64,000 bases of DNA from Pseudomonas weihenstephanensis (GTDB lineage Bacteria; Pseudomonadota; Gammaproteobacteria; Pseudomonadales; Pseudomonadaceae): positions 124,001 to 188,000 of the forward strand of contig NZ_JYLF01000004.1 in the NCBI RefSeq assembly GCF_001043055.1, read 5' to 3'. Numbering within the stretch: the stretch's first letter is position 1; each line of letters starts with the position of its first letter. The notes under the pieces are model-generated. The model was given only the letters and a program-made list of their open reading frames with translations, made no database searches and was not told where the DNA came from. A program made the position numbers and the translations under genes. Of the stretch, positions 1-64,000 are shown one piece after another.

Positions 1-244
1 GGGGTCCCTGAAATGGCTGTCCGTGCTGACCGTACTTACGCATTTCGTCGTACTCAGCACGTTTGTCGGCACTTTTGAGTGCTTCATACGCTTCATTGAC
101 GTCCTTGAACTTGTCCTCGGCGTCCTTTTCCTTGCTCACATCCGGGTGATATTTGCGCGCCAGCTTGCGATAGGCGGTCTTGATTGCCTTATCGTCAGCC
201 GTGGGCTCGACACCCAGGATCTTGTAATAGTCTTTGAAGTCCAT
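1..244 (-). CDS. cbpA: CbpA-like DnaJ-family co-chaperone (3' end cut off by window)
   Basis: The first 81 residues of a J-domain protein are visible; the rest lies beyond the left edge. The J domain begins at the start codon (DYYKILGV) and carries the HPD motif at residues 33-35, followed by the usual helix ([11 protein letters not shown]). HPD stimulates Hsp70 ATPase. A J domain at the very N terminus followed by a G-rich stretch fits the CbpA (curved-DNA-binding protein) class, but the C-terminal domains are not visible, so DnaJ-like proteins of other types remain possible. It is divergent from the YegD-type Hsp70 at 528, which could be a functional partner by inference only. Confidence 0.8.
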
Positions 245-527
245 GTAAGGATCACCATCCGTTATCAAAAGCGCGCCGCTCGGGTTACCCGGCCTGTCGA
301 TTGACCGATCTCAACCTTGTGACTGAACAGCGCTGCAAAAGTTTATCGGCAGCCTGCGGGCTTCACGCAATCGCCTGCCAACTACCAAGCCAATGTCTGG
401 AAGTTTGGGGGTGAAGGATAGTCTTTCAAGGGGATTAAAACCTGCGAATTAACGAATAGTCGCGCTTCGATTCTGTGAGCGACTGACATACACTGCGCGG
501 CCGTTTTTTAACCGGAACACGACAGAC

Positions 528-1793
528 ATGAAAAGCGCCTCTCCAGCACGTGCCTGCGGCATCGACTTCGGCACGTCCAACTCCACCGTCGGCTGGCTGC
601 GCCCAGGCGTGGACACCCTCATTGCGCTGGAGGACGACAAGATCACCCTGCCCTCAGTGGTGTTCTTCAACATAGAAGAACGCCGCCCGGTGTATGGCCG
701 TCTGGCGCTGCATGAATACCTGGAAGGTTACGAAGGCCGCCTGATGCGCTCGCTCAAGAGCTTGCTGGGCTCCAAGCTGATCAAGCACGACACCAGCGTG
801 TTGGGCACCGCTATGCCATTCAAGGACTTGCTGGGGCTGTTCATCGCGCAGCTGAAAAAGCGCGCCGAGGCCACCGCGGGTCGTGAGTTCGAAGAAGTGG
901 TACTGGGCCGCCCGGTGTTTTTCGTCGATGACGACCCGCTGGCGGACCAGGAAGCGGAGAACACCCTGACCGACGTGGCACGCGCCATCGGTTTTAAAGA
1001 AGTCTCCTTCCAGTACGAACCCATCGCCGCTGCCTTCGACTACGAGTCGACCATCGAGCGCGAAGAACTGGTACTGATTGTCGACATCGGCGGCGGTACG
1101 TCCGACTTCTCGCTGGTGCGCCTGTCGCCCGAGCGCCGCGGCATGGACAACCGCCAGGACGACATCCTGGCCACCGGCGGCGTGCACGTAGGCGGTACTG
1201 ACTTCGATAAACAGCTGAGCCTGCAAGGCGTGATGCCGCTGTTTGGCTACGGCAGCCGGATGAAAAGCGGCGCCTACATGCCCACCAGCCACCACATGAA
1301 CCTGGCGACCTGGCACACCATCAACTCGGTGTACGCGCAGAAATCGCAATTGGCGCTGGGCAGCATGCGCTACGACATCGAAGACACCGGTGGTATCGAC
1401 CGTCTGTTCAAATTGATCGAACAGCGCGCCGGTCACTGGCTAGCGATGGAAATCGAAGAAACCAAAATCCAACTGACCCACAACGAAAGCCGTCATTTGC
1501 CGCTGGACCGGGTAGAACCCGGGCTGGCCGTTGATTTGAGCCGCGTCATGTTTGAAGCGGCGATCGACAACCAGCTTGAGCGCATCCGCAACAGCGTGAC
1601 GCAATTGTTGGGCAGTGCAGGCGTGGCTGTCGAGCAAGTGGATACGGTGTTCTTCACCGGGGGTTCGAGCGGCATTCCAGCGTTGCGCCAGAGTGTTTCG
1701 GCCATGCTGCCCAATGCACGCCATGTAGAAGGCAACATCTTCGGCAGCATCGGTAGCGGTTTGGCCATTGAAGCCAAAAAGCGCTACGGCTAA
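528..1793 (+). CDS. yegD: Hsp70-family protein, YegD-like
   Basis: A 421-residue actin/Hsp70-fold ATPase. The phosphate-1 loop GIDFGTSNSTVG is at residues 11-22, the phosphate-2 loop VDIGGGTSDF near 185, and the adenosine motif FFTGGSSGIPAL at 375-386. The protein stops at the end of the nucleotide-binding domain, so the substrate-binding domain of DnaK is absent; this matches E. coli YegD, whose substrate is unknown. The start ATG sits next to the alternative MKSASP reading with no closer in-frame start. It is followed immediately by a 13-bp-stem hairpin. Role as a cytoplasmic chaperone-like ATPase is inferred from family only. Confidence 0.85.
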   Translation: MKSASPARACGIDFGTSNSTVGWLRPGVDTLIALEDDKITLPSVVFFNIEERRPVYGRLALHEYLEGYEGRLMRSLKSLLGSKLIKHDTSVLGTAMPFKDLLGLFIAQLKKRAEATAGREFEEVVLGRPVFFVDDDPLADQEAENTLTDVARAIGFKEVSFQYEPIAAAFDYESTIEREELVLIVDIGGGTSDFSLVRLSPERRGMDNRQDDILATGGVHVGGTDFDKQLSLQGVMPLFGYGSRMKSGAYMPTSHHMNLATWHTINSVYAQKSQLALGSMRYDIEDTGGIDRLFKLIEQRAGHWLAMEIEETKIQLTHNESRHLPLDRVEPGLAVDLSRVMFEAAIDNQLERIRNSVTQLLGSAGVAVEQVDTVFFTGGSSGIPALRQSVSAMLPNARHVEGNIFGSIGSGLAIEAKKRYG

Positions 1794-1805
1794 AAGCCCC
1801 TCACC

Positions 1806-1834
1806 CCAGCGCTCTCCCCACGGGAGAGCGCTGG
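1806..1834. terminator. Bidirectional terminator hairpin
   Basis: A perfect 13-bp stem (1806-1818 with 1822-1834) closes a 3-base loop between two convergent genes ending at 1793 and 1838. The stem shares the CTCTCCC/GGGAGAG core of the repeat family found at other gene ends in this window. There is no strong T tract. Confidence 0.6.
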
Positions 1835-1837
1835 CGG

Positions 1838-2848
1838 CTAAACCAACCCCACCTGCTTCAACTCACTCTTCAAATACGCGTAGTAAATCGGCCCCGCCAC
1901 CACACCCGGCAGGCCGAACGCCGCTTCAAACACCAGCATCGCCAGCAACAGTTCCCACGACTTGGCACTGATCTGCCCGCCCACAATCTTGGCGTTCAAA
2001 AAGTATTCCAGCTTGTGGATAACAATCAGGTAGGCCAACGCCCCCACGGCCACCCAAATCGACAGCGACAAACCCACGATGGTGATCAGCGTGTTGGACA
2101 TCAAGTTGCCAATCACGGGTAACAAACCCAGCAGAAAGGTCAGCACGATCAGGGTTTTGGTCAGCGGCAAGTGCACACCGAACAACGGCAGCACGACGGC
2201 CAGGAAGATCCCGGTAAACGCGGTGTTGAGCAGTGCAATCTTGATTTGCGCAAAAACGATGTTGCGAAACGCCCGCACCAACAGGTGCAAACGCTCAAAC
2301 AGGGCCGCAGACAACGGCTTGCGCCGGCTCACATCAGGAATGCGCTGCAAGGCGATGATCGCGCCCAGCACCATGCCGATCAGCAAGGTCACGAACATGT
2401 GCGCCGCATCCTTGCCCACCAGTTGCAAGTCACTGAGGTGCTTGTTCATCCACGCGCCAATGGCCACACGAAACTCGGCAGCACTGGCGGGCAAATAACT
2501 GTCTAGAAACGGCGGCAGTTGCCCACGCGCCTTGTCGACCACGGCCATGAACTTGTTCAGCGAGGCGCCGGGGTTTTCGGCTTCATGCAGTAGAAAGCTG
2601 ATGGCACCGGCAAATATCAGCGCCAGTACGCTGACCACCAACGTGCCCAGCAACATCACGGCCAGCCATCGCGCACGGCGCCCGGCGATCAGGCGTTGCA
2701 GTTGCGGTGTGAGCATATTGACCAACTCGTACACCAACAGACCCGCCAGCAAACTGGGCAGCAAACGCAACGGAAAAACCAGCAGCAAGCCGCCCGCAAT
2801 AATGATGTAGCTGGCCAGCAGAATGTGACGCTGAGAAAACGATGGCAT
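1838..2848 (-). CDS. AI-2E family transporter (PerM-like membrane protein)
   Basis: A 336-residue very hydrophobic protein with about seven to eight predicted membrane segments: a tandem pair at the N terminus (residues 8-50), one near 65-85, a central soluble stretch with amphipathic residues around 95-155, then a cluster of segments to residue 325. This layout is that of the AI-2E/PerM family, whose members include E. coli TqsA and YdiK and several sodium/proton exporters. Substrate cannot be told from sequence. It starts at ATG 2848 and is convergent with the Hsp70-like gene. Confidence 0.8.
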   Translation of the reverse strand: MPSFSQRHILLASYIIIAGGLLLVFPLRLLPSLLAGLLVYELVNMLTPQLQRLIAGRRARWLAVMLLGTLVVSVLALIFAGAISFLLHEAENPGASLNKFMAVVDKARGQLPPFLDSYLPASAAEFRVAIGAWMNKHLSDLQLVGKDAAHMFVTLLIGMVLGAIIALQRIPDVSRRKPLSAALFERLHLLVRAFRNIVFAQIKIALLNTAFTGIFLAVVLPLFGVHLPLTKTLIVLTFLLGLLPVIGNLMSNTLITIVGLSLSIWVAVGALAYLIVIHKLEYFLNAKIVGGQISAKSWELLLAMLVFEAAFGLPGVVAGPIYYAYLKSELKQVGLV

Positions 2849-3052
2849 ACAGCCTCAAAACAAGCAGCGCGAAAGGATGGGCAGTCTGCCAGCCTTCGAC
2901 GGGGATCACTACAATTTGTGACTGGCGCAGGAGGGTGCACGCCTCATATCGGGTCGATAGGCAAGCGGCGAAGGGTTAGAGGCGCGTTTGAATGAACGCG
3001 TTGCTGCGCAACTCTTCGCAGCCTACGGCAGCGACTACGCCGGTTCAGTGCA

Positions 3053-3343
3053 TTATTTGCTCTTCAAGCACGTGCTCATGAAAGCTTTGCGGGCGTCGCC
3101 TTTAAGCGCTTGGGTGCCTGCGGTGGCGTTGCAGGTTTTCATTTTTTCCTGCTGCGTGGCAGCACCGGCCGGTTTGGCTTTGAGGCAGGCGCTCATGAAT
3201 GCTTTACGCTCATCGCCCTTGAGGGTTTTGGCGCTGGCATCGGCGTTACAACGGGTCATTTTGTTTTGTTGGGCCGTGGCCGCAAACCCCTGGGAGCACA
3301 GCAACACACCCAGCAGCAGCAAAGGAACACGCAGCATTTTCAT
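3053..3343 (-). CDS. psiF: PsiF-repeat periplasmic protein
   Basis: A 96-residue secreted protein. Residues 1-21 form a signal peptide ending at AxA before ATAQQ. The mature part contains two copies of a repeat with the pattern KM-x-x-CN-A...LKGD-x-RKAFMS-x-CLK, each with two cysteines, which defines the PsiF family (named for a phosphate-starvation-inducible E. coli gene). Function is unknown. An AAGGAG ribosome site lies 8 bases before the chosen ATG; a second ATG follows two codons later and is less well spaced. No Pho box was evident upstream. Confidence 0.85.
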   Translation of the reverse strand: MKMLRVPLLLLGVLLCSQGFAATAQQNKMTRCNADASAKTLKGDERKAFMSACLKAKPAGAATQQEKMKTCNATAGTQALKGDARKAFMSTCLKSK

Positions 3344-3426
3344 GGAGTTTTCTCCTTACGCTGTGCCGGATGGTCACGGACTTCATCGCAGTGTAGACAA
3401 GCTATGTTACATCTTCCTCTGTGCGA

Positions 3427-4212
3427 TCAAACATGCCGCGCCTGACGCCGGTACTGCTCAGGCGTGCAACCGGCCTGGCGTTGAAACATCGCAATAAACG
3501 CCGACGCGGTGCTGTAACCCATGTCAAAGCCAATGTCCTGCACGCTGCGTGGAGATTCCAGCGCCTCGATGGCCGCCAAAAACCGCAGGCGCTGGCGCCA
3601 CTCACCAAAACTCATCCCCAACTCGCGCACAAACAGCCGCGCCAATGTGCGTTCACTCACATGCACCTGTGCGGCCCATTGCGCCAACGGGCGGTTGTCG
3701 CCGGGCTGATGTTGCAGCGCGGCCAGCACCACGCCCAAACCCGGGTGATTGGCGTAGGGCAAATAACATTGATGCACCGACGCCTGGCTCAGTTGATCGA
3801 CCAACACGTGGGCCAGCCGTTTGTCTGCCTCACCCTGGGGAATGTTGACGTCACGGCGTGCGAAATCGCTGAGGATGGCTTTGAGAATATCGCTGATCGC
3901 CAGCGTGACCGGCTGGCTTGGCAAATGCTGACAATGCGCCACGTCCAGATACACCGAACGGTAAACAATCGCCTGCGCGTTATAGGCGCTGTGCACCGTG
4001 TGGGGTGGAATCCACAACGCGTACTGCGGCGGCGACATAAAACGCTGCCCTGCCACCTCGTACCGCATCACCCCGTGGGCCACATAGTCCAGCGAACCCC
4101 ACGCATGGCAATGCGCCTGCGCATGGCTGTCAGCGTCAATTTCGGCGTAACGAAAGTAGACCGGAGCCGGTAAAGCGTCGAACTCAGGGACGCTGATCAG
4201 ATTCTTGCGCAT
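3427..4212 (-). CDS. AraC-family transcriptional regulator
   Basis: About 261 residues. The N-terminal part (roughly 20-130) looks like an AraC-type cupin (HAQAHCHAWGSLDYV). The C-terminal 100 residues hold two helix-turn-helix motifs (LARLFVRELGMSFGEW and IGFDMGYSTASAFIAMF) and the family ending PEQYRR. The open frame extends upstream to 4371, but the start at 4212 (MRKNLIS) removes a tail that would cross the divergent exporter gene. The shared 97-bp intergenic region suggests that it controls the EamA exporter at 4310, as is common for this type of pair. Confidence 0.85.
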   Translation of the reverse strand: MRKNLISVPEFDALPAPVYFRYAEIDADSHAQAHCHAWGSLDYVAHGVMRYEVAGQRFMSPPQYALWIPPHTVHSAYNAQAIVYRSVYLDVAHCQHLPSQPVTLAISDILKAILSDFARRDVNIPQGEADKRLAHVLVDQLSQASVHQCYLPYANHPGLGVVLAALQHQPGDNRPLAQWAAQVHVSERTLARLFVRELGMSFGEWRQRLRFLAAIEALESPRSVQDIGFDMGYSTASAFIAMFQRQAGCTPEQYRRQARHV

Positions 4213-4309
4213 GCTGTCTGGATTCAATAAGAGGTTGGCCGGATTGAAGTATAGGCCTGCGAACAGACAAGCGGATAATCGCCCCTCATTAACCCTGTGG
4301 TTGTTCCTG

Positions 4310-5188
4310 ATGCAATACGCGTATCCCCTGCTGGCCATTTTTATCTGGGCCGGCAACACCGTTATCAACAAACTCGCGGTCGGCGCGATCTTTCCCTCAG
4401 AGATTGGGTTTTATCGCTGGCTGCTCGCGGGTCTGTTGTTCACCCCGTTTATGCTCAAACCGATAGTGGCCAATTGGCCGGTGATCCGCCCCAACCTGGG
4501 CAAGATTTTCGTCCTGGGTGTGCTCGGCATGGCGGTCTATCAAAGCCTGGCCTACTACGCGGCCGCCCGCACGTCGGCCACCAACATGGGCATCATCTTG
4601 TCGCTGATGCCCTTGATGGTACTGGCCATGTCCATCATCAGCCTCGGCCAGCGCCTGACAGCGGGTGCATTGGTCGGCGCGGTGCTGTCATTTATCGGCG
4701 TACTGGTGGTGGTGTCCGGTGGCAGCCTCGGCGCATTGCTTGATCACGGTTTGAACCTGGGCGACGCGATGATGCTGGTCGCCACGCTGGCCTACGCGAT
4801 CTACAGCACCTTGTTGAAAAAGTGGCAGCTGCGTTTACCGCCGTTGCAGATGCTGTACCTGCAAGTGTTGGTGGCAATTGTGGTGCTACTGCCGCTGTAC
4901 CTGATCTCGCCCAAGGTTGGCCCGACCGTGCACAACATTGGGTTGGTGCTGTACGCCTGCGTATTGGCCTCCATGATTGCGCCGCTGGCCTGGATGAAAG
5001 CCGTCGTGTTGATCGGCCCGAGCCGCACCACGCTGTTCTTCAACTTGCTGCCATTGATTACCGCACTGATTGCCGCCGTGGTGCTCAAAGAGCAACTGCA
5101 CAGCTTCCATCTGATCGGGGGGGCGCTGACCCTGGGCGGTGTGATCCTGTCGGAACGCTGGACTACACCGGTGCGCAACATCCGATAA
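4310..5188 (+). CDS. EamA/DMT-family exporter
   Basis: A 292-residue integral membrane protein made of two EamA repeats, ten predicted helices, ending in a short cytoplasmic tail (SERWTTPVRNIR). The drug/metabolite transporter family exports amino acids, purines or toxic compounds; the substrate is not predictable. The start was placed at MQYAYPLL (4310) rather than the open-frame start at 4205, because the upstream part is polar and overlaps the promoter region of the divergent AraC gene. Probable target of that regulator. Confidence 0.8.
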   Translation: MQYAYPLLAIFIWAGNTVINKLAVGAIFPSEIGFYRWLLAGLLFTPFMLKPIVANWPVIRPNLGKIFVLGVLGMAVYQSLAYYAAARTSATNMGIILSLMPLMVLAMSIISLGQRLTAGALVGAVLSFIGVLVVVSGGSLGALLDHGLNLGDAMMLVATLAYAIYSTLLKKWQLRLPPLQMLYLQVLVAIVVLLPLYLISPKVGPTVHNIGLVLYACVLASMIAPLAWMKAVVLIGPSRTTLFFNLLPLITALIAAVVLKEQLHSFHLIGGALTLGGVILSERWTTPVRNIR

Positions 5189-5274
5189 AACTTTCTCGGC
5201 CAACTGAACTCACACCTTATGAACCGACTTCGCCAGCAGAGCGAGGCGGCAACCGGATTAGTGAGGAGATTGAA

Positions 5275-5805
5275 ATGACCGAGATGCAATTGTCCGACAA
5301 GCAAACCCTTCGCGATCGCGCTCGCAAGAACGTCGAAGAAGGTGCCGTAACCGAAGGCTACAGCGCAGATCGTGAAGAAATCCTGCGTCTGCTCAACGAG
5401 TCGCTGGCCACAGAATGGGTGTGCGTGCTGCGTTACAAGCGCCACTACTTCATGGCCACGGGCCTGAAAGCCAGCGTGGCCGCGGATGAGTTTCTGGAGC
5501 ATGCCAATCAGGAAATGCAGCACGCCGACAAACTGGCCGAGCGCATCGTCCAGCTAGGTGGCGAGCCGGAGTTCAACCCGGACCTGCTGTCCAAGAACTC
5601 CCACGCTCAATACGTGGCCGGTAAAAACTTGAAAGAGATGGTCTACGAAGACCTGGTGGCCGAGCGGATTGCAATCGACAGCTACCGCGAAATCATCCAG
5701 TACATTGGCGACAAAGACCCGACTACTCGCCGGATCTTTGAAGAGATTCTCGCCCAAGAGGAAGAACACGCCGACGACATGGCAGATATTCTCAACGACC
5801 TGTAA
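5275..5805 (+). CDS. Bacterioferritin-like / ferritin-like di-iron protein
   Basis: A 176-residue four-helix-bundle protein. Iron-ligand-type residues typical of the ferritin superfamily are seen in ESLATEWVCVLRY (first helix), EFLEHANQEMQHAD (second helix), and EEILAQEEEHADDM (fourth helix). It resembles the P. aeruginosa PA4880 probable bacterioferritin (from memory) rather than BfrA/BfrB, and has no obvious haem-binding methionine position that I can confirm. GAGGAG precedes the ATG. It probably stores iron or protects DNA in the cytoplasm. A strong terminator follows directly. Confidence 0.8.
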   Translation: MTEMQLSDKQTLRDRARKNVEEGAVTEGYSADREEILRLLNESLATEWVCVLRYKRHYFMATGLKASVAADEFLEHANQEMQHADKLAERIVQLGGEPEFNPDLLSKNSHAQYVAGKNLKEMVYEDLVAERIAIDSYREIIQYIGDKDPTTRRIFEEILAQEEEHADDMADILNDL

Positions 5806-5821
5806 GCCTTCACAGATCTTT

Positions 5822-5858
5822 AAAAGCCCGCCCTCAGGTCATGAGGGCGGGCTTTTTT
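5822..5858 (+). terminator. Rho-independent terminator of the bacterioferritin-like gene
   Basis: A 15-bp near-perfect stem (AAAAGCCCGCCCTCA with its complement) around a 5-base loop is followed by a run of Ts. It begins 17 bases after the stop codon. Confidence 0.92.
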
Positions 5859-5877
5859 ATGCCCGTGTTGAACAGCG

Positions 5878-6098
5878 CCCTCACCCCAACCCTCTCCCGC
5901 AGGGAGAGGGAGCTGATAGACGGTGTGACGTAGATTTGCTTTTAGTCCCCTCTCCCTCAGGGAGAGGGAGCTGATAGACGGTGTGACGTAGATTTGCTTT
6001 TAGTCCCCTCTCCCTCAGGGAGAGGGAGCTGATGGACGGTGTGACGTAGATTTGCTTTTAGTCCCCTCTCCCTCCGGGAGAGGGTTAGGGTGAGGGAA
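5878..6098. repeat. 58-bp tandem repeat array inside a CCCTCACC/GGGAGAGGG element
   Basis: Three exact-length 58-base units start at 5901, 5959 and 6017, with a fourth truncated start at 6075. They differ by one base (gatagacgg against gatggacgg in the third). Each unit contains the CTCTCCC...GGGAGAGGG palindrome. The array is bounded by CCTCACCCCAACC on the left and GGTTAGGGTGAGG on the right, the ends of the repeat family found elsewhere in this window. It lies between the bacterioferritin terminator and the 3' end of the AsmA gene. Confidence 0.9.
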
Positions 6099-6103
6099 AG
6101 CCC

Positions 6104-8170
6104 TTATTTCACCGTCTTCGGCACTTTACCCTGCTGCATTTGTTGCAACAGCGGTGCGCATTGGTTCGGCTCACCGCCGCTCGGCGCCACCAGCGCCAGC
6201 AGCCCGGCCGCCGGCCCCGCAATCACCCCCAGCGCCACCATCCCCGCGCCGCGCAGCAGTAACGGCACTGCCTGCACACCCGCCGACGGGTTGCCAAAGG
6301 TGCCACGCACGTACAAGGGCGAACGCAGCGAGAACAAACGCAAACCCTTGGACTCCGGGGTGATTTTCAAATCGAGCTGTTCGGTCGCGAAGTTGGCCGT
6401 GCCATCGATGTAAATGATCGCGTTCTCGGTATCAAACACGAACAACTGGGACGTGGCCAAACCGTCTTTGATGCCAAAATCCGCCGCCGCGCAGTTGATC
6501 TTCACGTCTTCGTCACCAAAGATCTTGCCCACGACATAGTTGCCCACATTCAACCCGGCAATTTCCATCAGGCTACGGCTGATTGCGCCATCGTTGACGA
6601 TCATTTTCAAACCGCCATTCGCGGTGCCCAGCAACGCGGCTACCGAGTTGCCACGACCCGACAGTTCAGCATCGCCGTTAAGCTCACCAAAACTGGTTTT
6701 CATCGGTTCAAACGTTGGGAACAGTTGCTTGAGTTTGAAGTTGCGCGCAGTCAACTTGGCGCGGCCTTCAAGCGGCGTATCACGGCCATTGAGACGGATT
6801 TGCGCGTCCAGCTTGCCGCCCGCCACACCGAAGCGCAGCGGTTCAAGGCTCAACACACCGTTATTGAGCACCAGATGCGTGTAGAGGTCGGTGAACGGCA
6901 ACTCGGCGCTTTGCACAATGCGCTTGCCGGTGAACTCAACATCGGCGTCCATGTCGCGCCAGCGCTCAGTGCGGAACGCTTCAACAGGCAACACCTTGCC
7001 CGCAGGTTGTTTACTCGCACCGCCACGGGCCTTTTGCTCAGTATTGCTGTCAGCCCCGATCAGCGGCCCCAGGTCGGCCATCAACAGCTGGTTGGACACC
7101 AACTTGCCCGACAGCTTGGGACGCGGCTGGCTGGCGGCATATTTCAAGTCGCCGTGAATATCGCTGCTGCCAATCTTGCCGTTGAAGTTTTCATAGATGA
7201 ACACCGCCCCCCCCGGCTCATGCAACTTGGCAATCAAATGGCCATCGGTCGAGTACGGCGGCGAGTCCGGCAAGGTCACGCCGGTTAATGGATACAGGTT
7301 GCTCAAACTGCTGCCCGCCAGTTTCAGACGCAGGTCCAGGGCACCCAGATTCAGTGGGTCGGTCAGGGTGCCTGCCAAGGCAACCTTGGTATCGGCAATG
7401 CTGACTTGGGCTTGCAGCGGGAACGGCTTGTTCGCGTCTTGCAACGCCAGCAGGCCACCGATCTTGCCGGTGCCGTTGAGCTTCTGACCGTGATACTGAC
7501 CTTTGACCTTCAAGGCGAAGGCATAGTCCTGCGGGGTAGCGCCTTTTTCCTGAGTCTTTTTAGCTTCTTTCTCACCGACGATTTCACTGAACGGAATCGG
7601 CTTGCCCAACGGATCAATCAACACATCCAGTTGGGTCTTCAACGTTTGGTCATTAAGCGTGACGTGGCCTTTATCGAACTTGATGGCGCCGATATCCACC
7701 GTCCAGTTGGACGGTTCTGCGTTCGGGTCTTTAGGGTCAAAGGTGAACGTCCAGTTGGCGCGACCGTCAGCCAAACGCACCAGCTCGGCACTGGGCTCGG
7801 TCAACTCGATACGCGGGATGACCACGGTTTGGGTCAACAGCGCCAGCGGCGACAAGCGCGCTTGGACCCTTTTAAGGCTGACCATTTGCGGCGTTTTGGC
7901 CCACGGCGGGTTACCCAGGGTCAGGTCTTGCGCGATAACGTGCGGCCACGGCACCCATGCGCGCCAGCCACCTTCATCGGGTTCACGTTGCCACTGCACC
8001 GCCAGGTTGCCATTGATGGCAAAAGGGCGATGGAGCATCTCGGACACCTGGGTGTTGATCGTGGGCTTGAGGCGGTTCCAGTCGAAGGTGGCGATCAACA
8101 CCACCAGCACGGCCAGCAACAAGACAAAAATCCCGCCTGCCCAGGCAAGCGTTTTACGGGTGCGCGTCAT
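6104..8170 (-). CDS. AsmA family protein
   Basis: About 688 residues. A short basic N terminus (MTRTRKTLAW) precedes one membrane helix (residues 8-29), then a large periplasmic AsmA region and a C-terminal AsmA_2/DUF-type domain (for example LNVGNYVVGKIFGDEDVKINCA near residue 550). AsmA-like proteins are bridge-like lipid-transfer or outer-membrane-assembly factors. The start at 8170 was preferred over 8233 because the upstream segment breaks the signal-anchor. The C terminus has a hydrophobic stretch (GAGMVALGVIAGPAAGLLAL). Specific role unknown. Confidence 0.85.
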   Translation of the reverse strand: MTRTRKTLAWAGGIFVLLLAVLVVLIATFDWNRLKPTINTQVSEMLHRPFAINGNLAVQWQREPDEGGWRAWVPWPHVIAQDLTLGNPPWAKTPQMVSLKRVQARLSPLALLTQTVVIPRIELTEPSAELVRLADGRANWTFTFDPKDPNAEPSNWTVDIGAIKFDKGHVTLNDQTLKTQLDVLIDPLGKPIPFSEIVGEKEAKKTQEKGATPQDYAFALKVKGQYHGQKLNGTGKIGGLLALQDANKPFPLQAQVSIADTKVALAGTLTDPLNLGALDLRLKLAGSSLSNLYPLTGVTLPDSPPYSTDGHLIAKLHEPGGAVFIYENFNGKIGSSDIHGDLKYAASQPRPKLSGKLVSNQLLMADLGPLIGADSNTEQKARGGASKQPAGKVLPVEAFRTERWRDMDADVEFTGKRIVQSAELPFTDLYTHLVLNNGVLSLEPLRFGVAGGKLDAQIRLNGRDTPLEGRAKLTARNFKLKQLFPTFEPMKTSFGELNGDAELSGRGNSVAALLGTANGGLKMIVNDGAISRSLMEIAGLNVGNYVVGKIFGDEDVKINCAAADFGIKDGLATSQLFVFDTENAIIYIDGTANFATEQLDLKITPESKGLRLFSLRSPLYVRGTFGNPSAGVQAVPLLLRGAGMVALGVIAGPAAGLLALVAPSGGEPNQCAPLLQQMQQGKVPKTVK

Positions 8171-8446
8171 GACACGGCTCCTTATTACGTCTGAACGTCC
8201 AGATTGCGACGCGTATAAAAGTACGACCGACAAACACGGCCCAAGGTTTAACTGGCGTACCGCTTTGCCCTAAAAAAGCCCCGAGTCGTGTTTTACCTGC
8301 TCCTAAACCTGCGGGCTAGAGGCCTTTGGTTGAACAATCAATTTTGTCGATTATCACCATTGTCCTTATGAACTTGGTTATCGAAAATCCAAGCGTAGCA
8401 TTGCCGGCGTACCCCACTTATTGCCCTGCTACGGAGCACCTGCATC

Positions 8447-8725
8447 ATGAAACGCCCAGCCCTGTTTGGTTTGTCCCTCTCACTGCTTGCCTTTAACGCC
8501 TTTGCTCTGCCCGCCGCTGAGCAGCCTGCACCGCAAATTCAGCCCGCACCCAGCACCTTGAGCCAGCCGCTTGACCCTGTCGCCGAAGACGGTGCGCAAC
8601 GCACGCTGGATCAACAAAACCGCGTGGCTGAAGATGGCTATGACCGCACCCAGAAACAACAGCAAAATCGCCTGGCCGAAGGCGGCGCTGAGCGTTTGGC
8701 TGAAAGGAATCAACGTGCCAGCTAA
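8447..8725 (+). CDS. Small secreted Gln/Arg-rich repeat protein, unknown function
   Basis: A 92-residue protein with a clear signal peptide (MKRPALFGLSLSLLAFNAFA, cleavage likely before LPAAEQ). The mature part is a proline-rich linker followed by a 14-residue-type repeat: AEDGAQRTLDQQNR, AEDGYDRTQKQQQNR, AEGGAERLAERNQR. The repeats are strongly charged and likely helical. No known domain was recognised. It has its own upstream space of 276 bp and is likely monocistronic. The codon use is normal for the window. Confidence 0.7.
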   Translation: MKRPALFGLSLSLLAFNAFALPAAEQPAPQIQPAPSTLSQPLDPVAEDGAQRTLDQQNRVAEDGYDRTQKQQQNRLAEGGAERLAERNQRAS

Positions 8726-8831
8726 GCGGCCTCGTTAAATCTGACCCGCACATTGATCGCTACACCGTTCGACGTCATCAAAGCTGATTTGCTAGAGTGC
8801 GCCGCTGCCCTAGTCAGGAAGACCAGCCCCG

Positions 8832-9464
8832 ATGCTCCCCCGCGCTGAACAGAAGCAACAAACCCGCCTTGCGCTGATGGACGCCGCCCGCCACTTGATG
8901 GAATCGGGTCGCGGCTTTGGCAGCCTGAGCCTGCGAGAAGTCGCAAAAACCGCAGGCATCGTGCCCACCGGGTTTTATCGCCATTTCAGCGACATGGACC
9001 AATTGGGCTTGGCATTGGTCAGTGAAGTCGGTCAGACCTTTCGTGAAACCATCCGTTTGGTGCGCCATAACGAGTTGTTCATGGGCGGTGTGATCAATGC
9101 CTCGGTGCGCATTTTTCTCGATGTGGTGCAGGCCAACCGCTCGCAGTTTCTATTTTTGGCGCGTGAGCAATATGGCGGCTCGCAGCCCGTACGGCAGGCA
9201 ATTGCGGCACTGCGCGAAGACATCACCTCGGACTTGGCAGCCGACCTGGGTTCCAAACCCAAGTTACAACACCTCAACGCGGCAGCGCTGACGGTCATCG
9301 CCGACCTGGTGGTTAAAAGTGTGTTTGCCGCCCTGCCTGACGTCATCGACCCGCCTGCCGAACCCTTGCCCGAATACCTGCAACCCCAGGCCAAAATCAG
9401 CCAGCAGCTGCGGTTCATCTTCATCGGCCTCAAGCGCTGGCAGGGTTTGGGCAGCACGGAATAA
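8832..9464 (+). CDS. desT: TetR-family regulator, DesT/FabR-like
   Basis: A 210-residue TetR protein. The N-terminal helix-turn-helix (SLREVAKTAGIVPTGFYRHFSDMDQLGLAL, residues about 37-66) has the FYRHF signature. The C-terminal part resembles the fatty-acid desaturation repressors DesT and FabR. In P. aeruginosa (from memory) desT sits just upstream of ureE, as here, next to the desaturase gene desB; no desB is visible in this window. Role as a sensor of acyl-CoA saturation is inferred from family and synteny. Confidence 0.75.
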   Translation: MLPRAEQKQQTRLALMDAARHLMESGRGFGSLSLREVAKTAGIVPTGFYRHFSDMDQLGLALVSEVGQTFRETIRLVRHNELFMGGVINASVRIFLDVVQANRSQFLFLAREQYGGSQPVRQAIAALREDITSDLAADLGSKPKLQHLNAAALTVIADLVVKSVFAALPDVIDPPAEPLPEYLQPQAKISQQLRFIFIGLKRWQGLGSTE

Positions 9465-9485
9465 ACCCTGACGCACCTTAATAGC

Positions 9486-9506
9486 GCGCAACTGCCTTCA
9501 TTGCGC
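9486..9506. promoter_or_regulatory. Inverted repeat upstream of ureE, possible activator site
   Basis: Perfect GCGCAA/TTGCGC arms flank 9 bases, about 80-100 bases upstream of the sigma-54 promoter at 9585. A site at this distance would fit an enhancer-binding protein such as NtrC, but the arms differ from the NtrC consensus, so this is weak. Confidence 0.25.
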
Positions 9507-9584
9507 CCCCCTTTGGATCAAGTTTCATCTTCCTGCCCTCTTTTTGAGCTTACGATTCCACGAAAAGTGCAGCACACGGCAAGG

Positions 9585-9601
9585 TTGGCAAGCCCCTTGC
9601 T
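9585..9601 (+). promoter_or_regulatory. Sigma-54 promoter for ureEFG
   Basis: TTGGCAAGCCCCTTGCT matches the -24/-12 consensus with the required ten bases between GG and GC. It ends 38 bases before the ureE ATG at 9639 and would start transcription near 9612. Nitrogen-regulated (NtrC/RpoN) expression of urease functions is an expectation from known biology. Confidence 0.8.
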
Positions 9602-9638
9602 CTAAGCACGTATATCGTTAATCGCAGGAAGCCTTCCG

Positions 9639-10139
9639 ATGCTGGTCATTCACCGAAGAGTCGACGCCCACCCCGTGTGGAGCGCTGAGTTGCACCTCAA
9701 CTTCGAAGCCCGAAGCAAAAGTCGCCTGCGCTGTTTCAGCAGTGAGGGCGAAGATGTCGGTTTGTTTCTTGAGCGCGGTCAGCCGCCCCTGCATGACGGC
9801 GAATGCCTCCAGGCTCAGGACGGACGCATCGTGCGCGTCTGTGCTCGCCCTGAGCAGTTGCTGCACGTCACCTGCAGCAATACCTTTGAGCTGACCCGCG
9901 CCGCCTATCACCTGGGCAACCGCCATGTGGCGTTGCAAGTGGGTGACGGCTGGCTGCGCCTGCTCGATGACTACGTGCTCAGGGCGATGCTTGAACAGTT
10001 GGGCGCCCACACCGACGCCATTGAAGCGCCGTTTCAACCCGAACACGGCGCCTACGGCGGCGGGCATCATCATTCACGGGCGGGCGAAGAAGACTTCAAC
10101 TACGCGCCCAAAATCCACCAGTTTGGCGTGCGTTTGTGA
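9639..10139 (+). CDS. ureE: Urease accessory protein UreE (nickel metallochaperone)
   Basis: A 166-residue protein that delivers nickel to apo-urease through UreG. The C-terminal region has a histidine-rich stretch (YGGGHHHSRAGEED). The N-terminal part matches the UreE substrate-binding fold (CFSSEGEDVGLFLERG). It is the first gene of ureEFG and stops overlapping the GTG start of ureF by four bases, so translation is coupled. Structural ureABC and ureD are not in this window. Confidence 0.95.
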   Translation: MLVIHRRVDAHPVWSAELHLNFEARSKSRLRCFSSEGEDVGLFLERGQPPLHDGECLQAQDGRIVRVCARPEQLLHVTCSNTFELTRAAYHLGNRHVALQVGDGWLRLLDDYVLRAMLEQLGAHTDAIEAPFQPEHGAYGGGHHHSRAGEEDFNYAPKIHQFGVRL

Positions 10140-10810
10140 GTCCGGCCTGGGCGCTATTGCGTCTGGCCAGCCCACAGCTGCCAATCGGCGGCTACAGCTA
10201 TTCACAAGGGTTGGAAATGGCGGTTGAGCAAAGCCGTGTGCACGACCCGGTCAGCGCTGCACGCTGGATTAACGATCAGCTACTGCTCAATCTGGCACGC
10301 TTCGAAGCGCCGTTATTGCTTGCCCATTGCCTGGCCGCCGCGCAAGAAGACTGGGGCACCCTGCAACAGTTTTGCGACCAACACCGCGCCAGTCGTGAGA
10401 CCCGCGAGCTGCATCAGGAAAGCCGGCAGATGGGGTATTCCTTGCAGCAACTGCTCACCGGTTTACCTGAACTGGACGAGCCAGCGCGCCACTTCCTTGT
10501 GCAACAGCACGAGCCGCATCTGGCATTGGGCTGGGCCTTGGCTGCCCGCGCGTGGGGCATTAGCCCGCAAGATGCACTGGCCGCCTGGCTCTGGAGCTGG
10601 CTGGAAAATCAATTGGCTGTGCTGATGAAAACCCTGCCGTTGGGCCAACAAGCCGCACAACGCATGACCAGCGAGTTGTCCCCCAGCTTGCAGCTGGCGC
10701 AACGGCACGCCAGCAACCTCGATTTATCCCACATGGGCAGTGCCGCTTTTGGCCTGTCATTAGCGAGCATGGCCCACGAGCGCCAGTACAGCCGCCTGTT
10801 TCGTTCCTAG
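10136..10810 (+). CDS. ureF: Urease accessory protein UreF
   Basis: A 224-residue helical protein matching UreF throughout (LPIGGYSYSQGLEMAVE near residues 17-33; the C-terminal region HMGSAAFGLSLASMAHERQYSRLF). UreF joins UreD and gates the UreG GTPase on apo-urease. It uses a GTG start (10136) inside the stop of ureE (GTGA overlap), with no other credible start nearby. Confidence 0.95.
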   Translation: MSPAWALLRLASPQLPIGGYSYSQGLEMAVEQSRVHDPVSAARWINDQLLLNLARFEAPLLLAHCLAAAQEDWGTLQQFCDQHRASRETRELHQESRQMGYSLQQLLTGLPELDEPARHFLVQQHEPHLALGWALAARAWGISPQDALAAWLWSWLENQLAVLMKTLPLGQQAAQRMTSELSPSLQLAQRHASNLDLSHMGSAAFGLSLASMAHERQYSRLFRS

Positions 10811-10819
10811 GAGATTTGA

Positions 10820-11431
10820 ATGAACGCACACCCCCTGCGTGTCGGCATCGGTGGCCCGGTAGGCTCCGGTAAAACCGCACTCACCCTCGCGCTGTGCCTG
10901 GCGTTGCGCGAACGCTATAACCTGGCCGTGGTCACCAACGACATTTACACCCGCGAAGACGCTGACTTTTTGGTGCGCAACGAGGCGTTGGCCCCGGAGC
11001 GCATTATCGGCGTAGAAACCGGCGGCTGCCCGCACACCGCGATCCGCGAAGATGCGTCGATCAACCTTGAAGCAGTGGACCAATTGAACCGGCGCTTCCC
11101 GGGGCTGGACGTGATTTTGGTGGAATCGGGTGGGGATAACTTATCGGCGACTTTCAGCCCTGAATTGTCTGACCTGACGATCTACGTGATCGACGTGTCA
11201 GCGGGCGACAAGTTACCGCGCAAAGGCGGGCCGGGGATTTGCAAATCAGACTTGCTGGTGATCAACAAGATCGACTTGGCACCGCTGGTGGGCGCCTCCC
11301 TGGAACTGATGGACAGCGACACGCGCCGCATGCGCGGCGACAAGCCGTTTGTGTTCAGCAACCAGAAAACCGGGCATGGCCTGGACACGATTGTTGCGTT
11401 CATCGAACGTCAAGGGCTACTAACGCAATAG
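10820..11431 (+). CDS. ureG: Urease accessory GTPase UreG
   Basis: A 203-residue SIMIBI GTPase. The P loop [11 protein letters not shown] is at about residues 11-21, the switch/CPH region ([15 protein letters not shown], nickel-binding Cys-Pro-His) at about 65-80, and the G4 motif VINKIDLA is present. It couples GTP hydrolysis to nickel insertion in urease. It starts nine bases after ureF with a GGAG ribosome site and ends the operon. Confidence 0.97.
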
Positions 11432-11595
11432 CCCGAACGTCGCCGTTGCCGCAGGCGACGTCCGATTGCGAAGCAAGCGTAAACCTGCTGACAGCGGTAT
11501 ACCGGATGCTGCGCGGTGGCGGGTTTAGCGAGCGCTCCGCGCCCGGACGTAGCCTCGCGCGACGCCTCAACGGCTACAAAGTGAACCCACGCGCT

Positions 11596-12501
11596 TTATG
11601 CAATCCATTTGCGATCGCCGGTGAAGCTGATGGTCAGCCAGCGTGCGCTGTCCGCCTTGCCCAGCAATTGGGAGATTTCTTCGCGCAGGGCATCGAGGGT
11701 TTTCACGCTGGTCAGCGGGTAACCCGCAGGCAACACGATGTGGATCTCGATAAACCGCGCCCGTCCATGTTTCTGCACATAGGTTTTATAGCCTTCAAAA
11801 CCATGGCGCGCTGAAGCGATTTCCAGTGCATCACGCACTTTGTCGTCCAATGCGTCCGGGGCAATGCCCAGCACATCGCGCAACGCCGGTTTGAGGATCT
11901 TGAATGCAGGCGCCAGCATGCTCAGGGCCAGCACAATCAAAATCGCCGGGTCTACGTAAGCCGCCCACTGTGCATAACCTTGATGTTTTAAGGCCAATGC
12001 CGTGACAAAACTTATCAACAGCCCCACCGACAACATCGCGTCTACCAGCCAACTGATGTTGTCGAACTGGATCAGTGTCGATTTCAATTTGCGGTTTTTG
12101 CGCCGTACCCAGAAGTAGTAGGCGAATTCGATCACGGTAAACACCGCCGCATAGACGATGACCAACCCCAATTCGATATCGCGTCCGCCATTGATGATGC
12201 CGAAAACGCCATTCAAAAAGGCGTAGATCGCAATCAATAACAGGAAGCTGCCTTCAATCAACAACACCATTGGCTCAAGGTGCCAGAAGCCGAACTGGAA
12301 GCGCTGGTTACTTTCTTTGGCAATAAGTTGCGCTGTAATCAGCATCAACACTTTGATAAAGGTCGCGATCAACGAGAAGAATCCATCAAACAGGATGGAT
12401 TGGGAACCTGACATAAAACCCGTCACGATGCCGGCAATGGCCACCGCGAACATCAGAACAGTCGATTGTTTGAGCAGTTTCTGCTCACCACGGTTACTCA
12501 C
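11596..12501 (-). CDS. Cation diffusion facilitator (CDF) family metal exporter
   Basis: A 301-residue protein with six predicted membrane helices and a C-terminal CDF cytoplasmic domain of about 80 residues (ASARHGFEGYKTYVQKHGRARFIEIHIVLP). Substrate is not resolved; divalent cations such as zinc or iron are typical, and aspartates appear in helices two and five (SILFDGFFSLIAT, WLVDAMLS). Starts at GTG 12501 with a strong AAAGGAG ribosome site eight bases upstream. Confidence 0.82.
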   Translation of the reverse strand: MSNRGEQKLLKQSTVLMFAVAIAGIVTGFMSGSQSILFDGFFSLIATFIKVLMLITAQLIAKESNQRFQFGFWHLEPMVLLIEGSFLLLIAIYAFLNGVFGIINGGRDIELGLVIVYAAVFTVIEFAYYFWVRRKNRKLKSTLIQFDNISWLVDAMLSVGLLISFVTALALKHQGYAQWAAYVDPAILIVLALSMLAPAFKILKPALRDVLGIAPDALDDKVRDALEIASARHGFEGYKTYVQKHGRARFIEIHIVLPAGYPLTSVKTLDALREEISQLLGKADSARWLTISFTGDRKWIA

Positions 12502-12570
12502 AAAAACTCCTTTCAGCCCTATTGAGTGCGACCCCTCTCAGGGGTCGCGGACGGGCTGCCAGGCGCGAGT

Positions 12571-13338
12571 TTACTCCTTGGCGTGCCTTTGGATGGCAAA
12601 ACCGCTCCAGGACTGCGTAACGGGCATCAGTTCAAGGCGATTAATGTTGATGTGCGCCGGGGTGTTGAGCACCCAGAAAATGGTCTCGGCGATGTCCTGC
12701 GGCTGAATCGGCTCAGCCCCTTGGTAGGTGGCGTCGTAACGCGCCTGATCGCCACCGAAACGCACCATCGAGAATTCGCTCTCGCACAACCCCGGCTCAA
12801 TGTTGCTGACGCGCACACCGGTGCCTTGCAAGTCGCAGCGCAGGTTCAGGGAAAATTGCTTCACAAACGCTTTGGTGCCGCCATACACATGGCTGCCGGG
12901 GTACGGGTAGTTACCGGCAATGGAGCCTAGGTTGACGATCCCGGCTCCACGACCGTAGGCAATAAGACGCGGCAACAGCAGATTAGTGGTGTATAGCAGG
13001 CCCTTGATATTGGTATCGACCATGGTTTCCCAATCGTCGAGTTTGCATTGCGGGGCCGGGTCGGTCCCTACGGCCAAACCTGCGTTGTTGATAAGCCCAC
13101 GCAGCTTGCTGAATGCAGGCGGCAAGTTGGCAATCGCCTGCTCCATCGCCGCACGATCACGTACGTCCACCACCAGGCCATGTACTTCAGTGTGTTTGGA
13201 CAACTCTTCGCACAGCGCATCCAAGCGTTCTTTACGGCGGCCGGTCAGCACCAGTTTCCAGCCTGCTTGTGCAAACTTGCGGGCACACGCCTCACCAAAT
13301 CCAGAAGTCGCGCCGGTAATAAACAGGGTGGAAGTCAT
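12571..13338 (-). CDS. Short-chain dehydrogenase, YdfG-like
   Basis: A 255-residue SDR. The cofactor motif TGATSGFG is at residues 8-15, the catalytic serine lies in VNLGSIAGNYP and the Tyr-x3-Lys pair in HVYGGTKAF. The sequence pattern PALINNAGLAVG and FWVLNTPAHININRLELMPV resemble E. coli YdfG (NADP-dependent 3-hydroxy acid/serine dehydrogenase). Substrate is not certain. The start at 13338 follows AAGGAGAAC; the longer open frame upstream has no matching sequence. Confidence 0.87.
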   Translation of the reverse strand: MTSTLFITGATSGFGEACARKFAQAGWKLVLTGRRKERLDALCEELSKHTEVHGLVVDVRDRAAMEQAIANLPPAFSKLRGLINNAGLAVGTDPAPQCKLDDWETMVDTNIKGLLYTTNLLLPRLIAYGRGAGIVNLGSIAGNYPYPGSHVYGGTKAFVKQFSLNLRCDLQGTGVRVSNIEPGLCESEFSMVRFGGDQARYDATYQGAEPIQPQDIAETIFWVLNTPAHININRLELMPVTQSWSGFAIQRHAKE

Positions 13339-13512
13339 CGTGTTCTCCTTGGCTGGCGGGCAGTGTCCGCCGTTGAAATGGGACGCCGAGCAGAATGCCC
13401 CGACTGCGGTTGAGCGGCAACCCGAATAGTGCTCACCGCGTTGAGCTGTGCAAAAAACAACCAGCGACGTCAAAGCCTTGCTGCATAAGGGGTAGCGCCA
13501 TATGCACTCACC

Positions 13513-13521
13513 TTATCCACA
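13513..13521 (+). promoter_or_regulatory. DnaA-box consensus 9-mer
   Basis: TTATCCACA exactly, first of the cluster in the gene-free region, embedded in CCTTATCCACAGG. Confidence 0.5.
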
Positions 13522-13730
13522 GGCCCGTCCACAGTCTTTGGGGGCAAGTCGAAAAACGCAAAGCCACGGCATACAAGGCTTTCAGCCAATTTTTAAGCGT
13601 TTTTTACTTGACCGGAACACAAGCCGCATGCAGCCGCCCCAAAAAGGTGCGGCGCCAGGCAACCAAGGGGATAGCCAGAGGCCAGTCTTTACGGCACTCA
13701 GGGCGTTCTTTCCAGAGTTTAACCACAGAC

Positions 13731-13739
13731 TTATCCACA
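13731..13739 (+). promoter_or_regulatory. DnaA-box consensus 9-mer
   Basis: TTATCCACA exactly, preceded by a one-mismatch copy (TTAACCACA, 13719-13727) only three bases upstream. Confidence 0.5.
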
Positions 13740-13769
13740 GGCTGACGCCGCATTTTCAGCGCCTAATTT

Positions 13770-13791
13770 TTATCAACAAAGCTGTTGACAA
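13770..13791. promoter_or_regulatory. Pair of opposed DnaA-box-like 9-mers
   Basis: TTATCAACA at 13770 and the reverse complement of TTGTCAACA at 13783 face each other four bases apart in an A/T-rich stretch. Confidence 0.4.
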
Positions 13792-14082
13792 ATCGACCGT
13801 GCGGCCAACCAAAAGCAGCTGATCAAAAAACAATCACACCTCTACACGCCTTATAAACAAAGGGCTACAGCCAACTACTCCCACGTTACCCACAGCCACC
13901 TCCACAGCAAACGGGGACAAGTCAAAATGATGACAAAACAGGGGTTTACAGCGTCTTTATGTCGCGCTTTCGCAGCCCCGCAATTTTGTTTTCCACAATT
14001 TGAGGGCGTCTCCATTTTGTTGTGGAAGCACGCCTGTTCGCGAAAGCACTCGGTACGGCTCTGACAGGCAAACCTCGACAAA

Positions 14083-14119
14083 CCCATCGCGAGTACGCTC
14101 GCGCCTACAAGGCGATGGG
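14083..14119. repeat. REP-like palindrome
   Basis: CCCATCGC pairs with GCGATGGG, enclosing an inner GCGAG/CTCGC-type hairpin and the word CCTACA. It is 24 bases from the 3' end of livF and could also act as its terminator. Confidence 0.6.
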
Positions 14120-14142
14120 ATATTCGAGACGCCCGTTAACGC

Positions 14143-14859
14143 TTAATGCCCGCCCAGATACGCGTTACGCACCTCTTCATTGCTGAGCAACTCTTTACCG
14201 GTGCCGGTCAGGCGGATTTCGCCATTGACCATCACGTAGGCCCGGTCAGACAGGCGCAGTGCATGGTTGGCGTTCTGCTCGACCAAAAAAATGGTCATGC
14301 CGGTTTTCGCCAGTTCACGCAAAGTGGCAAAAATCTGTTTCACCACAATCGGTGCCAACCCCAAGCTCGGCTCGTCCAGTAGCAGCAGCTTGGGTCGGCT
14401 CATCAGCGCCCGGGCGATGGCGAGCATCTGCTGCTCGCCACCCGACATGGTCATGGCCCGCTGGTTTCGCCGCTCCTTGAGGCGCGGGAACAGTTCGAAC
14501 ATGCGTTGCATGTCTTCGTCCGCGTGCTTGTCGCCAATGGGGATGGTGCCCATCAGCAGGTTTTCCTCAACGCTCATGTCCGGGAACACCCGCCGCCCTT
14601 CCGGCGATTGGGCAATGCCATTGGAGGCAATGTAATGCGATGACTTTTGGGTAATGTCGACACCCTGGTAAATAATCTGGCCACCGCTGGCACGAGGCTG
14701 ACCAAAAATCGACATCAGCAAGGTGGACTTTCCCGCGCCATTGGAGCCGATAAGGCTCACGGTTTCGCCCTCATCAATGTGCATCGAAACCTTTTTCAGC
14801 GCCTGAATCGGCCCGTAATGGACATCCAGCGCTTTGAGTTCGAGGATCGGGTGGCTCAT
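14143..14859 (-). CDS. livF: Branched-chain amino-acid ABC transporter ATP-binding protein LivF
   Basis: A 238-residue ABC ATPase. Walker A GSNGAGKST is near residues 40-48, the signature MSGGEQQML near 140-148, and Walker B LLLLDEPSLGL near 160. Sequence and position as the last gene of the operon fit LivF. Its ATG overlaps the stop of livG (ATGA). It energises uptake of leucine, isoleucine, valine and related amino acids together with LivG. Confidence 0.96.
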   Translation of the reverse strand: MSHPILELKALDVHYGPIQALKKVSMHIDEGETVSLIGSNGAGKSTLLMSIFGQPRASGGQIIYQGVDITQKSSHYIASNGIAQSPEGRRVFPDMSVEENLLMGTIPIGDKHADEDMQRMFELFPRLKERRNQRAMTMSGGEQQMLAIARALMSRPKLLLLDEPSLGLAPIVVKQIFATLRELAKTGMTIFLVEQNANHALRLSDRAYVMVNGEIRLTGTGKELLSNEEVRNAYLGGH

Positions 14860-15746
14860 ATCAGTTCCTCTTCGTCCGCACCGAGGTAAGCCGCGATCAC
14901 TTTCGGGTCATTGCGAATGGCCTGCGGGCCACCCTCGGCGATCACGTTGCCGTGGTCGAGCACCACGATGTGATCGGAAATGCTCATGACCATGCCCATG
15001 TCGTGCTCAATCAGCACCACCGTCAGGTCGTGCTCGTCGCGTAACAGACGAATCATGCCGCTCAGCGCTTCGGTTTCTTGCGGGTTGAGCCCGGCGGCCG
15101 GTTCGTCGAGGCAGATGATTTGCGGGCGCGTACACATGGCCCGGGCAATCTCCAGGCGCCGCTGCTGCCCGTAAGACAGCTCCCCGGCCAAACGGTTGGC
15201 GCAGTCCACCAGGTCCACTACTTCGAGCCAGTAAAACGCATGGTCGAGGGCATCGCTTTCGGCCTTGCGATAGCCCTGGGTGTTCAGGATGCCCGCCAGC
15301 ATGTTGCGGTTGACCCACATGTGCTGAGCCACTAAGAGGTTTTCCAGCACGGACATTTCCTTGAACAGACGAATGTTCTGAAACGTACGCGCCAGACCTG
15401 CGCGATTCACCAAATGAGTGCCGCCGAACATTTTGTAATACAAACGGCTGGCGAAGGCTTTGGGCGAAATGAAGTCGGTCACGCGAAACGGTTCGCCCAA
15501 CAGCTGGATCACGTTGGTGCGGGTGCCGCGGGCACTGAGTTCGATTTTGCCGCCACTGGCTTTGTAAAAACCGGTCAGGCAGTTGAAAACCGTGGTTTTG
15601 CCTGCCCCGTTAGGCCCGATCAGGGCGAAGATCGAATTGCGTCTGACCTTGAGGCTGACATCACTCAGGGCCTTGATGCCGCCGAAATGCATCATCAGTT
15701 TGTCCACCGAGAGCACGATGTCTTTGTCCATAGAAGCCTCGTTCAT
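14856..15746 (-). CDS. livG: Branched-chain amino-acid ABC transporter ATP-binding protein LivG
   Basis: About 296 residues. Walker A GPNGAGKTT, signature LSYGQQRRLEIARAM and Walker B ICLDEPAAGLNP are all present; the C terminus has the extended LivG form (VLDHGNVIAEGGPQ). The start MNEASM (15746) overlaps livM's stop as ATGA, so a longer frame reaching 15812 was discarded. A second ATG at 15731 is possible but less coupled. Confidence 0.95.
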   Translation of the reverse strand: MNEASMDKDIVLSVDKLMMHFGGIKALSDVSLKVRRNSIFALIGPNGAGKTTVFNCLTGFYKASGGKIELSARGTRTNVIQLLGEPFRVTDFISPKAFASRLYYKMFGGTHLVNRAGLARTFQNIRLFKEMSVLENLLVAQHMWVNRNMLAGILNTQGYRKAESDALDHAFYWLEVVDLVDCANRLAGELSYGQQRRLEIARAMCTRPQIICLDEPAAGLNPQETEALSGMIRLLRDEHDLTVVLIEHDMGMVMSISDHIVVLDHGNVIAEGGPQAIRNDPKVIAAYLGADEEELI

Positions 15747-17032
15747 GGCGCAACTCCCTTGCGTGGTGTAACCCCCACCCGGCTGATACGGATCAGGCCG
15801 CGTGGCCGCCAAATCATCATCAACACCATCAGCACGCCAAACAGCAGCACGCGGTATTCAGCAAAGCTGCGCAGCAGTTCCGGCGCCACGGTCAACACGA
15901 ACGCGGCAATCACCACGCCCACGGTCGAGCCCATGCCGCCGAGCACCACAATCGCCAAAATCAGCGCCGACTCAAAAAAGGTGAACGAGGAGGGGTTCAC
16001 AAACCCCTGGTAACTGGCGAAAAACACACCGGCCAGCCCAGCGGTGGAGGCACCCAACGTGAAGGCCGAGAGTTTGACCAGCACATGGTTAAGGCCCATC
16101 GCACGGCAGGCGATTTCGTCCTCACGCAGGGCTTCCCACGCGCGACCGATTGGCATGCGGGTCAAGCGATGCTTGATATACAGCACCAGCAGCACCACCA
16201 GAAACAGCACGATATAAATGAACAAGAATTTGATATTGGGGTTGTAGTCCAGACCGAAGAACTCGTGGAAAGGCACCCCGCCATCTTTGGCCCGGCGCCC
16301 GAACTCCAGACCGAAAAACGTCGGCGACGGGACGGGCATGCCGTTTGGCCCACCGGTAAACGACAGCCAGTTGTTGAGCACCAGACGGATGATTTCACCA
16401 AACCCCAGCGTCACGATGGCCAGGTAATCGCCGTGCATGCGCAGCACCGGAAACCCCAAAATGCACCCCGCCATCGCTGCCGCAATCGCTGCCAGTGGCA
16501 GCACCGTCCAGAACCCCAGCCCCAAGTATTGATAGCCGAGCGCCAGCCCATAAGCCCCGATGGCATAGAACGCCACATAGCCGAGGTCGAGCAGGCCCGC
16601 CAGCCCCACCACGATATTCAGGCCCAGGCCGAGAAGTACGTAGATCAGGCCCAGAATCACCACGGTCAGCAGGTATTTATTGGCAAAGAAAGGGAACACG
16701 ATGGCGATCACGATCAGCAGCGGCACGATCCAGCGCAGTCGCGTTTTGTAATCCGGGGGCAACACGTGCACGCCAGACCCCGTGGACTCAAAGCCCTGAA
16801 GCACTTTGAGGCCCTTGGGCGTTTGCAAAAACAGGCTCAGGGCAAAGCGCCCTGCCATCACAATCGCCACCAGCCAGCCCACCCGCGCCGGTTGCAAGTT
16901 GAAACTGTAACCGTCGAGCACCACGCCCACGATGGGCCCGAACACAATCAATGAGATCAACCCGGCAAGGATCGAGTCGACAAGGCTTTTTTTGATATCA
17001 ATCGGTTTATTAATGGCCGCAGACATACTCAC
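15743..17032 (-). CDS. livM: Branched-chain amino-acid ABC permease LivM
   Basis: A 429-residue membrane protein with roughly ten to eleven helices and the permease EAA-type region ALREDEIACRAMGLNHVLVKLSAF (about residue 330). The N-terminal 100 residues extend beyond the shorter family core, as in Pseudomonas and E. coli LivM. It begins at ATG 17032 overlapping livH stop (ATGA). Forms the translocation channel with LivH. Confidence 0.94.
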   Translation of the reverse strand: MSMSAAINKPIDIKKSLVDSILAGLISLIVFGPIVGVVLDGYSFNLQPARVGWLVAIVMAGRFALSLFLQTPKGLKVLQGFESTGSGVHVLPPDYKTRLRWIVPLLIVIAIVFPFFANKYLLTVVILGLIYVLLGLGLNIVVGLAGLLDLGYVAFYAIGAYGLALGYQYLGLGFWTVLPLAAIAAAMAGCILGFPVLRMHGDYLAIVTLGFGEIIRLVLNNWLSFTGGPNGMPVPSPTFFGLEFGRRAKDGGVPFHEFFGLDYNPNIKFLFIYIVLFLVVLLVLYIKHRLTRMPIGRAWEALREDEIACRAMGLNHVLVKLSAFTLGASTAGLAGVFFASYQGFVNPSSFTFFESALILAIVVLGGMGSTVGVVIAAFVLTVAPELLRSFAEYRVLLFGVLMVLMMIWRPRGLIRISRVGVTPRKGVAP

Positions 17033-17943
17033 ACCTTCGCCACGAGAGGACGACCCAACAGGCCTTGAGGACGGAAGATCAGGATCAGCACCAGCAGCGA
17101 GAAACTGAACACGTCTTTGTAGTCCGAGTTAACCAGCCCTGCGAACAGCGACTCGGAAATCCCCAGAATGATGCCCCCGAGCATGGCGCCGGGCAGCGAT
17201 CCAATCCCGCCGAGCACCGCCGCCGTGAACGCCTTGATGCCAATGATGAAGCCTGCATAAAAGTCAAAAGTGCCGTAGTTCATGGTGATCAGCACACCGG
17301 CCAGGGCGGCCATTGCGGCGCCGATCACAAACACGTAAGAAATCACCCGATCCGTGTTGATGCCCAGAATGGAGGCCATTTTGCGGTCTTGTTGAGTGGC
17401 GCGGCACATGCGGCCCAGTTTGGTGTACTTGATGATGTAAGTGAGCAGGCCCATGCCGATGAAAGCCGCGATCAGAATGAAGACTTTGGTGTACGTGAGT
17501 TGCACGAAGCCTGAGCCGATATCGACTCGCCACGCACCGCTGAGCAACGTAGGCACACCTTGTTGGCGCGAACCCTGAGCGATTTGTACGTAGTTTTGCA
17601 GGATCAGGGAAATACCGATGGCGCTGATCAGCGGTGCCAGTCGCGTGGAGTTTCGCAGGGGCTTGTAGGCCACGCGCTCGATCACCCAGCCATACACGCC
17701 AGTGACCACCACGGTGAAAATCAACGTGCCGAGCATCAGGAGCGGAAAGGACTCAATACCGAAATAGGCCAACAAAGCCAGACTGATTGCCGCCAGGTAA
17801 GCAGAAATCATGTACACCTCGCCGTGAGCGAAGTTGATCATACCGATGATGCCGTAGACCATTGTGTAGCCGATGGCGATCAGGCCGTAGACAGACCCGA
17901 GGGTCAGGCCGTTCAGCAGTTGCTGTAGGAATATACCGTCCAT
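17029..17943 (-). CDS. livH: Branched-chain amino-acid ABC permease LivH
   Basis: A 304-residue membrane protein with about eight helices. The N-terminal MDGIFLQQLLNGLTLGSVYGL and the EAA-type region RATQQDRKMASILGINTDRVIS match LivH. Located downstream of livK with a 164-base gap that holds a GC-rich palindromic stretch (17975-18095), possibly allowing more binding protein than permease to be made. Confidence 0.95.
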   Translation of the reverse strand: MDGIFLQQLLNGLTLGSVYGLIAIGYTMVYGIIGMINFAHGEVYMISAYLAAISLALLAYFGIESFPLLMLGTLIFTVVVTGVYGWVIERVAYKPLRNSTRLAPLISAIGISLILQNYVQIAQGSRQQGVPTLLSGAWRVDIGSGFVQLTYTKVFILIAAFIGMGLLTYIIKYTKLGRMCRATQQDRKMASILGINTDRVISYVFVIGAAMAALAGVLITMNYGTFDFYAGFIIGIKAFTAAVLGGIGSLPGAMLGGIILGISESLFAGLVNSDYKDVFSFSLLVLILIFRPQGLLGRPLVAKV

Positions 17944-18107
17944 AACGCAATCTCACGCACTGGAGCCATCACGCAGACACACGCCTCCCACGCCGTCCGA
18001 GGACAGCTTGTTTGGCAGGGTTTGCGTGGCTCCTGGAAAAGAAGACAGGGAGGCAGATGTCACCCGCCTGAACGGTCGCCCAAGCGCCGTTCAGGGGTGG
18101 GGTCATC

Positions 18108-19244
18108 TCACTTCTGTTTTTCCAGCTGGTGATACTTGCCGTCTTTGTCCCACTGATACACCACGTAGTCAGAGACTTTGAGGTCGCCTTTGCTGTCCCA
18201 GGCTTTTTCGCCCATCACGGTGTTCACCGGGTTGGCTTTGAGCCATTTGGCAGCGTCTTCGCCTTTGTTGGATTTAGCGCCGTTGAACGCTTGAGCCAAG
18301 GCTTGAATCGAGGCGTAGGCATACAAGGTGTAGCCTTCAGGCTCGGTGCCAGCTTTGCGGAACTGGTCCACCACCGCTTTGCTGTCAGGCAGCAGGCGTG
18401 GGTCAGCACCAAAGGTCATGTACACACCTTCAACGTATTGCGGGCCACCTGCGGTGGTGACCAGCTCATCAGTGACCACGCCATCATCGGACATGAACTT
18501 CACGTCTTTAAGACCCTGCTCACGCAATTGGCGCACCAGAGGGCCGGCTTCCGGGTGCAGCCCGCCGAAATACACAACATCGGCGCCGGTTGAACGGATC
18601 TTGGTCACCACGGCACTGAAATCTTTTTCGCCACGGGTCAGGCCTTCGTACAGCACCGGCTCGACGCCGCGCTTGATCAGTTGGGCTTTGGTGGCATCGG
18701 CCAGGCCTTGGCCGTAGGTGTCCTTGTCATGCAGCACCACCACTTTTTTGCCTTTGAGCACGTCGACAATGTAGTCCGCCGCCACGATGCCTTGCTGATC
18801 GTCGCGCCCGCACATACGGAACATGGCGCTCAGGCCGCGCTCGGTGACTGCCGGGTTGGTGGAACCCGGCGTGATTGCGATCACACCCGCATCGGCATAC
18901 ACCTCAGAAGCCGGAATCGTGGACGAAGAACAGAAGTGCCCCACAACTGCCGCAACCTTGTCCTGATCGACCAAACGGTTGGCCACCGCTACCGCCTGTT
19001 TAGGTTCACAAGCATCGTCGCCTTTGACCAACATGATTTTTTCGCCGTTGATACCCCCTGCGGCGTTGATCGTATCGGCTGCCGCCTGCGCGCCCTTCAT
19101 GTACTGCTCACCAAATGCCGCATTGGCGCCGGTCATCGGACCCGCCACACCAATTTTTAAATCCGCCTGAACAAACGTAGAAACACCCAACGCAGTCGCC
19201 ACTGCGAGGGCCAGAAAACCTTTCTTATAGAACGTCTGCGACAT
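18108..19244 (-). CDS. livK: Branched-chain amino-acid-binding periplasmic protein LivK/BraC
   Basis: A 378-residue periplasmic binding protein. The signal peptide (residues 1-27) ends at TFVQA before DLKIGVAGP, and the first mature residues (KIGVAGPMTGANAAFGEQY) are typical of the Leu/Ile/Val-binding family. Cysteines at about 58 and 83 could form the conserved disulfide. It is the first gene of livKHMGF. A near-consensus sigma-54 promoter sits 55 bases upstream. Confidence 0.95.
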   Translation of the reverse strand: MSQTFYKKGFLALAVATALGVSTFVQADLKIGVAGPMTGANAAFGEQYMKGAQAAADTINAAGGINGEKIMLVKGDDACEPKQAVAVANRLVDQDKVAAVVGHFCSSSTIPASEVYADAGVIAITPGSTNPAVTERGLSAMFRMCGRDDQQGIVAADYIVDVLKGKKVVVLHDKDTYGQGLADATKAQLIKRGVEPVLYEGLTRGEKDFSAVVTKIRSTGADVVYFGGLHPEAGPLVRQLREQGLKDVKFMSDDGVVTDELVTTAGGPQYVEGVYMTFGADPRLLPDSKAVVDQFRKAGTEPEGYTLYAYASIQALAQAFNGAKSNKGEDAAKWLKANPVNTVMGEKAWDSKGDLKVSDYVVYQWDKDGKYHQLEKQK

Positions 19245-19585
19245 GAGGTGATGCTCCTGAGGTTTTTAGTAGGCACTTCGACTTCACGTAAAGCGCTGAG
19301 CAAGGCGCGTGCCATTGGTTTTTTATTCTTAAAAAAGCCGTTGTCTTATTGTTTTATCGACTGTTTCGGGCCCATTTTTATTGGGCGTGCAACCGTCTAA
19401 ACCGAGGAAGGTGAAACTGTTCATGGTTGCCGGGTGCTACCTGCGCACCCGTGTAGCGCAACCGGATTGCCCTGGGGTGCGCAGGCAACCTGTAACCACC
19501 TGCGTCACCTAACTGCACACTCCCGGTGCGTGATTGCTACAGCCCGCACCATGTGAGGCTAGTCGCTGCGCAGGTAAACGCCGGG
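19245..19585. other. Leader and spacer between livK and amaA
   Basis: The half next to livK holds its sigma-54 promoter (19299-19315). The rest is non-coding with GC-rich palindromic stretches (GGTTGCCGGGTGCT...GGTGCGCAGGCAACC, 19424-19490) that could serve as the amaA transcript end. Confidence 0.6.
19299..19315 (-). promoter_or_regulatory. Sigma-54 promoter for livKHMGF
   Basis: On the minus strand, ATGGCACGCGCCTTGCT matches the -24/-12 consensus (TGGCACG, four bases, TTGCW) exactly, with ten bases between GG and GC. The start of transcription would be near 19288, 44 bases upstream of the livK ATG. RpoN-dependent expression fits nitrogen control of amino-acid uptake. Confidence 0.85.
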
Positions 19586-20869
19586 TTATATGACGATTCT
19601 TAAACACTGCCCCGCGTGGTACAGCGAAAAGCCGGCCTCATATAAACAACTGCGCAAACCCGTGCCCGAGAGCGGTTGCATGGCAGAAAAAGGGATCGGC
19701 AGGGCCTTGGCGTCGCCATGGCACAGATAATCGGCAAACGCCTTGCCCACTACGCTGCCAGTGGTCACACCCCGGCCGTTGTAACCGGTGACCGCGACTA
19801 AACCGGGCGCAGGCTCAAATAAACGCATCAAGTGGTCGGGGGTAAACGCAATGCGGCCGGTCCAAGTGCACTCCCACTCCACGCCTTTCAAGTACGGGAA
19901 GTAGTGCTGTTGCACCCGGTCGGCCCAGGCTTTGAGGAACCACGCCGGTTTTTGGTTGCCATTGCCCAGGCTGCCGAGCAGCAAGCGGCCCTCGGCATCC
20001 CTGCGGATGCTGCTCAGTACCTGTCGCGTGTCCCAGGAGCCTTGACCGCCGGGCAAGATGCGTTGCGCGGCCTCGTCCGTCAGGGGTTTGGACGCCACCT
20101 GGTAGTAATAACCGGGGAAAAAATGCCGCCGCAAGTCAGTCCATTCGCCTTCGGTATAGGCATTGGACGCCAGCACCACCTGCTCAGCACTGACCGCGCC
20201 CAGGGCCGTGCGCACTGACCAGCGCTGCCCCTGGCGCTCTAGCCCGGTAACGGGCGAGTGATCGAACAGGCGCGCGCCCAAATCACTGGCGGCCTTGGCC
20301 AAGCCGGACGTGTAAGCCATAGGGTTGAGCGTACCGGCACGTCGATCCAGCAAGGCTGCCGCAATTTTTGCAGTGCCGGTAGCCGCTTCGCAGGCGGCGC
20401 CGGTCAGGAGTTCCACGGGCGCACCGCGACGTTTCCATTGTTGCTCACGGCTGCGCAAGTCCGCTTCACCCTTGGCGTTATGCGCCATGTGCAAGGTGCC
20501 TTCGCGGCGCAACTGGCAATCAATGTTGTATTTATCAATCAGGCTGAACACCAAGGCAGGCGCAGCGCCGAGCATACGGTTGAGCTGGCTGCCCACGGCG
20601 TGGCCAAATCCGGCTTCGATGTCATCGGGGGCAATCCACATCCCGGCGTTCACCAGCCCTACATTTCGCCCCGAGCCGCCGTGACCGGTGCGATGGGCTT
20701 CGAGCACGCAGACGCTTTTGCCTTGTTCGAGTAAATGGATCGCACTGGATAAACCGGTAATTCCGGCTCCAATCACACACACATCAACGTTTAATTCGCC
20801 CTTGAACGCGGACGATTGGGGGCGTTGTGGCGTGAGGGTTTCCCACAGACATTGTTCTTGTAGTGGCAT
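19586..20869 (-). CDS. amaA: L-pipecolate oxidase (FAD-dependent), AmaA
   Basis: A 427-residue flavoprotein of the DAO family. The dinucleotide-binding motif VCVIGAGITGLSSAIHLLE is near residues 31-49. The C-terminal region has the glycine signature GYNGRGVTTGSVVG. L-Pipecolate oxidation gives piperideine-6-carboxylate in the P. putida D-lysine route. Placement next to amaB and a divergent LysR gene supports this over PuuB-type putrescine oxidase, which is the main alternative. The start is ATG 20869 after GGAG; an upstream TTG at 20875 is in frame. Confidence 0.82.
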   Translation of the reverse strand: MPLQEQCLWETLTPQRPQSSAFKGELNVDVCVIGAGITGLSSAIHLLEQGKSVCVLEAHRTGHGGSGRNVGLVNAGMWIAPDDIEAGFGHAVGSQLNRMLGAAPALVFSLIDKYNIDCQLRREGTLHMAHNAKGEADLRSREQQWKRRGAPVELLTGAACEAATGTAKIAAALLDRRAGTLNPMAYTSGLAKAASDLGARLFDHSPVTGLERQGQRWSVRTALGAVSAEQVVLASNAYTEGEWTDLRRHFFPGYYYQVASKPLTDEAAQRILPGGQGSWDTRQVLSSIRRDAEGRLLLGSLGNGNQKPAWFLKAWADRVQQHYFPYLKGVEWECTWTGRIAFTPDHLMRLFEPAPGLVAVTGYNGRGVTTGSVVGKAFADYLCHGDAKALPIPFSAMQPLSGTGLRSCLYEAGFSLYHAGQCLRIVI

Positions 20870-20908
20870 TGCCAAGCTCCAGAAATGAAACCTAACCCGA
20901 GTCGAAAG

Positions 20909-21060
20909 CCCTCACCCTAACCCTCTCCCAAAGGGAGAGGGGACTGACCGCGTGCGGGTTCAGATCACCACAACCTCTACAGATGTGACTGACCGAGCAC
21001 GGGTTATAGATCACTGCACATCAGCTCCCTCTCCCTCCGGGAGAGGGTTGGGGTGAGGGC
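20909..21060. repeat. CCCTCACC/GGGAGAGGG repeat element between amaB and amaA
   Basis: Outer arms CCCTCACCCTAACCCTCTCCC and CTCCGGGAGAGGGTTGGGG flank a diverged internal duplication (GACTGACCGCGTGCGGGTTCAG at 20943 and GACTGACCGAGCACGGGTT at 20987). It lies in the amaB-amaA transcript and could attenuate the second gene. Confidence 0.8.
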
Positions 21061-21070
21061 AAACATCACA

Positions 21071-22561
21071 TCAGTCAAAGGTAATGCCCTGTGCCAACGG
21101 CAACTCCAGTGAGTAGTTGACGGTATTGGTCTGGCGCCGCATGTAGCCACGCCACGCATCCGAACCCGACTCACGCCCGCCGCCCGTTTCTTTTTCGCCA
21201 CCAAACGCGCCGCCAATTTCGGCACCGCTCGGCCCGATATTGACGTTGGCAATCCCGCAATCACTGCCCGTCGCCGACATAAACTGCTCAGCCTCACGCA
21301 CGTCGGTGGTAAAGATGCACGACGACAAACCCTGCGGCACGGCGTTATTGAGGCGCAGCGCCTCAGCGAATTCGCTGTAACCGACTACGTACAAAATGGG
21401 CGCGAAGGTCTCGTTGCACATCACCTCGCTCTGCTCGGGCATTTCAACAATCGCCGGACTGACGTAGTACGCGTCGGGGTAATGGCTGGCCAACTGGCGC
21501 TCACCGCCAAACACCCGCCCGCCTTCGCTCAGGGCCTGCTCCAGCGCATCCTGCATGTTTTCAAAGCTGTGTTTGTCAATCAGCGGCCCCACCAAATTGC
21601 CCTCCAGCGGGTGGCCGATACGGACGTTGGAATAGGCGGCTTTGAGCCGTGTAACGATCTCGTCTTTCACCGACTCATGGGCTATCAAGCGGCGCAGACT
21701 GGTGCAGCGTTGACCCGCCGTGCCCACGGCGCTGAACAGAATGGCGCGTACCGCCATGTCCAGATCCGCACTCGGCCCCAGGATCATGGCGTTGTTACCG
21801 CCCAACTCAAGAATGCTGCGGGCAAAGCGCGCGGCAATTTTAGGCGCCACTTCACGGCCCATGCGCGTGCTGCCGGTGGCACTGATCAGGGCTACACGCG
21901 GGTCATCGACCAAGGCTTCGCCAGCGTCGCGGCCACCGACAATCACTTGGCTGAGGTAGTTGGGCGCATCGCTGAAGGTGCTGAGCACGCGATCAAACAA
22001 CGCCTGGCAGGCCAGCGCAGTGAGTGGGGTTTTCTCGGAAGGTTTCCAGATCACTGCGTTACCACACACCAGCGCCAGCGTGGTGTTCCATGCCCACACC
22101 GCGACCGGAAAGTTGAACGCGCTGATGACCCCGACCACACCCAGCGGATGCCAGGTTTCACGCATGTGATGGCCGGGGCGCTCGGAGGCGATGGTCAGGC
22201 CATACAACTGGCGGGACAGCCCGACCGCGAAGTCGCAGATGTCGATCATTTCCTGCACTTCACCCAAACCTTCCTGAGTAATTTTGCCCGCCTCCCACGA
22301 CACCAACTCGCCCAGGTCTGCTTTGTATTGACGCAGTAAGTCGCCAAATTGGCGCACCAACTCTCCACGACGGGGGGCCGGCACCTTGCGCCACGCTTCA
22401 AAAGCATGTTCGGCACGGGTCACGTGCTGCTCGACTTCGGCCCCACCTTCCCAGTGCACGGCGGCGATCTGGCTGCCATCAATGGGCGTGTGTACGGGCT
22501 GCTTGCCCTGTTGATACAACGCAGGGTTTACCCCTAAACGATCCAGCAATGCGCCAACCAT
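21071..22561 (-). CDS. amaB: L-piperideine-6-carboxylate dehydrogenase (aldehyde dehydrogenase family), AmaB
   Basis: A 496-residue ALDH. The family motif LELGGNNA is near residue 252, catalytic cysteine C286 lies in GTAGQRCTSLRR, and the C-terminal GAFGGEKETGGGRESGSDAW is typical of ALDH7/PaaZ-type members. It oxidises the semialdehyde to L-2-aminoadipate. Upstream lies the divergent LysR gene with about 165 bp shared. Co-regulated with amaA. Confidence 0.88.
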   Translation of the reverse strand: MVGALLDRLGVNPALYQQGKQPVHTPIDGSQIAAVHWEGGAEVEQHVTRAEHAFEAWRKVPAPRRGELVRQFGDLLRQYKADLGELVSWEAGKITQEGLGEVQEMIDICDFAVGLSRQLYGLTIASERPGHHMRETWHPLGVVGVISAFNFPVAVWAWNTTLALVCGNAVIWKPSEKTPLTALACQALFDRVLSTFSDAPNYLSQVIVGGRDAGEALVDDPRVALISATGSTRMGREVAPKIAARFARSILELGGNNAMILGPSADLDMAVRAILFSAVGTAGQRCTSLRRLIAHESVKDEIVTRLKAAYSNVRIGHPLEGNLVGPLIDKHSFENMQDALEQALSEGGRVFGGERQLASHYPDAYYVSPAIVEMPEQSEVMCNETFAPILYVVGYSEFAEALRLNNAVPQGLSSCIFTTDVREAEQFMSATGSDCGIANVNIGPSGAEIGGAFGGEKETGGGRESGSDAWRGYMRRQTNTVNYSLELPLAQGITFD

Positions 22562-22726
22562 GTGAACACTCCCTCAACGTGAAGACATTTGCCGCAGTCA
22601 GCGGCACAGGTCTTTAGTTGTAGCTGGCACTTTGCGCGCCAACAAACGACCTTTAAGCGAGATATCATTCCGAAAATTCATGCTGCGCTGGTAACGTTGG
22701 CTAACAACAAAAATACGAGGCTGCTC

Positions 22727-23653
22727 ATGCTCAATAAACGCTACCTGCCGTCGATCACTGCCTTGCAGTGTTTTGAAGCCGTGACCCGCCATCTGAGTTT
22801 TACCCGCGCGGCGCAGGAGTTGAACTTGACCCAAAGCGCGGTCAGCAAACAGGTCGCACAGCTCGAAGAGTTGCTCCAACATTTGCTGTTCCGGCGGGTA
22901 CGGCGCCGTCTGCAACTGACGCCTGCCGGTGATTTGTATCTGGTAGAAGTCCGAAAAATCCTGACCCAAGTCGAAATGTCGACTCACACACTGCGCTCCT
23001 ACGGCGGCGAAACTGAAGTCTTGCGCGTCTCCACCCCCTCAACCTTCGGCGCACGCTGGCTTGTGCCACGGCTTAAAGGTTGGCGACTACGGCACCCGCA
23101 GATTCATCTGGATGTGTGCAACGAACAGCAGGCAGACGATTTGTTGCAAGGGCACAGCGATCTGGCGTTTTACTTCGGCCAAGGCTCACGCCCCGGCACT
23201 GAGTGCCTGAAAGTGCTGGAAGAAGAGTTGGTGGCCGTGTGTGCGCCCTTAAGCTTGCCCGGCACAGCGTTCACCGATCCCACGCAATTGACCGATTTGG
23301 TACTGCTGCAAAACGCTTCACGCCCACAAGCGTGGCATGAATGGTTTGAACACCAGGGCTACCGCACGGACCACAGCTACCACGGCCCGCGCTTTGACAC
23401 CTTTTATATGTGCATTCGTGCAGCTCAGGTCGGCTGCGGGGTGGCCTTGCTGCCACGGTTTTTGGTCGAAGAGGAATTAGCAGATGGCAAATTGGTAATC
23501 GCCTGGCCGTACGCCATGCCCAGTCACGATGCGTATTACCTGGCCTACCCCGAGCATTCCGCGAGCGTGCCCAAAGTGCAGGCGTTCGTCAGCTGGATGA
23601 TGGAGCAAAGGGACGCCCCGCCGTCTGCGACTGTCGAGGGCGAGTCGCTGTAA
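22727..23653 (+). CDS. amaR: LysR-family regulator of the pipecolate genes
   Basis: About 308 residues. The N-terminal winged helix (FEAVTRHLSFTRAAQELNLTQSAVSKQVAQLE, residues 14-45) is textbook LysR; the rest is a periplasmic-binding-like effector domain. Start placed at MLNKRYLP (22727), the usual LysR beginning, rather than at 22589. Divergence from amaB and P. aeruginosa PA4914 placement (from memory) suggest activation of amaB/amaA by a lysine-pathway intermediate. The symbol is by analogy. Confidence 0.78.
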   Translation: MLNKRYLPSITALQCFEAVTRHLSFTRAAQELNLTQSAVSKQVAQLEELLQHLLFRRVRRRLQLTPAGDLYLVEVRKILTQVEMSTHTLRSYGGETEVLRVSTPSTFGARWLVPRLKGWRLRHPQIHLDVCNEQQADDLLQGHSDLAFYFGQGSRPGTECLKVLEEELVAVCAPLSLPGTAFTDPTQLTDLVLLQNASRPQAWHEWFEHQGYRTDHSYHGPRFDTFYMCIRAAQVGCGVALLPRFLVEEELADGKLVIAWPYAMPSHDAYYLAYPEHSASVPKVQAFVSWMMEQRDAPPSATVEGESL

Positions 23654-23762
23654 ACGTAAAAACCGCTGGCACAACCGCCCACGGATATGCGCCACTAGCG
23701 TCATTCATTGAAAGAGCTGAAAGCCGTGGCAATCAGGCACGGCCAGCATGGAGATTCGCGTT

Positions 23763-24977
23763 ATGAGCGAGAGTGTGTTTGCCGATCGCATCGTGCAGAA
23801 CCTGCTCGACACCGACTTCTACAAATTGACCATGATGCAGGCGGTGCTGCACAACTACCCCAACGTGGAAGTTGAATGGGAATTTCGCTGCCGTAACAGC
23901 GAAGACTTACGCCCCTACTTGAGCGAAATCCGGCATCAGATCGAGCGTTTGGCTGAGTTGAGCATGAGCCAGGACCAACTCGGTTTTCTGGAACGGATTA
24001 CGTTTATGAAGCCTGACTTCATACGCTTTCTGGGCCTGTTTCGCTTTAACTTGCGCTATGTCCACACCGGAATCGAAAACGGCGAGCTGTTTATCCGCCT
24101 GCGTGGCCCGTGGCTGCATGTGATTCTGTTTGAGGTGCCATTACTGGCGATCGTCAGTGAAGTGCGCAACCGCTCGCGCTATGCCGATACGGTACTGTCG
24201 CAAGCCCGTGAGCAGCTCTATCGCAAGTTTGACTGGCTGCAAGCCAATGCCAGCGCCGATGAACTGGCCGGTTTACAAGTGGCCGATTTCGGTACACGTC
24301 GCCGGTTTTCGTACCGCGTGCAGGAAGAAGTGGTCAGCGTGCTCAAGCATGACTTCCCCGGTCGTTTTGTGGGCACCAGCAACGTCAACTTGTCCCGCGA
24401 ACTGGACATGAAGCCTCTGGGCACAATGGCCCACGAATGGATCATGGCCCATCAGCAACTGGGGCCACGGCTGATCGACAGTCAAAGTGCGGCGCTCGAT
24501 TGCTGGGTGCGTGAATACCGGGGCCTGTTGGGGATTGCACTGACGGACTGCATCACCACCGATGCCTTCCTCAAGGATTTTGATCTTTACTTTGCCAAGC
24601 TGTTTGACGGCTTGCGCCACGACTCGGGTGACCCCGTGGTCTGGGCCGAAAAATGCATCGCGCATTACCACGCGCTGGGCATAGACCCAATGAGCAAGAC
24701 GCTGGTGTTTTCCGACAGCCTGACCCTGCCCCGTTCGCTGGAAATATTCCGCACGTTGCGCGGCAGGATCAACGTCAGTTTCGGTATCGGCACCAACCTG
24801 ACCTGCGACATTCCGGGGGTTGAGCCGATGAGCATCGTCCTTAAAATGACCGGCTGCAACGGCTCACCGGTGGCGAAAATTTCGGATGAGCCGGGCAAGA
24901 CCCACTGTTCTGACCCCAACTTCGCCGCCTATCTGCGCCATGTTTTCCAAGTTCCTGAACATTCTCCCAAGGAGTGA
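23763..24977 (+). CDS. pncB: Nicotinate phosphoribosyltransferase
   Basis: A 404-residue enzyme of the PncB family. Characteristic stretches are [15 protein letters not shown] (near residue 14), [21 protein letters not shown] (about 205-225) with the catalytic His region, and [15 protein letters not shown] (about 278). It converts nicotinate and PRPP to nicotinate mononucleotide in NAD salvage. The start MSESVFAD has GGAG seven bases upstream; an in-frame ATG 15 bases earlier (23748) is less well spaced. Next to nadE (3-base gap), likely co-transcribed. Confidence 0.93.
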
Positions 24978-24980
24978 ATC

Positions 24981-25808
24981 ATGCAGGCCGTACAGCGCCA
25001 AATTGCACAAGACCTCAAGGTCCAGCCGCCGTTTAAAGACATTGCGGCCCTTGAAGCTGAAGTCGCACGACGCATTACCTTTATTCAGTGCTGCCTGCAC
25101 AACGCCAGGCTCAAGACGCTGGTGCTGGGCATCAGCGGCGGTGTCGACTCACTGACCGCAGGCCTGATGGCACAACGTGCGGTCAAGCAACTGCGCGAGC
25201 AGACCGGCGATCCGGCCTATCGCTTTATTGCGGTGCGCCTGCCCTACGGCGTGCAGCACGACGAAATCGACGCGACCGCAGCGGTGGACTTCATCAACCC
25301 CGATGAGCGCCAAACGGTAAACATTGGGCCTGCGGTCAAAGCGCTGGCAGCTGAAGTAGCCTCCTTTGAAGGCAAGCCACCGGCCACCGTGGACTTCGTG
25401 TTGGGCAACACCAAAGCGCGGATGCGCATGGTGGCGCAATACACCATCGCCGGTGCAACGGGCGGGCTGGTGATCGGCACTGACCATGCGGCAGAAGCGG
25501 TGATGGGGTTTTTCACCAAGTTTGGTGACGGCTCGTGTGATTTGGCGCCGCTGAGCGGGCTGGTTAAACATCAGGTACGCGCAATTGCACGGCATTTTGG
25601 TGCACCGGAATCGCTGGTGGAGAAAGTCCCGACGGCCGACCTCGAAGACCTGGAACCGGGCAAGCCCGACGAAGCGTCCCACGGCGTGACCTATGCCGAG
25701 ATCGATGCCTTTTTGCACGGCGAGCCGGTAAGCGAAGAGACGTTCAACATCATTTGCAGCACGTATGAAAAAACCCATCACAAGCGTGAGATGCCGTTCG
25801 CGCCTTGA
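24981..25808 (+). CDS. nadE: NH3-dependent NAD synthetase
   Basis: A 275-residue protein. The PP-loop [17 protein letters not shown] lies near residues 47-63, and [21 protein letters not shown] marks the synthetase active site. No glutaminase domain is attached. It completes NAD from nicotinate adenine dinucleotide. A strong AAGGAG ribosome site lies inside the short gap behind pncB. Confidence 0.96.
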
Positions 25809-25823
25809 GACCGTGATCAACCT

Positions 25824-25876
25824 TTGCCCTCCCCCCAACTCTCTGCGAAAAGGAACGGGGGTGAGGGGCTTTGGAC
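25824..25876. repeat. Degenerate repeat element at the nadE end
   Basis: GCCCTCCCCCCAACTCTCTGCG...AACGGGGGTGAGGGG is a decayed copy of the CCCTCACC/GGGAGAGGG element seen elsewhere, here 15 bases past the nadE stop. Confidence 0.5.
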
Positions 25877-25990
25877 CTTGCGCACGCCAGCCAGAAAAAA
25901 CGGAATGACCCCAGCGTTTTTTTTCGCTTGTGGCCTACCCCGTCTACAGCTTTGATAGACGCCTGTTTCGTCGCCAGAGCCCTGCCCGCC

Positions 25991-27013
25991 ATGTCTTCTT
26001 TCGATGGTCTTTTTTCGCTTGTCGAATCCACGCTCGACTCGTCTGCCGCCCACTGGCTGCGCGAGCATGTCGAGGTGCCTGAAGCCCTGCTGCGCTTCAG
26101 CTGGCATGAACAGGCGTTGCACCGCGTCTGGCTCGCCGAAGCGCTGAACCTGTGTCTTCTGCACACGCTGGTCAATGCCGTGCCCGATGGCCATCGCTAT
26201 GTGGAAGAACAGGCGCGAGGTGGACGCAAGGTCGTGTTCGATCATGGAGCGCTGCGTACCGTGGACTGGCCGCACAATGGTGAACTGCCCCGTGGCCGTC
26301 AGGCATTTGCACGCTTGCTGGAGCCGTTAGGCTTTACCGATGTGCGAACGTACCCGCTGACCAAACTGAACATGACTGGCTGGGGCTACCGGCAAATGGA
26401 CTTGCCCGAAGACATCGCACAGTTTTTTGTGTCGGAGTTACACCCGGGGCGGTTCAGTGAAACCTTCCAAAGCGCCGTGACCCGCGTAGTCAGCAGCAGT
26501 CGAGATCCATTGGGCGCTGAACACGTCAGCATCCTTAAGCGCCTGCAACTGACCCGCCATTGCAGCCTGCCTGAGGCCCACGCCCTGTTGCCGGGGTTGT
26601 ACCGCGCCTTCGACCGCCAGCATGGCGCCGTGCTCGAAACGGACTATCGCTGCCTGCTGGATGAAAGTGCGGAGATGGCGTGGATTGCGACTGAAGGCAA
26701 CCGCTTCAACCATCTGACTGATCGGGTAGCGAATTTGGAAACCACCGTCGCACAACAGCGCGCTTTGCAGCGGCCCATGAAAGACAGCATCGAAGTCTCG
26801 GCCACAGGTCGAGTCATGCAAACCGCCTATCGCGCGTGCCCGGTGACCCGTGGTCTGGTCGATGCCAGCGGCCACTACTGCGAGCATCAAGTACCCGGTT
26901 CATTTGTTGAGTTCATCCAACGCAAGGTGGATCCAGACACCGGGCGCCTGGACCTGAATTTCGACAGCAGCAACGCTCAAGGGATTTTCAAGATGACCGC
27001 CTCAAAAACCTGA
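25991..27013 (+). CDS. Short DUF1338/HglS-like protein (possible 2-oxoadipate dioxygenase/decarboxylase)
   Basis: A 340-residue protein, shorter than the roughly 460-residue HglS of P. putida (recalled from memory). It has motifs that match the HglS metal site: DHGALR (H85, R89), FNHLTDRV (H241) and FVEFIQRK (E307), consistent with an H-H-E facial triad of the vicinal-oxygen-chelate fold. HglS turns 2-oxoadipate into 2-hydroxyglutarate. Start chosen at MSSFDGLF (25991); an upstream extension to 25871 reads unlike a protein. The location, 3.4 kb from amaB across amaR-pncB-nadE, hints at the same lysine route. Substrate unproven. Confidence 0.6.
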   Translation: MSSFDGLFSLVESTLDSSAAHWLREHVEVPEALLRFSWHEQALHRVWLAEALNLCLLHTLVNAVPDGHRYVEEQARGGRKVVFDHGALRTVDWPHNGELPRGRQAFARLLEPLGFTDVRTYPLTKLNMTGWGYRQMDLPEDIAQFFVSELHPGRFSETFQSAVTRVVSSSRDPLGAEHVSILKRLQLTRHCSLPEAHALLPGLYRAFDRQHGAVLETDYRCLLDESAEMAWIATEGNRFNHLTDRVANLETTVAQQRALQRPMKDSIEVSATGRVMQTAYRACPVTRGLVDASGHYCEHQVPGSFVEFIQRKVDPDTGRLDLNFDSSNAQGIFKMTASKT

Positions 27014-27023
27014 GCCTGAACGT

Positions 27024-27064
27024 AAACAGCCCTGACGGCATGAAGCGCGTCAGGGCTGTATTTG
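27024..27064. terminator. Bidirectional terminator between the HglS-like gene and azurin
   Basis: A perfect 12-bp stem ACAGCCCTGACG (27026-27037) with CGTCAGGGCTGT (27048-27059) and a 10-base loop lies between convergent stops at 27013 and 27080; ATTTG follows on the plus side. Confidence 0.82.
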
Positions 27065-27079
27065 AAAGCGTCTGCGTTC

Positions 27080-27526
27080 TTATTTCAGAACCACAGCACC
27101 TTTCATCATCGAGTTGTGGCCCGGGAAGGTGCAGAAGAATTCGTACTCTTCACCCGCTTTGAGCTTGGCAACGTCGAAGGTCACTGAATCTTTCTCGCCG
27201 GCACCGATGATCTTGGTGTGAGCGATGATGCGCGTGTCGCCATCTTTCAGGTAGTTTTTGTCCAGACCGGCGGCCATGCCGTCAGTGGAGACGCCCTGCA
27301 TGTCTGCTTTAGTGCTCAGGACCCAGTTATGACCCATGACATTTTTTGGCAGGCTGCCGGAGTGAGTCAGGTTTACCGTGAAGGTTTTGCAGGACTTGTC
27401 GATGGTGATTTCTTTGGTGTTGTACGACATTTGATCAGTCGAATCGACCGTCACGCTGCATTCAGCCGCCAGCAAATGGCCGCTGGCCAGGGTCAAAAGG
27501 GATACCGCAACAACTTTGGCAAACAT
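27080..27526 (-). CDS. azu: Azurin, periplasmic blue copper protein
   Basis: A 148-residue precursor. The signal peptide ([20 protein letters not shown]) ends before AECSV, the usual mature start. Copper ligands are visible: His in MGHNW, and Cys, His and Met in [14 protein letters not shown], with the Cys3-Cys26 type disulfide (ECS...SCK). It carries electrons in the periplasm, classically to nitrite reductase or peroxidase. The start at 27526 follows GGAG; the longer open frame is non-coding. No clear ANR box was found. Confidence 0.97.
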
Positions 27527-27863
27527 GGTGTATCTCCAAGGCAGGGTATAAAAATTCCACAATTTGTATACAGGTTGCCCGAAAATCGTCTCAATTCCAA
27601 TGACCTGGGTCATGACCAAGCGCGTTAATCGGGTGTAATAGCCTGCTAGACGAACTCCGGGCTTATAACCTTAGGCCATGTTTTTGATTTTTGGAGAAAA
27701 AGTACCCTGCTTAACAAGCCGTTTCCTACAGATTTTTCACGAACTGTCGGAACTGATTTATCACGCGATAAACAGCCTTGCAAAAACCCAGCTAACGGCT
27801 AAGCACTAATACAGGGCAGAATACCCTTCGCTCACCACACCTTCGAGCACAAGAGGATCGCCC
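27527..27863. other. Azurin promoter region and divergent leader
   Basis: A 337-base gene-free stretch rich in A/T next to azurin (for example TATACAGG and TATAAAAATTCC near 27545-27575). It contains one clear palindrome at 27757-27772. No additional open frame looks real. Confidence 0.6.
27757..27772. promoter_or_regulatory. Palindrome TTTATC-ACGC-GATAAA, possible operator
   Basis: A perfect inverted repeat of 6-bp arms with a 4-base centre, 92 bases upstream of the small charged protein at 27864 and 230 upstream of azurin. It is not the FNR/ANR consensus (TTGAT-N4-ATCAA). Which gene it serves is not resolved. Confidence 0.35.
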
Positions 27864-28070
27864 ATGGCCAAACCAAACTACAACTTCGCAAAGCGTCAAA
27901 GAGACTTGGCTAAAGAGCAGAAGAAAGAAGAAAAGCTTCAGCGCAAGAAGGCTGCCGCTGAAGGTGGCACCGCAGACCTGGAACAGGACGTCGAGACACA
28001 AGCCACAGAAGGCGAAGTTGCCGCGCAAGAGACTGGCGCTGTAGAAGAAGACAAAGCACCCAACGCGTAA
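27864..28070 (+). CDS. Small highly charged conserved protein, unknown function
   Basis: A 68-residue soluble protein. The N-terminal half is strongly basic and lysine/arginine-rich with a predicted helix (FAKRQRDLAKEQKKEEKLQRKK), the C-terminal half acidic and disordered (DLEQDVETQATEGEVAAQE). An AGAGGATCG stretch is before the ATG. Similar short proteins occur in other pseudomonads as I recall, with no assigned function. It is directly followed by a hairpin. Confidence 0.72.
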   Translation: MAKPNYNFAKRQRDLAKEQKKEEKLQRKKAAAEGGTADLEQDVETQATEGEVAAQETGAVEEDKAPNA

Positions 28071-28118
28071 CACCCTCGGCCCGGTTATCCACAACCCGGC
28101 CCACAGGATCTGTGATCA

Positions 28119-28143
28119 GGATCAGCAGCTCAGCTGTTGATCC
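28119..28143 (+). terminator. Terminator-like hairpin after the small charged gene
   Basis: An 11-bp stem with one mismatch and a 3-base loop (GGATCAGCAGC with GCTGTTGATCC). No T tract follows, so termination efficiency is uncertain. Confidence 0.4.
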
Positions 28144-28257
28144 TCGCAGTTAACCTGACCGCCTCGTAACGCCCTCAGACGCTTTGATACTCATTACCTG
28201 ACCAAGCCTCAGCATAAAGCCTACAAACCCGTGGCAGACTTCTCAGCGCGCAGAAAG

Positions 28258-28287
28258 CACAACGCCAGCTCGATGGCTGGCGTTGTG
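28258..28287 (-). terminator. Hairpin downstream of ygiQ
   Basis: A perfect 12-bp stem CACAACGCCAGC with GCTGGCGTTGTG and a 6-base loop; on the minus strand CTTTCT follows. It lies about 100 bases past the ygiQ stop and likely ends that transcript. Confidence 0.6.
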
Positions 28288-28388
28288 GCGTACTTCAACC
28301 CGTAGTCGATGGCGCAGGCTGCGATAAAGTCCAAAGGCGCGACCCCTTCAGGCTCGATCGCCGCCTGCGGCAGCGACTGCACGATTGT

Positions 28389-30719
28389 TTAGCGAGGCAC
28401 GACGGGCTTGCGGGCCGGACGTTGGCTTTTACCACCCTTGGCGGCTTCATGACGCTCTTTGGCCGCCTGCTTGTTACGCGCAAAGGCCGCCGCTTTGGCT
28501 TGCTCGCGCTTGTCCCACGGGTTGCCGCCATCACTGGCGCGCGGCGGCAGGCCGGTGTGCTGAGTGAGGATCTTGGTCGTCTTTTCCCCGGAGACTTTGT
28601 GGCTGCCAGCAGGGGTCGAGTTTTTACGACGGGCACTTTGGTAGCTATCCGTCGCAGGTTGATGCAACGGAATCAACTGGTCTTTGCCCGAACCGATCAA
28701 GTCGGCGCGGCCCATACGCGTTAGCGCTTCGCGCAGCATCGGCCAGCCTTTGGGATCGTGGTAGCGCAAGAACGCTTTATGCAAACGGCGCTGTTCTTCG
28801 CTCTTGACGATGGTGACCGAGTCGCTCTTGTACGTGACCTTGCGCAACGGGTTCTTGCCCGAGTGGTACATCGCCGTGGCCGTGGCCATTGGCGAGGGGT
28901 AGAACGCTTGCACCTGGTCAGCCCGGAAACCGTTGCCCTTGAGCCACAGCGCCAGGTTCATCATGTCTTCGTCTTTGGTGCCGGGGTGAGCGGCGATGAA
29001 GTACGGGATCAGGTACTGCTCTTTGCCCGCTTCCTTGGTGTACTTCTCGAACATGCGCTTGAACTTGTCATAGCTGCCAATGCCCGGCTTCATCATTTGG
29101 TTGAGCGGACCTTCCTCGGTGTGTTCCGGGGCGATCTTGAGGTAACCACCAACGTGGTGCGTCACCAGCTCTTTGACGTATTCCGGCGACTCGACCGCGA
29201 GGTCGTAACGCAGGCCGGAAGCGATCAGGATCTTCTTCACGCCCGGCAACGCACGGGCGCTGCGATACAGCTGAATCAGCGACGAGTGATCGGTGTTCAG
29301 GTTCGGGCAAATGCCGGGGAACACGCACGATGGCTTGCGGCACGCGGATTCGATTTCCGGCGTTTTGCAGGCGATGCGGTACATGTTCGCAGTCGGGCCG
29401 CCGAGGTCGGAAATGACGCCGGTGAAACCTGGCACCTTGTCGCGGATCTCTTCAATCTCGCGAATGATCGACTCTTCAGAACGGTTCTGAATGATGCGGC
29501 CTTCGTGCTCAGTGATGGAGCAGAAGGTGCAGCCGCCGAAGCAGCCACGCATGATGTTCACCGAGAAGCGAATCATGTCGTAGGCGGGGATTTTTTCCTT
29601 GCCGTACGCAGGATGCGGGACACGTGCGTACGGCATGCCGAACACGTAGTCCATTTCTTCGGTGGTCATCGGGATCGGCGGCGGGTTGAACCACACGTCG
29701 ACTTCGCCATGCTTCTGCACCAGCGCACGGGCGTTGCCGGGGTTGGTTTCGAGGTGAAGCACGCGGTTGGCGTGGGCATACAGAACAGAGTCGCCACGCA
29801 CTTTTTCAACCGACGGCAGACGGATGACCGTCTTGTCGCGGGTCATGCGCGGGCTGGCCAGAATTTGTACAACCTGTGCTTCGTTCGGGTCTTCAACCGG
29901 GCCTTTTTCTTGCTCGATGGCGCAGGCTTGAGTGTCCTGGGTGTTCACGTACGGGTTGATGATCTTGTCGATCTTGCCCGGACGGTCGATACGCGTGGAG
30001 TCGACTTCGTACCAGTCTTTTGGCGTATCACGACGAATGAACGCAGTACCGCGCACATCGGTGATGTCTTCGATTTTATGGCCGTAGGACAAGCGCTGAG
30101 CCACTTCAACAATCGCGCGCTCGGCGTTGCCGTACAACAAGATGTCGGCGCAGGCGTCGATCAGGATCGAGTTACGCACGCGGTCTTGCCAGTAGTCGTA
30201 ATGTGCGATGCGGCGCAGAGAAGCCTCAATGCCACCCAATACAATCGGCACATGCTTGTAGGCTTCTTTACAACGCTGGCTGTAAACCAGGCTGGCGCGA
30301 TCCGGGCGTTTGCCTGCCATGCCACCGGGGGTGTAGGCGTCATCGGAACGGATCTTTTTGTCAGCCGTGTAGCGGTTGATCATCGAGTCCATGTTGCCGG
30401 CGGCGACGCCGAAAAACAGGTTCGGCTCACCCAGCTTCATGAAGTCGTCTTTGGACTGCCAGTTCGGCTGCGCAATGATGCCGACACGAAAGCCCTGAGA
30501 CTCCAGCAAGCGGCCAATGATGGCCATGCCAAACGAAGGGTGGTCGACATAGGCATCACCGGTGACGATGATGATGTCGCATGAATCCCAGCCAAGCTGA
30601 TCCATCTCCTCCCTGCTCATCGGCAGGAATGGCGCTGGCCCGAAACATTCGGCCCAGTACTTCGGATAGTCAAATAGAGGCTTGGCTGCTTGCATGTCGA
30701 TGACCGGTGTTGAGTGCAT
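28389..30719 (-). CDS. ygiQ: YgiQ family radical SAM protein
   Basis: About 776 residues. The UPF0313/YgiQ N-terminal region ([18 protein letters not shown]) leads to an iron-sulfur motif CFGGCTFC (CxxxCxxC) near residue 390, followed by the radical SAM barrel. The C-terminal 60 residues are basic and disordered ([17 protein letters not shown]). The start MHSTPVID (30719) is preferred over 30770 or 30695. Its reaction is unknown. It ends with a hairpin at 28258. Confidence 0.9.
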
Positions 30720-30844
30720 AAAGAGGGGCGCGACATTTACTGAGAAATTCGCGGGCGCGGAATATAGCACAAAAAATGATCAATTCCGACTAAAGCGCTT
30801 GGCTTTATCGACGACGTGCATCCCGACCTTATACAAGGCAGAAG

Positions 30845-31999
30845 TCAAAACCTTAAAGGCAGGTGATCCAGAAATGAAATGGAGTGGCGCGGCCACGGAA
30901 GTGCGTGCCAGGCGGCGGCCTCCCACTCAGGCGCCAAGGGTGTAAACGGCAACCCGCGCGACGCTGCGTTGAAAAGCGCCTGCACACCCCAGTCCCATCG
31001 CTGCACGCCTGTGACCGAATACATGATCAGTGCGACATGGGCATGGGTGATTTTCACCTGCTGCTGCGACCTAAAACCCGGCGTGTTGTGCATTTTGCGC
31101 AAGGTTAACAAGCACAGACCCAGGGTCCACAGAATGAATCGACGTATCCCCTTCTGCTCTACCGGAATCAGCAGGGCGTATTGGAGGGCCAGATGCAAAT
31201 GCGCGTGAGCCGTGCCGATCAGCACAGACAGCGCGCGGGCATGATTGGGGGCTGCATGCCCCGGATCGAGCGCGTGTAAATGCACGCCATACGCCCTGAA
31301 AAGTTCACGAGGCAGCCAGCAAATGCCGCGCTCACGGTCCTCCCATTGATCCTTGAGGATATTGGTCAACTGCAGGGCCGCACCGAACGAAATCGACAGG
31401 CGATGCAACGTGGCTCTGCGCGCCTCAAGAGACGGGACGGCCTCGATAAAAAACTCGGTCAACATTTCGCCCACAACCCCCGAGACGCAATAGCACAGGC
31501 GGTCAAGATCATGGCACGTTGCCAACCCCTGAAGCCCCAAACCTTGCCGAAACTCGGACATGCCTCGCGTCATGACCGCCAGGCAATTGAGCAGGGCTGC
31601 ACGCTGCACAGGCGTCAGCAGGCTGTGAACCTGCATCACCCACGGCAAGTGCTGCATTAACTCGCGCTCGGCGTCTTGGGTTTGCCCCGTCAGCAATGCG
31701 CACACTTGATCGCTGAAGCGCCGGGCATCCGCTCGCCCAGCCACAACCTCAAGAAATGCGTCCTCATAAACCCGAATTTGCTGCGCAGTCAGCGCAGGCT
31801 CATCTTCTATGGTGTCGGCCAGACGAAGCAGTAAATAGGCATGCGTGACCACCGTTGCCAGCTCGGCGGGCAACTGCGGGATAGTCAACGCAAAGGTGCG
31901 TGAAACCCGCGACAGGATCCGGGCCTGATAACCCAGCGGGTCGGGATGAGGCGTGGCGACATCTTGTAGGTCACGCAGGTCTCTTGGGACGTCACGCAC
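30845..31999 (-). CDS. Squalene/phytoene synthase family protein
   Basis: A 384-residue prenyl condensing enzyme. Conserved sites are complete: DTIED at residues 62-66, MTRGMSEF near 143-150, the YCVSGVVG signature at 170-177 and DQWED at 217-221 in NILKDQWEDR. The family joins two C15 or C20 diphosphates to give squalene or phytoene. No neighbouring hopanoid, carotenoid or GGPP synthase gene is in this window. The GTG start (31999) has AGGGG ribosome-site bases about ten upstream. A start further downstream cannot be excluded. Two perfect palindromes lie upstream (32094-32145). Confidence 0.82.
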   Translation of the reverse strand: MRDVPRDLRDLQDVATPHPDPLGYQARILSRVSRTFALTIPQLPAELATVVTHAYLLLRLADTIEDEPALTAQQIRVYEDAFLEVVAGRADARRFSDQVCALLTGQTQDAERELMQHLPWVMQVHSLLTPVQRAALLNCLAVMTRGMSEFRQGLGLQGLATCHDLDRLCYCVSGVVGEMLTEFFIEAVPSLEARRATLHRLSISFGAALQLTNILKDQWEDRERGICWLPRELFRAYGVHLHALDPGHAAPNHARALSVLIGTAHAHLHLALQYALLIPVEQKGIRRFILWTLGLCLLTLRKMHNTPGFRSQQQVKITHAHVALIMYSVTGVQRWDWGVQALFNAASRGLPFTPLAPEWEAAAWHALPWPRHSISFLDHLPLRF

Positions 32000-32093
32000 T
32001 GGCTTGATCCCCTGTCGCTCGTTACGCGGGATGGGTTAAGCATGCACAAGCAAACGCCGCTCGACCGGGCACCTTCGCGACGGTGAGCATCGA

Positions 32094-32110
32094 TGCGCAA
32101 TATTTGCGCA
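32094..32110. promoter_or_regulatory. Palindrome TGCGCAA-TAT-TTGCGCA
   Basis: Perfect 7-bp arms with a 3-base centre, about 95 bases upstream of the squalene-synthase-type start. Operator candidate. Confidence 0.4.
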
Positions 32111-32127
32111 CCAAGCAGCACGACAAA

Positions 32128-32145
32128 ACTGTCAATTGTGACAGT
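32128..32145. promoter_or_regulatory. Palindrome ACTGTCA-ATTG-TGACAGT
   Basis: Perfect 7-bp arms with a 4-base centre; it contains TTGACA (minus strand, AATTGACAG) as a possible -35 box, but no good -10 follows at 17 bases. Operator candidate near the first palindrome. Confidence 0.4.
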
Positions 32146-32250
32146 GCCGATGAGCGGTTGAGGTCAAGGCGAGGGAGGACGCAGGAAGAGGTGATGAGCA
32201 GCGCGGGCAGCAGGCTTTACCCACATGCCCAACGCCTGCGCCACTACCGA

Positions 32251-33645
32251 TTAGTCATCGTCGAAGTTGTAACTGCCCGGCGCAAGGTTTTCGAAGCGCG
32301 TGTACTTGCCGATAAACGCCAGCCGCGTGGTGCCAATCGGCCCGTTACGCTGCTTGCCGATGATGATTTCGGCAATGCCTTTGTGCTCGGTCTCGGGGTG
32401 GTACACCTCGTCGCGGTACACGAACATGATGACGTCGGCATCCTGCTCGATGGCGCCGGACTCACGCAAGTCGGAGTTGATCGGGCGCTTGTTGGGGCGC
32501 TGCTCCAGGGAGCGGTTGAGCTGTGACAACGCCACAACCGGGCAGTTGAATTCTTTGGCCAACGCCTTGAGCGATCGCGAAATCTCGGAAATTTCATTGG
32601 TTCGGTTATCACCGCCCGAACCCGGAATCTGCATCAATTGCAGGTAGTCGATCATGATCAGGCCGATGTCGCCATGTTCACGCACCAGGCGGCGGGTACG
32701 CGCACGCATTTCCGAGGGACTGATGCCCGCCGTGTCATCAATAAACAGCTTGCGGTCGTTGAGCAGATTGACCGCCGAGGTCAGGCGCGGCCAATCATCG
32801 TCCTCAAGACGACCCGCACGGACCTTGGTCTGGTCAATACGCCCCAGGGACGACAGCATACGCATGATCAGCGATTCACCTGGCATCTCAAGCGAGTAAA
32901 CCAGTACCGCTTTTTCGCTGCGTAATACGGCGTTTTCGACCAGGTTCATCGCAAAAGTGGTTTTACCCATCGACGGACGGCCCGCCACGATGATCAAGTC
33001 CGACGGCTGCAAGCCACTGGTCATGCCATCAAGATCGGTGTAACCGGTGGACAAGCCGGTAATGGCGTTGTCGGTGTTGAACAAGGTGTCGATACGGTCG
33101 ATGGCCTTGGTCAACAGATCGTTGACACTGACCGGGCCGCCGGTTTTTGGCCGGGCCTCGGCAATGGCAAAGATCTGGCGCTCGGCCTCATCGAGGATTT
33201 CTTCGGCGCTGCGGCCTTCAGGGTTGAAAGCGCTGTCGGCGATCTCGGTACTGATGCCGATCAACTGCCGCAAGGTCGCCCGCTGGCGGACGATCTGCGC
33301 GTAGGCTTTGATGTTGGCGACCGATGGCGTGTTTTTTGCCAGCTCGCCCAAGTAACCCAGCCCACCGACTTGCGAGGTCTGACCTTCCTTGTCCAATTGC
33401 TCGGCAAGGGTCACGACGTCGATCGGCGAGTTCTGGTCCGCCAGTTTGGCGATGGCCCGAAAGATCAGGCGGTGGTCATGTCGATAAAAGTCACCGTCCG
33501 ACACCTGATCCAGCACGCGTTCCCAGGCGTTGTTGTCCAGCATCAAACCACCGAGCACGGCCTGTTCGGCCTCGATGGAATGCGGTGGCACCTTCAAGGA
33601 TGCGGTTTGCAGGTCGTATTGCTCAGGAGCGGAGATATCGTTCAT
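32251..33645 (-). CDS. dnaB: Replicative DNA helicase DnaB
   Basis: About 464 residues. The N-terminal DnaG-binding domain (HSIEAEQAVLGGLMLDNNAWE) precedes the RecA-like motor with Walker A GRPSMGKTTFAMN near residue 230, Walker B MIDYLQLM and the arginine-finger-type C-terminal region. It unwinds DNA at the replication fork. The ATG at 33645 (MNDISAPEQYDL) fits the family; a GTG two codons earlier is in frame. It follows rplI with an intervening terminator. Confidence 0.97.
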   Translation of the reverse strand: MNDISAPEQYDLQTASLKVPPHSIEAEQAVLGGLMLDNNAWERVLDQVSDGDFYRHDHRLIFRAIAKLADQNSPIDVVTLAEQLDKEGQTSQVGGLGYLGELAKNTPSVANIKAYAQIVRQRATLRQLIGISTEIADSAFNPEGRSAEEILDEAERQIFAIAEARPKTGGPVSVNDLLTKAIDRIDTLFNTDNAITGLSTGYTDLDGMTSGLQPSDLIIVAGRPSMGKTTFAMNLVENAVLRSEKAVLVYSLEMPGESLIMRMLSSLGRIDQTKVRAGRLEDDDWPRLTSAVNLLNDRKLFIDDTAGISPSEMRARTRRLVREHGDIGLIMIDYLQLMQIPGSGGDNRTNEISEISRSLKALAKEFNCPVVALSQLNRSLEQRPNKRPINSDLRESGAIEQDADVIMFVYRDEVYHPETEHKGIAEIIIGKQRNGPIGTTRLAFIGKYTRFENLAPGSYNFDDD

Positions 33646-33686
33646 GGCCACGTGTAATTTGGGGGGTGAAAATCAACGTCTGTAGA

Positions 33687-33724
33687 AAGACAAAGGGCAC
33701 GACCTGTAAACAGGATCGTGCCCG
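33687..33724 (-). terminator. Terminator after rplI
   Basis: Minus-strand hairpin GGGCACGATCCTGT with its complement, one bulged base and a 3-base loop, followed by TTTGTCTTTCT. It lies 45 bases past the L9 stop and ends the ribosomal operon. Confidence 0.8.
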
Positions 33725-33768
33725 ATGTTAACCGTCTGACACACAAGGTGCCAGTCAGTTAAGACTGC

Positions 33769-34215
33769 TTAAGCAGCTACCACAACAACGCGTACGGTTG
33801 CTTCAACTTCGGCGTGCAGGTGCACAGCCACGTCGAATTCGCCAACGTTGCGGATAGTGCCGTTCGGCAGACGAACTTCGCTTTTTGCAACTTCAACGCC
33901 AGAGGCGGTCAGTGCATCAGCGATGTCGTGAGTGCCGATCGAACCGAACAGCTTGCCTTCGTCACCGGCAGTGGCAGTGATAGTCACTTCCAGCTCAGCC
34001 AGTTGGGCAGCGCGTGTTTCAGCCGAAGCTTTCTTGTCTGCTGCTGCTTGTTCCAGCTCAGCACGACGCTCTTCAAACGCAGCCAGGTTGGCAGCGGTTG
34101 CAGCGGTAGCTTTGCCGTATGGCAGCAGGTAGTTACGACCGTAACCGGCCTTAACATTTACTTTGTCGCCCAGGTTGCCCAGGTTCGCGACTTTTTCCAG
34201 AAGGATCAGTTGCAT
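33769..34215 (-). CDS. rplI: 50S ribosomal protein bL9
   Basis: A 148-residue protein that begins [30 protein letters not shown], the bL9 signature, followed by the long helix and a C-terminal domain ([14 protein letters not shown]). It lies last in rpsF-rpsR-DUF2232-rplI. Confidence 0.98.
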
Positions 34216-34234
34216 GTGAAAATCCTCTTAACTT

Positions 34235-35131
34235 TTAACCTTCACCGTTCGCAGAGTCTTTATCGACGTCTTTCGGCGCCAAACGTCCGCGAAAATCAAT
34301 CAGGCTGTCGACAATGGCCAAAACCACGAGCAACGGATAGATCAGCTGCATGAACAGCAACAGCGTGACGTACAACCCCACCAGCCAAAACTTGCCCAGT
34401 CGCTTTTGCGCCACCAGCCCATGAATCAGGGCCAGCCCGGCGAAGAACAACGCTACGCTGCACAACGGCGTAAGCATGGCCATTTGCGGACCGAAGTTCG
34501 GTCCGACAAGCATGCACGCCAGCAACAGTAACGCTGGACCCAGCGGTAGGCGGATGCTGCGAAATTCGCTGGCAAAACCGCCCGGGTTATACAACAACGC
34601 TTGCCAATAACGCCCAAGCATCAGGCTCAGCACGCTGACGACCTGCATCAAAGCTGCAATCAAACCGGTCAGGACGGGTGCAATCAGTGCTCCAAGGCGC
34701 GCTCGCTCTACGTCAGATAACGTGTCGTAGAGACCATTGAGGACCTGCGGCAGAAGTTTTTCCAACTCCTGCGCCATCGCACCAATGGGTTCGCGGAAAA
34801 CCGTGCCCAGGATAACGCCATACACACCACCCAATGCCACGCTGACCAGCAGCACGCGATGCCAGGGCTGACCGGCGCGCAAAAACAACGCCAGCCCCAG
34901 AGTTCCCAACAACACCATCAAGGTGCGAGGTTCTCCGATAAACCACCAGACCAAGGCCGGCAGTAACGCCCATGAGAGGATGCTCAAGGCATCTCTCGGA
35001 CCGCGCCGCAGGAGCACAAGGCTTCCCGCAGCAGCACTCAACCAGAACAAAAACGGCAATGCCGCACATCCGGCCACGACTAGCGTGGCCTGCACACGGC
35101 CTCGCATGATGAACTCAGCTAAGGCGCGCAT
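34235..35131 (-). CDS. DUF2232 family membrane protein
   Basis: A 298-residue membrane protein with about eight predicted helices, including an N-terminal pair and a C-terminal one (FWLVGLYVTLLLFMQLIYPLLVVLAIVD). It sits between rpsR and rplI, where a DUF2232 member is typical in pseudomonads. No catalytic residue is recognised; function unknown. Confidence 0.85.
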   Translation of the reverse strand: MRALAEFIMRGRVQATLVVAGCAALPFLFWLSAAAGSLVLLRRGPRDALSILSWALLPALVWWFIGEPRTLMVLLGTLGLALFLRAGQPWHRVLLVSVALGGVYGVILGTVFREPIGAMAQELEKLLPQVLNGLYDTLSDVERARLGALIAPVLTGLIAALMQVVSVLSLMLGRYWQALLYNPGGFASEFRSIRLPLGPALLLLACMLVGPNFGPQMAMLTPLCSVALFFAGLALIHGLVAQKRLGKFWLVGLYVTLLLFMQLIYPLLVVLAIVDSLIDFRGRLAPKDVDKDSANGEG

Positions 35132-35167
35132 GCTTTCAATCCTTTACTACGTGTCGACTGCCCGGTC

Positions 35168-35398
35168 TCAGCGGCCGTGGCTGTCGGTGTAGGCCAGCAG
35201 GGCCAGGAAGCGGGCGCGCTTGATAGCGGTGGCCAGCTGACGCTGATAACGAGCTTTAGTACCGGTGATGCGGCTTGGAACAATTTTGCCGGTCTCGGAT
35301 ACGTAAGCTTTCAGAGTGTTGAGATCTTTGTAATCGATCTCTTTCACTTCTTCTGCTGTGAAGCGGCAGAATTTACGACGACGGAAGAAACGTGCCAT
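35168..35398 (-). CDS. rpsR: 30S ribosomal protein bS18
   Basis: A 76-residue basic protein that begins [25 protein letters not shown] and ends [22 protein letters not shown], a full-length match to S18. It lies 28 bases after rpsF. Confidence 0.98.
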
Positions 35399-35426
35399 GT
35401 AATTGGCTCCTCAAAAGGTCCGTGGA

Positions 35427-35852
35427 TTACTCGTCAGCGTTATCGCTGGCGTCGCTGTTATCGCTGTCATCGCCATCGGCGCTGTCAGAATGCTCAGGAC
35501 GGTCACGACGCTCACGGCGCTCACTGCGGTTCTCTTCAGCCTTGAGCATCTCGGACTGGCCAGTTACGGCTTCGTCGCGACGGATGACCAGGTTACGGAT
35601 CACAGCATCGTTGTAACGGAAGTTGTCTTCCAGCTCAGCCAAAGCCTTGCCAGTGCACTCAACGTTCAGCATCACGTAGTGAGCCTTGTGAACATTGTTG
35701 ATTGCGTAGGCCAGTTGACGACGGCCCCAATCTTCCAGACGGTGGATTTTGCCGCCGTCTTCTTCGATCAGCTTGGTGTAACGCTCTACCATGCCGCCGA
35801 CTTGTTCGCTTTGATCCGGGTGGACCAAAAAGATGATTTCGTAATGACGCAT
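35427..35852 (-). CDS. rpsF: 30S ribosomal protein bS6
   Basis: A 141-residue S6 ([25 protein letters not shown]). The tail is acidic, Asp/Ser-rich ([12 protein letters not shown]), as in gammaproteobacteria whose C-terminal glutamates may be added by RimK. First gene of its operon with the sigma-70 promoter at 35975-36003. Confidence 0.98.
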
Positions 35853-35974
35853 GAATGCTCCTTACGGGTTGTAGCCTGCCGCTAACTAAAAAGCGGTCAG
35901 ACAAGGAGTGAATGACACTTGTGTGTCTTGCCTAGAGAGGCACATATGCGCCCGCCATGACGGCAAGGGGCGCA

Positions 35975-36003
35975 ATTGTAGAGAAGGCACAAGAGAGGCG
36001 CAA
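35975..36003 (-). promoter_or_regulatory. Sigma-70 promoter for rpsF-rpsR-DUF2232-rplI
   Basis: Minus strand: -35 TTGCGC (35998-36003) and -10 TACAAT (35975-35980) with a 17-base spacer. The leader before the rpsF ATG is about 115 bases, long enough for autoregulation by ribosomal proteins. Confidence 0.7.
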
Positions 36004-36047
36004 GGCAATTGGTGATTATTTGAACAATCTTGCCTTGCCAATACCCG

Positions 36048-36147
36048 TAGCCCCTGCCGAAGGCTGCGATAAGGCCGAAGGTCTTCGGCCCAGACCCTCA
36101 AGCCGAGCGCTTCGCACTCGGTCGCAGCCTTCGGCAGCGGCTACAGG
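36048..36147. repeat. REP-like nested palindromes after rlmB
   Basis: TAGCCCCTGCCGAAGGCTGCG (36048) pairs with CGCAGCCTTCGGCAGCGGCTA (36123), with an inner CCGAAGGTCTTCGG hairpin and an GAGCGCTTCGCACTCG stretch. A typical pseudomonad intergenic palindrome, likely the rlmB transcript end. Confidence 0.75.
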
Positions 36148-36153
36148 TTTTGC

Positions 36154-36921
36154 TTATTTCTTTTTCGCTGAAGCCTTGGCTTTGACGCTGCGCTGACGCA
36201 GGGCTTCGAACAGGCAAACGCCCGTCGCTACCGAAACGTTCAGGCTGCTGACACTGCCAGCCATCGGCAGGCGCACCAGGTAGTCGCAATGCTCGCGGGT
36301 CAGGCGACGCATGCCTTTGCCTTCTGCACCCATGATTAGGATGGTCGGGCCGGTCATGTCTTGCTCATACAGCTCTTGCTCGGCCTCGCCCGCTGTACCA
36401 ACGATCCACAACCCGCGCTGCTGAAGCTTTTTCAGTGTGGCCGCGAGGTTAGTGACAGCCACCAAAGGGATAACTTCAGCCGCGCCGCATGCCACTTTTC
36501 GCACAGTCGGGGTCAATGTCGCGGATTTGTCTTTCGGCACGATGACCGCCAGCGCACCGGCAGCATCTGCCGTACGCAAGCAAGCACCCAGGTTGTGCGG
36601 GTCGGTCACGCCGTCCAGCACCAAAATCAGCGGCGCACCTTCGGTACGGTCGAGCAATTCGTTGAGCATCGCCTCGCCCCACACCTGGCTGGGGCTTACG
36701 TCCGCCACAACACCTTGGTGCACGCCTTCAACCCAAACGTCCATTTCCCGACGTTCGGCGTTGCCCACTGGCACCCGGCTCTCATCGGCCAGCGTAATCA
36801 GGGTCTGTACGCGAGGGTCGCTACGACCCTCGGCCAGCCACACCTGCTTGACGCGCTTGGGGTGATGACGAAGCAACGCTTCTACAGCGTGAATGCCGTA
36901 GATTTTTTCCAACTGACTCAT
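36154..36921 (-). CDS. rlmB: 23S rRNA (guanosine-2251-2'-O)-methyltransferase RlmB
   Basis: A 255-residue SPOUT methyltransferase. An N-terminal substrate-binding domain (EKIYGIHAVEALLRHHPKRVKQVWL) precedes the trefoil-knot region with NLGACLRTADAAG, ILIMGAEGKGMRRLTREHCD and SLNVSVATGVCLFE. It modifies G2251 in the P loop of 23S rRNA. Start overlaps the rnr stop by four bases (ATGA), so it is translationally coupled. Confidence 0.96.
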   Translation of the reverse strand: MSQLEKIYGIHAVEALLRHHPKRVKQVWLAEGRSDPRVQTLITLADESRVPVGNAERREMDVWVEGVHQGVVADVSPSQVWGEAMLNELLDRTEGAPLILVLDGVTDPHNLGACLRTADAAGALAVIVPKDKSATLTPTVRKVACGAAEVIPLVAVTNLAATLKKLQQRGLWIVGTAGEAEQELYEQDMTGPTILIMGAEGKGMRRLTREHCDYLVRLPMAGSVSSLNVSVATGVCLFEALRQRSVKAKASAKKK

Positions 36922-39584
36922 GACTTAGCCTTAGGTTTGCGCGACCCGCCGCTTTTGGCGGCAGGCGCTGCGCCCGATTTTGGCGGGCCTTTACGATGTT
37001 TGCTCGGCTTGGAAGGCTTGCCCGCGTCTTTAGCGGGTGCTGCCCTCCCCGACTTTCCCGGCGCCGATGTCCGACCGCCGCTTTTCGATTCGGCCAGCAA
37101 CGCCTGTTTCAATTCACGACTCTTGCGCAGCTCGGCATTTTTGGCCGCTGCATCGCCAGGGCGATAGGCATCATCGGTATTTTTGCTGGTTTTGGCGGGC
37201 GCCCGACGAGGCGCCTTTGCCGATTCAGCAGGCTTGTCTGTGTCGTAGCCACTCGGCTTGCCAGCAGGCTTGCCGGTTTTGGCAGCCGGCTTTTCAGTGC
37301 CACGGTTTTTACGACCGATTGGCGCACTGAGGGTTTTCTCAGCCATTTCGAAGTCGATTTTGCGCTCGTCAAGATCAACGCGCATCACCCGCACTTCGAC
37401 GGTATCGCCCAAGCGGAAGCTGCGACCGGTGCGCTCGCCCGCCAAGCGGTGATGCACAGGGTCGAAGTGGTAGTAATCGCCCGGCAAGGCCGTGACATGC
37501 ACCAGACCTTCGACGTAGATGTCGGTCAATTCCACAAACAGACCAAAACCTGTCACGGCGGTGACCACACCCGGGAACGACTCGCCGACGCGGTCCTTCA
37601 TGAACTCGCACTTAAGCCAGTTGGTCACGTCACGCGTGGCTTCGTCGGCACGGCGCTCACTCATCGAGCACTGTTCGCCAAGCTGCTCAAGTGCCGCTTC
37701 GTCGTACGGATAGATGCGTGCTTTCGGGATGGTCATCGCGCCAGCACGACGTACGTGCGGGGTGTCCATCTTGGAATGGATCACACTGCGAATCGCACGG
37801 TGCGTGAGCAAGTCCGGGTAGCGACGGATGGGCGAAGTGAAGTGGGTATAGGCTTCGTAATTCAGGCCGAAGTGGCCCTGGTTGTCCGCGCTATAGACCG
37901 CCTGACTCAACGAACGCAGCATCACGGTCTGGATCAGGTGGAAGTCCGGACGATCCTTGATGCTGGCCAACAACGCTTGATAATCCTTCGGCGAAGGACC
38001 GTCCTTGCCTTTGTGCAGGGTCAAGCCCAGCTCACCCAGGAAGGCACGCAGTTTTTCCAGACGCTCTGGCGGCGGACCATCATGCACGCGGTACAGCGCA
38101 GGGATTTCGTGCTTTTTGAGGAATTCAGCCGTGGCCACGTTGGCCGCCAGCATGCACTCTTCGATCAGCTTGTGGGCATCGTTACGCGTGGTTGGGCGAA
38201 TCTCAGCAATTTTGCGATCTGCCCCGAAGATGATGCGGGTTTCCTGCGTTTCAAAATCGATCGCACCACGGGTATGGCGAGCCGCCAGCAACACCTTGTA
38301 CAACGAATAAAGCTGCTTGAGGTGCGGCACAACATCACCGTACTCCGCGCGCAATTGTTTGGCTTCGTTGGTTTTGGCGTGCTCAAGCATCGTGCTGACC
38401 TTGTTGTAGGTCAGACGTGCCTGCGAATGGATCACTGCTTCGTAGAACTGGTAGTCGGTCATTTCGCCGGTTTTGGAGATGGTCATCTCGCACACCATCG
38501 CCAAACGGTCGACTTTCGGGTTCAGGGAACACAGGCCGTTGGACAGCTCTTCCGGCAACATCGGAATCACGCGCTCAGGGAAGTACACCGAGTTGCCACG
38601 TACCTGCGCTTCAGCATCCAGCGCCGAACCGATTTTCACGTAGCTGGAAACGTCGGCAATGGCCACGTACAGCTTCCAGCCACCCGAGAACAGGCGAAGC
38701 TTGCCCGGCTTGGCTTCACAGAACACCGCGTCATCGAAGTCGCGTGCATCTTCGCCGTCAATGGTGACGAACGGCAGATGACGCAGGTCGATGCGCTTCT
38801 CTTTGTCTTTGTCTTCAACTTCAGGCTTGAGACGACGCGCTTCTTTAACCACACCTTCTGGCCAAACGTGCGGAATGTCGTACGTGCGCAGGGCAATGTC
38901 GATTTCCATTCCCGGAGCCATGTAGTTGCCTACAACCTCAAGCACATCACCTTGCGGCTGGAAGCGCGGCGTCGGCCAGTGAGTAATCTTCACTTCAACG
39001 AACTGACCAACCTTGGCGCCCGCATTGCGGCCGGGTGTCACCAACACTTCTTGCTGAATTTTCGGGTTATCGGCCACCACAAAACCAATGCCGCCTTCTT
39101 CGAAGTAACGGCCGACGATGGTTTCGTGAGCGCGTGATACCACTTCGACAATCACGCCTTCACGGCGACCACGGCGGTCCAGCCCCGAAACACGGGCCAG
39201 CGCACGGTCACCATCAAACACCAGGCGCATCTGCGACGGGCTCATGAACAGGTCGTCACTGCCGTCATCCGGGATCAGAAAGCCGAAGCCGTCACGGTGA
39301 CCACTGATGCGGCCGAGAATCAGGTCGAGCTTATCCACCGGCGCATAAGTGCCACGGCGGGTGTAAATCAATTGTGCATCGCGCTCCATCGCTCGCAAGC
39401 GACGGCGCAGGGCTTCGATCTGGTCTTCCGTGGTAAGACCAAACTCTTCTACCAACTGCTCGCGAGCGGCTGGCGAGCCACGCTCGGCCAGATGCTGAAG
39501 GATCAGCTCGCGGCTAGGGATAGGGTTTTCGTATTTTTCCGCTTCACGTGCGGCCTCGGGATCGAGGGTCTGCCAATCGGCCAT
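36918..39584 (-). CDS. rnr: Ribonuclease R
   Basis: An 888-residue 3'-5' exoribonuclease. A winged-helix N terminus, two cold-shock domains, the RNB catalytic domain (TIDGEDARDFDDAVF near residue 275) and an S1 domain (GVVTAVTGFGLFVELTDIYVEGLVHV) are visible, with a long Lys/Ala-rich tail of about 150 residues. It degrades structured RNA and is important in cold. Likely co-transcribed with rlmB. Confidence 0.97.
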   Translation of the reverse strand: MADWQTLDPEAAREAEKYENPIPSRELILQHLAERGSPAAREQLVEEFGLTTEDQIEALRRRLRAMERDAQLIYTRRGTYAPVDKLDLILGRISGHRDGFGFLIPDDGSDDLFMSPSQMRLVFDGDRALARVSGLDRRGRREGVIVEVVSRAHETIVGRYFEEGGIGFVVADNPKIQQEVLVTPGRNAGAKVGQFVEVKITHWPTPRFQPQGDVLEVVGNYMAPGMEIDIALRTYDIPHVWPEGVVKEARRLKPEVEDKDKEKRIDLRHLPFVTIDGEDARDFDDAVFCEAKPGKLRLFSGGWKLYVAIADVSSYVKIGSALDAEAQVRGNSVYFPERVIPMLPEELSNGLCSLNPKVDRLAMVCEMTISKTGEMTDYQFYEAVIHSQARLTYNKVSTMLEHAKTNEAKQLRAEYGDVVPHLKQLYSLYKVLLAARHTRGAIDFETQETRIIFGADRKIAEIRPTTRNDAHKLIEECMLAANVATAEFLKKHEIPALYRVHDGPPPERLEKLRAFLGELGLTLHKGKDGPSPKDYQALLASIKDRPDFHLIQTVMLRSLSQAVYSADNQGHFGLNYEAYTHFTSPIRRYPDLLTHRAIRSVIHSKMDTPHVRRAGAMTIPKARIYPYDEAALEQLGEQCSMSERRADEATRDVTNWLKCEFMKDRVGESFPGVVTAVTGFGLFVELTDIYVEGLVHVTALPGDYYHFDPVHHRLAGERTGRSFRLGDTVEVRVMRVDLDERKIDFEMAEKTLSAPIGRKNRGTEKPAAKTGKPAGKPSGYDTDKPAESAKAPRRAPAKTSKNTDDAYRPGDAAAKNAELRKSRELKQALLAESKSGGRTSAPGKSGRAAPAKDAGKPSKPSKHRKGPPKSGAAPAAKSGGSRKPKAKS

Positions 39585-39745
39585 TAGATAGTTTTCACCT
39601 TGTCTATATGCGGGTTAGTTTGGCATACGCGTATTGAAACGGGAAATTTCGGACTCACTCAGAGCCTTAATAGTCCTTTCTGACGCGCTTTGCCGCTGTT
39701 GTCCCACCGTTCGCGAAAAATTTTGGATATTTTTATTCACAACGC

Positions 39746-39774
39746 TTTACAGGTCAAAGGGTCATCCGTATAGT
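39746..39774 (+). promoter_or_regulatory. Promoter of the first tRNA-Leu
   Basis: -35 TTTACA (39746-39751) and -10 TATAGT (39769-39774) with a 17-base spacer; a GC-rich discriminator GCGCGCC follows, a hallmark of stringent control. Confidence 0.85.
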
Positions 39775-39808
39775 GCGCGCCATCGACAACGGCAACGTTG
39801 AAGATGCT

Positions 39809-39895
39809 GCCCAGATGGTGAAATTGGTAGACACGCCAGCTTCAGGTGCTGGTGATCGCAAGGTCGTGGAAGTTCGAGTCTTCTTCTGGGCACCA
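39809..39895 (+). tRNA. leuT: tRNA-Leu (anticodon CAG)
   Basis: An 87-base class II tRNA. The acceptor arm GCCCAGA pairs with TCTGGGC, CCA is encoded, the anticodon stem CCAGC/GCTGG frames the loop TTCAGGT (anticodon CAG), and a long variable arm (GGTGATCGCAAGGTCGT) is typical of leucine tRNAs. The T loop reads GTTCGAGTC. Confidence 0.97.
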
Positions 39896-39934
39896 ATTTA
39901 GAGATGCAGATTAGTACAATCTTCAGCCTCACAC

Positions 39935-39960
39935 AAAAACCCGCGAAAGCGGGTTTTTGC
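39935..39960 (+). terminator. Terminator of the first tRNA-Leu
   Basis: AAAAACCCGC-GAAA-GCGGGTTTTT hairpin with a GNRA loop and T tail 40 bases after the tRNA. Confidence 0.93.
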
Positions 39961-39998
39961 ATTCTAAGCCCCTGATTTAATAAAACTAAAACTGGGGG

Positions 39999-40027
39999 TT
40001 TACAGATTTAAAAGCGCTCCGTATAGT
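39999..40027 (+). promoter_or_regulatory. Promoter of the second tRNA-Leu
   Basis: -35 TTTACA and -10 TATAGT with a 17-base spacer, the same boxes as the first copy, followed by GCGCC. Confidence 0.85.
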
Positions 40028-40061
40028 GCGCCACATCAACAGCGGCAACGTTGCTGATACT

Positions 40062-40148
40062 GCCCAGATGGTGAAATTGGTAGACACGCCAGCTTCAGGT
40101 GCTGGTGACCGCAAGGTCGTGGAAGTTCGAGTCTTCTTCTGGGCACCA
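40062..40148 (+). tRNA. tRNA-Leu (anticodon CAG), second copy
   Basis: An 87-base copy that differs from the first by a single base (GGTGACCGC instead of GGTGATCGC) in the variable arm. Same anticodon CAG and encoded CCA. Separate promoter and terminator, so it is not a polycistronic partner of the first. Confidence 0.97.
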
Positions 40149-40182
40149 ATTCAGGTTTACAGCTTCACGCTGTGAACCACTC

Positions 40183-40208
40183 AAAAAGCCCGCGAAAGCG
40201 GGCTTTTT
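40183..40208 (+). terminator. Terminator of the second tRNA-Leu
   Basis: AAAAAGCCCGC-GAAA-GCGGGCTTTTT hairpin with a T tail. Mirrors the first copy's terminator. Confidence 0.93.
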
Positions 40209-40551
40209 AGTTTCTGTCATTCAGCCTCCCGCCCTTTTATTAGACTTTCTATCAGCCCCCTCGACATCGTGTTTGATGATCCATCTCAATCGCACTAATG
40301 TCCGGCCATCATCAGATCGCTCATGCGCACTCCTGCAAACCTGCTCCCGAGCACCAGTGAACGCCTGAAAGCACTGAACATGGACAAGGATGAACTGCGG
40401 GCCTTGCGCAATTTTCTGGACACAGGTTGAAGGAGGCGGCATCACAGTTGGTCGCGTTTGCGCAATTGGACGCTGGGTCAAGCGCACTTGAGAAACAATA
40501 TCGTTTATTATTGTTACAAGTTTTGTAGTACCCAAGCGAGGAACCCAGCGA
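40209..40551. other. Spacer downstream of the tRNAs
   Basis: Holds the small open frame at 40323-40430 and, next to the binding-protein gene, an A/T-rich stretch (40490-40515). No integrase, att repeat or transposase fragment was detected by eye. Confidence 0.5.
40323..40430 (+). CDS. Possible 35-residue small protein
   Basis: ATG to TGA reads MRTPANLLPSTSERLKALN and continues with a charged helix-like run MDKDELRALRNFLDTG. It is too short for ordinary gene calls, yet is amphipathic and protein-like. No ribosome-binding site of good quality was seen. It could be a real microprotein or a remnant of a larger gene. Confidence 0.3.
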   Translation: MRTPANLLPSTSERLKALNMDKDELRALRNFLDTG

Positions 40552-41577
40552 ATGATGCTCCGAAATACCCAGCTTGCGACATTCCTACTGCGCGGCCTGT
40601 CCATCGCCGCTCTTGGTCTGACATTGACCGTACCTACCACCTACGCCGCAGACAAAGTTTCCCTGACGCTGTACAACGGCCAGCACAAGGAAGTCGGCGA
40701 TAACCTCGCCGCAGCCTTCGAAGCCAAGACCGGCATTCACGTCAATGTGCGCAAAGGCAGCAGCAACCAATTGGCCAGCCAGATCATGGAAGAAGGTGAT
40801 CGCTCGCCCGCCGACGTGTTCTACGCCGAAGAATCCCCGCCATTGAATAACCTGGGTGAACAGGGTTTTCTGGCCAAGGCCGATGACGCCACGTTACAAG
40901 CCCTGCCCAAAGAGTACGTCGCGACCAATGGCACGTGGATTGGCGTCACGGCGCGCACCCGCGTCGTGGCCTTCAACCCGAAAAAGATTGATGAAAAAGA
41001 CCTGCCTAAATCGGTGATGGATTTCGCTGATCCTGAATGGCAAGGCAAAATCGGCTTCGTGCCCACCAGCGGCGCGTTCCAGGAACAAGCCGTGGCCATC
41101 ATCAAGCTGCACGGCCGTGAAGCCGCTGAAGAATGGCTGACTGGCCTGCGGGCATTCGGCAAGACCTACACCAACAACATGGTTGCGCTCAAAGCCGTGG
41201 AAAACGGCGAAGTGGCGGCGGTACTGGTCAACAACTACTACTGGTTCGCTTTGCAGCGCGAGAAAGGGCAACTGGATTCCAAGCTGCATTACTTCACCGA
41301 TGGCGATGCGGGCGGCTTGATCACCGTGTCCAGCGCCGGCGTGCTCAAGGCCAGCAAACACCCAAAAGAAGCCCAGCAGCTGCTGGCGTATATGGCCAGC
41401 GAAGAAGGTCAGCGCGTGATCACCAACACCACCGCTGAATACCCGATGCGCAAAGGCATGGTCTCGGAGCGCGGCCTCAAGCCGTTCGAGGAGCTGCAAC
41501 CACCGAAAGTGACACCGGCTGACTTGGGCAATGCCGAAGAAGCGCTGGACCTCGAACGCGACGTTGGCTTGCTCTGA
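40552..41577 (+). CDS. Iron(III)-type ABC transporter substrate-binding protein (HitA/FbpA-like)
   Basis: A 341-residue periplasmic protein. The signal peptide ends at TTYAA before DKVSLTLYNGQHKE, the usual start of FbpA/HitA/SfuA binding proteins; the tyrosine-rich region NNYYWFALQRE (about residue 225) carries the iron-binding Tyr-Tyr pair. Part of a two-gene unit with the permease (start overlaps its stop as TGATG). The upstream A/T-rich stretch resembles a Fur box only loosely. Confidence 0.85.
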   Translation: MMLRNTQLATFLLRGLSIAALGLTLTVPTTYAADKVSLTLYNGQHKEVGDNLAAAFEAKTGIHVNVRKGSSNQLASQIMEEGDRSPADVFYAEESPPLNNLGEQGFLAKADDATLQALPKEYVATNGTWIGVTARTRVVAFNPKKIDEKDLPKSVMDFADPEWQGKIGFVPTSGAFQEQAVAIIKLHGREAAEEWLTGLRAFGKTYTNNMVALKAVENGEVAAVLVNNYYWFALQREKGQLDSKLHYFTDGDAGGLITVSSAGVLKASKHPKEAQQLLAYMASEEGQRVITNTTAEYPMRKGMVSERGLKPFEELQPPKVTPADLGNAEEALDLERDVGLL

Positions 41578-43130
41578 TGCTGTCGGTCGCCCAACCTGCC
41601 CGCTTCACCCTCAAACGCAAACGGCCTTCGATCTGGCTGCTGCTGCCCGTCCTGTTGCTGGTGGGTTTAAGCCTGTTGCCGTTGCTGTATGTCGGCACCA
41701 AAGCGTGGCAGGCCGGGTGGGCGCAAGCGGTGCACATGTTGTGGCGCCCTTATGTGTTCGACCTGATGCGCAACACCTTGCTACTGATGGTCGGCGTGAC
41801 CGTGGTGTGCGCAGTGGTCGGCCTTTCGCTGGCTTGGTTGCTGGAACGCAGCAACCTGGCAGGACGACGCTTGTGGGGGGTGATTTTGTGCCTGCCTTTT
41901 GCCGTTCCGGCATTCGTCAGCAGCTTCACCTGGGTGTCGCTCAGTTCAAGCTTTGAAGGTCTGGGCGGCGCGATTCTGGTGATGAGCCTGTCCAAGTACC
42001 CGCTGATTTTCCTGCCGGTGGCGGCAACCTTGCGCAACCTCGACCCGGCGCTTGAAGAGTCGGCCCGAACCCTGGGCCAGAACCGCTGGGGGGTGTTTTT
42101 CAGAATCACCTTACCGCTGCTCTGGCCGTCGCTGCTGGCAGGTTCGCTGCTGATTGCCCTGCACATGCTGGTCGAGTTCGGCGCGCTGTCGATCATCGGC
42201 CTGCAAACCTTCACCACGGCTATTTATCAACAGTTTGAGCTGGAGTTCAGCAACGCCAATGCGGCCATGCTGTCCGCCGTTTTGCTGGTGATGTGTTTGA
42301 CGCTGCTGTGGCTGGAACTCAAAGTGCGCGGCAAGGGCCGTCACGTGCGTATTGGCCAGGGCGCGGCGCGGCATGCCGGGCAGGTTAACCTGGGCACATT
42401 GGCACTGCTCGGCCAGTTGTATTGCCTGGCGCTGGCGATTGTGGGCAGCGGCATCCCGCTGGGGATGCTGGTGTACTGGCTGATCAAAGGCAGCTCTGCG
42501 GCGTTCCCCGTTGCACAAATCGGTGAGGCATTGCTCTCCTCGGTGTCGCTGGCGCTGGGGGGTGCTGCGTTGTGCCTGGTGCTGGCGGTGCCGGTCGGGT
42601 TGCTGGTGGTGCGTTACAAAGGCCAATTGGCGATCTGGGCCGAACGCTTGCCGTATCTGCTGCACGCTTTGCCGGGACTGGTGATTGCCCTTGCACTGGT
42701 GTATTTCGCGCTGCACTGGGTGCCTGCGCTGTATCAGACCTCGGCGCTGTTGCTGATCGCTTACGCCTTGTTATTTTTGCCGCTGGCGCAGGCACCGATC
42801 CGCACCGCACTGAACAAGGCCGCGCCACAGCTTGAAGAAGCTGCGCGTACGCTGGGCGCTTCTTCGTTCTCGGCGTTTTGCCGGGTGACGTTGCCCATCA
42901 TCTTTCCTGCGTTGGGTGCGGCGTTTGCACTGGTGTTCCTTGATGCGATGAAGGAGCTGACCGCGACCCTGCTGCTCAGTCCGACCGGGCTTAATACGCT
43001 GGCGACACAAGTGTGGTCGCACACCTCCAACATTGAGTTTGCAGCGGCGGCACCGTATGCGGCGCTGTTGATTCTAGTGTCGGGGTTGCCGGTGTATTTG
43101 CTGACTACGCGGATGTATTTGAGTCGATGA
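41577..43130 (+). CDS. Iron(III)-type ABC transporter permease (HitB/FbpB-like)
   Basis: A 517-residue fused permease with about twelve helices and two EAA loops, EESARTLGQNRWGVFFRITLP (about 159) and EEAARTLGASSFSAFCRVTLP (about 421), the FbpB arrangement. No ATP-binding subunit follows: a repeat-like hairpin and a chemoreceptor gene on the other strand come next. Works with the protein at 40552 for ferric or similar uptake, presumably borrowing an ATPase encoded elsewhere. Confidence 0.87.
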   Translation: MLSVAQPARFTLKRKRPSIWLLLPVLLLVGLSLLPLLYVGTKAWQAGWAQAVHMLWRPYVFDLMRNTLLLMVGVTVVCAVVGLSLAWLLERSNLAGRRLWGVILCLPFAVPAFVSSFTWVSLSSSFEGLGGAILVMSLSKYPLIFLPVAATLRNLDPALEESARTLGQNRWGVFFRITLPLLWPSLLAGSLLIALHMLVEFGALSIIGLQTFTTAIYQQFELEFSNANAAMLSAVLLVMCLTLLWLELKVRGKGRHVRIGQGAARHAGQVNLGTLALLGQLYCLALAIVGSGIPLGMLVYWLIKGSSAAFPVAQIGEALLSSVSLALGGAALCLVLAVPVGLLVVRYKGQLAIWAERLPYLLHALPGLVIALALVYFALHWVPALYQTSALLLIAYALLFLPLAQAPIRTALNKAAPQLEEAARTLGASSFSAFCRVTLPIIFPALGAAFALVFLDAMKELTATLLLSPTGLNTLATQVWSHTSNIEFAAAAPYAALLILVSGLPVYLLTTRMYLSR

Positions 43131-43134
43131 AACG

Positions 43135-43180
43135 CCCTTCACCCCGCCCCTCTGCCGCCGGGAAAGGGGTGGAGTGAAGG
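43135..43180. repeat. Hairpin of the CCCTCACC/GGGAGAGGG type
   Basis: Imperfect 16-bp arms CCTTCACCCCGCCCCT and AGGGGTGGAGTGAAGG lie between convergent gene ends at 43130 and 43190; likely a terminator for both. Confidence 0.65.
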
Positions 43181-43189
43181 CTTTGGGTT

Positions 43190-45124
43190 TCAGGCCCTGA
43201 ATTGCCCCAGGCTCGCTTTAAGTTGCGCAGCCAATCCGTCCAGCACTTTGCCACTGGCCGTGGTTTCATTCACCGCCTGCGCAGCACGCTCAGCCTGTGC
43301 ATGAATTATTTCTACACGCCCACGCACCGCCTGCGCACCTTGCGCTTGATGCGCTGCGGCACGGGTCGCATCACCAATGGCCGCGTGTACTTTTTCCACG
43401 GACGCCTGCACGCTTTTCTGCAGTTTCACGCTGCCACGCAACACGTCCAGCCCTTCCGTGGCTTGACGCCCCGCCAGGCCGATAGCCGTCACGGCCTCTT
43501 TCGCACCTTGCTGCAACGCCACAATGTGCGCCTGAATATCCCCGGTTGAGCGTTGGGTCTTACTCGCCAACGCCCGCACTTCATCGGCGACCACCGCAAA
43601 ACCACGACCGGTTTCCCCCGCTCGTGCCGCTTCAATCGCCGCGTTAAGCGCCAGCAGGTTGGTTTGCTCGGCAATGCCGTGAATCACGGTCAACACCACT
43701 TCGATCTGCTCACTTTGCTGCGCCAGGCGCTCAATCACTTTGGCGCCCGCGCCCACCTGCCCCGCCAGCGCCTCAATCAGCCCGCCCACTTGCGCGGAGG
43801 TGCGTGTGTTTTCATCAGTGGCCTGACGAATATCCAACACTTGTTTAAGCGCCGCCTGCATCGCCTGACTCTCAGACTGCGCCGCATCAGCCATCGTTGA
43901 TAACGCCTCAAGGCTTTGCGCCACTTCATCACGCTGCAATTGTGCAGCGGCATCGGCCCCGGCATTGCGCAGGGTCATGGCACCAATCTCGACTCCGGTA
44001 CGCTGCGCCACATCGCCCGCCTCACGCACGATGGGCTGCAATTTGTCGACGAAACGATTGACCGCTGCCGCCATGTCGCCAATCTCATCCTTGCTGTTGA
44101 GGCCCACACGTTTGGTCAAATCGCCCTCCCCGGCCGCCAGTTCGTTCAGCGCCGCGATCAACAGCAGCAATTTGTTGACCACACGCCGCCCCAGCACGAC
44201 GGCCACCAACAGCAACACACCCAACCCCACAATCGCCAACCCCAACCCCATACGCCAGCGCAACGTGTCCGCGGCGTCGCGCACGGTGGCAGCGGTATTG
44301 GCCTGCATCTGCGCTGCCGCGGTTTGCGCCGAGGCCAAGCGGGTACGTAACGCGCCCGCGCTGTCACTGGCCGCGCCTTGCAGGCTTTCACCGACCAATT
44401 GCTCACTGCTGACAATCAGCTGCGAAAAACGGTGATCAAGCGCTACCAGGTCTTTCTCAATCGAGGCGGTGGAGACGCCCATCAGCACCTTGCCAATCTC
44501 CACGCCATTGGGGCTGATGGGGGCTTCGAGGTAGTAGACGGCGGGGTCATGCCGCGCGGCATCCAGCACTTTGTCCAGCGCGCGGTCGCCTTTGCCTTTT
44601 TCCAGCAGTGCTTTGTTGATGGGATTTTCGCGGTTCAGGTAGCGCGTCAGATGCTGACCCGTGGCGTCGTCGTACACCACAAACAGCACATTGGGATTGC
44701 GCTGAGCACGACGTGCGAATTCGGACAGCGTCGGCACGTCGCTGTCCCACATAGCCCGAGGCGCCACTGCCGCCAGCAGTTGCGCCATATCGTTGGCCGA
44801 GTCCATCAGGCTCTTCTCAAGCGTCGCCCGAACCTGCGCTTGCTCATCTTTTAAGCGCGGGGACAAACCCGCCGTCAACCGTTGTCGGGTACTGGTAGAA
44901 AGCCCCTCCAGACTGCCTTTCACCTCGCGTGCGGCCTGTTCAAGTTCTGCGGAGAGTTTCTGGCTGTCAGTGCCCAGGCGCGCGTCCAAATCTGCTTCTA
45001 ACGCGGTGACTGTGCTCCGAGTCAGTGCAACAGCGACCAGTACCTGCACCAAAAGAGCGATACCGAGGGTAACGAACACGGGTCGCAACAGACGGCTTTG
45101 TAACAGTGAAAGAATGGCTGACAT
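43190..45124 (-). CDS. Methyl-accepting chemotaxis protein
   Basis: A 644-residue chemoreceptor. A membrane helix (residues 14-33) precedes a periplasmic domain (about 35-290) with the [14 protein letters not shown]-type Cache-like feature; a second helix is near 295-315, followed by HAMP ([24 protein letters not shown]) and the signalling hairpin ([19 protein letters not shown], near 490). No CheR tether is present. Ligand not predictable; it lies between an iron-type transporter and purA. Confidence 0.92.
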
Positions 45125-45221
45125 GAAGAACCCCTCTACGGCGGTGCCATTACATTGATGGCACCCTTGATGGGTTCTCTACAGCAAGGGTCGTGCCGCA
45201 CACCGGGGCGGGGCAAAAACA

Positions 45222-45248
45222 ACAAAGGGCCCCGAAGGGCCCTTTGTT
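45222..45248 (-). terminator. purA terminator
   Basis: Minus-strand hairpin CAAAGGGCCC-TTCG-GGGCCCTTTG followed by TTGTTTTTG, 16 bases after the purA stop. The stable UUCG loop is typical of strong terminators. Confidence 0.93.
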
Positions 45249-45263
45249 TGACAGCACGACGAC

Positions 45264-46607
<1,344 letters not shown>

Positions 46608-47795
46608 TCAAGAAGCCAGCGGCACTACTTGCCACAAGCCGTTCTGCTGAATCAATTGGCGGTCGCAGTCTGCCTCATGGGCGCCAACCTGCTGTTGCCC
46701 AGGCAACGCCTGAACCACACGCTGACCTTCACTGCGAAGCTGGCAAACCTGCTGCCAGAGTGCCGCATCCGTGCTGTCAGGCATCCAGATACCGCCAGAC
46801 GGCAACTCGACCTGCGCCCGCCCCAGGGTCACCAGGGTTTTCAAATCGGTCGAAAAGCCGGTTGCCGGCCGGGCACGCCCGAACACAGCACCAATGTCGT
46901 CATAACGACCGCCCTGAGCGATGGAATCCCCAACGCCCGGTACAAAAACCGCAAACACCACACCTGTGTGGTAGTGATACCCACGCAACTCACCCAGGTC
47001 AAAGTACAGCGGCAACTGCGGGAAACGCACAGACAACCGCTCGGCAATTGCCAACAAGTCGTCCAGAGCAGCCAACACAGGGGCCGGAGCCTTGGCCAGA
47101 CGCTCACGCGCAGCAACCAGAACGTCGTGGCCGCCACACAAATCAACCAGCGCCTGCAGCATGCCAGCCAAATCAGCGGGCAAGCCTTGGGTCAAGGCCG
47201 TTACTTCGTCGATCGCTTTGCGTTGCAGAGCGTCGAACAATTGTTGTTCTACTTCAACCGACAGGTTGGCCGCACGGGCCAACCCACGATAAATACCGAC
47301 ATGCCCCAGGTCCATGTGGACATCCGGGACGTCAGCCAGTTGCAGCATAGCCAGCATCAGGCTGATGACTTCAACATCGCTGCTCGGGCTCGCATCGCCA
47401 TACAACTCGGCACCCAACTGGATCGGGCTGCGCGAGGAAGACAAACCGCGAGGCTGTGCATGCAGCACGCTGCCGGCATAGCACAAGCGGCTTGGGCCAG
47501 CGCGCCGCAAGGTATGCGCATCGATGCGCGCCACTTGCGGCGTGATGTCTGCACGAAAACCCATCTGGCGACCCGTTTGCGGGTCAATCACCTTGAAGGT
47601 CCGCAGATCGAGGTCCTGACCAGCCCCGGTCAACAGGGATTCCAGGTATTCGATATGCGGGGTGACGACGAACTCATAGCCCCAGCTCTGGAACAGATCC
47701 AACACCTGACGGCGCGCCACTTCGATGCGAGCGGCTTCAGGTGGAAGTACTTCTTCGATGCCATCTGGCAAGAGCCAGCGGTCTACCGTTGCCAT
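46608..47795 (-). CDS. hisZ: ATP phosphoribosyltransferase regulatory subunit HisZ
   Basis: A 395-residue class II aaRS-like protein ([18 protein letters not shown] at the start, [18 protein letters not shown] in the C-terminal half). HisZ lacks tRNA synthesis function and forms the regulatory partner of short-form HisG in histidine synthesis. It precedes purA in the typical pseudomonad order. Confidence 0.93.
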
Positions 47796-48119
47796 TACGC
47801 CATTCCCCTATGATCCGGGCGGCCAGCCAGCAGGCGAGCCTTGAGTAAAGCAGAACGTGGCTGCGTCTTGAACGCGCGCAGCAAAAAAGCCCTAAACGAA
47901 AAGGCTCACACAGCACATTCCTCGAAAAATCTGCCGACGCTGTACCAGCCGATCGGGCAATCAAACATGCAGACGCAAAAAAGCCGGGAATTTCCCGGCT
48001 GCCGCATCATACACACGTTTTCTAAAAGGATCACCCCGCCAGGCCATTTGCCCGCCCGGCGGAGTGAATACATGCATTTGATACGCACTGTGGGAGCGAG
48101 CGAGCTCGCACCTACAGGG
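47796..48119. other. Spacer between hflC and hisZ with a terminator
   Basis: A 324-base non-coding stretch. It holds the terminator at 47972-48001 and a short REP-like word (GTGGGAGCGAGCGAGCTCGCACC, 48088-48110) just after hflC. The rest shows no gene; the hisZ promoter presumably lies at 47800-47960. Confidence 0.65.
47972..48001 (-). terminator. Terminator of the hfl operon
   Basis: Minus-strand hairpin AGCCGGGAA-TTCCCGGCT followed by TTTTTTGCG. It ends transcription coming from hflC. Confidence 0.9.
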
Positions 48120-48992
48120 TTATTGCGGCTTGGACTTTTCCAGGTAACGGAAGAAGTCGCTGCTTGGGTCCAGCACCAGTACATCGCTCTTGTTCGCAAA
48201 GCTTTCGCGGTAAGCACGCAGGCTGCGATAGAACTTGTAGAACTCCTGGTCCTGGCCATAAGCCTTGGAGTAAATCGCGGCAGCTTGAGCGTCACCATCA
48301 CCGCGTGCTTCTTCAGACTGACGATACGCCTCAGCCAGCAGAACACGACGTTGACGGTCGGCGTCAGCACGAATGCCTTCTGCCAGCTCGTTACCTTTGG
48401 CCCGGTGCTCACGTGCTTCACGCTCACGCTCGGTGCTCATGCGTTCGAAAACGCTGCGGTTTACTTCTTTTGGCAAGTCGATGGCCTTGACGCGAACGTC
48501 GACCACTTCGATGCCCAGCTCTTTTTCAGCCATTTTGTTCAGCGATGCGGTGATGTCAGCCATCAATGCATCACGCTCACCCGACACCACTTCGTGCAGG
48601 GTGCGCTTACCGAACTGGTCGCGCAGGCCGGATTCCAGACGACGCGACAAACGCTCGTCAGCAATCTGCTTCATACCCGAAGTGGCGGTGTAGAAGCGCT
48701 CGGCATCTTTCACGCGCCACTTGGCGAAGGCATCAACCATCACAGCTTTCTTTTCCAGCGTCAGAAAACGCTGCGTCGGCGCATCCAGCGTCATCAGGCG
48801 GGCGTCAAACTTGCGCACCTGGTTAACGTAAGGAATTTTCACGTGCAGGCCCGGTTGGACATCCGCCTGAACCACACGGCCGAAACGCAACATGACTGCG
48901 CGTTCGGTTTGCGAAACGATGTAGAAGCTGTTCCAGGCAACCACTGCCACGACAACGCCGACAATAAGGGCGATCAGCGATTTATTGCTCAT
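48120..48992 (-). CDS. hflC: HflC, regulator of FtsH protease
   Basis: A 290-residue SPFH protein with an N-terminal membrane anchor (LIALIVGVVVAVVAWNSFYIV) and band-7 domain ERAVMLRFGRVVQADVQPGLHVKIPYVNQV. With HflK it forms a membrane complex that controls FtsH. Its ATG overlaps the hflK stop by one base (TGATG). Confidence 0.96.
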   Translation of the reverse strand: MSNKSLIALIVGVVVAVVAWNSFYIVSQTERAVMLRFGRVVQADVQPGLHVKIPYVNQVRKFDARLMTLDAPTQRFLTLEKKAVMVDAFAKWRVKDAERFYTATSGMKQIADERLSRRLESGLRDQFGKRTLHEVVSGERDALMADITASLNKMAEKELGIEVVDVRVKAIDLPKEVNRSVFERMSTEREREAREHRAKGNELAEGIRADADRQRRVLLAEAYRQSEEARGDGDAQAAAIYSKAYGQDQEFYKFYRSLRAYRESFANKSDVLVLDPSSDFFRYLEKSKPQ

Positions 48993-50173
48993 CAGCGGCT
49001 CTCCCTGGTACGCGGCTGTTGCGCCTGATCGGTGCTGACATGCGAAGCAGCATCGTTGTTGGTGCTCGCTGCGGCGGCCGAACCCGTTGCCGGGGTGCTG
49101 CCATTACGGCCTTCAATCATTTTGTCCAACGGCAGATAAAGCAGGTTGCTCTGGCCGTTTTTGTTACCGGTCACGAGTACCTTGCTGGTATTGCTGAAGA
49201 CTTCTTGCAGGGTGTCCAGGTACAGACGATCACGGGTAACTTCAGGTGCTTTGCGGTACTCGGCAACCAGTTTGGTAAAGCGGTCAGCCTCACCCTTGGC
49301 ACGCGAAACCACTTCGTCACGGTAGCCGTTGGCATCTTCGATGATGCGCTGAGCCTGACCGCGCGCTTCCGGCACCACGCCATTGGCGTAGCTTTCTGCC
49401 TGGTTGCGGGCACGCTGCTCGTCTTCACGGGCGCGAATCACGTCGTCAAAGGCTTCCTGCACTTCACGCGGTGCAGCTGCGTTCTGTACGTTGACCTGCG
49501 TTACGGTGATACCGGTCTTGTAGGTATCGAGGAAGCGTTGCAGACGCTCCTTGATTTCTACAGCCATCTGCTCACGGCCTTCGGTCAGCACTTTGTCCAT
49601 CGAGGTCGAACCCACGACGTGACGCAAGGCGCTGTCTGTAGCCTGTTGCAGACTGATTTCCGGTTGATCAACGTTGAGCACGAAGTCGCGCAGGTTGCTG
49701 ATCTTGTACTGCACGGTCAGCGGCACTTCGACGATGTTTTCGTCTTCAGTCAGCATCTGGCCCTGCTTGGTGTACGCACGCTCACGCGTCACGTTTTCCA
49801 TGTACTTTTTGTCGAACGGCGGGAAATAAATGTTCAGGCCCGGCCCCACAGTGTCGTAGTACTTGCCCAGGCGCAGCACAACGGCTTGCTCCTGCTCGTC
49901 GACTACATAAACCGCGCTGTACAGCCAGACGGCTGCCATGACGACCAGTACGATGCCCAGCACGCCAAAGCCGGCGCTTTTGCCGCCGCTTGAGCCGCCA
50001 TCGCTACCGCCTGTACGTTTTTTCCCACCACCGAACAACCCATTCAGGCTTTCCTGCAGCTTTCGGAAGGCCTCGTCGAGATCTGGTGGTCCCTTGCGGT
50101 CGCCATTTTTAGGGCGTTTGCCACCCCAAGGATCTTGATTATTCGAGTTGCCACCCGGCTCATTCCAAGCCAT
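48992..50173 (-). CDS. hflK: HflK, regulator of FtsH protease
   Basis: A 393-residue SPFH protein. The N-terminal glycine-rich cytoplasmic part (PGGNSNNQDPWGGKRP) precedes a helix (FGVLGIVLVVMAAVWLYSAVYVV) and the band-7 domain; the tail is Ala/Ser/Gln-rich. The start MAWNEPGG at 50173 was chosen over 50209. Stop overlaps hflC's start. Confidence 0.96.
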   Translation of the reverse strand: MAWNEPGGNSNNQDPWGGKRPKNGDRKGPPDLDEAFRKLQESLNGLFGGGKKRTGGSDGGSSGGKSAGFGVLGIVLVVMAAVWLYSAVYVVDEQEQAVVLRLGKYYDTVGPGLNIYFPPFDKKYMENVTRERAYTKQGQMLTEDENIVEVPLTVQYKISNLRDFVLNVDQPEISLQQATDSALRHVVGSTSMDKVLTEGREQMAVEIKERLQRFLDTYKTGITVTQVNVQNAAAPREVQEAFDDVIRAREDEQRARNQAESYANGVVPEARGQAQRIIEDANGYRDEVVSRAKGEADRFTKLVAEYRKAPEVTRDRLYLDTLQEVFSNTSKVLVTGNKNGQSNLLYLPLDKMIEGRNGSTPATGSAAAASTNNDAASHVSTDQAQQPRTRESR

Positions 50174-50269
50174 AGCGCTCTCCATCTGATAAAGCAAAGA
50201 CGCGCCCACGGCGCGCCGACCAATGCTACAGAATGCCTATCACAGCGGCACGACCGCTTTGCGAGGCTT

Positions 50270-51571
50270 TTATTGCAAAGTGTGTTCTTCGATGAACGCT
50301 GCTGGCTCCAACCCTTCGCGGCTGACCAGGCGATTAAGCTCGGCTCGCGGCAGGCGAACATCCAGCAGGCAGACCCCTTCATCGTCATGTGCTTCTTTTT
50401 GCACTGCACCCAATTCGAAGAATTGCGCACGCAGTCGAGCAAATCGCTGCGGCAAGCGCAAGGTGGCGACGAACAAATCGTTGCCCAACAACTCGGCGAT
50501 GGCCTGTTCCAGCAGCTCCAGCCCTGCACCGTCACGGGCCGACAACCAGACCCGCTGCGGTTTGCCATCGGCATCACGCTGGATCTGCGGCTCAACCGCT
50601 TCAAGCAAATCGATTTTGTTGTAGACCTCAAGGATCGGCAAGTCCTGAGCGCCAATCTCGCCCAAAACCACCATCACCTGTTCGATCTGCGCCATGCGCT
50701 CCGGTTCGTGTGCATCAATCACATGCAGCAACAAGTCCGAATTGCTCGACTCTTCGAGCGTAGACCGGAAAGCCTCAACTAGCTTGTGCGGCAAGTGACG
50801 AATAAAGCCCACGGTGTCGGCCAGTACGATGGGCCCCAGGTCGGCCAGATCAAGACGGCGCAAAGTGGGGTCAAGCGTGGCGAACAATTGGTCAGCGGCG
50901 AACACTTCAGAGCCGGTGACCGCATTGAACAGCGTGGATTTCCCGGCGTTGGTATAGCCCACCAGCGACACCGTAGGAATGTCGGCGCGTTGGCGCCCTC
51001 TACGTGACTGCTCGCGTTGACTGCGGACTTTTTTCAGACGGGCCTTGATCTGGCTCATGCGCACACGCAGCAGGCGACGGTCGGTTTCGAGCTGGGTTTC
51101 ACCCGGGCCACGACTACCAATGCCACCGCCTTGACGCTCAAGGTGGGTCCAGCCGCGCACAAGACGCGTGCTCATGTGGTCAAGCTGGGCCAATTCGACC
51201 TGGAGCTTGCCTTCATGGGTACGGGCGCGTTGAGCAAAGATGTCGAGAATCAGCCCGGTACGGTCAAGCACGCGACACTCGAAAACACGTTCGAGGTTTC
51301 GCTCCTGACTGGGCGTGAGGACGTGATTGAAAATCACGATGTCGACTTTCTCGGCCTTGGCCAGGTCGCGTAACTCTTCGACCTTGCCAGTGCCAATCAA
51401 GTACTTGGCCGATGGCCGATGACGCGGCACGTTAAAAAACGCGACGGTCTCGGCGCCGGCCGATACAGCTAACTCCTGGAACTCCTGCGGATCTTCGCGC
51501 GCCTCAGGGTCCTGACCTTCCAAGTGAACGAGGATCGCTCGCTCACCACCACCGTGGCGCTCAAAGAACAA
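50270..51571 (-). CDS. hflX: GTPase HflX
   Basis: A 433-residue GTPase that splits stalled ribosomes. The N-terminal ND1-type domain (FNVPRHRPSAKYLIGTGK) precedes the helical linker with LDHMSTRLVRGWTHLERQGGGIGSRGPGETQLE and the G domain (Walker A GYTNAGKSTLF, switch PIVLADTVGF). It uses a TTG start at 51571 with AGGAG six bases upstream that also overlaps the hfq stop; no ATG fits as well. Confidence 0.94.
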   Translation of the reverse strand: MFFERHGGGERAILVHLEGQDPEAREDPQEFQELAVSAGAETVAFFNVPRHRPSAKYLIGTGKVEELRDLAKAEKVDIVIFNHVLTPSQERNLERVFECRVLDRTGLILDIFAQRARTHEGKLQVELAQLDHMSTRLVRGWTHLERQGGGIGSRGPGETQLETDRRLLRVRMSQIKARLKKVRSQREQSRRGRQRADIPTVSLVGYTNAGKSTLFNAVTGSEVFAADQLFATLDPTLRRLDLADLGPIVLADTVGFIRHLPHKLVEAFRSTLEESSNSDLLLHVIDAHEPERMAQIEQVMVVLGEIGAQDLPILEVYNKIDLLEAVEPQIQRDADGKPQRVWLSARDGAGLELLEQAIAELLGNDLFVATLRLPQRFARLRAQFFELGAVQKEAHDDEGVCLLDVRLPRAELNRLVSREGLEPAAFIEEHTLQ

Positions 51572-51583
51572 AGCAGACTCCTA

Positions 51584-51844
51584 TCAAGCGTTACCTGGTT
51601 CAGCGTCTGCCTGTTCCGATTCTGCTGCGCTTGGCAGACGAATTGGACGTACAGGAACGACTGTCGAGATAGCGTGTTTGTAAACCATTTGGCTTACGGT
51701 GTTTTTCAGCAGAATCACGAACTGGTCGAAAGACTCGATAGTCCCCTGCAGCTTGATCCCGTTGACTAGGTAGATGGAAACGCCAACCTTCTCTTTACGC
51801 AAAGTATTCAAGTAAGGGTCTTGTAGCGAATGCCCTTTTGACAT
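51584..51844 (-). CDS. hfq: RNA chaperone Hfq
   Basis: An 86-residue Sm-like protein. It starts [20 protein letters not shown] and carries the two Sm motifs ([36 protein letters not shown]); the C-terminal tail is short ([16 protein letters not shown]). Binds sRNAs and mRNAs. The start at 51844 excludes an unrelated 22-codon extension. Likely co-transcribed from miaA. Confidence 0.98.
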
Positions 51845-51934
51845 ATGCCGCACTCCTGTAAGGATAAAAAATAGAAACAAAATGTAGAGGGTTGATGACG
51901 CCACACCCATAGGATAGACGGCATTTCTGGAGAC

Positions 51935-52915
51935 TCAGCTCAATATGGAGACCGATCCCAGGTATTTCAAGGCTCGTGGCAGATTGTCGCAGGCCAGACT
52001 GTCAAGCCAATGCAGGTCATCCCAACCGCGCAACCAGGTGAACTGTCGCTTGGCCAATTGGCGCGTGGCAATGATGCCGCGCTCCTTCATCTCGGCCTGT
52101 GACAGCTTGCCGTCAAGGTAGTCCCAGACTTGTCGATAGCCCACTGCACGTATAGACGGCAACCCCGCATGAAGGTCACTTCTAGTCCGCAGGGCTAGGA
52201 CCTCATCAATGAACCCCTGTTCCAGCATTTGCCCGAATCTTTGTGCAATTCGCTCATGCAGTACCTGACGATTCGCCGGGGCGATGGCCAGATTCGCGAC
52301 AGTATAGGGCAATTGACTGGAGCCTGAAGCCGCTGCTTTAGTAGATTGTTCAGATTGTTTCAAGCGATGGGCCGTCATGCTCAAACCGCTGACCCGATAA
52401 ACCTCCAGCGCCCGCGTCAAACGCTGCGGATCGTTGGGGTGAATGCGCGCGGCCGACTCGGGATCAATCGCTGCCAACTGCTCGTGCAAGGCTTGCCAGC
52501 CCAGGCGCTGAGCCTCTTCTTCAAGCTGCGCCCGCACCTCTGGATCGGCGGCGGGCATGTCAGCCAGACCGTCAGTCAGGGCCTTGTAATACAACATGGT
52601 GCCGCCCACCAGCAGCGGAATATTGCCGCGCGCGGTGATCTCGGCCATCGCCTTGAGTGCATCGGTACGAAAGTCTGCTGCCGAATAGCTTTGAGCCGGG
52701 TCGAGAATGTCGATCAACTGGTGCGGATGTTTAGCCAAAATGTCGCGCGAGGGCTTGGCGGTGCCAATGTCCATGCCGCGATAGACCAGCGCCGAATCGA
52801 CGCTGATCAGCTCACACGGCAATACCTTGCTCAGCTCAATGGCCAAGTCGGTTTTGCCGGCAGCCGTGGGACCCATCAAAAAAATGGCGGGGGGTAAAGC
52901 GTTGGAACCTGTCAT
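51935..52915 (-). CDS. miaA: tRNA dimethylallyltransferase MiaA
   Basis: About 326 residues. The P loop [12 protein letters not shown] lies near residue 14 and [18 protein letters not shown] follows, with the C-terminal [10 protein letters not shown]. It adds a dimethylallyl group to A37 of tRNAs reading UNN codons. The start MTGSNALP at 52915 shares one base with the mutL stop (TGATG). Hfq follows 90 bases later. Confidence 0.97.
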
Positions 52916-54828
52916 CAGCGACCGCGCAAAAAGAGTTTGTCCAAGTCGTCCAGACCCATTTGGGTCCAGGTGGGACGACCATGATTGCACTGACCACTGC
53001 GCTCGGTGTTTTCCATGTCACGCAACAAGCCGTTCATTTCAGGGATCGCCAAGCGGCGGTTGGCCCGAATGGCACCGTGGCACGCCATGGTCCCAAGCAA
53101 CTCGTTGAGGTGGGCCTGAATCCGGTCACTGGTGCCGTATTCCATCAGATCAGCCAGCACGTCGTGCACCAGACGCTGCGCTTCGGCCTGCTTGAGCAAC
53201 GCCGGGATTTGGCGGATGGCCAGGGTTTCCGGGCCAAGGCGTTGCAACTCGAAGCCCAGGCGCTGGAACCACTCGGCGTGCTCTTCGGCACAGTCGGCTT
53301 CACGCTGACTGACCGCAATCGACTCCGGCACCAACAATGGCTGCCCGCTCAGCCCTTCACTGGCCATAGCGATTTTCAGCCGCTCGTACATGATGCGCTC
53401 GTGCGCGGCGTGCATATCAACCAGCACCAGCCCTTGGGCGTTCTCCGCAAGGATATAAATGCCCTTGAGCTGCGCCAGCGCAAAGCCTAACGGCGGGATA
53501 TCACCCTGCCCGTCCGGTAGCGGCGCGGCATTGGCCTCAGGCAACGGTGCAAAGAATTCGCGGTAGGCATTGCGGGCTTCTTCGGCAGGCACGGCAGGAG
53601 CTGAAGGCTGAGGGCGATATTGATACTGATAACCCGCCCCCGCACCTGAACCGGCAACGTGCGGCGTCGGCGCGGCTTGCTGCTGTTCCAGCGCATGGGC
53701 GGCCAGGCGCATTTCGCCTTGTGGGCCAAACTCACCCGCATCCAGACCGGTCGCACGCTCGGCCCCCGGCACAGGCGCCGGGGCGGCCAACTGGTCTTCG
53801 GGGCGCACATCACCCAGCGCGCGGTGCAAGGTGCCGTACAAAAAGTCATGCACCATGCGTCCGTCACGAAAACGCACTTCGTGCTTGGTCGGGTGAACGT
53901 TGACGTCGACCACCGCAGGGTCGACTTCAAAAAACAGCACAAACGTCGGATGCCGACCGTTGAACAGCACGTCGCGGTAAGCCTGACGCACCGCATGCGC
54001 CACCAGCTTGTCGCGCACGGCACGGCCGTTCACATAGAAGTACTGCAAGTCGGCCTGGCTGCGCGAGAACGTCGGCAAGCCGACCCAACCCCACAAATGC
54101 AGGCCGTTGCGTTCAACCTCAATCGGCAGCGCCTGCTCCAAAAAGGCCGAGCCGCACACCGCCGCCACGCGCCGGGCGCGAGCGGTGTCGTCACGCGCTT
54201 CATGCAGGTTGAGGATGGTTTTGCCGTTGTGGCGCAGGTTGAACGCCACGTCGAAACGCGCCAGCGCCAAACGCTTGATCACTTCTTGCAGGTGATCGAA
54301 TTCAGTTTTTTCGGTTTTGAGAAACTTGCGCCGCGCCGGGGTGTTGAAAAACAGGTCGCGCACTTCCACCGAGGTCCCGACCGGGTGTGCGGCAGGCTGA
54401 ACCCTGGGCGCCATGTCGCGACCCTCAGTTTCGACCTGCCAGGCCTGATCGGCGCCACGGGTGCGCGAGGTCAGGGTCAGGCGTGCCACCGAACTGATGG
54501 AGGCCAGCGCTTCTCCGCGAAAACCGAGGCTCATCACCCGCTCAAGGTCTTCAAGATCACGGATCTTGCTGGTGGCGTGACGCGCCAGCGCGAGCGGCAA
54601 GTCGTCACTTGAGATACCGCTACCATCGTCGCGCACGCGCAACAATTTGATGCCCGCCTGCTCCACGTCCACATCAATACGCTTGGCGCCCGAGTCGAGG
54701 CTGTTTTCCAGCAACTCTTTAATCACCGAGGCCGGACGCTCAACCACTTCGCCTGCTGCAATCTGGTTAGCCAGGCGCGGGCTGAGCAGTTCAATGCGCG
54801 TATTGGCGTTCAACTCACCGTCACTCAT
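52915..54828 (-). CDS. mutL: DNA mismatch repair protein MutL
   Basis: A 637-residue GHKL ATPase. The N-terminal domain has [28 protein letters not shown] and [14 protein letters not shown]. The C-terminal domain has the endonuclease-type motif [12 protein letters not shown] at residues 471-482 (DQHA-x2-E-x4-E with M for Q), plus ACHGAIR and CNHGRPT. This is the nicking MutL type found in bacteria without MutH, as known for P. aeruginosa MutL. Its ATG overlaps the amiB stop (ATGA). Confidence 0.97.
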
Positions 54829-56252
54829 TGCTTGGACACCAACTCACTGGCCGGAATGTTGAGGGTCTGGCCGATTTTCAACTCATCGCTTTTCAGGCTG
54901 TTGCTGGAGCGCAACGTCGCCACGCCCACTTGATAACGCACGGCAATCATGGCCAGCGTTTCACCGGGTAGCACGCGGTGTTCGCGCGCGCCCTGGGCAA
55001 TTTTGCCGGTGTCGCGCAACCAGGCGATGTAAGTGCCCGGTGGCGGATTCTGCTGGAAGAACTGACGCACGCCGCTGCTGATCGAACGCGCCAGCGCCTG
55101 CTGGTGGTTGGAGGAAGCCAGTTTCGACGCTTCGTTGGCGTTAGAGATAAACCCGGTTTCGACCAGAATCGACGGGATGTCCGGCGATTTCAGCACCATA
55201 AACCCGGCTTGCTCTACGCGCTGCTTATGCAGCGGGGTGACGCGGCCGATGTTGGTCAGCACTTTTTGGCCCACGTTCAGGCTTGAGGTCAGCGACGCGG
55301 TCATCGACAGGTCGAGCAGCACACCCGCCAGCATGCGGTCCTTGTCATCGAGGCTGACGTTGCCGGCACCGCCGATCAAGTCAGAACGGTTTTCACTGTC
55401 CGCCAGCCAACGCGCTGTTTCAGAGGTTGCGCCGCGTTCAGACAACGCAAACACCGAGGCACCAAAAGCCGCCTTGGACGGTGCCGCGTCAGCGTGGATC
55501 GACACAAACAGGTCGGCGCCCTTTTTACGGGCGATTTCGGTACGACCGCGCAACGGAATAAAGTAGTCGCCTGTACGGGTCAGCTCAGCTTTAAAGCCTT
55601 TCATGCCGTTGATTTGGCGTTGCAGCTCTTTGGCAATCGCCAGCACCACGTCTTTTTCACGCTGGCCCGCAGAGCCGGATGCACCGGGGTCTTCACCACC
55701 GTGGCCGGCGTCAATTACCACGACCACGCTGCGCTTGCCACTCGGGATCGGCGGCAGTTTCACATCAGGCTGCGCCGGGGTGACCGGCACCACCGGGACT
55801 TTTGCCACGTTGGTCGCGGGCAGGCTTGGCGCCAGATCAACGCCCTGGTCATACAGGTCGACCACAAGGCGATTGCCGTACTGCGCGTTCGGCGCCAGCA
55901 CAAAGCTCTTCGGGGTCACCGGTTTTTTCAGGTCGATAACCACGCGCAAATCGGTGGGCGTGCGTTGCGCAGAACGCAAGCTGGTGATCGGCGTGTTGGC
56001 CATCGGCACGTTCAACGCGCCTGCCAGGGTTGCACCGTTGATATCAATCACCAGGCGATCTGGCGACGTCAGGGTGAATACGCTGTGCTGCACGGGACCT
56101 GTGAGGTCAAACACCAAACGGGTGTTGTCCGGAGCACGCCACAAACGCACGCTTTTTACCTGGGTCGCGGCCACGGCATTGACGGCCATGACACTGAGCA
56201 ACACACCCACCACACTGACTAACGCGCGAAAGCGCATACCAAACCCCATCAT
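54825..56252 (-). CDS. amiB: N-acetylmuramoyl-L-alanine amidase AmiB
   Basis: About 475 residues. A signal peptide ([18 protein letters not shown]) is followed by an AMIN domain (about 30-135), an Amidase_3 catalytic domain ([15 protein letters not shown] with zinc-binding His near 195) and a C-terminal LysM motif ([19 protein letters not shown]). It cleaves septal peptidoglycan. Start MMGFGMRF at 56252 overlaps the tsaE stop (TAATG). Confidence 0.96.
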
Positions 56253-56722
56253 TATTTGTTTTCCGGTGCCAAAGCGGCACACCAAGACTCGCCACGAGAA
56301 CCTTGGGGCGTCAGCTTCAGCAAACGCCCGGTGTTATGCGGGGTAATGGTAATGGTCAGGTCGGGCTTTGGCAAAAAGCCTGCACCCTTTTCGGGCCACT
56401 CGATCAGACACAGGGCGTCTTCATCAAAGTAGTCACGAATACCCATGTACTCCAGTTCTTCGGGATCGACCAAGCGGTACAGGTCGAAATGGAACGCGCG
56501 TATATCGCCAATCTCGTACGGTTCGACCAACGTGAAGGTCGGACTTTTTACCGCCCCGGTGTGCCCAAGCCCGCGAATCAAGCCGCGCGACAAGGTGGTT
56601 TTGCCCATCCCGAGGTTGCCATCCAGAAAAATCAGGCCGTGGCCTTGGGTGACGGTGGCCAAACGTGCGCCAAAGGCGGTCATTGCCTCTTCATCGGCCA
56701 GTGGCAGTGTTATTTCGTGCAC
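56252..56722 (-). CDS. tsaE: tRNA N6-threonylcarbamoyladenosine ATPase TsaE
   Basis: A 156-residue P-loop protein. Walker A GNLGMGKTTLSRGL is at about residues 34-47, with the family motif SPTFTLVEPYE and Walker B-like HFDLYRLVDPEELEYMG. It drives t6A synthesis with TsaB and TsaD. It overlaps nnrD by 13 bases. Confidence 0.96.
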   Translation of the reverse strand: MHEITLPLADEEAMTAFGARLATVTQGHGLIFLDGNLGMGKTTLSRGLIRGLGHTGAVKSPTFTLVEPYEIGDIRAFHFDLYRLVDPEELEYMGIRDYFDEDALCLIEWPEKGAGFLPKPDLTITITPHNTGRLLKLTPQGSRGESWCAALAPENK

Positions 56723-57570
56723 GGTGCGTGTTCCTCCAACAACTGACGAATGGCTGGTATCAAATCACTGGCCGCCAGCCCACGGCCCAGAATGCCTTGT
56801 TGCTCACCGGCGCGGGCATGTAGCCACACCGCCAGGCATGCCGCATCAAACGCGCGCATGCCTTGTGCCAGCAGCGCGCCAAGCACGCCCGCCAACACAT
56901 CACCTAGCCCGGCGGTGGCCATCGCCGGATGCCCGTGGTTGCAGATGGCCAACTCGCCATCGACCCCGGCAATCAAACTGCCCGCCCCTTTAAGGACGCA
57001 GACAACTGAGTATTTTTTAACCAGAGCCCGCGCCGCAGCGGGGCGATCGGCCTGCACCTGCTCGGTGCTGATGCCCAGCAACCGGGCGGCTTCGCCGGGG
57101 TGCGGGGTGATTACCGAGCCGCGAGCCAACTCAAGGCCAGCGTTGGACAACAGATTCAGCGCATCAGCATCCCAAACCTGTAGGATTTTTGCCTGCGCCG
57201 CCGCAGAAAACAGACTGCGACCCCACGGAGCCTGCCCCAAACCGGGACCAACCACCAACACCGACGCGTGGGCCAACACGCCCATCAGTTGATTGGCAGA
57301 CGCCACACCCAACGTCATGACTTCAGGCAAGCGGGTCAAGGCGCCAGGCACGTGCTCTGGGCGCGTGGCCAGTGACACCAGCCCGGCGCCACAGCGTAAT
57401 GCGGCTTGAGCGCTCAACATGATCGAGCCGCCAAAACCCCGATCGCCGCCAATCAGCAGCACATGCCCAAACTGGCCTTTGTGAGCGTCTGGCGCACGCG
57501 CAGGCAGGCGCGCCAGTGTCTCTGCGCGCAGGACATGAGGTTCGGGTAACGGGTGTTTGGTCTGCGGCAT
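56710..57570 (-). CDS. nnrD: ADP/ATP-dependent (S)-NAD(P)H-hydrate dehydratase NnrD
   Basis: A 286-residue ribokinase-like carbohydrate-kinase protein (GQFGHVLLIGGDRGFGGSIML, VITPHPGEAARLLG, AGLGDVLAGVLGALLAQG). It repairs damaged NAD(P)HX. Only the dehydratase domain is present; the epimerase domain found in fused YjeF-type proteins is missing. It is divergent from queG with 62 bases between start codons. Confidence 0.92.
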   Translation of the reverse strand: MPQTKHPLPEPHVLRAETLARLPARAPDAHKGQFGHVLLIGGDRGFGGSIMLSAQAALRCGAGLVSLATRPEHVPGALTRLPEVMTLGVASANQLMGVLAHASVLVVGPGLGQAPWGRSLFSAAAQAKILQVWDADALNLLSNAGLELARGSVITPHPGEAARLLGISTEQVQADRPAAARALVKKYSVVCVLKGAGSLIAGVDGELAICNHGHPAMATAGLGDVLAGVLGALLAQGMRAFDAACLAVWLHARAGEQQGILGRGLAASDLIPAIRQLLEEHAPCTK

Positions 57571-57632
57571 ACGTGTCGGGCTCCGATGTCTGGCAGAATT
57601 ATACGCATCTCAGCTCCGGTTTCCCTTGCCTC

Positions 57633-58706
57633 ATGCCTGCTAATACTGTCGACCTTCCCGTTCTCGCTCAATCCATCAAGGAATGGGGCCGCGAGCTGGG
57701 CTTTCAACAAGTCGCCATTGCTGGCCTCGACCTGGGAGAACACGAGCAACATCTCGAACGCTGGCTCGCGGCGGGCTACCACGGCGAAATGGAATACATG
57801 GGCGCCCACGGCAGCAAACGTTCGCATCCTGAAGAGCTGGTACCCGGCACGTTGCGCGTGGTCTCGCTGCGCATGGACTACCTGCCCGGCGACACGCACA
57901 TGGCGCAACTCCTGGCACAACCCGAAAAAGCCTACGTGTCGCGTTATGCGCTGGGCCGCGATTATCACAAGCTGATCCGCAAACGCGTGCAGCAACTGGC
58001 GGACCGTATTCAGGCCGAGATCGGCCCGTTTGGGTTCCGGGCGTTTGTCGACAGCGCTCCGGTGCTGGAAAAGGCCATCGCGCAAAAGGCAGGTTTAGGC
58101 TGGATCGGCAAGAACACCTTAGTCCTCAATCGCAAAGCAGGCAGTTACTTCTTTTTGAGCGAACTCTTTGTCGACTTGCCGCTGCCCGAAGACCCGCCCC
58201 ATGACACCGAGCACTGCGGGCGTTGCACCGCGTGCCTGGATATTTGCCCGACCAATGCCTTCGTGGGGCCCTATGTGCTGGATGCGCGTCGCTGCATTTC
58301 GTACCTGACCATCGAGCTTAAAAGTGCGATCCCGGTGGAACTGCGCTCAATGATCGGCAATCGGGTGTTTGGCTGCGATGACTGCCAGATCGTGTGCCCG
58401 TGGAACCGTTTTGCCCGCACCACGGGCGAAGGCGACTTCAAACCACGGCACAATCTGGACAACGCCGAGCTGGCCGAACTGTTTATGTGGGACGAAGACA
58501 CGTTCCTGAGCAGTACCGAAGGGTCGCCGTTGCGTCGAGCGGGCTATGAGCGCTGGTTACGTAACCTGGCCGTGGGCCTGGGCAATGCCCCGTCGAGCAT
58601 TCCGGTGCTGGAAGCGCTAAAAGCACGACGTGAGTACCCCTCAGAGCTGGTGCAGGAACATGTGGCATGGGCGCTTGAGCAGCATGCTCAGCGAGTATCC
58701 GGGTAA
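57633..58706 (+). CDS. queG: Epoxyqueuosine reductase QueG
   Basis: A 357-residue cobalamin-dependent enzyme for the last step of queuosine-tRNA synthesis. The start MPANTVDL (57633) is in frame after an unmatched 39-codon extension. Iron-sulfur motifs CGRCTACLDICPTNAF and CDDCQIVCPWNRF bind two [4Fe-4S] clusters. The C-terminal HEAT-like tail (LEALKARREYPSELVQEHV) is normal. Confidence 0.95.
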   Translation: MPANTVDLPVLAQSIKEWGRELGFQQVAIAGLDLGEHEQHLERWLAAGYHGEMEYMGAHGSKRSHPEELVPGTLRVVSLRMDYLPGDTHMAQLLAQPEKAYVSRYALGRDYHKLIRKRVQQLADRIQAEIGPFGFRAFVDSAPVLEKAIAQKAGLGWIGKNTLVLNRKAGSYFFLSELFVDLPLPEDPPHDTEHCGRCTACLDICPTNAFVGPYVLDARRCISYLTIELKSAIPVELRSMIGNRVFGCDDCQIVCPWNRFARTTGEGDFKPRHNLDNAELAELFMWDEDTFLSSTEGSPLRRAGYERWLRNLAVGLGNAPSSIPVLEALKARREYPSELVQEHVAWALEQHAQRVSG

Positions 58707-58713
58707 GCCGCCT

Positions 58714-58806
58714 ACCCTCACCCCAACCCTCTCCCAGAGGGTGAGGGGCTGATTGACGGTGCTCGGTCAGTTCCTTCTCCCTCCGGGAGAGGGCTAGGGT
58801 GAGGGG
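58714..58806. repeat. CCCTCACC/GGGAGAGGG element between queG and the TRIC gene
   Basis: CCCTCACCCCAACCCTCTCCC on the left, CTCCGGGAGAGGGCTAGGGT on the right, with TGATTGACGGTGCTCGGTCAG in the middle, close to the core of the 5.9-kb array. Between convergent gene ends. Confidence 0.8.
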
Positions 58807-58809
58807 CTT

Positions 58810-59421
58810 TTAATGCTCGTCGTTGTAGACAAACTTGGGCATTTCCCAATTAAAGCGAATGGCCAGCAAGCGCAGCAGCAGGCCACCGAACAACGTCACG
58901 AAAATCGCCTGATCGTTGGGCATGCCCAGGTAGGTACACAGCAAAAAACACCACGCGGCCGCAAACGAGACACTGGCGTACAGCTCACGGCGAAAGATCA
59001 ACGGAATGTCGTTACAGAAGATATCGCGCAGGATACCGCCGAACACGCCGGTGATCACGCCACTGACCGAGGCGACGAGCATGCCCTGGCCCATTTCCAG
59101 CGCGGTCATGCAGCCAATCAGGGTGAACGCCACCAAGCCCAGCGCATCGAGCACCAAAAACAGCGAGCGCAAATGGCGCATCAAAGGGGCGATAAAGATC
59201 GTCACCAATGCTGCAAATGTCGTGAGCACCAGGTACTCCGGGTGTTTGACCCACGTCAGCGGGTAATGCCCCAGCAGCATGTCGCGCACCGAACCGCCGC
59301 CCAGCGCCGTGACGCACGCAATCAGCACCACACCAAACCAGTCCATGCCCCGACGCCCGGCAGACAGCGCCCCGGTCATGGCTTCCGCAGTAATGGCAAC
59401 TAAATAGAGCATCAGCAACAT
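58810..59421 (-). CDS. UPF0126/TRIC-type membrane protein (YicG-like)
   Basis: A 203-residue membrane protein with about six to seven helices and two internally related halves. The glycine-rich segments GGSVRDMLLG (about residue 40) and GVFGGILRDIF (about 125) are the UPF0126/TRIC pattern. Bacterial TRIC homologues form cation channels; E. coli YicG may pass glycine, but substrate here is unknown. Confidence 0.85.
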   Translation of the reverse strand: MLLMLYLVAITAEAMTGALSAGRRGMDWFGVVLIACVTALGGGSVRDMLLGHYPLTWVKHPEYLVLTTFAALVTIFIAPLMRHLRSLFLVLDALGLVAFTLIGCMTALEMGQGMLVASVSGVITGVFGGILRDIFCNDIPLIFRRELYASVSFAAAWCFLLCTYLGMPNDQAIFVTLFGGLLLRLLAIRFNWEMPKFVYNDEH

Positions 59422-59657
59422 GGCGGCGATCCTTGCAATAAGGCGCGCAGTCTACTCAGTTGGCGCGAGCACCAAAAGGGGGCGGCAAAGAACGTTGGCA
59501 CCGACCCCGTAGCCACTCACGAAGGCTACGCCCGGTTGCGAAGCCATCGTAAAATCTGAGTGCAGGGCGCGCCTGATACACCCGGATGCCTGACTTTACG
59601 ACGACTGCGTCGCCGAACGCAGCCTTCGGCAGCCGCTACGACAGTGCGCTGACATCA

Positions 59658-60200
59658 TCAAAACTTGATGAAATGCTTGCGGTAGTGCTGCAACTCGGCA
59701 ACCGACTCACGGATATCGTCCAGTGCCAGGTGCGTGCCTTTTTTCACCAGGCTGTCGCGCACTTCAGGTGCCCAGCGGGCGACCAGTTCTTTAAGCGTCG
59801 AAACGTCGAGGTTGCGGTAGTGGAAGTAGCTTTCGAGGGCTTTCATGTGGGTGTACAGGAAGCGACGGTCCTGGCAGATGCTGTTACCGCAGATGGGGGA
59901 TTTGCCTTTTGGCACCCATTGTTCCAGAAAGGCAAGGGTCTGCGCCTCGGCCTCGGCCATGCTAGTGGTGCTGTCTTTGACACGCTGGGTCAGGCCGCTG
60001 CCGCCGTGAGTGCGGGTGTTCCACTCGTCCATGCGCGCCAGTACGGCGTCGCTGTGGTGAATGGCAATGACCGGACCTTCAGCCAGGGTGTTGAGGTTGC
60101 TGTCGGTGACGATGGTGGCCATTTCAATAATGACGTCGTTATCTGGGTCCAGACCGGTCATTTCCAGGTCGATCCAAATCAAATTCTGTGGGTTTTGCAT
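59658..60200 (-). CDS. orn: Oligoribonuclease Orn
   Basis: A 180-residue DEDDh exonuclease. [18 protein letters not shown] supplies the first Asp/Glu pair, [10 protein letters not shown] the second Asp, and [11 protein letters not shown] the His/Asp pair. It degrades dinucleotides, including the c-di-GMP breakdown product pGpG. Divergent from rsgA with a 106-base intergenic region. Confidence 0.98.
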
Positions 60201-60306
60201 AGAAGGCTCCTGGGCTTAGTCGCGCAGTTTAGCTTAGGCGTGCAGCCCTCGTGCTAAACTCGCCAGCGTTTTACCTTCCTTATCGTTTTATCAACACGGA
60301 ACACCC

Positions 60307-61338
60307 ATGGCCAAACGCCAGCTCAACCGTCGCCAAAACTGGCGCATCGAAAAGATCCAGGGCGAGCGCGCTGCCCGCGCCGCCAAACGCGAATCCAGTG
60401 CCGTCGAAGCGCTCGAAGGGGGCGATCTGGGCCCTGAGCAACTCGGGCTGGTGATCGCGCACTTCGGTGTGCAGGTCGAAGTCGAAGCCCAAGAAGGTGA
60501 GCTCAAAGGTCAGATGTTCCGGTGCCATTTGCGCGCCAACCTGCCAGCGCTGGTCACCGGTGACACTGTTGTTTGGCGCGCGGGCAATCAGGGTATCGGC
60601 GTTATCGTCGCCCAACTGCCACGCAAAACCGAACTGTGTCGCCCAGACAGCCGCGGCCAGCTCAAGCCGGTGGCCGCTAACGTCGACATGATCGTGATTG
60701 TGTTCGCGCCCATGCCCGAGCCGCATGCCAACCTGATCGACCGCTACCTGGTCGCCGCCGAGCACGCGGGCATCCGCCCGTTACTGTTGCTCAACAAGGC
60801 CGACCTGATCGACGACCAAAACGCTCCCGCGCTGAACGCACTGCTGGGGGTTTATCGTCAGCTGGGCTATCCCGTGCTGGAAGTGTCAGCCCATCACGGC
60901 GACGGCATGCAACAGTTGCAAGCCCAGCTGGACGGTCATATCAGCGTGTTTGTGGGTCAGTCGGGCGTCGGTAAATCGTCGCTGGTCAACAGCTTGCTGC
61001 CAGAGGTCAACCTGCGCGTCGGGCCGCTGTCCGAAGTCTCCGGTCAGGGCACGCACACCACGACCACGGCGCGACTGTTCCACTTCCCGGGTGGCGGCGA
61101 TCTGATCGACTCCCCCGGTATTCGCGAGTTTGGCCTGGGCCACGTGAGCCGGGCCGATGTTGAGGCGGGCTTTATCGAGTTCAACGACTTGATCGGCCGC
61201 TGCCGCTTCCGCGACTGCAAGCACGACCGCGAGCCGGGCTGTGCCTTGTTGATGGCACTGGCAGATGGCCGCGTGCAGCAACAGCGCATGAACAGCTACC
61301 GCTCGATCATTGCCAGCTTGCCTGAGTCCAGTTACTGA
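60307..61338 (+). CDS. rsgA: Small ribosomal subunit GTPase RsgA
   Basis: A 343-residue circularly permuted GTPase. OB-fold first, then G4 LLNKADL, G1 [12 protein letters not shown] (about 217-228), G3 DSPGI and the zinc finger [14 protein letters not shown]. It helps late 30S maturation. An in-frame upstream stop was not needed to choose the ATG at 60307. Confidence 0.97.
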
Positions 61339-61343
61339 AAGCC

Positions 61344-61386
61344 CCCTCACCCACTCCTCGCCCAAAGGCAGAGGAGTGGGTGAGGG
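61344..61386. terminator. Bidirectional terminator with repeat arms
   Basis: A perfect 16-bp stem CCCTCACCCACTCCTC with GAGGAGTGGGTGAGGG around an 11-base loop, between the convergent rsgA and motB stops. One member of the repeat family. Confidence 0.8.
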
Positions 61387-61395
61387 CAAGCAGCG

Positions 61396-62388
61396 TTAAG
61401 GCTTCGGCGCCTCTGGCGCTTTGTCGTCGAACAGGTTCAGCTTCTCCCGTTCTTCGTGCATCGCCGGGGGGATTTGATCCGCAGGCAGTGTGATCGGATC
61501 AATCGGGGTGGTCGGCGTTTCGGGCTTGGCCAGTTCAGAGCCTTGTTCACCTTCGATGGCGCGCTGCGCCTTTTTCGTCAGCACCACGATGTCGATGCGG
61601 CGGTTGACCGGGTTCAGCGGGTTGACCTTGTCAAACAGCACCGAAGACGCATAGCCCACAATCCGCGCCACCTGGTCTTGCGGATAACTGCCCGCCACCA
61701 GTGCACGACGCGCCGCGTTGGCGCGGTTGGCCGACAACTCCCAGTTACCAAACGCCGCATCGCTGGTGTACGGCGTGGCATCGGTGTGGCCGCTGATGCT
61801 GACTTTGTTCGGCACCGCTTTGATCGTGTCGGCCATGGCCAGCAAAATATCTTCGAAGTAAGGCTTGAGGCGCGCACTGCCGACGTCAAACATCGGGCGA
61901 TTTTCAGCGTCCATGATCTGGATACGCAGGCCGTCCGGGGTGATTTCGAACAACAATTGATCTTTGAATTTGCGCAGCTGCGGGTTTTCTTCGACCTTGT
62001 TCTGCAACTCCTGAAGCAGCAGTTCAAGGCGTTCTTTCTCGACCTGCTCAGCCATGCCTTCCACTTGATCGGTGTCGACCGTGATCTTGTCCGGTTGCGG
62101 CTGCATTTTTTGTTCAGGGTTGAGGGTGTTGTCCGGCGCCATCGTCGGCGTGCCGCCCAAATCGATGATGTACGGCGTGCCACTTTCCGAAAACCCGATC
62201 GGGTCTTTGAAGTAGCCGGCAATGGCGATTTTCTGTTCCGGGGTCGCGGTGGACATCAGCCACAACACCAGAAAGAACGCCATCATCGCCGTCGCAAAGT
62301 CAGCGAAGGCGATTTTCCAGGCGCCACCGTGGTGGCCCGCTGCGAAGCGCTTGACGCGCTTGATGATGATTGGCTGATTGTTTTCCAT
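61396..62388 (-). CDS. motB: Flagellar stator protein MotB
   Basis: A 330-residue stator. The N-terminal helix (FADFATAMMAFFLVLWLM) carries the Asp of the ion channel (FADFATA), and the C-terminal OmpA-like domain binds peptidoglycan (VSISGHTDATPY). The tail ends in a Pro/Glu/Lys-rich segment. It follows motA by 3 bases. Confidence 0.96.
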   Translation of the reverse strand: MENNQPIIIKRVKRFAAGHHGGAWKIAFADFATAMMAFFLVLWLMSTATPEQKIAIAGYFKDPIGFSESGTPYIIDLGGTPTMAPDNTLNPEQKMQPQPDKITVDTDQVEGMAEQVEKERLELLLQELQNKVEENPQLRKFKDQLLFEITPDGLRIQIMDAENRPMFDVGSARLKPYFEDILLAMADTIKAVPNKVSISGHTDATPYTSDAAFGNWELSANRANAARRALVAGSYPQDQVARIVGYASSVLFDKVNPLNPVNRRIDIVVLTKKAQRAIEGEQGSELAKPETPTTPIDPITLPADQIPPAMHEEREKLNLFDDKAPEAPKP

Positions 62389-62391
62389 GGA

Positions 62392-63243
62392 TCAGCGACC
62401 GCGAACCACTTGTTCCAGCTCGGCAAAGCTTGGACGGTGCTTGGGGTACAGCACTTTACGGCCAAACTCGACGGCCAGCGAAGGCGGCATGCCGGAGGCC
62501 GACGCCACCAGCGAAGCTTTAATCGACTCGTACACGTTAAGTTCTTCTTTGGCATCGTGGGCCAACGAGGTGGCCAGCGGACCGAAGAAGCCGTATGCGG
62601 CCAAAATACCGAAGAATGTACCCACCAGGGCGGCACCTACGTGGACACCGATCATGGCCTGGTCACCGTCGCCCAGCGACGCCATCGTCACCACGATCCC
62701 CAATACCGCCGCCACAATACCGAAACCCGGCATGCCGTCAGCGATGCCGGTCACGGCGTGCGAAGGATGCTCCAGCTCTTCTTTGAGGCTGAACAGCTCC
62801 ATGTCAAACAAGCCTTCCAGCTCGTGGGGCGCCATGTTGCCCGACGACATGATGCGCAAGTAGTCGCAGACGAAGGCCGTCATCCGGTCATCTTTGAGCA
62901 CAGCAGGGTATTTGGCGAAGATCGGGCTGGCGGCCGCGTCTTCAATGTCGCCTTCGATGGCCATCATGCCTTCGCGACGACTCTTGTTAAGAATCTCGTA
63001 AACCAGGCCCAACACTTCCAGGTAGAAGGTGTGGGTGAACCGCGAGCCGAACATGCCCAGTGATTTTTTGATCACGTGCATGGTCATGTAGCCGGGGTTG
63101 GCTTGCAGGAAGGCACCAAACGCCGCCCCGCCGATAATCAAGACCTCGAACGGCTGAATCAGCGCCCCGATCTTGCCGTGGGAAAGCACGTATCCGCCGA
63201 GCACGCTCGCGAACACGACAATGATGCCGATAATTTTAGCCAT
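62392..63243 (-). CDS. motA: Flagellar stator protein MotA
   Basis: A 283-residue four-helix membrane protein. MAKIIGIIVVFASVLGGYVLSHG begins it; VLGIVVTMASLGDGD and FFGILAAYGFFGPLA mark the last two helices. Conserved charged residues for FliG contact lie in the cytoplasmic loop. Part of motAB only; the flagellar master genes are elsewhere. Confidence 0.97.
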   Translation of the reverse strand: MAKIIGIIVVFASVLGGYVLSHGKIGALIQPFEVLIIGGAAFGAFLQANPGYMTMHVIKKSLGMFGSRFTHTFYLEVLGLVYEILNKSRREGMMAIEGDIEDAAASPIFAKYPAVLKDDRMTAFVCDYLRIMSSGNMAPHELEGLFDMELFSLKEELEHPSHAVTGIADGMPGFGIVAAVLGIVVTMASLGDGDQAMIGVHVGAALVGTFFGILAAYGFFGPLATSLAHDAKEELNVYESIKASLVASASGMPPSLAVEFGRKVLYPKHRPSFAELEQVVRGR

Positions 63244-63384
63244 AGGAATTCAGGTACTTCTGCGTCGGGTTCAAGGTCATATTCGAGAGTTAAAAAACTC
63301 TTCTTCTCCTTATCGGCAAAACTGCGCCAGACTATAGGCCATAAAGGCGAAAAGCCAGTTGGGCCCACTCCGGGCGTGTAAACA

Positions 63385-64000
63385 ATGGATGATGACCACT
63401 CTCCCATCATGGCTAATGAAACCAGCAGCTCGACCCCAATCCCTTCTACCCTCGATGCGTGGGTTAAGCAGCTCGACGCCGTTCGCCTGCCCATCCCGCT
63501 CGACAGTCATGAGCGCGTTTGCAAGGCGATCAACGACAATCGCCGCTCGTTACGCGACATTGCCGAGCTTATGCAAGACAGTCCGGCGCTCGCGCTGAGC
63601 CTGATCCGCGACGCCAATCACCACACTCACGGCAGCTTGAGCGAGCCGGCCGAAAGCCTCGAAGTGGCGATTAATCGTTTGGGACTGGCGCGCACTCAAG
63701 AAATGCTTGAGCGCTTGCCCGCCTTGCCGTGGGAAGAAATCCCTCAACCATTCCGCCAAATTCAACTGATCAGCCAGCACGCCGCGCAACAAGCCAGCGG
63801 CCTGTTTGGTAATCGGCTGGCGCGCCTGTGGCAAGAAATCTACTGGGGCAGCCTGCTGTTTCTCTCACCGTTGTGGGCGATGGCGCTGACGCACCCCGAG
63901 CAACTTGAAGAGTGGGAGCTGCGGGTCATTCACAAAGGCGAATGCGCAAGCAAGGTCGAACTGAAACTGTTCGGCGTGCGCCTGTTTGAAATTTGCCGCG
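63385..64000 (+). CDS. HDOD-domain signalling protein (partial; runs off the window)
   Basis: An open frame from 63385 (ATG; MDDDHSPIMANETSSST) to the window end, at least 205 residues, missed by short reading rules because it has no stop here. HDOD-type features are VRLPIPLDSHERVCKAINDNRRSLRDIAELMQDSPALALSLIRDANH and EVAINRLGLARTQEMLE. The other start at 63409 is equally possible. Divergent from motA with about 140 bases between. Confidence 0.8.
   Translation, partial: MDDDHSPIMANETSSSTPIPSTLDAWVKQLDAVRLPIPLDSHERVCKAINDNRRSLRDIAELMQDSPALALSLIRDANHHTHGSLSEPAESLEVAINRLGLARTQEMLERLPALPWEEIPQPFRQIQLISQHAAQQASGLFGNRLARLWQEIYWGSLLFLSPLWAMALTHPEQLEEWELRVIHKGECASKVELKLFGVRLFEICR

Follow-up and report, generated by a model that had tools for sequence, protein, structure and literature searches.

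A conserved one-direction array of DnaA boxes between an SDR gene and livF in Pseudomonas: a candidate datA-like locus built partly from dispersed modules

Why should DnaA boxes be crowded into a gap that has neither a gene within it nor dnaA beside it? The gap lies upstream of an SDR gene (best named model YdfG, at a score below that model's cut-off) and downstream of livF, both on the minus strand, in the window, by which is meant the whole 64,000-nt stretch of DNA analysed. An earlier, sequence-only reading had described a gene-free region of about 800 bp with no dnaA nearby, and both points stand: the roughly 800 bp are intergenic, and in this draft genome the window is on contig C26 and dnaA on C25. 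Perfect TTATCCACA words occur in the window at 13513 (+), 13731 (+), 28085 (+) and 2014 (-), the last two being, as had been said, the only ones outside the cluster, and four copies were reached in none of 100 shuffles. With up to one mismatch to TTATNCACA allowed there are 37 sites over the whole window, a number reached by 7 of 100 shuffles, so that the total is not unusual. At the cluster itself eight such sites fall within 560 bp, against a maximum of four in 300 first-order Markov simulations, and over the whole genome TTATNCACA words number 173 as against 55 for the reversed control. A chance cluster is ruled out by that simulation together with the retention of the boxes in 57 of 57 sequences; the cluster is beyond chance, and conserved.

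The element spans 13441-13997 and comprises three head-to-tail box pairs with 3-bp spacers, 12 bp from start to start (13513/13525, 13719/13731 and 13886/13898), and one single box (13989). The interval first proposed opened at 13513, by which point the conserved unit has already been entered, module A starting near 13441. Its parts are as follows.

13441..13560, plus strand: module A, a 120-bp unit with a Fis-type 15-mer, an inverted repeat, a DnaA-box pair and a GGGGGCAA tail (match to the module profile R2 at C26:137444-137556)
13448..13462, plus strand: Fis-type 15-mer GNNYRNNNNNYRNNC of module A, with an A-tract centre (30 of 30 A modules)
13513..13521, plus strand: DnaA box A1, perfect TTATCCACA (57 of 57)
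13525..13533, plus strand: DnaA-box-like A2 (nnnYCCACA), 3 bp past A1
13539..13547, minus strand: inverted third-box place of module A, altered to TGGGGGCAA (GGGGGC in 30 of 30 A modules)
13710..13718, plus strand: conserved word TTCCAGAGT preceding pair B (invariant in 32 of 32)
13719..13727, plus strand: DnaA-box-like B1 (TTAACCACA, TTAGTCACA or TTAATCACA)
13731..13739, plus strand: DnaA box B2, perfect TTATCCACA, 3 bp past B1 (57 of 57)
13784..13791, minus strand: word GTTGACAA, which weakly resembles an inverted box (invariant in 32 of 32; its GTTGACA in 57 of 57)
13814..13933, plus strand: module C, 120-bp paralogue of module A (R2 match at C26:137816-137931)
13821..13835, plus strand: Fis-type 15-mer of module C, GATCAAAAAACAATC (56 of 57)
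13886..13894, plus strand: DnaA box C1 (TTACCCACA in 33 of 57, TTATTCACA in 24 of 57), 155-156 bp past B2 in 30 of 30
13898..13906, plus strand: DnaA-box-like C2 (nnYTCCACA or nnTTCCACA), 3 bp past C1
13912..13920, minus strand: inverted third-box place of module C, altered to CGGGGACAA (GGGGACAA in 30 of 30 C modules)
13989..13997, plus strand: single DnaA box D (TTTTCCACA in 50 of 57, TTGTCCACA in 7 of 57)

Modules A and C align gap-free over 120 columns in 30 sequences and, judged by that alignment, are paralogous. Each has the 15-mer GNNYRNNNNNYRNNC with its A-tract, a GCC...GGC inverted repeat, a box pair and a GGGGnCAA tail; the second box of both pairs is weak, with three mismatches in the window's own copy. 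Where an inverted box with TGTGGG would be, GGGGGC or GGGGAC is found in 60 of 60 modules (30 A and 30 C), and no inverted box follows pair B. A1, A2, B1, B2, C1, C2 and D are all on the plus strand, which makes of them a one-direction array, datA-like in that respect. Several details reported earlier are thereby refined. The two perfect words are there, 218 bp apart and not 210. That boxes lie on both strands is weakly true, the conserved DnaA boxes being all on the plus strand and a minus-strand one-mismatch site at 13447 (TTTTGCACA) overlapping the Fis-type block. As to the opposed pair that had been pointed out, TTATCAACA at 13770 with TGTTGACAA, its first half is not conserved and its GTTGACA half is present in 57 of 57.

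How well is the arrangement kept in relatives? A DNA search with the gap gave matches in 120 of 149 congeneric genomes (own included; 89 of them below E 1e-20 by a hand count) and none in the remaining 29, and the strong matches mostly cover 13497 to 14001 of the window, with the gap ends outside them. From these, 58 loci were taken (57 distinct, own included), picked by overall similarity and not by their boxes, yet being the best-scoring ones; L084, which is the same place as L019, was dropped from the box count of 57 and kept in the neighbour count. Both perfect TTATCCACA words are unchanged in all 57 distinct sequences, and their spacing falls into two classes one helical turn apart, 208-209 bp (17 sequences) and 218-221 bp (40 sequences); from B2 to C1 the distance is 155-156 bp in 30 of 30. 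Aligned over 305 columns, 32 of the loci show a mean identity of 81% and hardly any gaps, though several spacers vary in sequence, and the invariant words that are not boxes include TTCCAGAGT, GTTGACAA and GGGGACAA. Spacing and orientation, on whose conservation the sequence-only reading had staked its proposal, are thus both kept in related genomes, these copies being largely orthologous and not independent. In a search of the whole family (298 genomes, 19 genera) 85 genomes matched, beyond the genus mostly with short pieces. R1, the profile of window 13697-14000, is matched over at least 280 of its 304 positions, nearly its full length, by at least 63 genomes of the same genus, the own one among them, and by one genome of another. 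A 30-base pattern around pair B was found in at least 119 stretches of named genomes, the 80 listed all being titled Pseudomonas. In another genus the SDR-livF gap also carries modules, three in G302 and one weak one in the P. aeruginosa-like G270.

The place on the chromosome is also nearly constant. In 28 genomes dnaA was located (26 of these genomes being in one contig), and in 27 of them the element is 0.53-0.75 Mb from dnaA, G029 being the exception at 2.2 Mb. For most of those genomes this is about a tenth of the chromosome, as it is for E. coli datA, which the map positions quoted in the literature place at 94.7 min with oriC at 84.6 min, i.e., 10.1 min from oriC; the relative oriC distances of datA, DARS1 and DARS2 are likewise described there as conserved in E. 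coli. The near-constancy could come from conserved gene order alone.

Modules A and C have counterparts elsewhere. With R2, eight copies below E 1e-4 are found in the own genome, two of them inside the SDR-livF element, and each of 39 relatives, which belong to four genera, has 5-31 matches at an E of 0.01 or less. Both R1 and R2 derive from best matches and therefore favour look-alikes. In ten closed genomes 107 R2 copies below E 1e-4 group into 3-7 loci per genome. None of these copies is farther than 1.47 Mb from dnaA, and in the six genomes of the same genus none is farther than 0.9 Mb; the probabilities computed for the clustering of the 107 are post hoc, and rough. For 4 of the 10 genomes of this placement, and for 14 of the 24 of the pattern placement below, the genome length was taken to the nearest 0.1 Mb, with an error of at most 50 kb, on one side. 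Among the six same-genus genomes the places near +0.66, +0.8, -0.5, -0.57 and -0.86 Mb recur, and modules are thus present to either side of the origin. In the own genome modules adjoin genes for ETF-beta and glycine betaine monooxygenase, for a TIGR03862 flavoprotein and for an SDR; the flavoprotein neighbour recurs in G084, whose array at -0.54 Mb is accompanied by an ETF-alpha gene. Of the set, the SDR-livF element is, by sequence comparison, the most conserved member found.

Some of the other members are arrays. Three copies stand in a row between the ETF-beta and glycine betaine monooxygenase genes (L036, G000:C25 about 567870-568300), a similar array of G084 (L204) is near the ETF-alpha gene, and a genome of another genus has an eight-copy array about 50 kb from dnaA (2332-3547 of L213, G259:C1:6005000-6011000).

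What do the dispersed copies look like? Their consensus is TTATCCACA-N3-nnnYCCACA-N5-TGTGGGCAA, and DARS1 and DARS2 of MG1655, whose sequences were read directly, have the same 9-3-9-5-9 layout. In a review, DARS box I is described as opposite to II and III, with spacing equal at both sites. Offsets taken from 93 boxes at 21 loci of dispersed copies put a second box at +12 in 22 cases and an inverted TGTG at +26 in 30, with at most 4 at any other; the TGTG is not imposed by R2, because R2 has GGGG there. A profile-free pattern, TTATCCACA-N8-CACA-N5-TGTG with at most one mismatch, has 2-13 matches per genome in 33 of 33 genomes and, when reversed, none in the 33. Placed on the chromosomes of 24 genomes (the draft G000 and also G271, G270, G302, G298, G266, G171, G251 and G175 were left out), 136 of 138 matches are in the origin-proximal 35% of the arms, the exceptions being G128:803206 and G259:4587984; the 35% limit was chosen after seeing the data, and about 48 of the 138 would be expected there if the matches were spread evenly. 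Of 73 module copies drawn from five genomes, 35 have a middle box and 36 a third box that ends in CACA; the strong box is the first. The earlier reading had missed that two parts of the cluster, A and C, are copies of a dispersed module, and that the other copies of this module show the DARS-core geometry.

Two individual sites have a related arrangement. The perfect word at 28085, which had been called isolated, in fact begins an intergenic TTATCCACA-N8-CACA-N5-TGTG arrangement (window 28085-28114) with a poor third box, and the same 30 bases are found in G132. At G000:C10:606664-606698 (L219 2165-2199), in 4.4 kb that hold one frame only of 150 codons or more, is TTATCTACA-GGG-TTATCCACA-GAGGC-TGTGGATAA. 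This is a DARS core in which, as in E. coli DARS1, the middle and the inverted box are strong; by its sequence it is a candidate for the true DARS of its own genome.

Is a helper protein likely to be involved? The 15-mer GNNYRNNNNNYRNNC we take to be a Fis-type site, as it fits the relaxed Fis consensus in the form that we assume for it. That form is fitted by 30 of 30 A and 56 of 57 C modules, yet the same motif also fits 72% of the sequences at 13504. Among the dispersed copies, 58 of the 73 have letters at the 15-mer; 53 of the 58 fit the relaxed consensus and 14 the strict one, given in the source excerpt as GNNYANNNNNTRNNC, and at ten shifted positions none does. The literature excerpts have DARS2 needing Fis. 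As to IHF, a scan of the element with WATCAANNNNTTR, presumed to be its consensus, gave no conserved site, the best position averaging 7.4 of 9 matches, with at least 8 in 39% of sequences, and a conserved IHF site as in datA was accordingly rejected. An RNA gene or a cruciform was likewise rejected: a search of Rfam gave no match above cut-off; for a covarying helix the paired cells were 57.3% versus 57.0% in shuffles, and none of 16 predicted pairs had changed on both sides in the element; and the inverted repeat of the module pairs no better than shuffled partners, though better than slid ones, with no covariation.

The element resembles E. coli datA in several parts. Both are intergenic DnaA-box clusters facing in one direction (the essential datA boxes, per the passages available, all point one way), and both are separated from oriC by roughly a tenth of the chromosome. 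The datA double box is a weak box, 3 bp and a perfect one (TTGTAAACA-gag-TTATCCACA), and pair B is likewise a weak box, 3 bp and TTATCCACA; according to the portion of PMC11317965 drawn on, E. coli DnaA in vivo favours double boxes spaced by 2 or 3 bp, datA among these. Inspection of the MG1655 datA sequence itself shows TTATCCACA at L105:845 and, 162 bp further along, TTATTCACA at 1007; the step from B2 to C1 is 155-156 bp, and C1 is TTATTCACA in 24 of 57. However, datA requires an IHF site between its essential boxes and the element is without a conserved one; it also differs in its three pairs, its modules and its Fis-type sites, and homology is not claimed. DARS1 and DARS2 share with the dispersed copies, in turn, a 9-3-9-5-9 core and an inverted third box, and the dispersed copies carry a putative Fis-type site, whereas the element has its inverted box altered and no DARS core of three boxes, the strong box is first in the dispersed modules and the middle one in both DARS, and module copies here run from several to some 30 per genome. 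Because of the lack of a conserved IHF site the element is not filed as datA or as DARS. Likened by description and not by sequence, DnaA-box clusters outside oriC in Bacillus subtilis and Streptomyces coelicolor repress untimely initiation and are termed analogous to datA in the excerpt of a citing paper. On datA or DARS of pseudomonads no title was found in the open-licence literature.

There is a further known relative, at least in appearance. R178 of P. fluorescens is a 101-bp intergenic repeat with an internal 11-bp inverted repeat, in 18, 28 and 9 copies in SBW25, Pf0-1 and Pf-5 (Silby et al. 2009, PMC2718517, in the sections consulted). Its length, inverted repeat and copy number are close to those of the module, a likeness by description, and the two may be the same; no DnaA role is given for it in those sections.

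Which function, then, suits such a locus? We lean towards a control locus that codes for nothing, would bind DnaA and act in the manner of datA, belongs to a distributed network of DARS geometry, and probably helps to set the timing of replication initiation. The computation itself yields the sequence, spacing, conservation, module family, geometry and clustering near dnaA. From these we infer that DnaA would bind the three double boxes as head-to-tail dimers; a Fis-type protein, binding in its turn, and the fixed helical phasing would draw the dimers together; and the resulting complex would act as datA does, so that once initiation has taken place less ATP-DnaA would be free, either because the complex sequesters it or because hydrolysis of the ATP is promoted. 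With about a tenth of the chromosome between it and oriC, the element would be duplicated soon after initiation. A negative effect is preferred for it because the inverted box is altered, pair B is without one and the good boxes all face one way. The dispersed copies, with an inverted third box and so DARS-core geometry, may act in the opposite sense, i.e., by analogy DARS-like where the element is datA-like. The class suggested at the outset, a titrating or reactivating site, gains support, because box sequence, orientation and spacing are conserved, the double boxes have the known geometry, the distance to dnaA is near-constant and there is no oriC-like AT-rich stretch; its make-up from dispersed modules had escaped notice. 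Against the datA-like reading are not only the absent IHF site (which datA needs) and the weak second boxes of A and C, but also the possibility that position follows gene order, the 29 of 149 congeneric genomes without a DNA match, the short pieces beyond the genus, and the reliance of the Fis reading on a relaxed consensus where the strict one fits 14 of 58.

Could the element instead be a DARS-like locus, its modules promoting release of ADP from DnaA and so, with Fis to help, raising ATP-DnaA before initiation? The dispersed copies with their 0/+12/+26 layout, the pattern matches in 33 of 33 genomes with none for the reversed control, and a putative Fis-type site in each module, when DARS2 is described as needing Fis, would all suit it. 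However, a head-to-head pair is, as the available excerpts have it, the feature of DARS, and the element has TGGGGGCAA or CGGGGACAA-type letters at the inverted box in 60 of 60 modules and none at pair B, while even in dispersed copies CACA is kept by only about half of the middle and third boxes (35 and 36 of 73), and it is the first box, not the middle one, that is strong. We regard this as unlikely for the element. A dormant or secondary origin is very improbable. Many DnaA boxes are there, and the part of a review that was drawn on credits P. aeruginosa with two autonomously replicating elements, one essential and the second not needed for viability; but AT content reaches at most 64% in any 50 bp of the element versus 80% upstream of the own dnaA, and in 2-kb windows GC skew does not change near 13.5 kb. 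A second origin was rejected on these two grounds, and the earlier opinion that this is not the usual oriC is borne out by the 0.53-0.75 Mb to dnaA in 27 of 28 genomes and by the want of an oriC-like AT-rich unwinding stretch.

Quite improbable, too, is a transcription control or termination element serving SDR or livF. The element is upstream of the one and downstream of the other, SDR being found at 52 of 57 loci and LivF at 56 of 57, and DnaA can, in the excerpts cited, regulate transcription. However, L030 and L090 retain the element with an HflK-family gene in the place of SDR (flanks beyond SDR and LivF were looked at for these two; L091 is also without SDR, and L023, L077 and L088 are short), and other module copies adjoin unrelated genes. 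An SDR promoter was rejected on the strength of L030 and L090, and the datA-like reading is supported because the element stays where the neighbour gene differs. An inert or selfish dispersed repeat, in which words like DnaA boxes would be incidental, deserves very little credence. Modules are indeed dispersed and repeated, as is the 101-bp intergenic R178 with its 9-28 copies in what was drawn on of PMC2718517, but the boxes are invariant and their spacing is kept, 136 of 138 pattern sites are in the origin-proximal 35% of the arms, and 107 of 107 profile matches (E < 1e-4, 10 genomes) are within 1.47 Mb of dnaA.

If the datA-like reading is extended from the element to its relatives, a wider picture can be drawn, tentatively and at rather less than even credence: pseudomonads would control DnaA via a distributed network of several to some 30 composite modules (each a Fis-type site, an inverted repeat and a DnaA trio of DARS geometry) placed recurrently within that third of each arm which is nearest the origin. 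In this network the SDR-livF element would be a specialised datA-like hub, produced when two of the modules had their inverted box altered and a plain double box was added. Were it true, R178, listed in 2009 without a function, would be a replication-control element, so that a dispersed intergenic repeat would gain a function, and origin-flanking sites would have to be considered as possibly shaping gene order near oriC. ATP-DnaA adjustment between replication rounds is little known outside E. coli, and with deletable non-coding loci of predicted opposite roles, in genetically easy strains, the question is testable.

Two minor features of the window may be added. Just beyond the element, a 31-bp word at 14088-14118, which presumably resembles a Pseudomonas REP sequence, has a further copy, 90% identical, at G000:C28:121900 and is also found in relatives. 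Further on, 39809-39895 and 40062-40148 are tandem tRNA-Leu genes with the same anticodon (cag).
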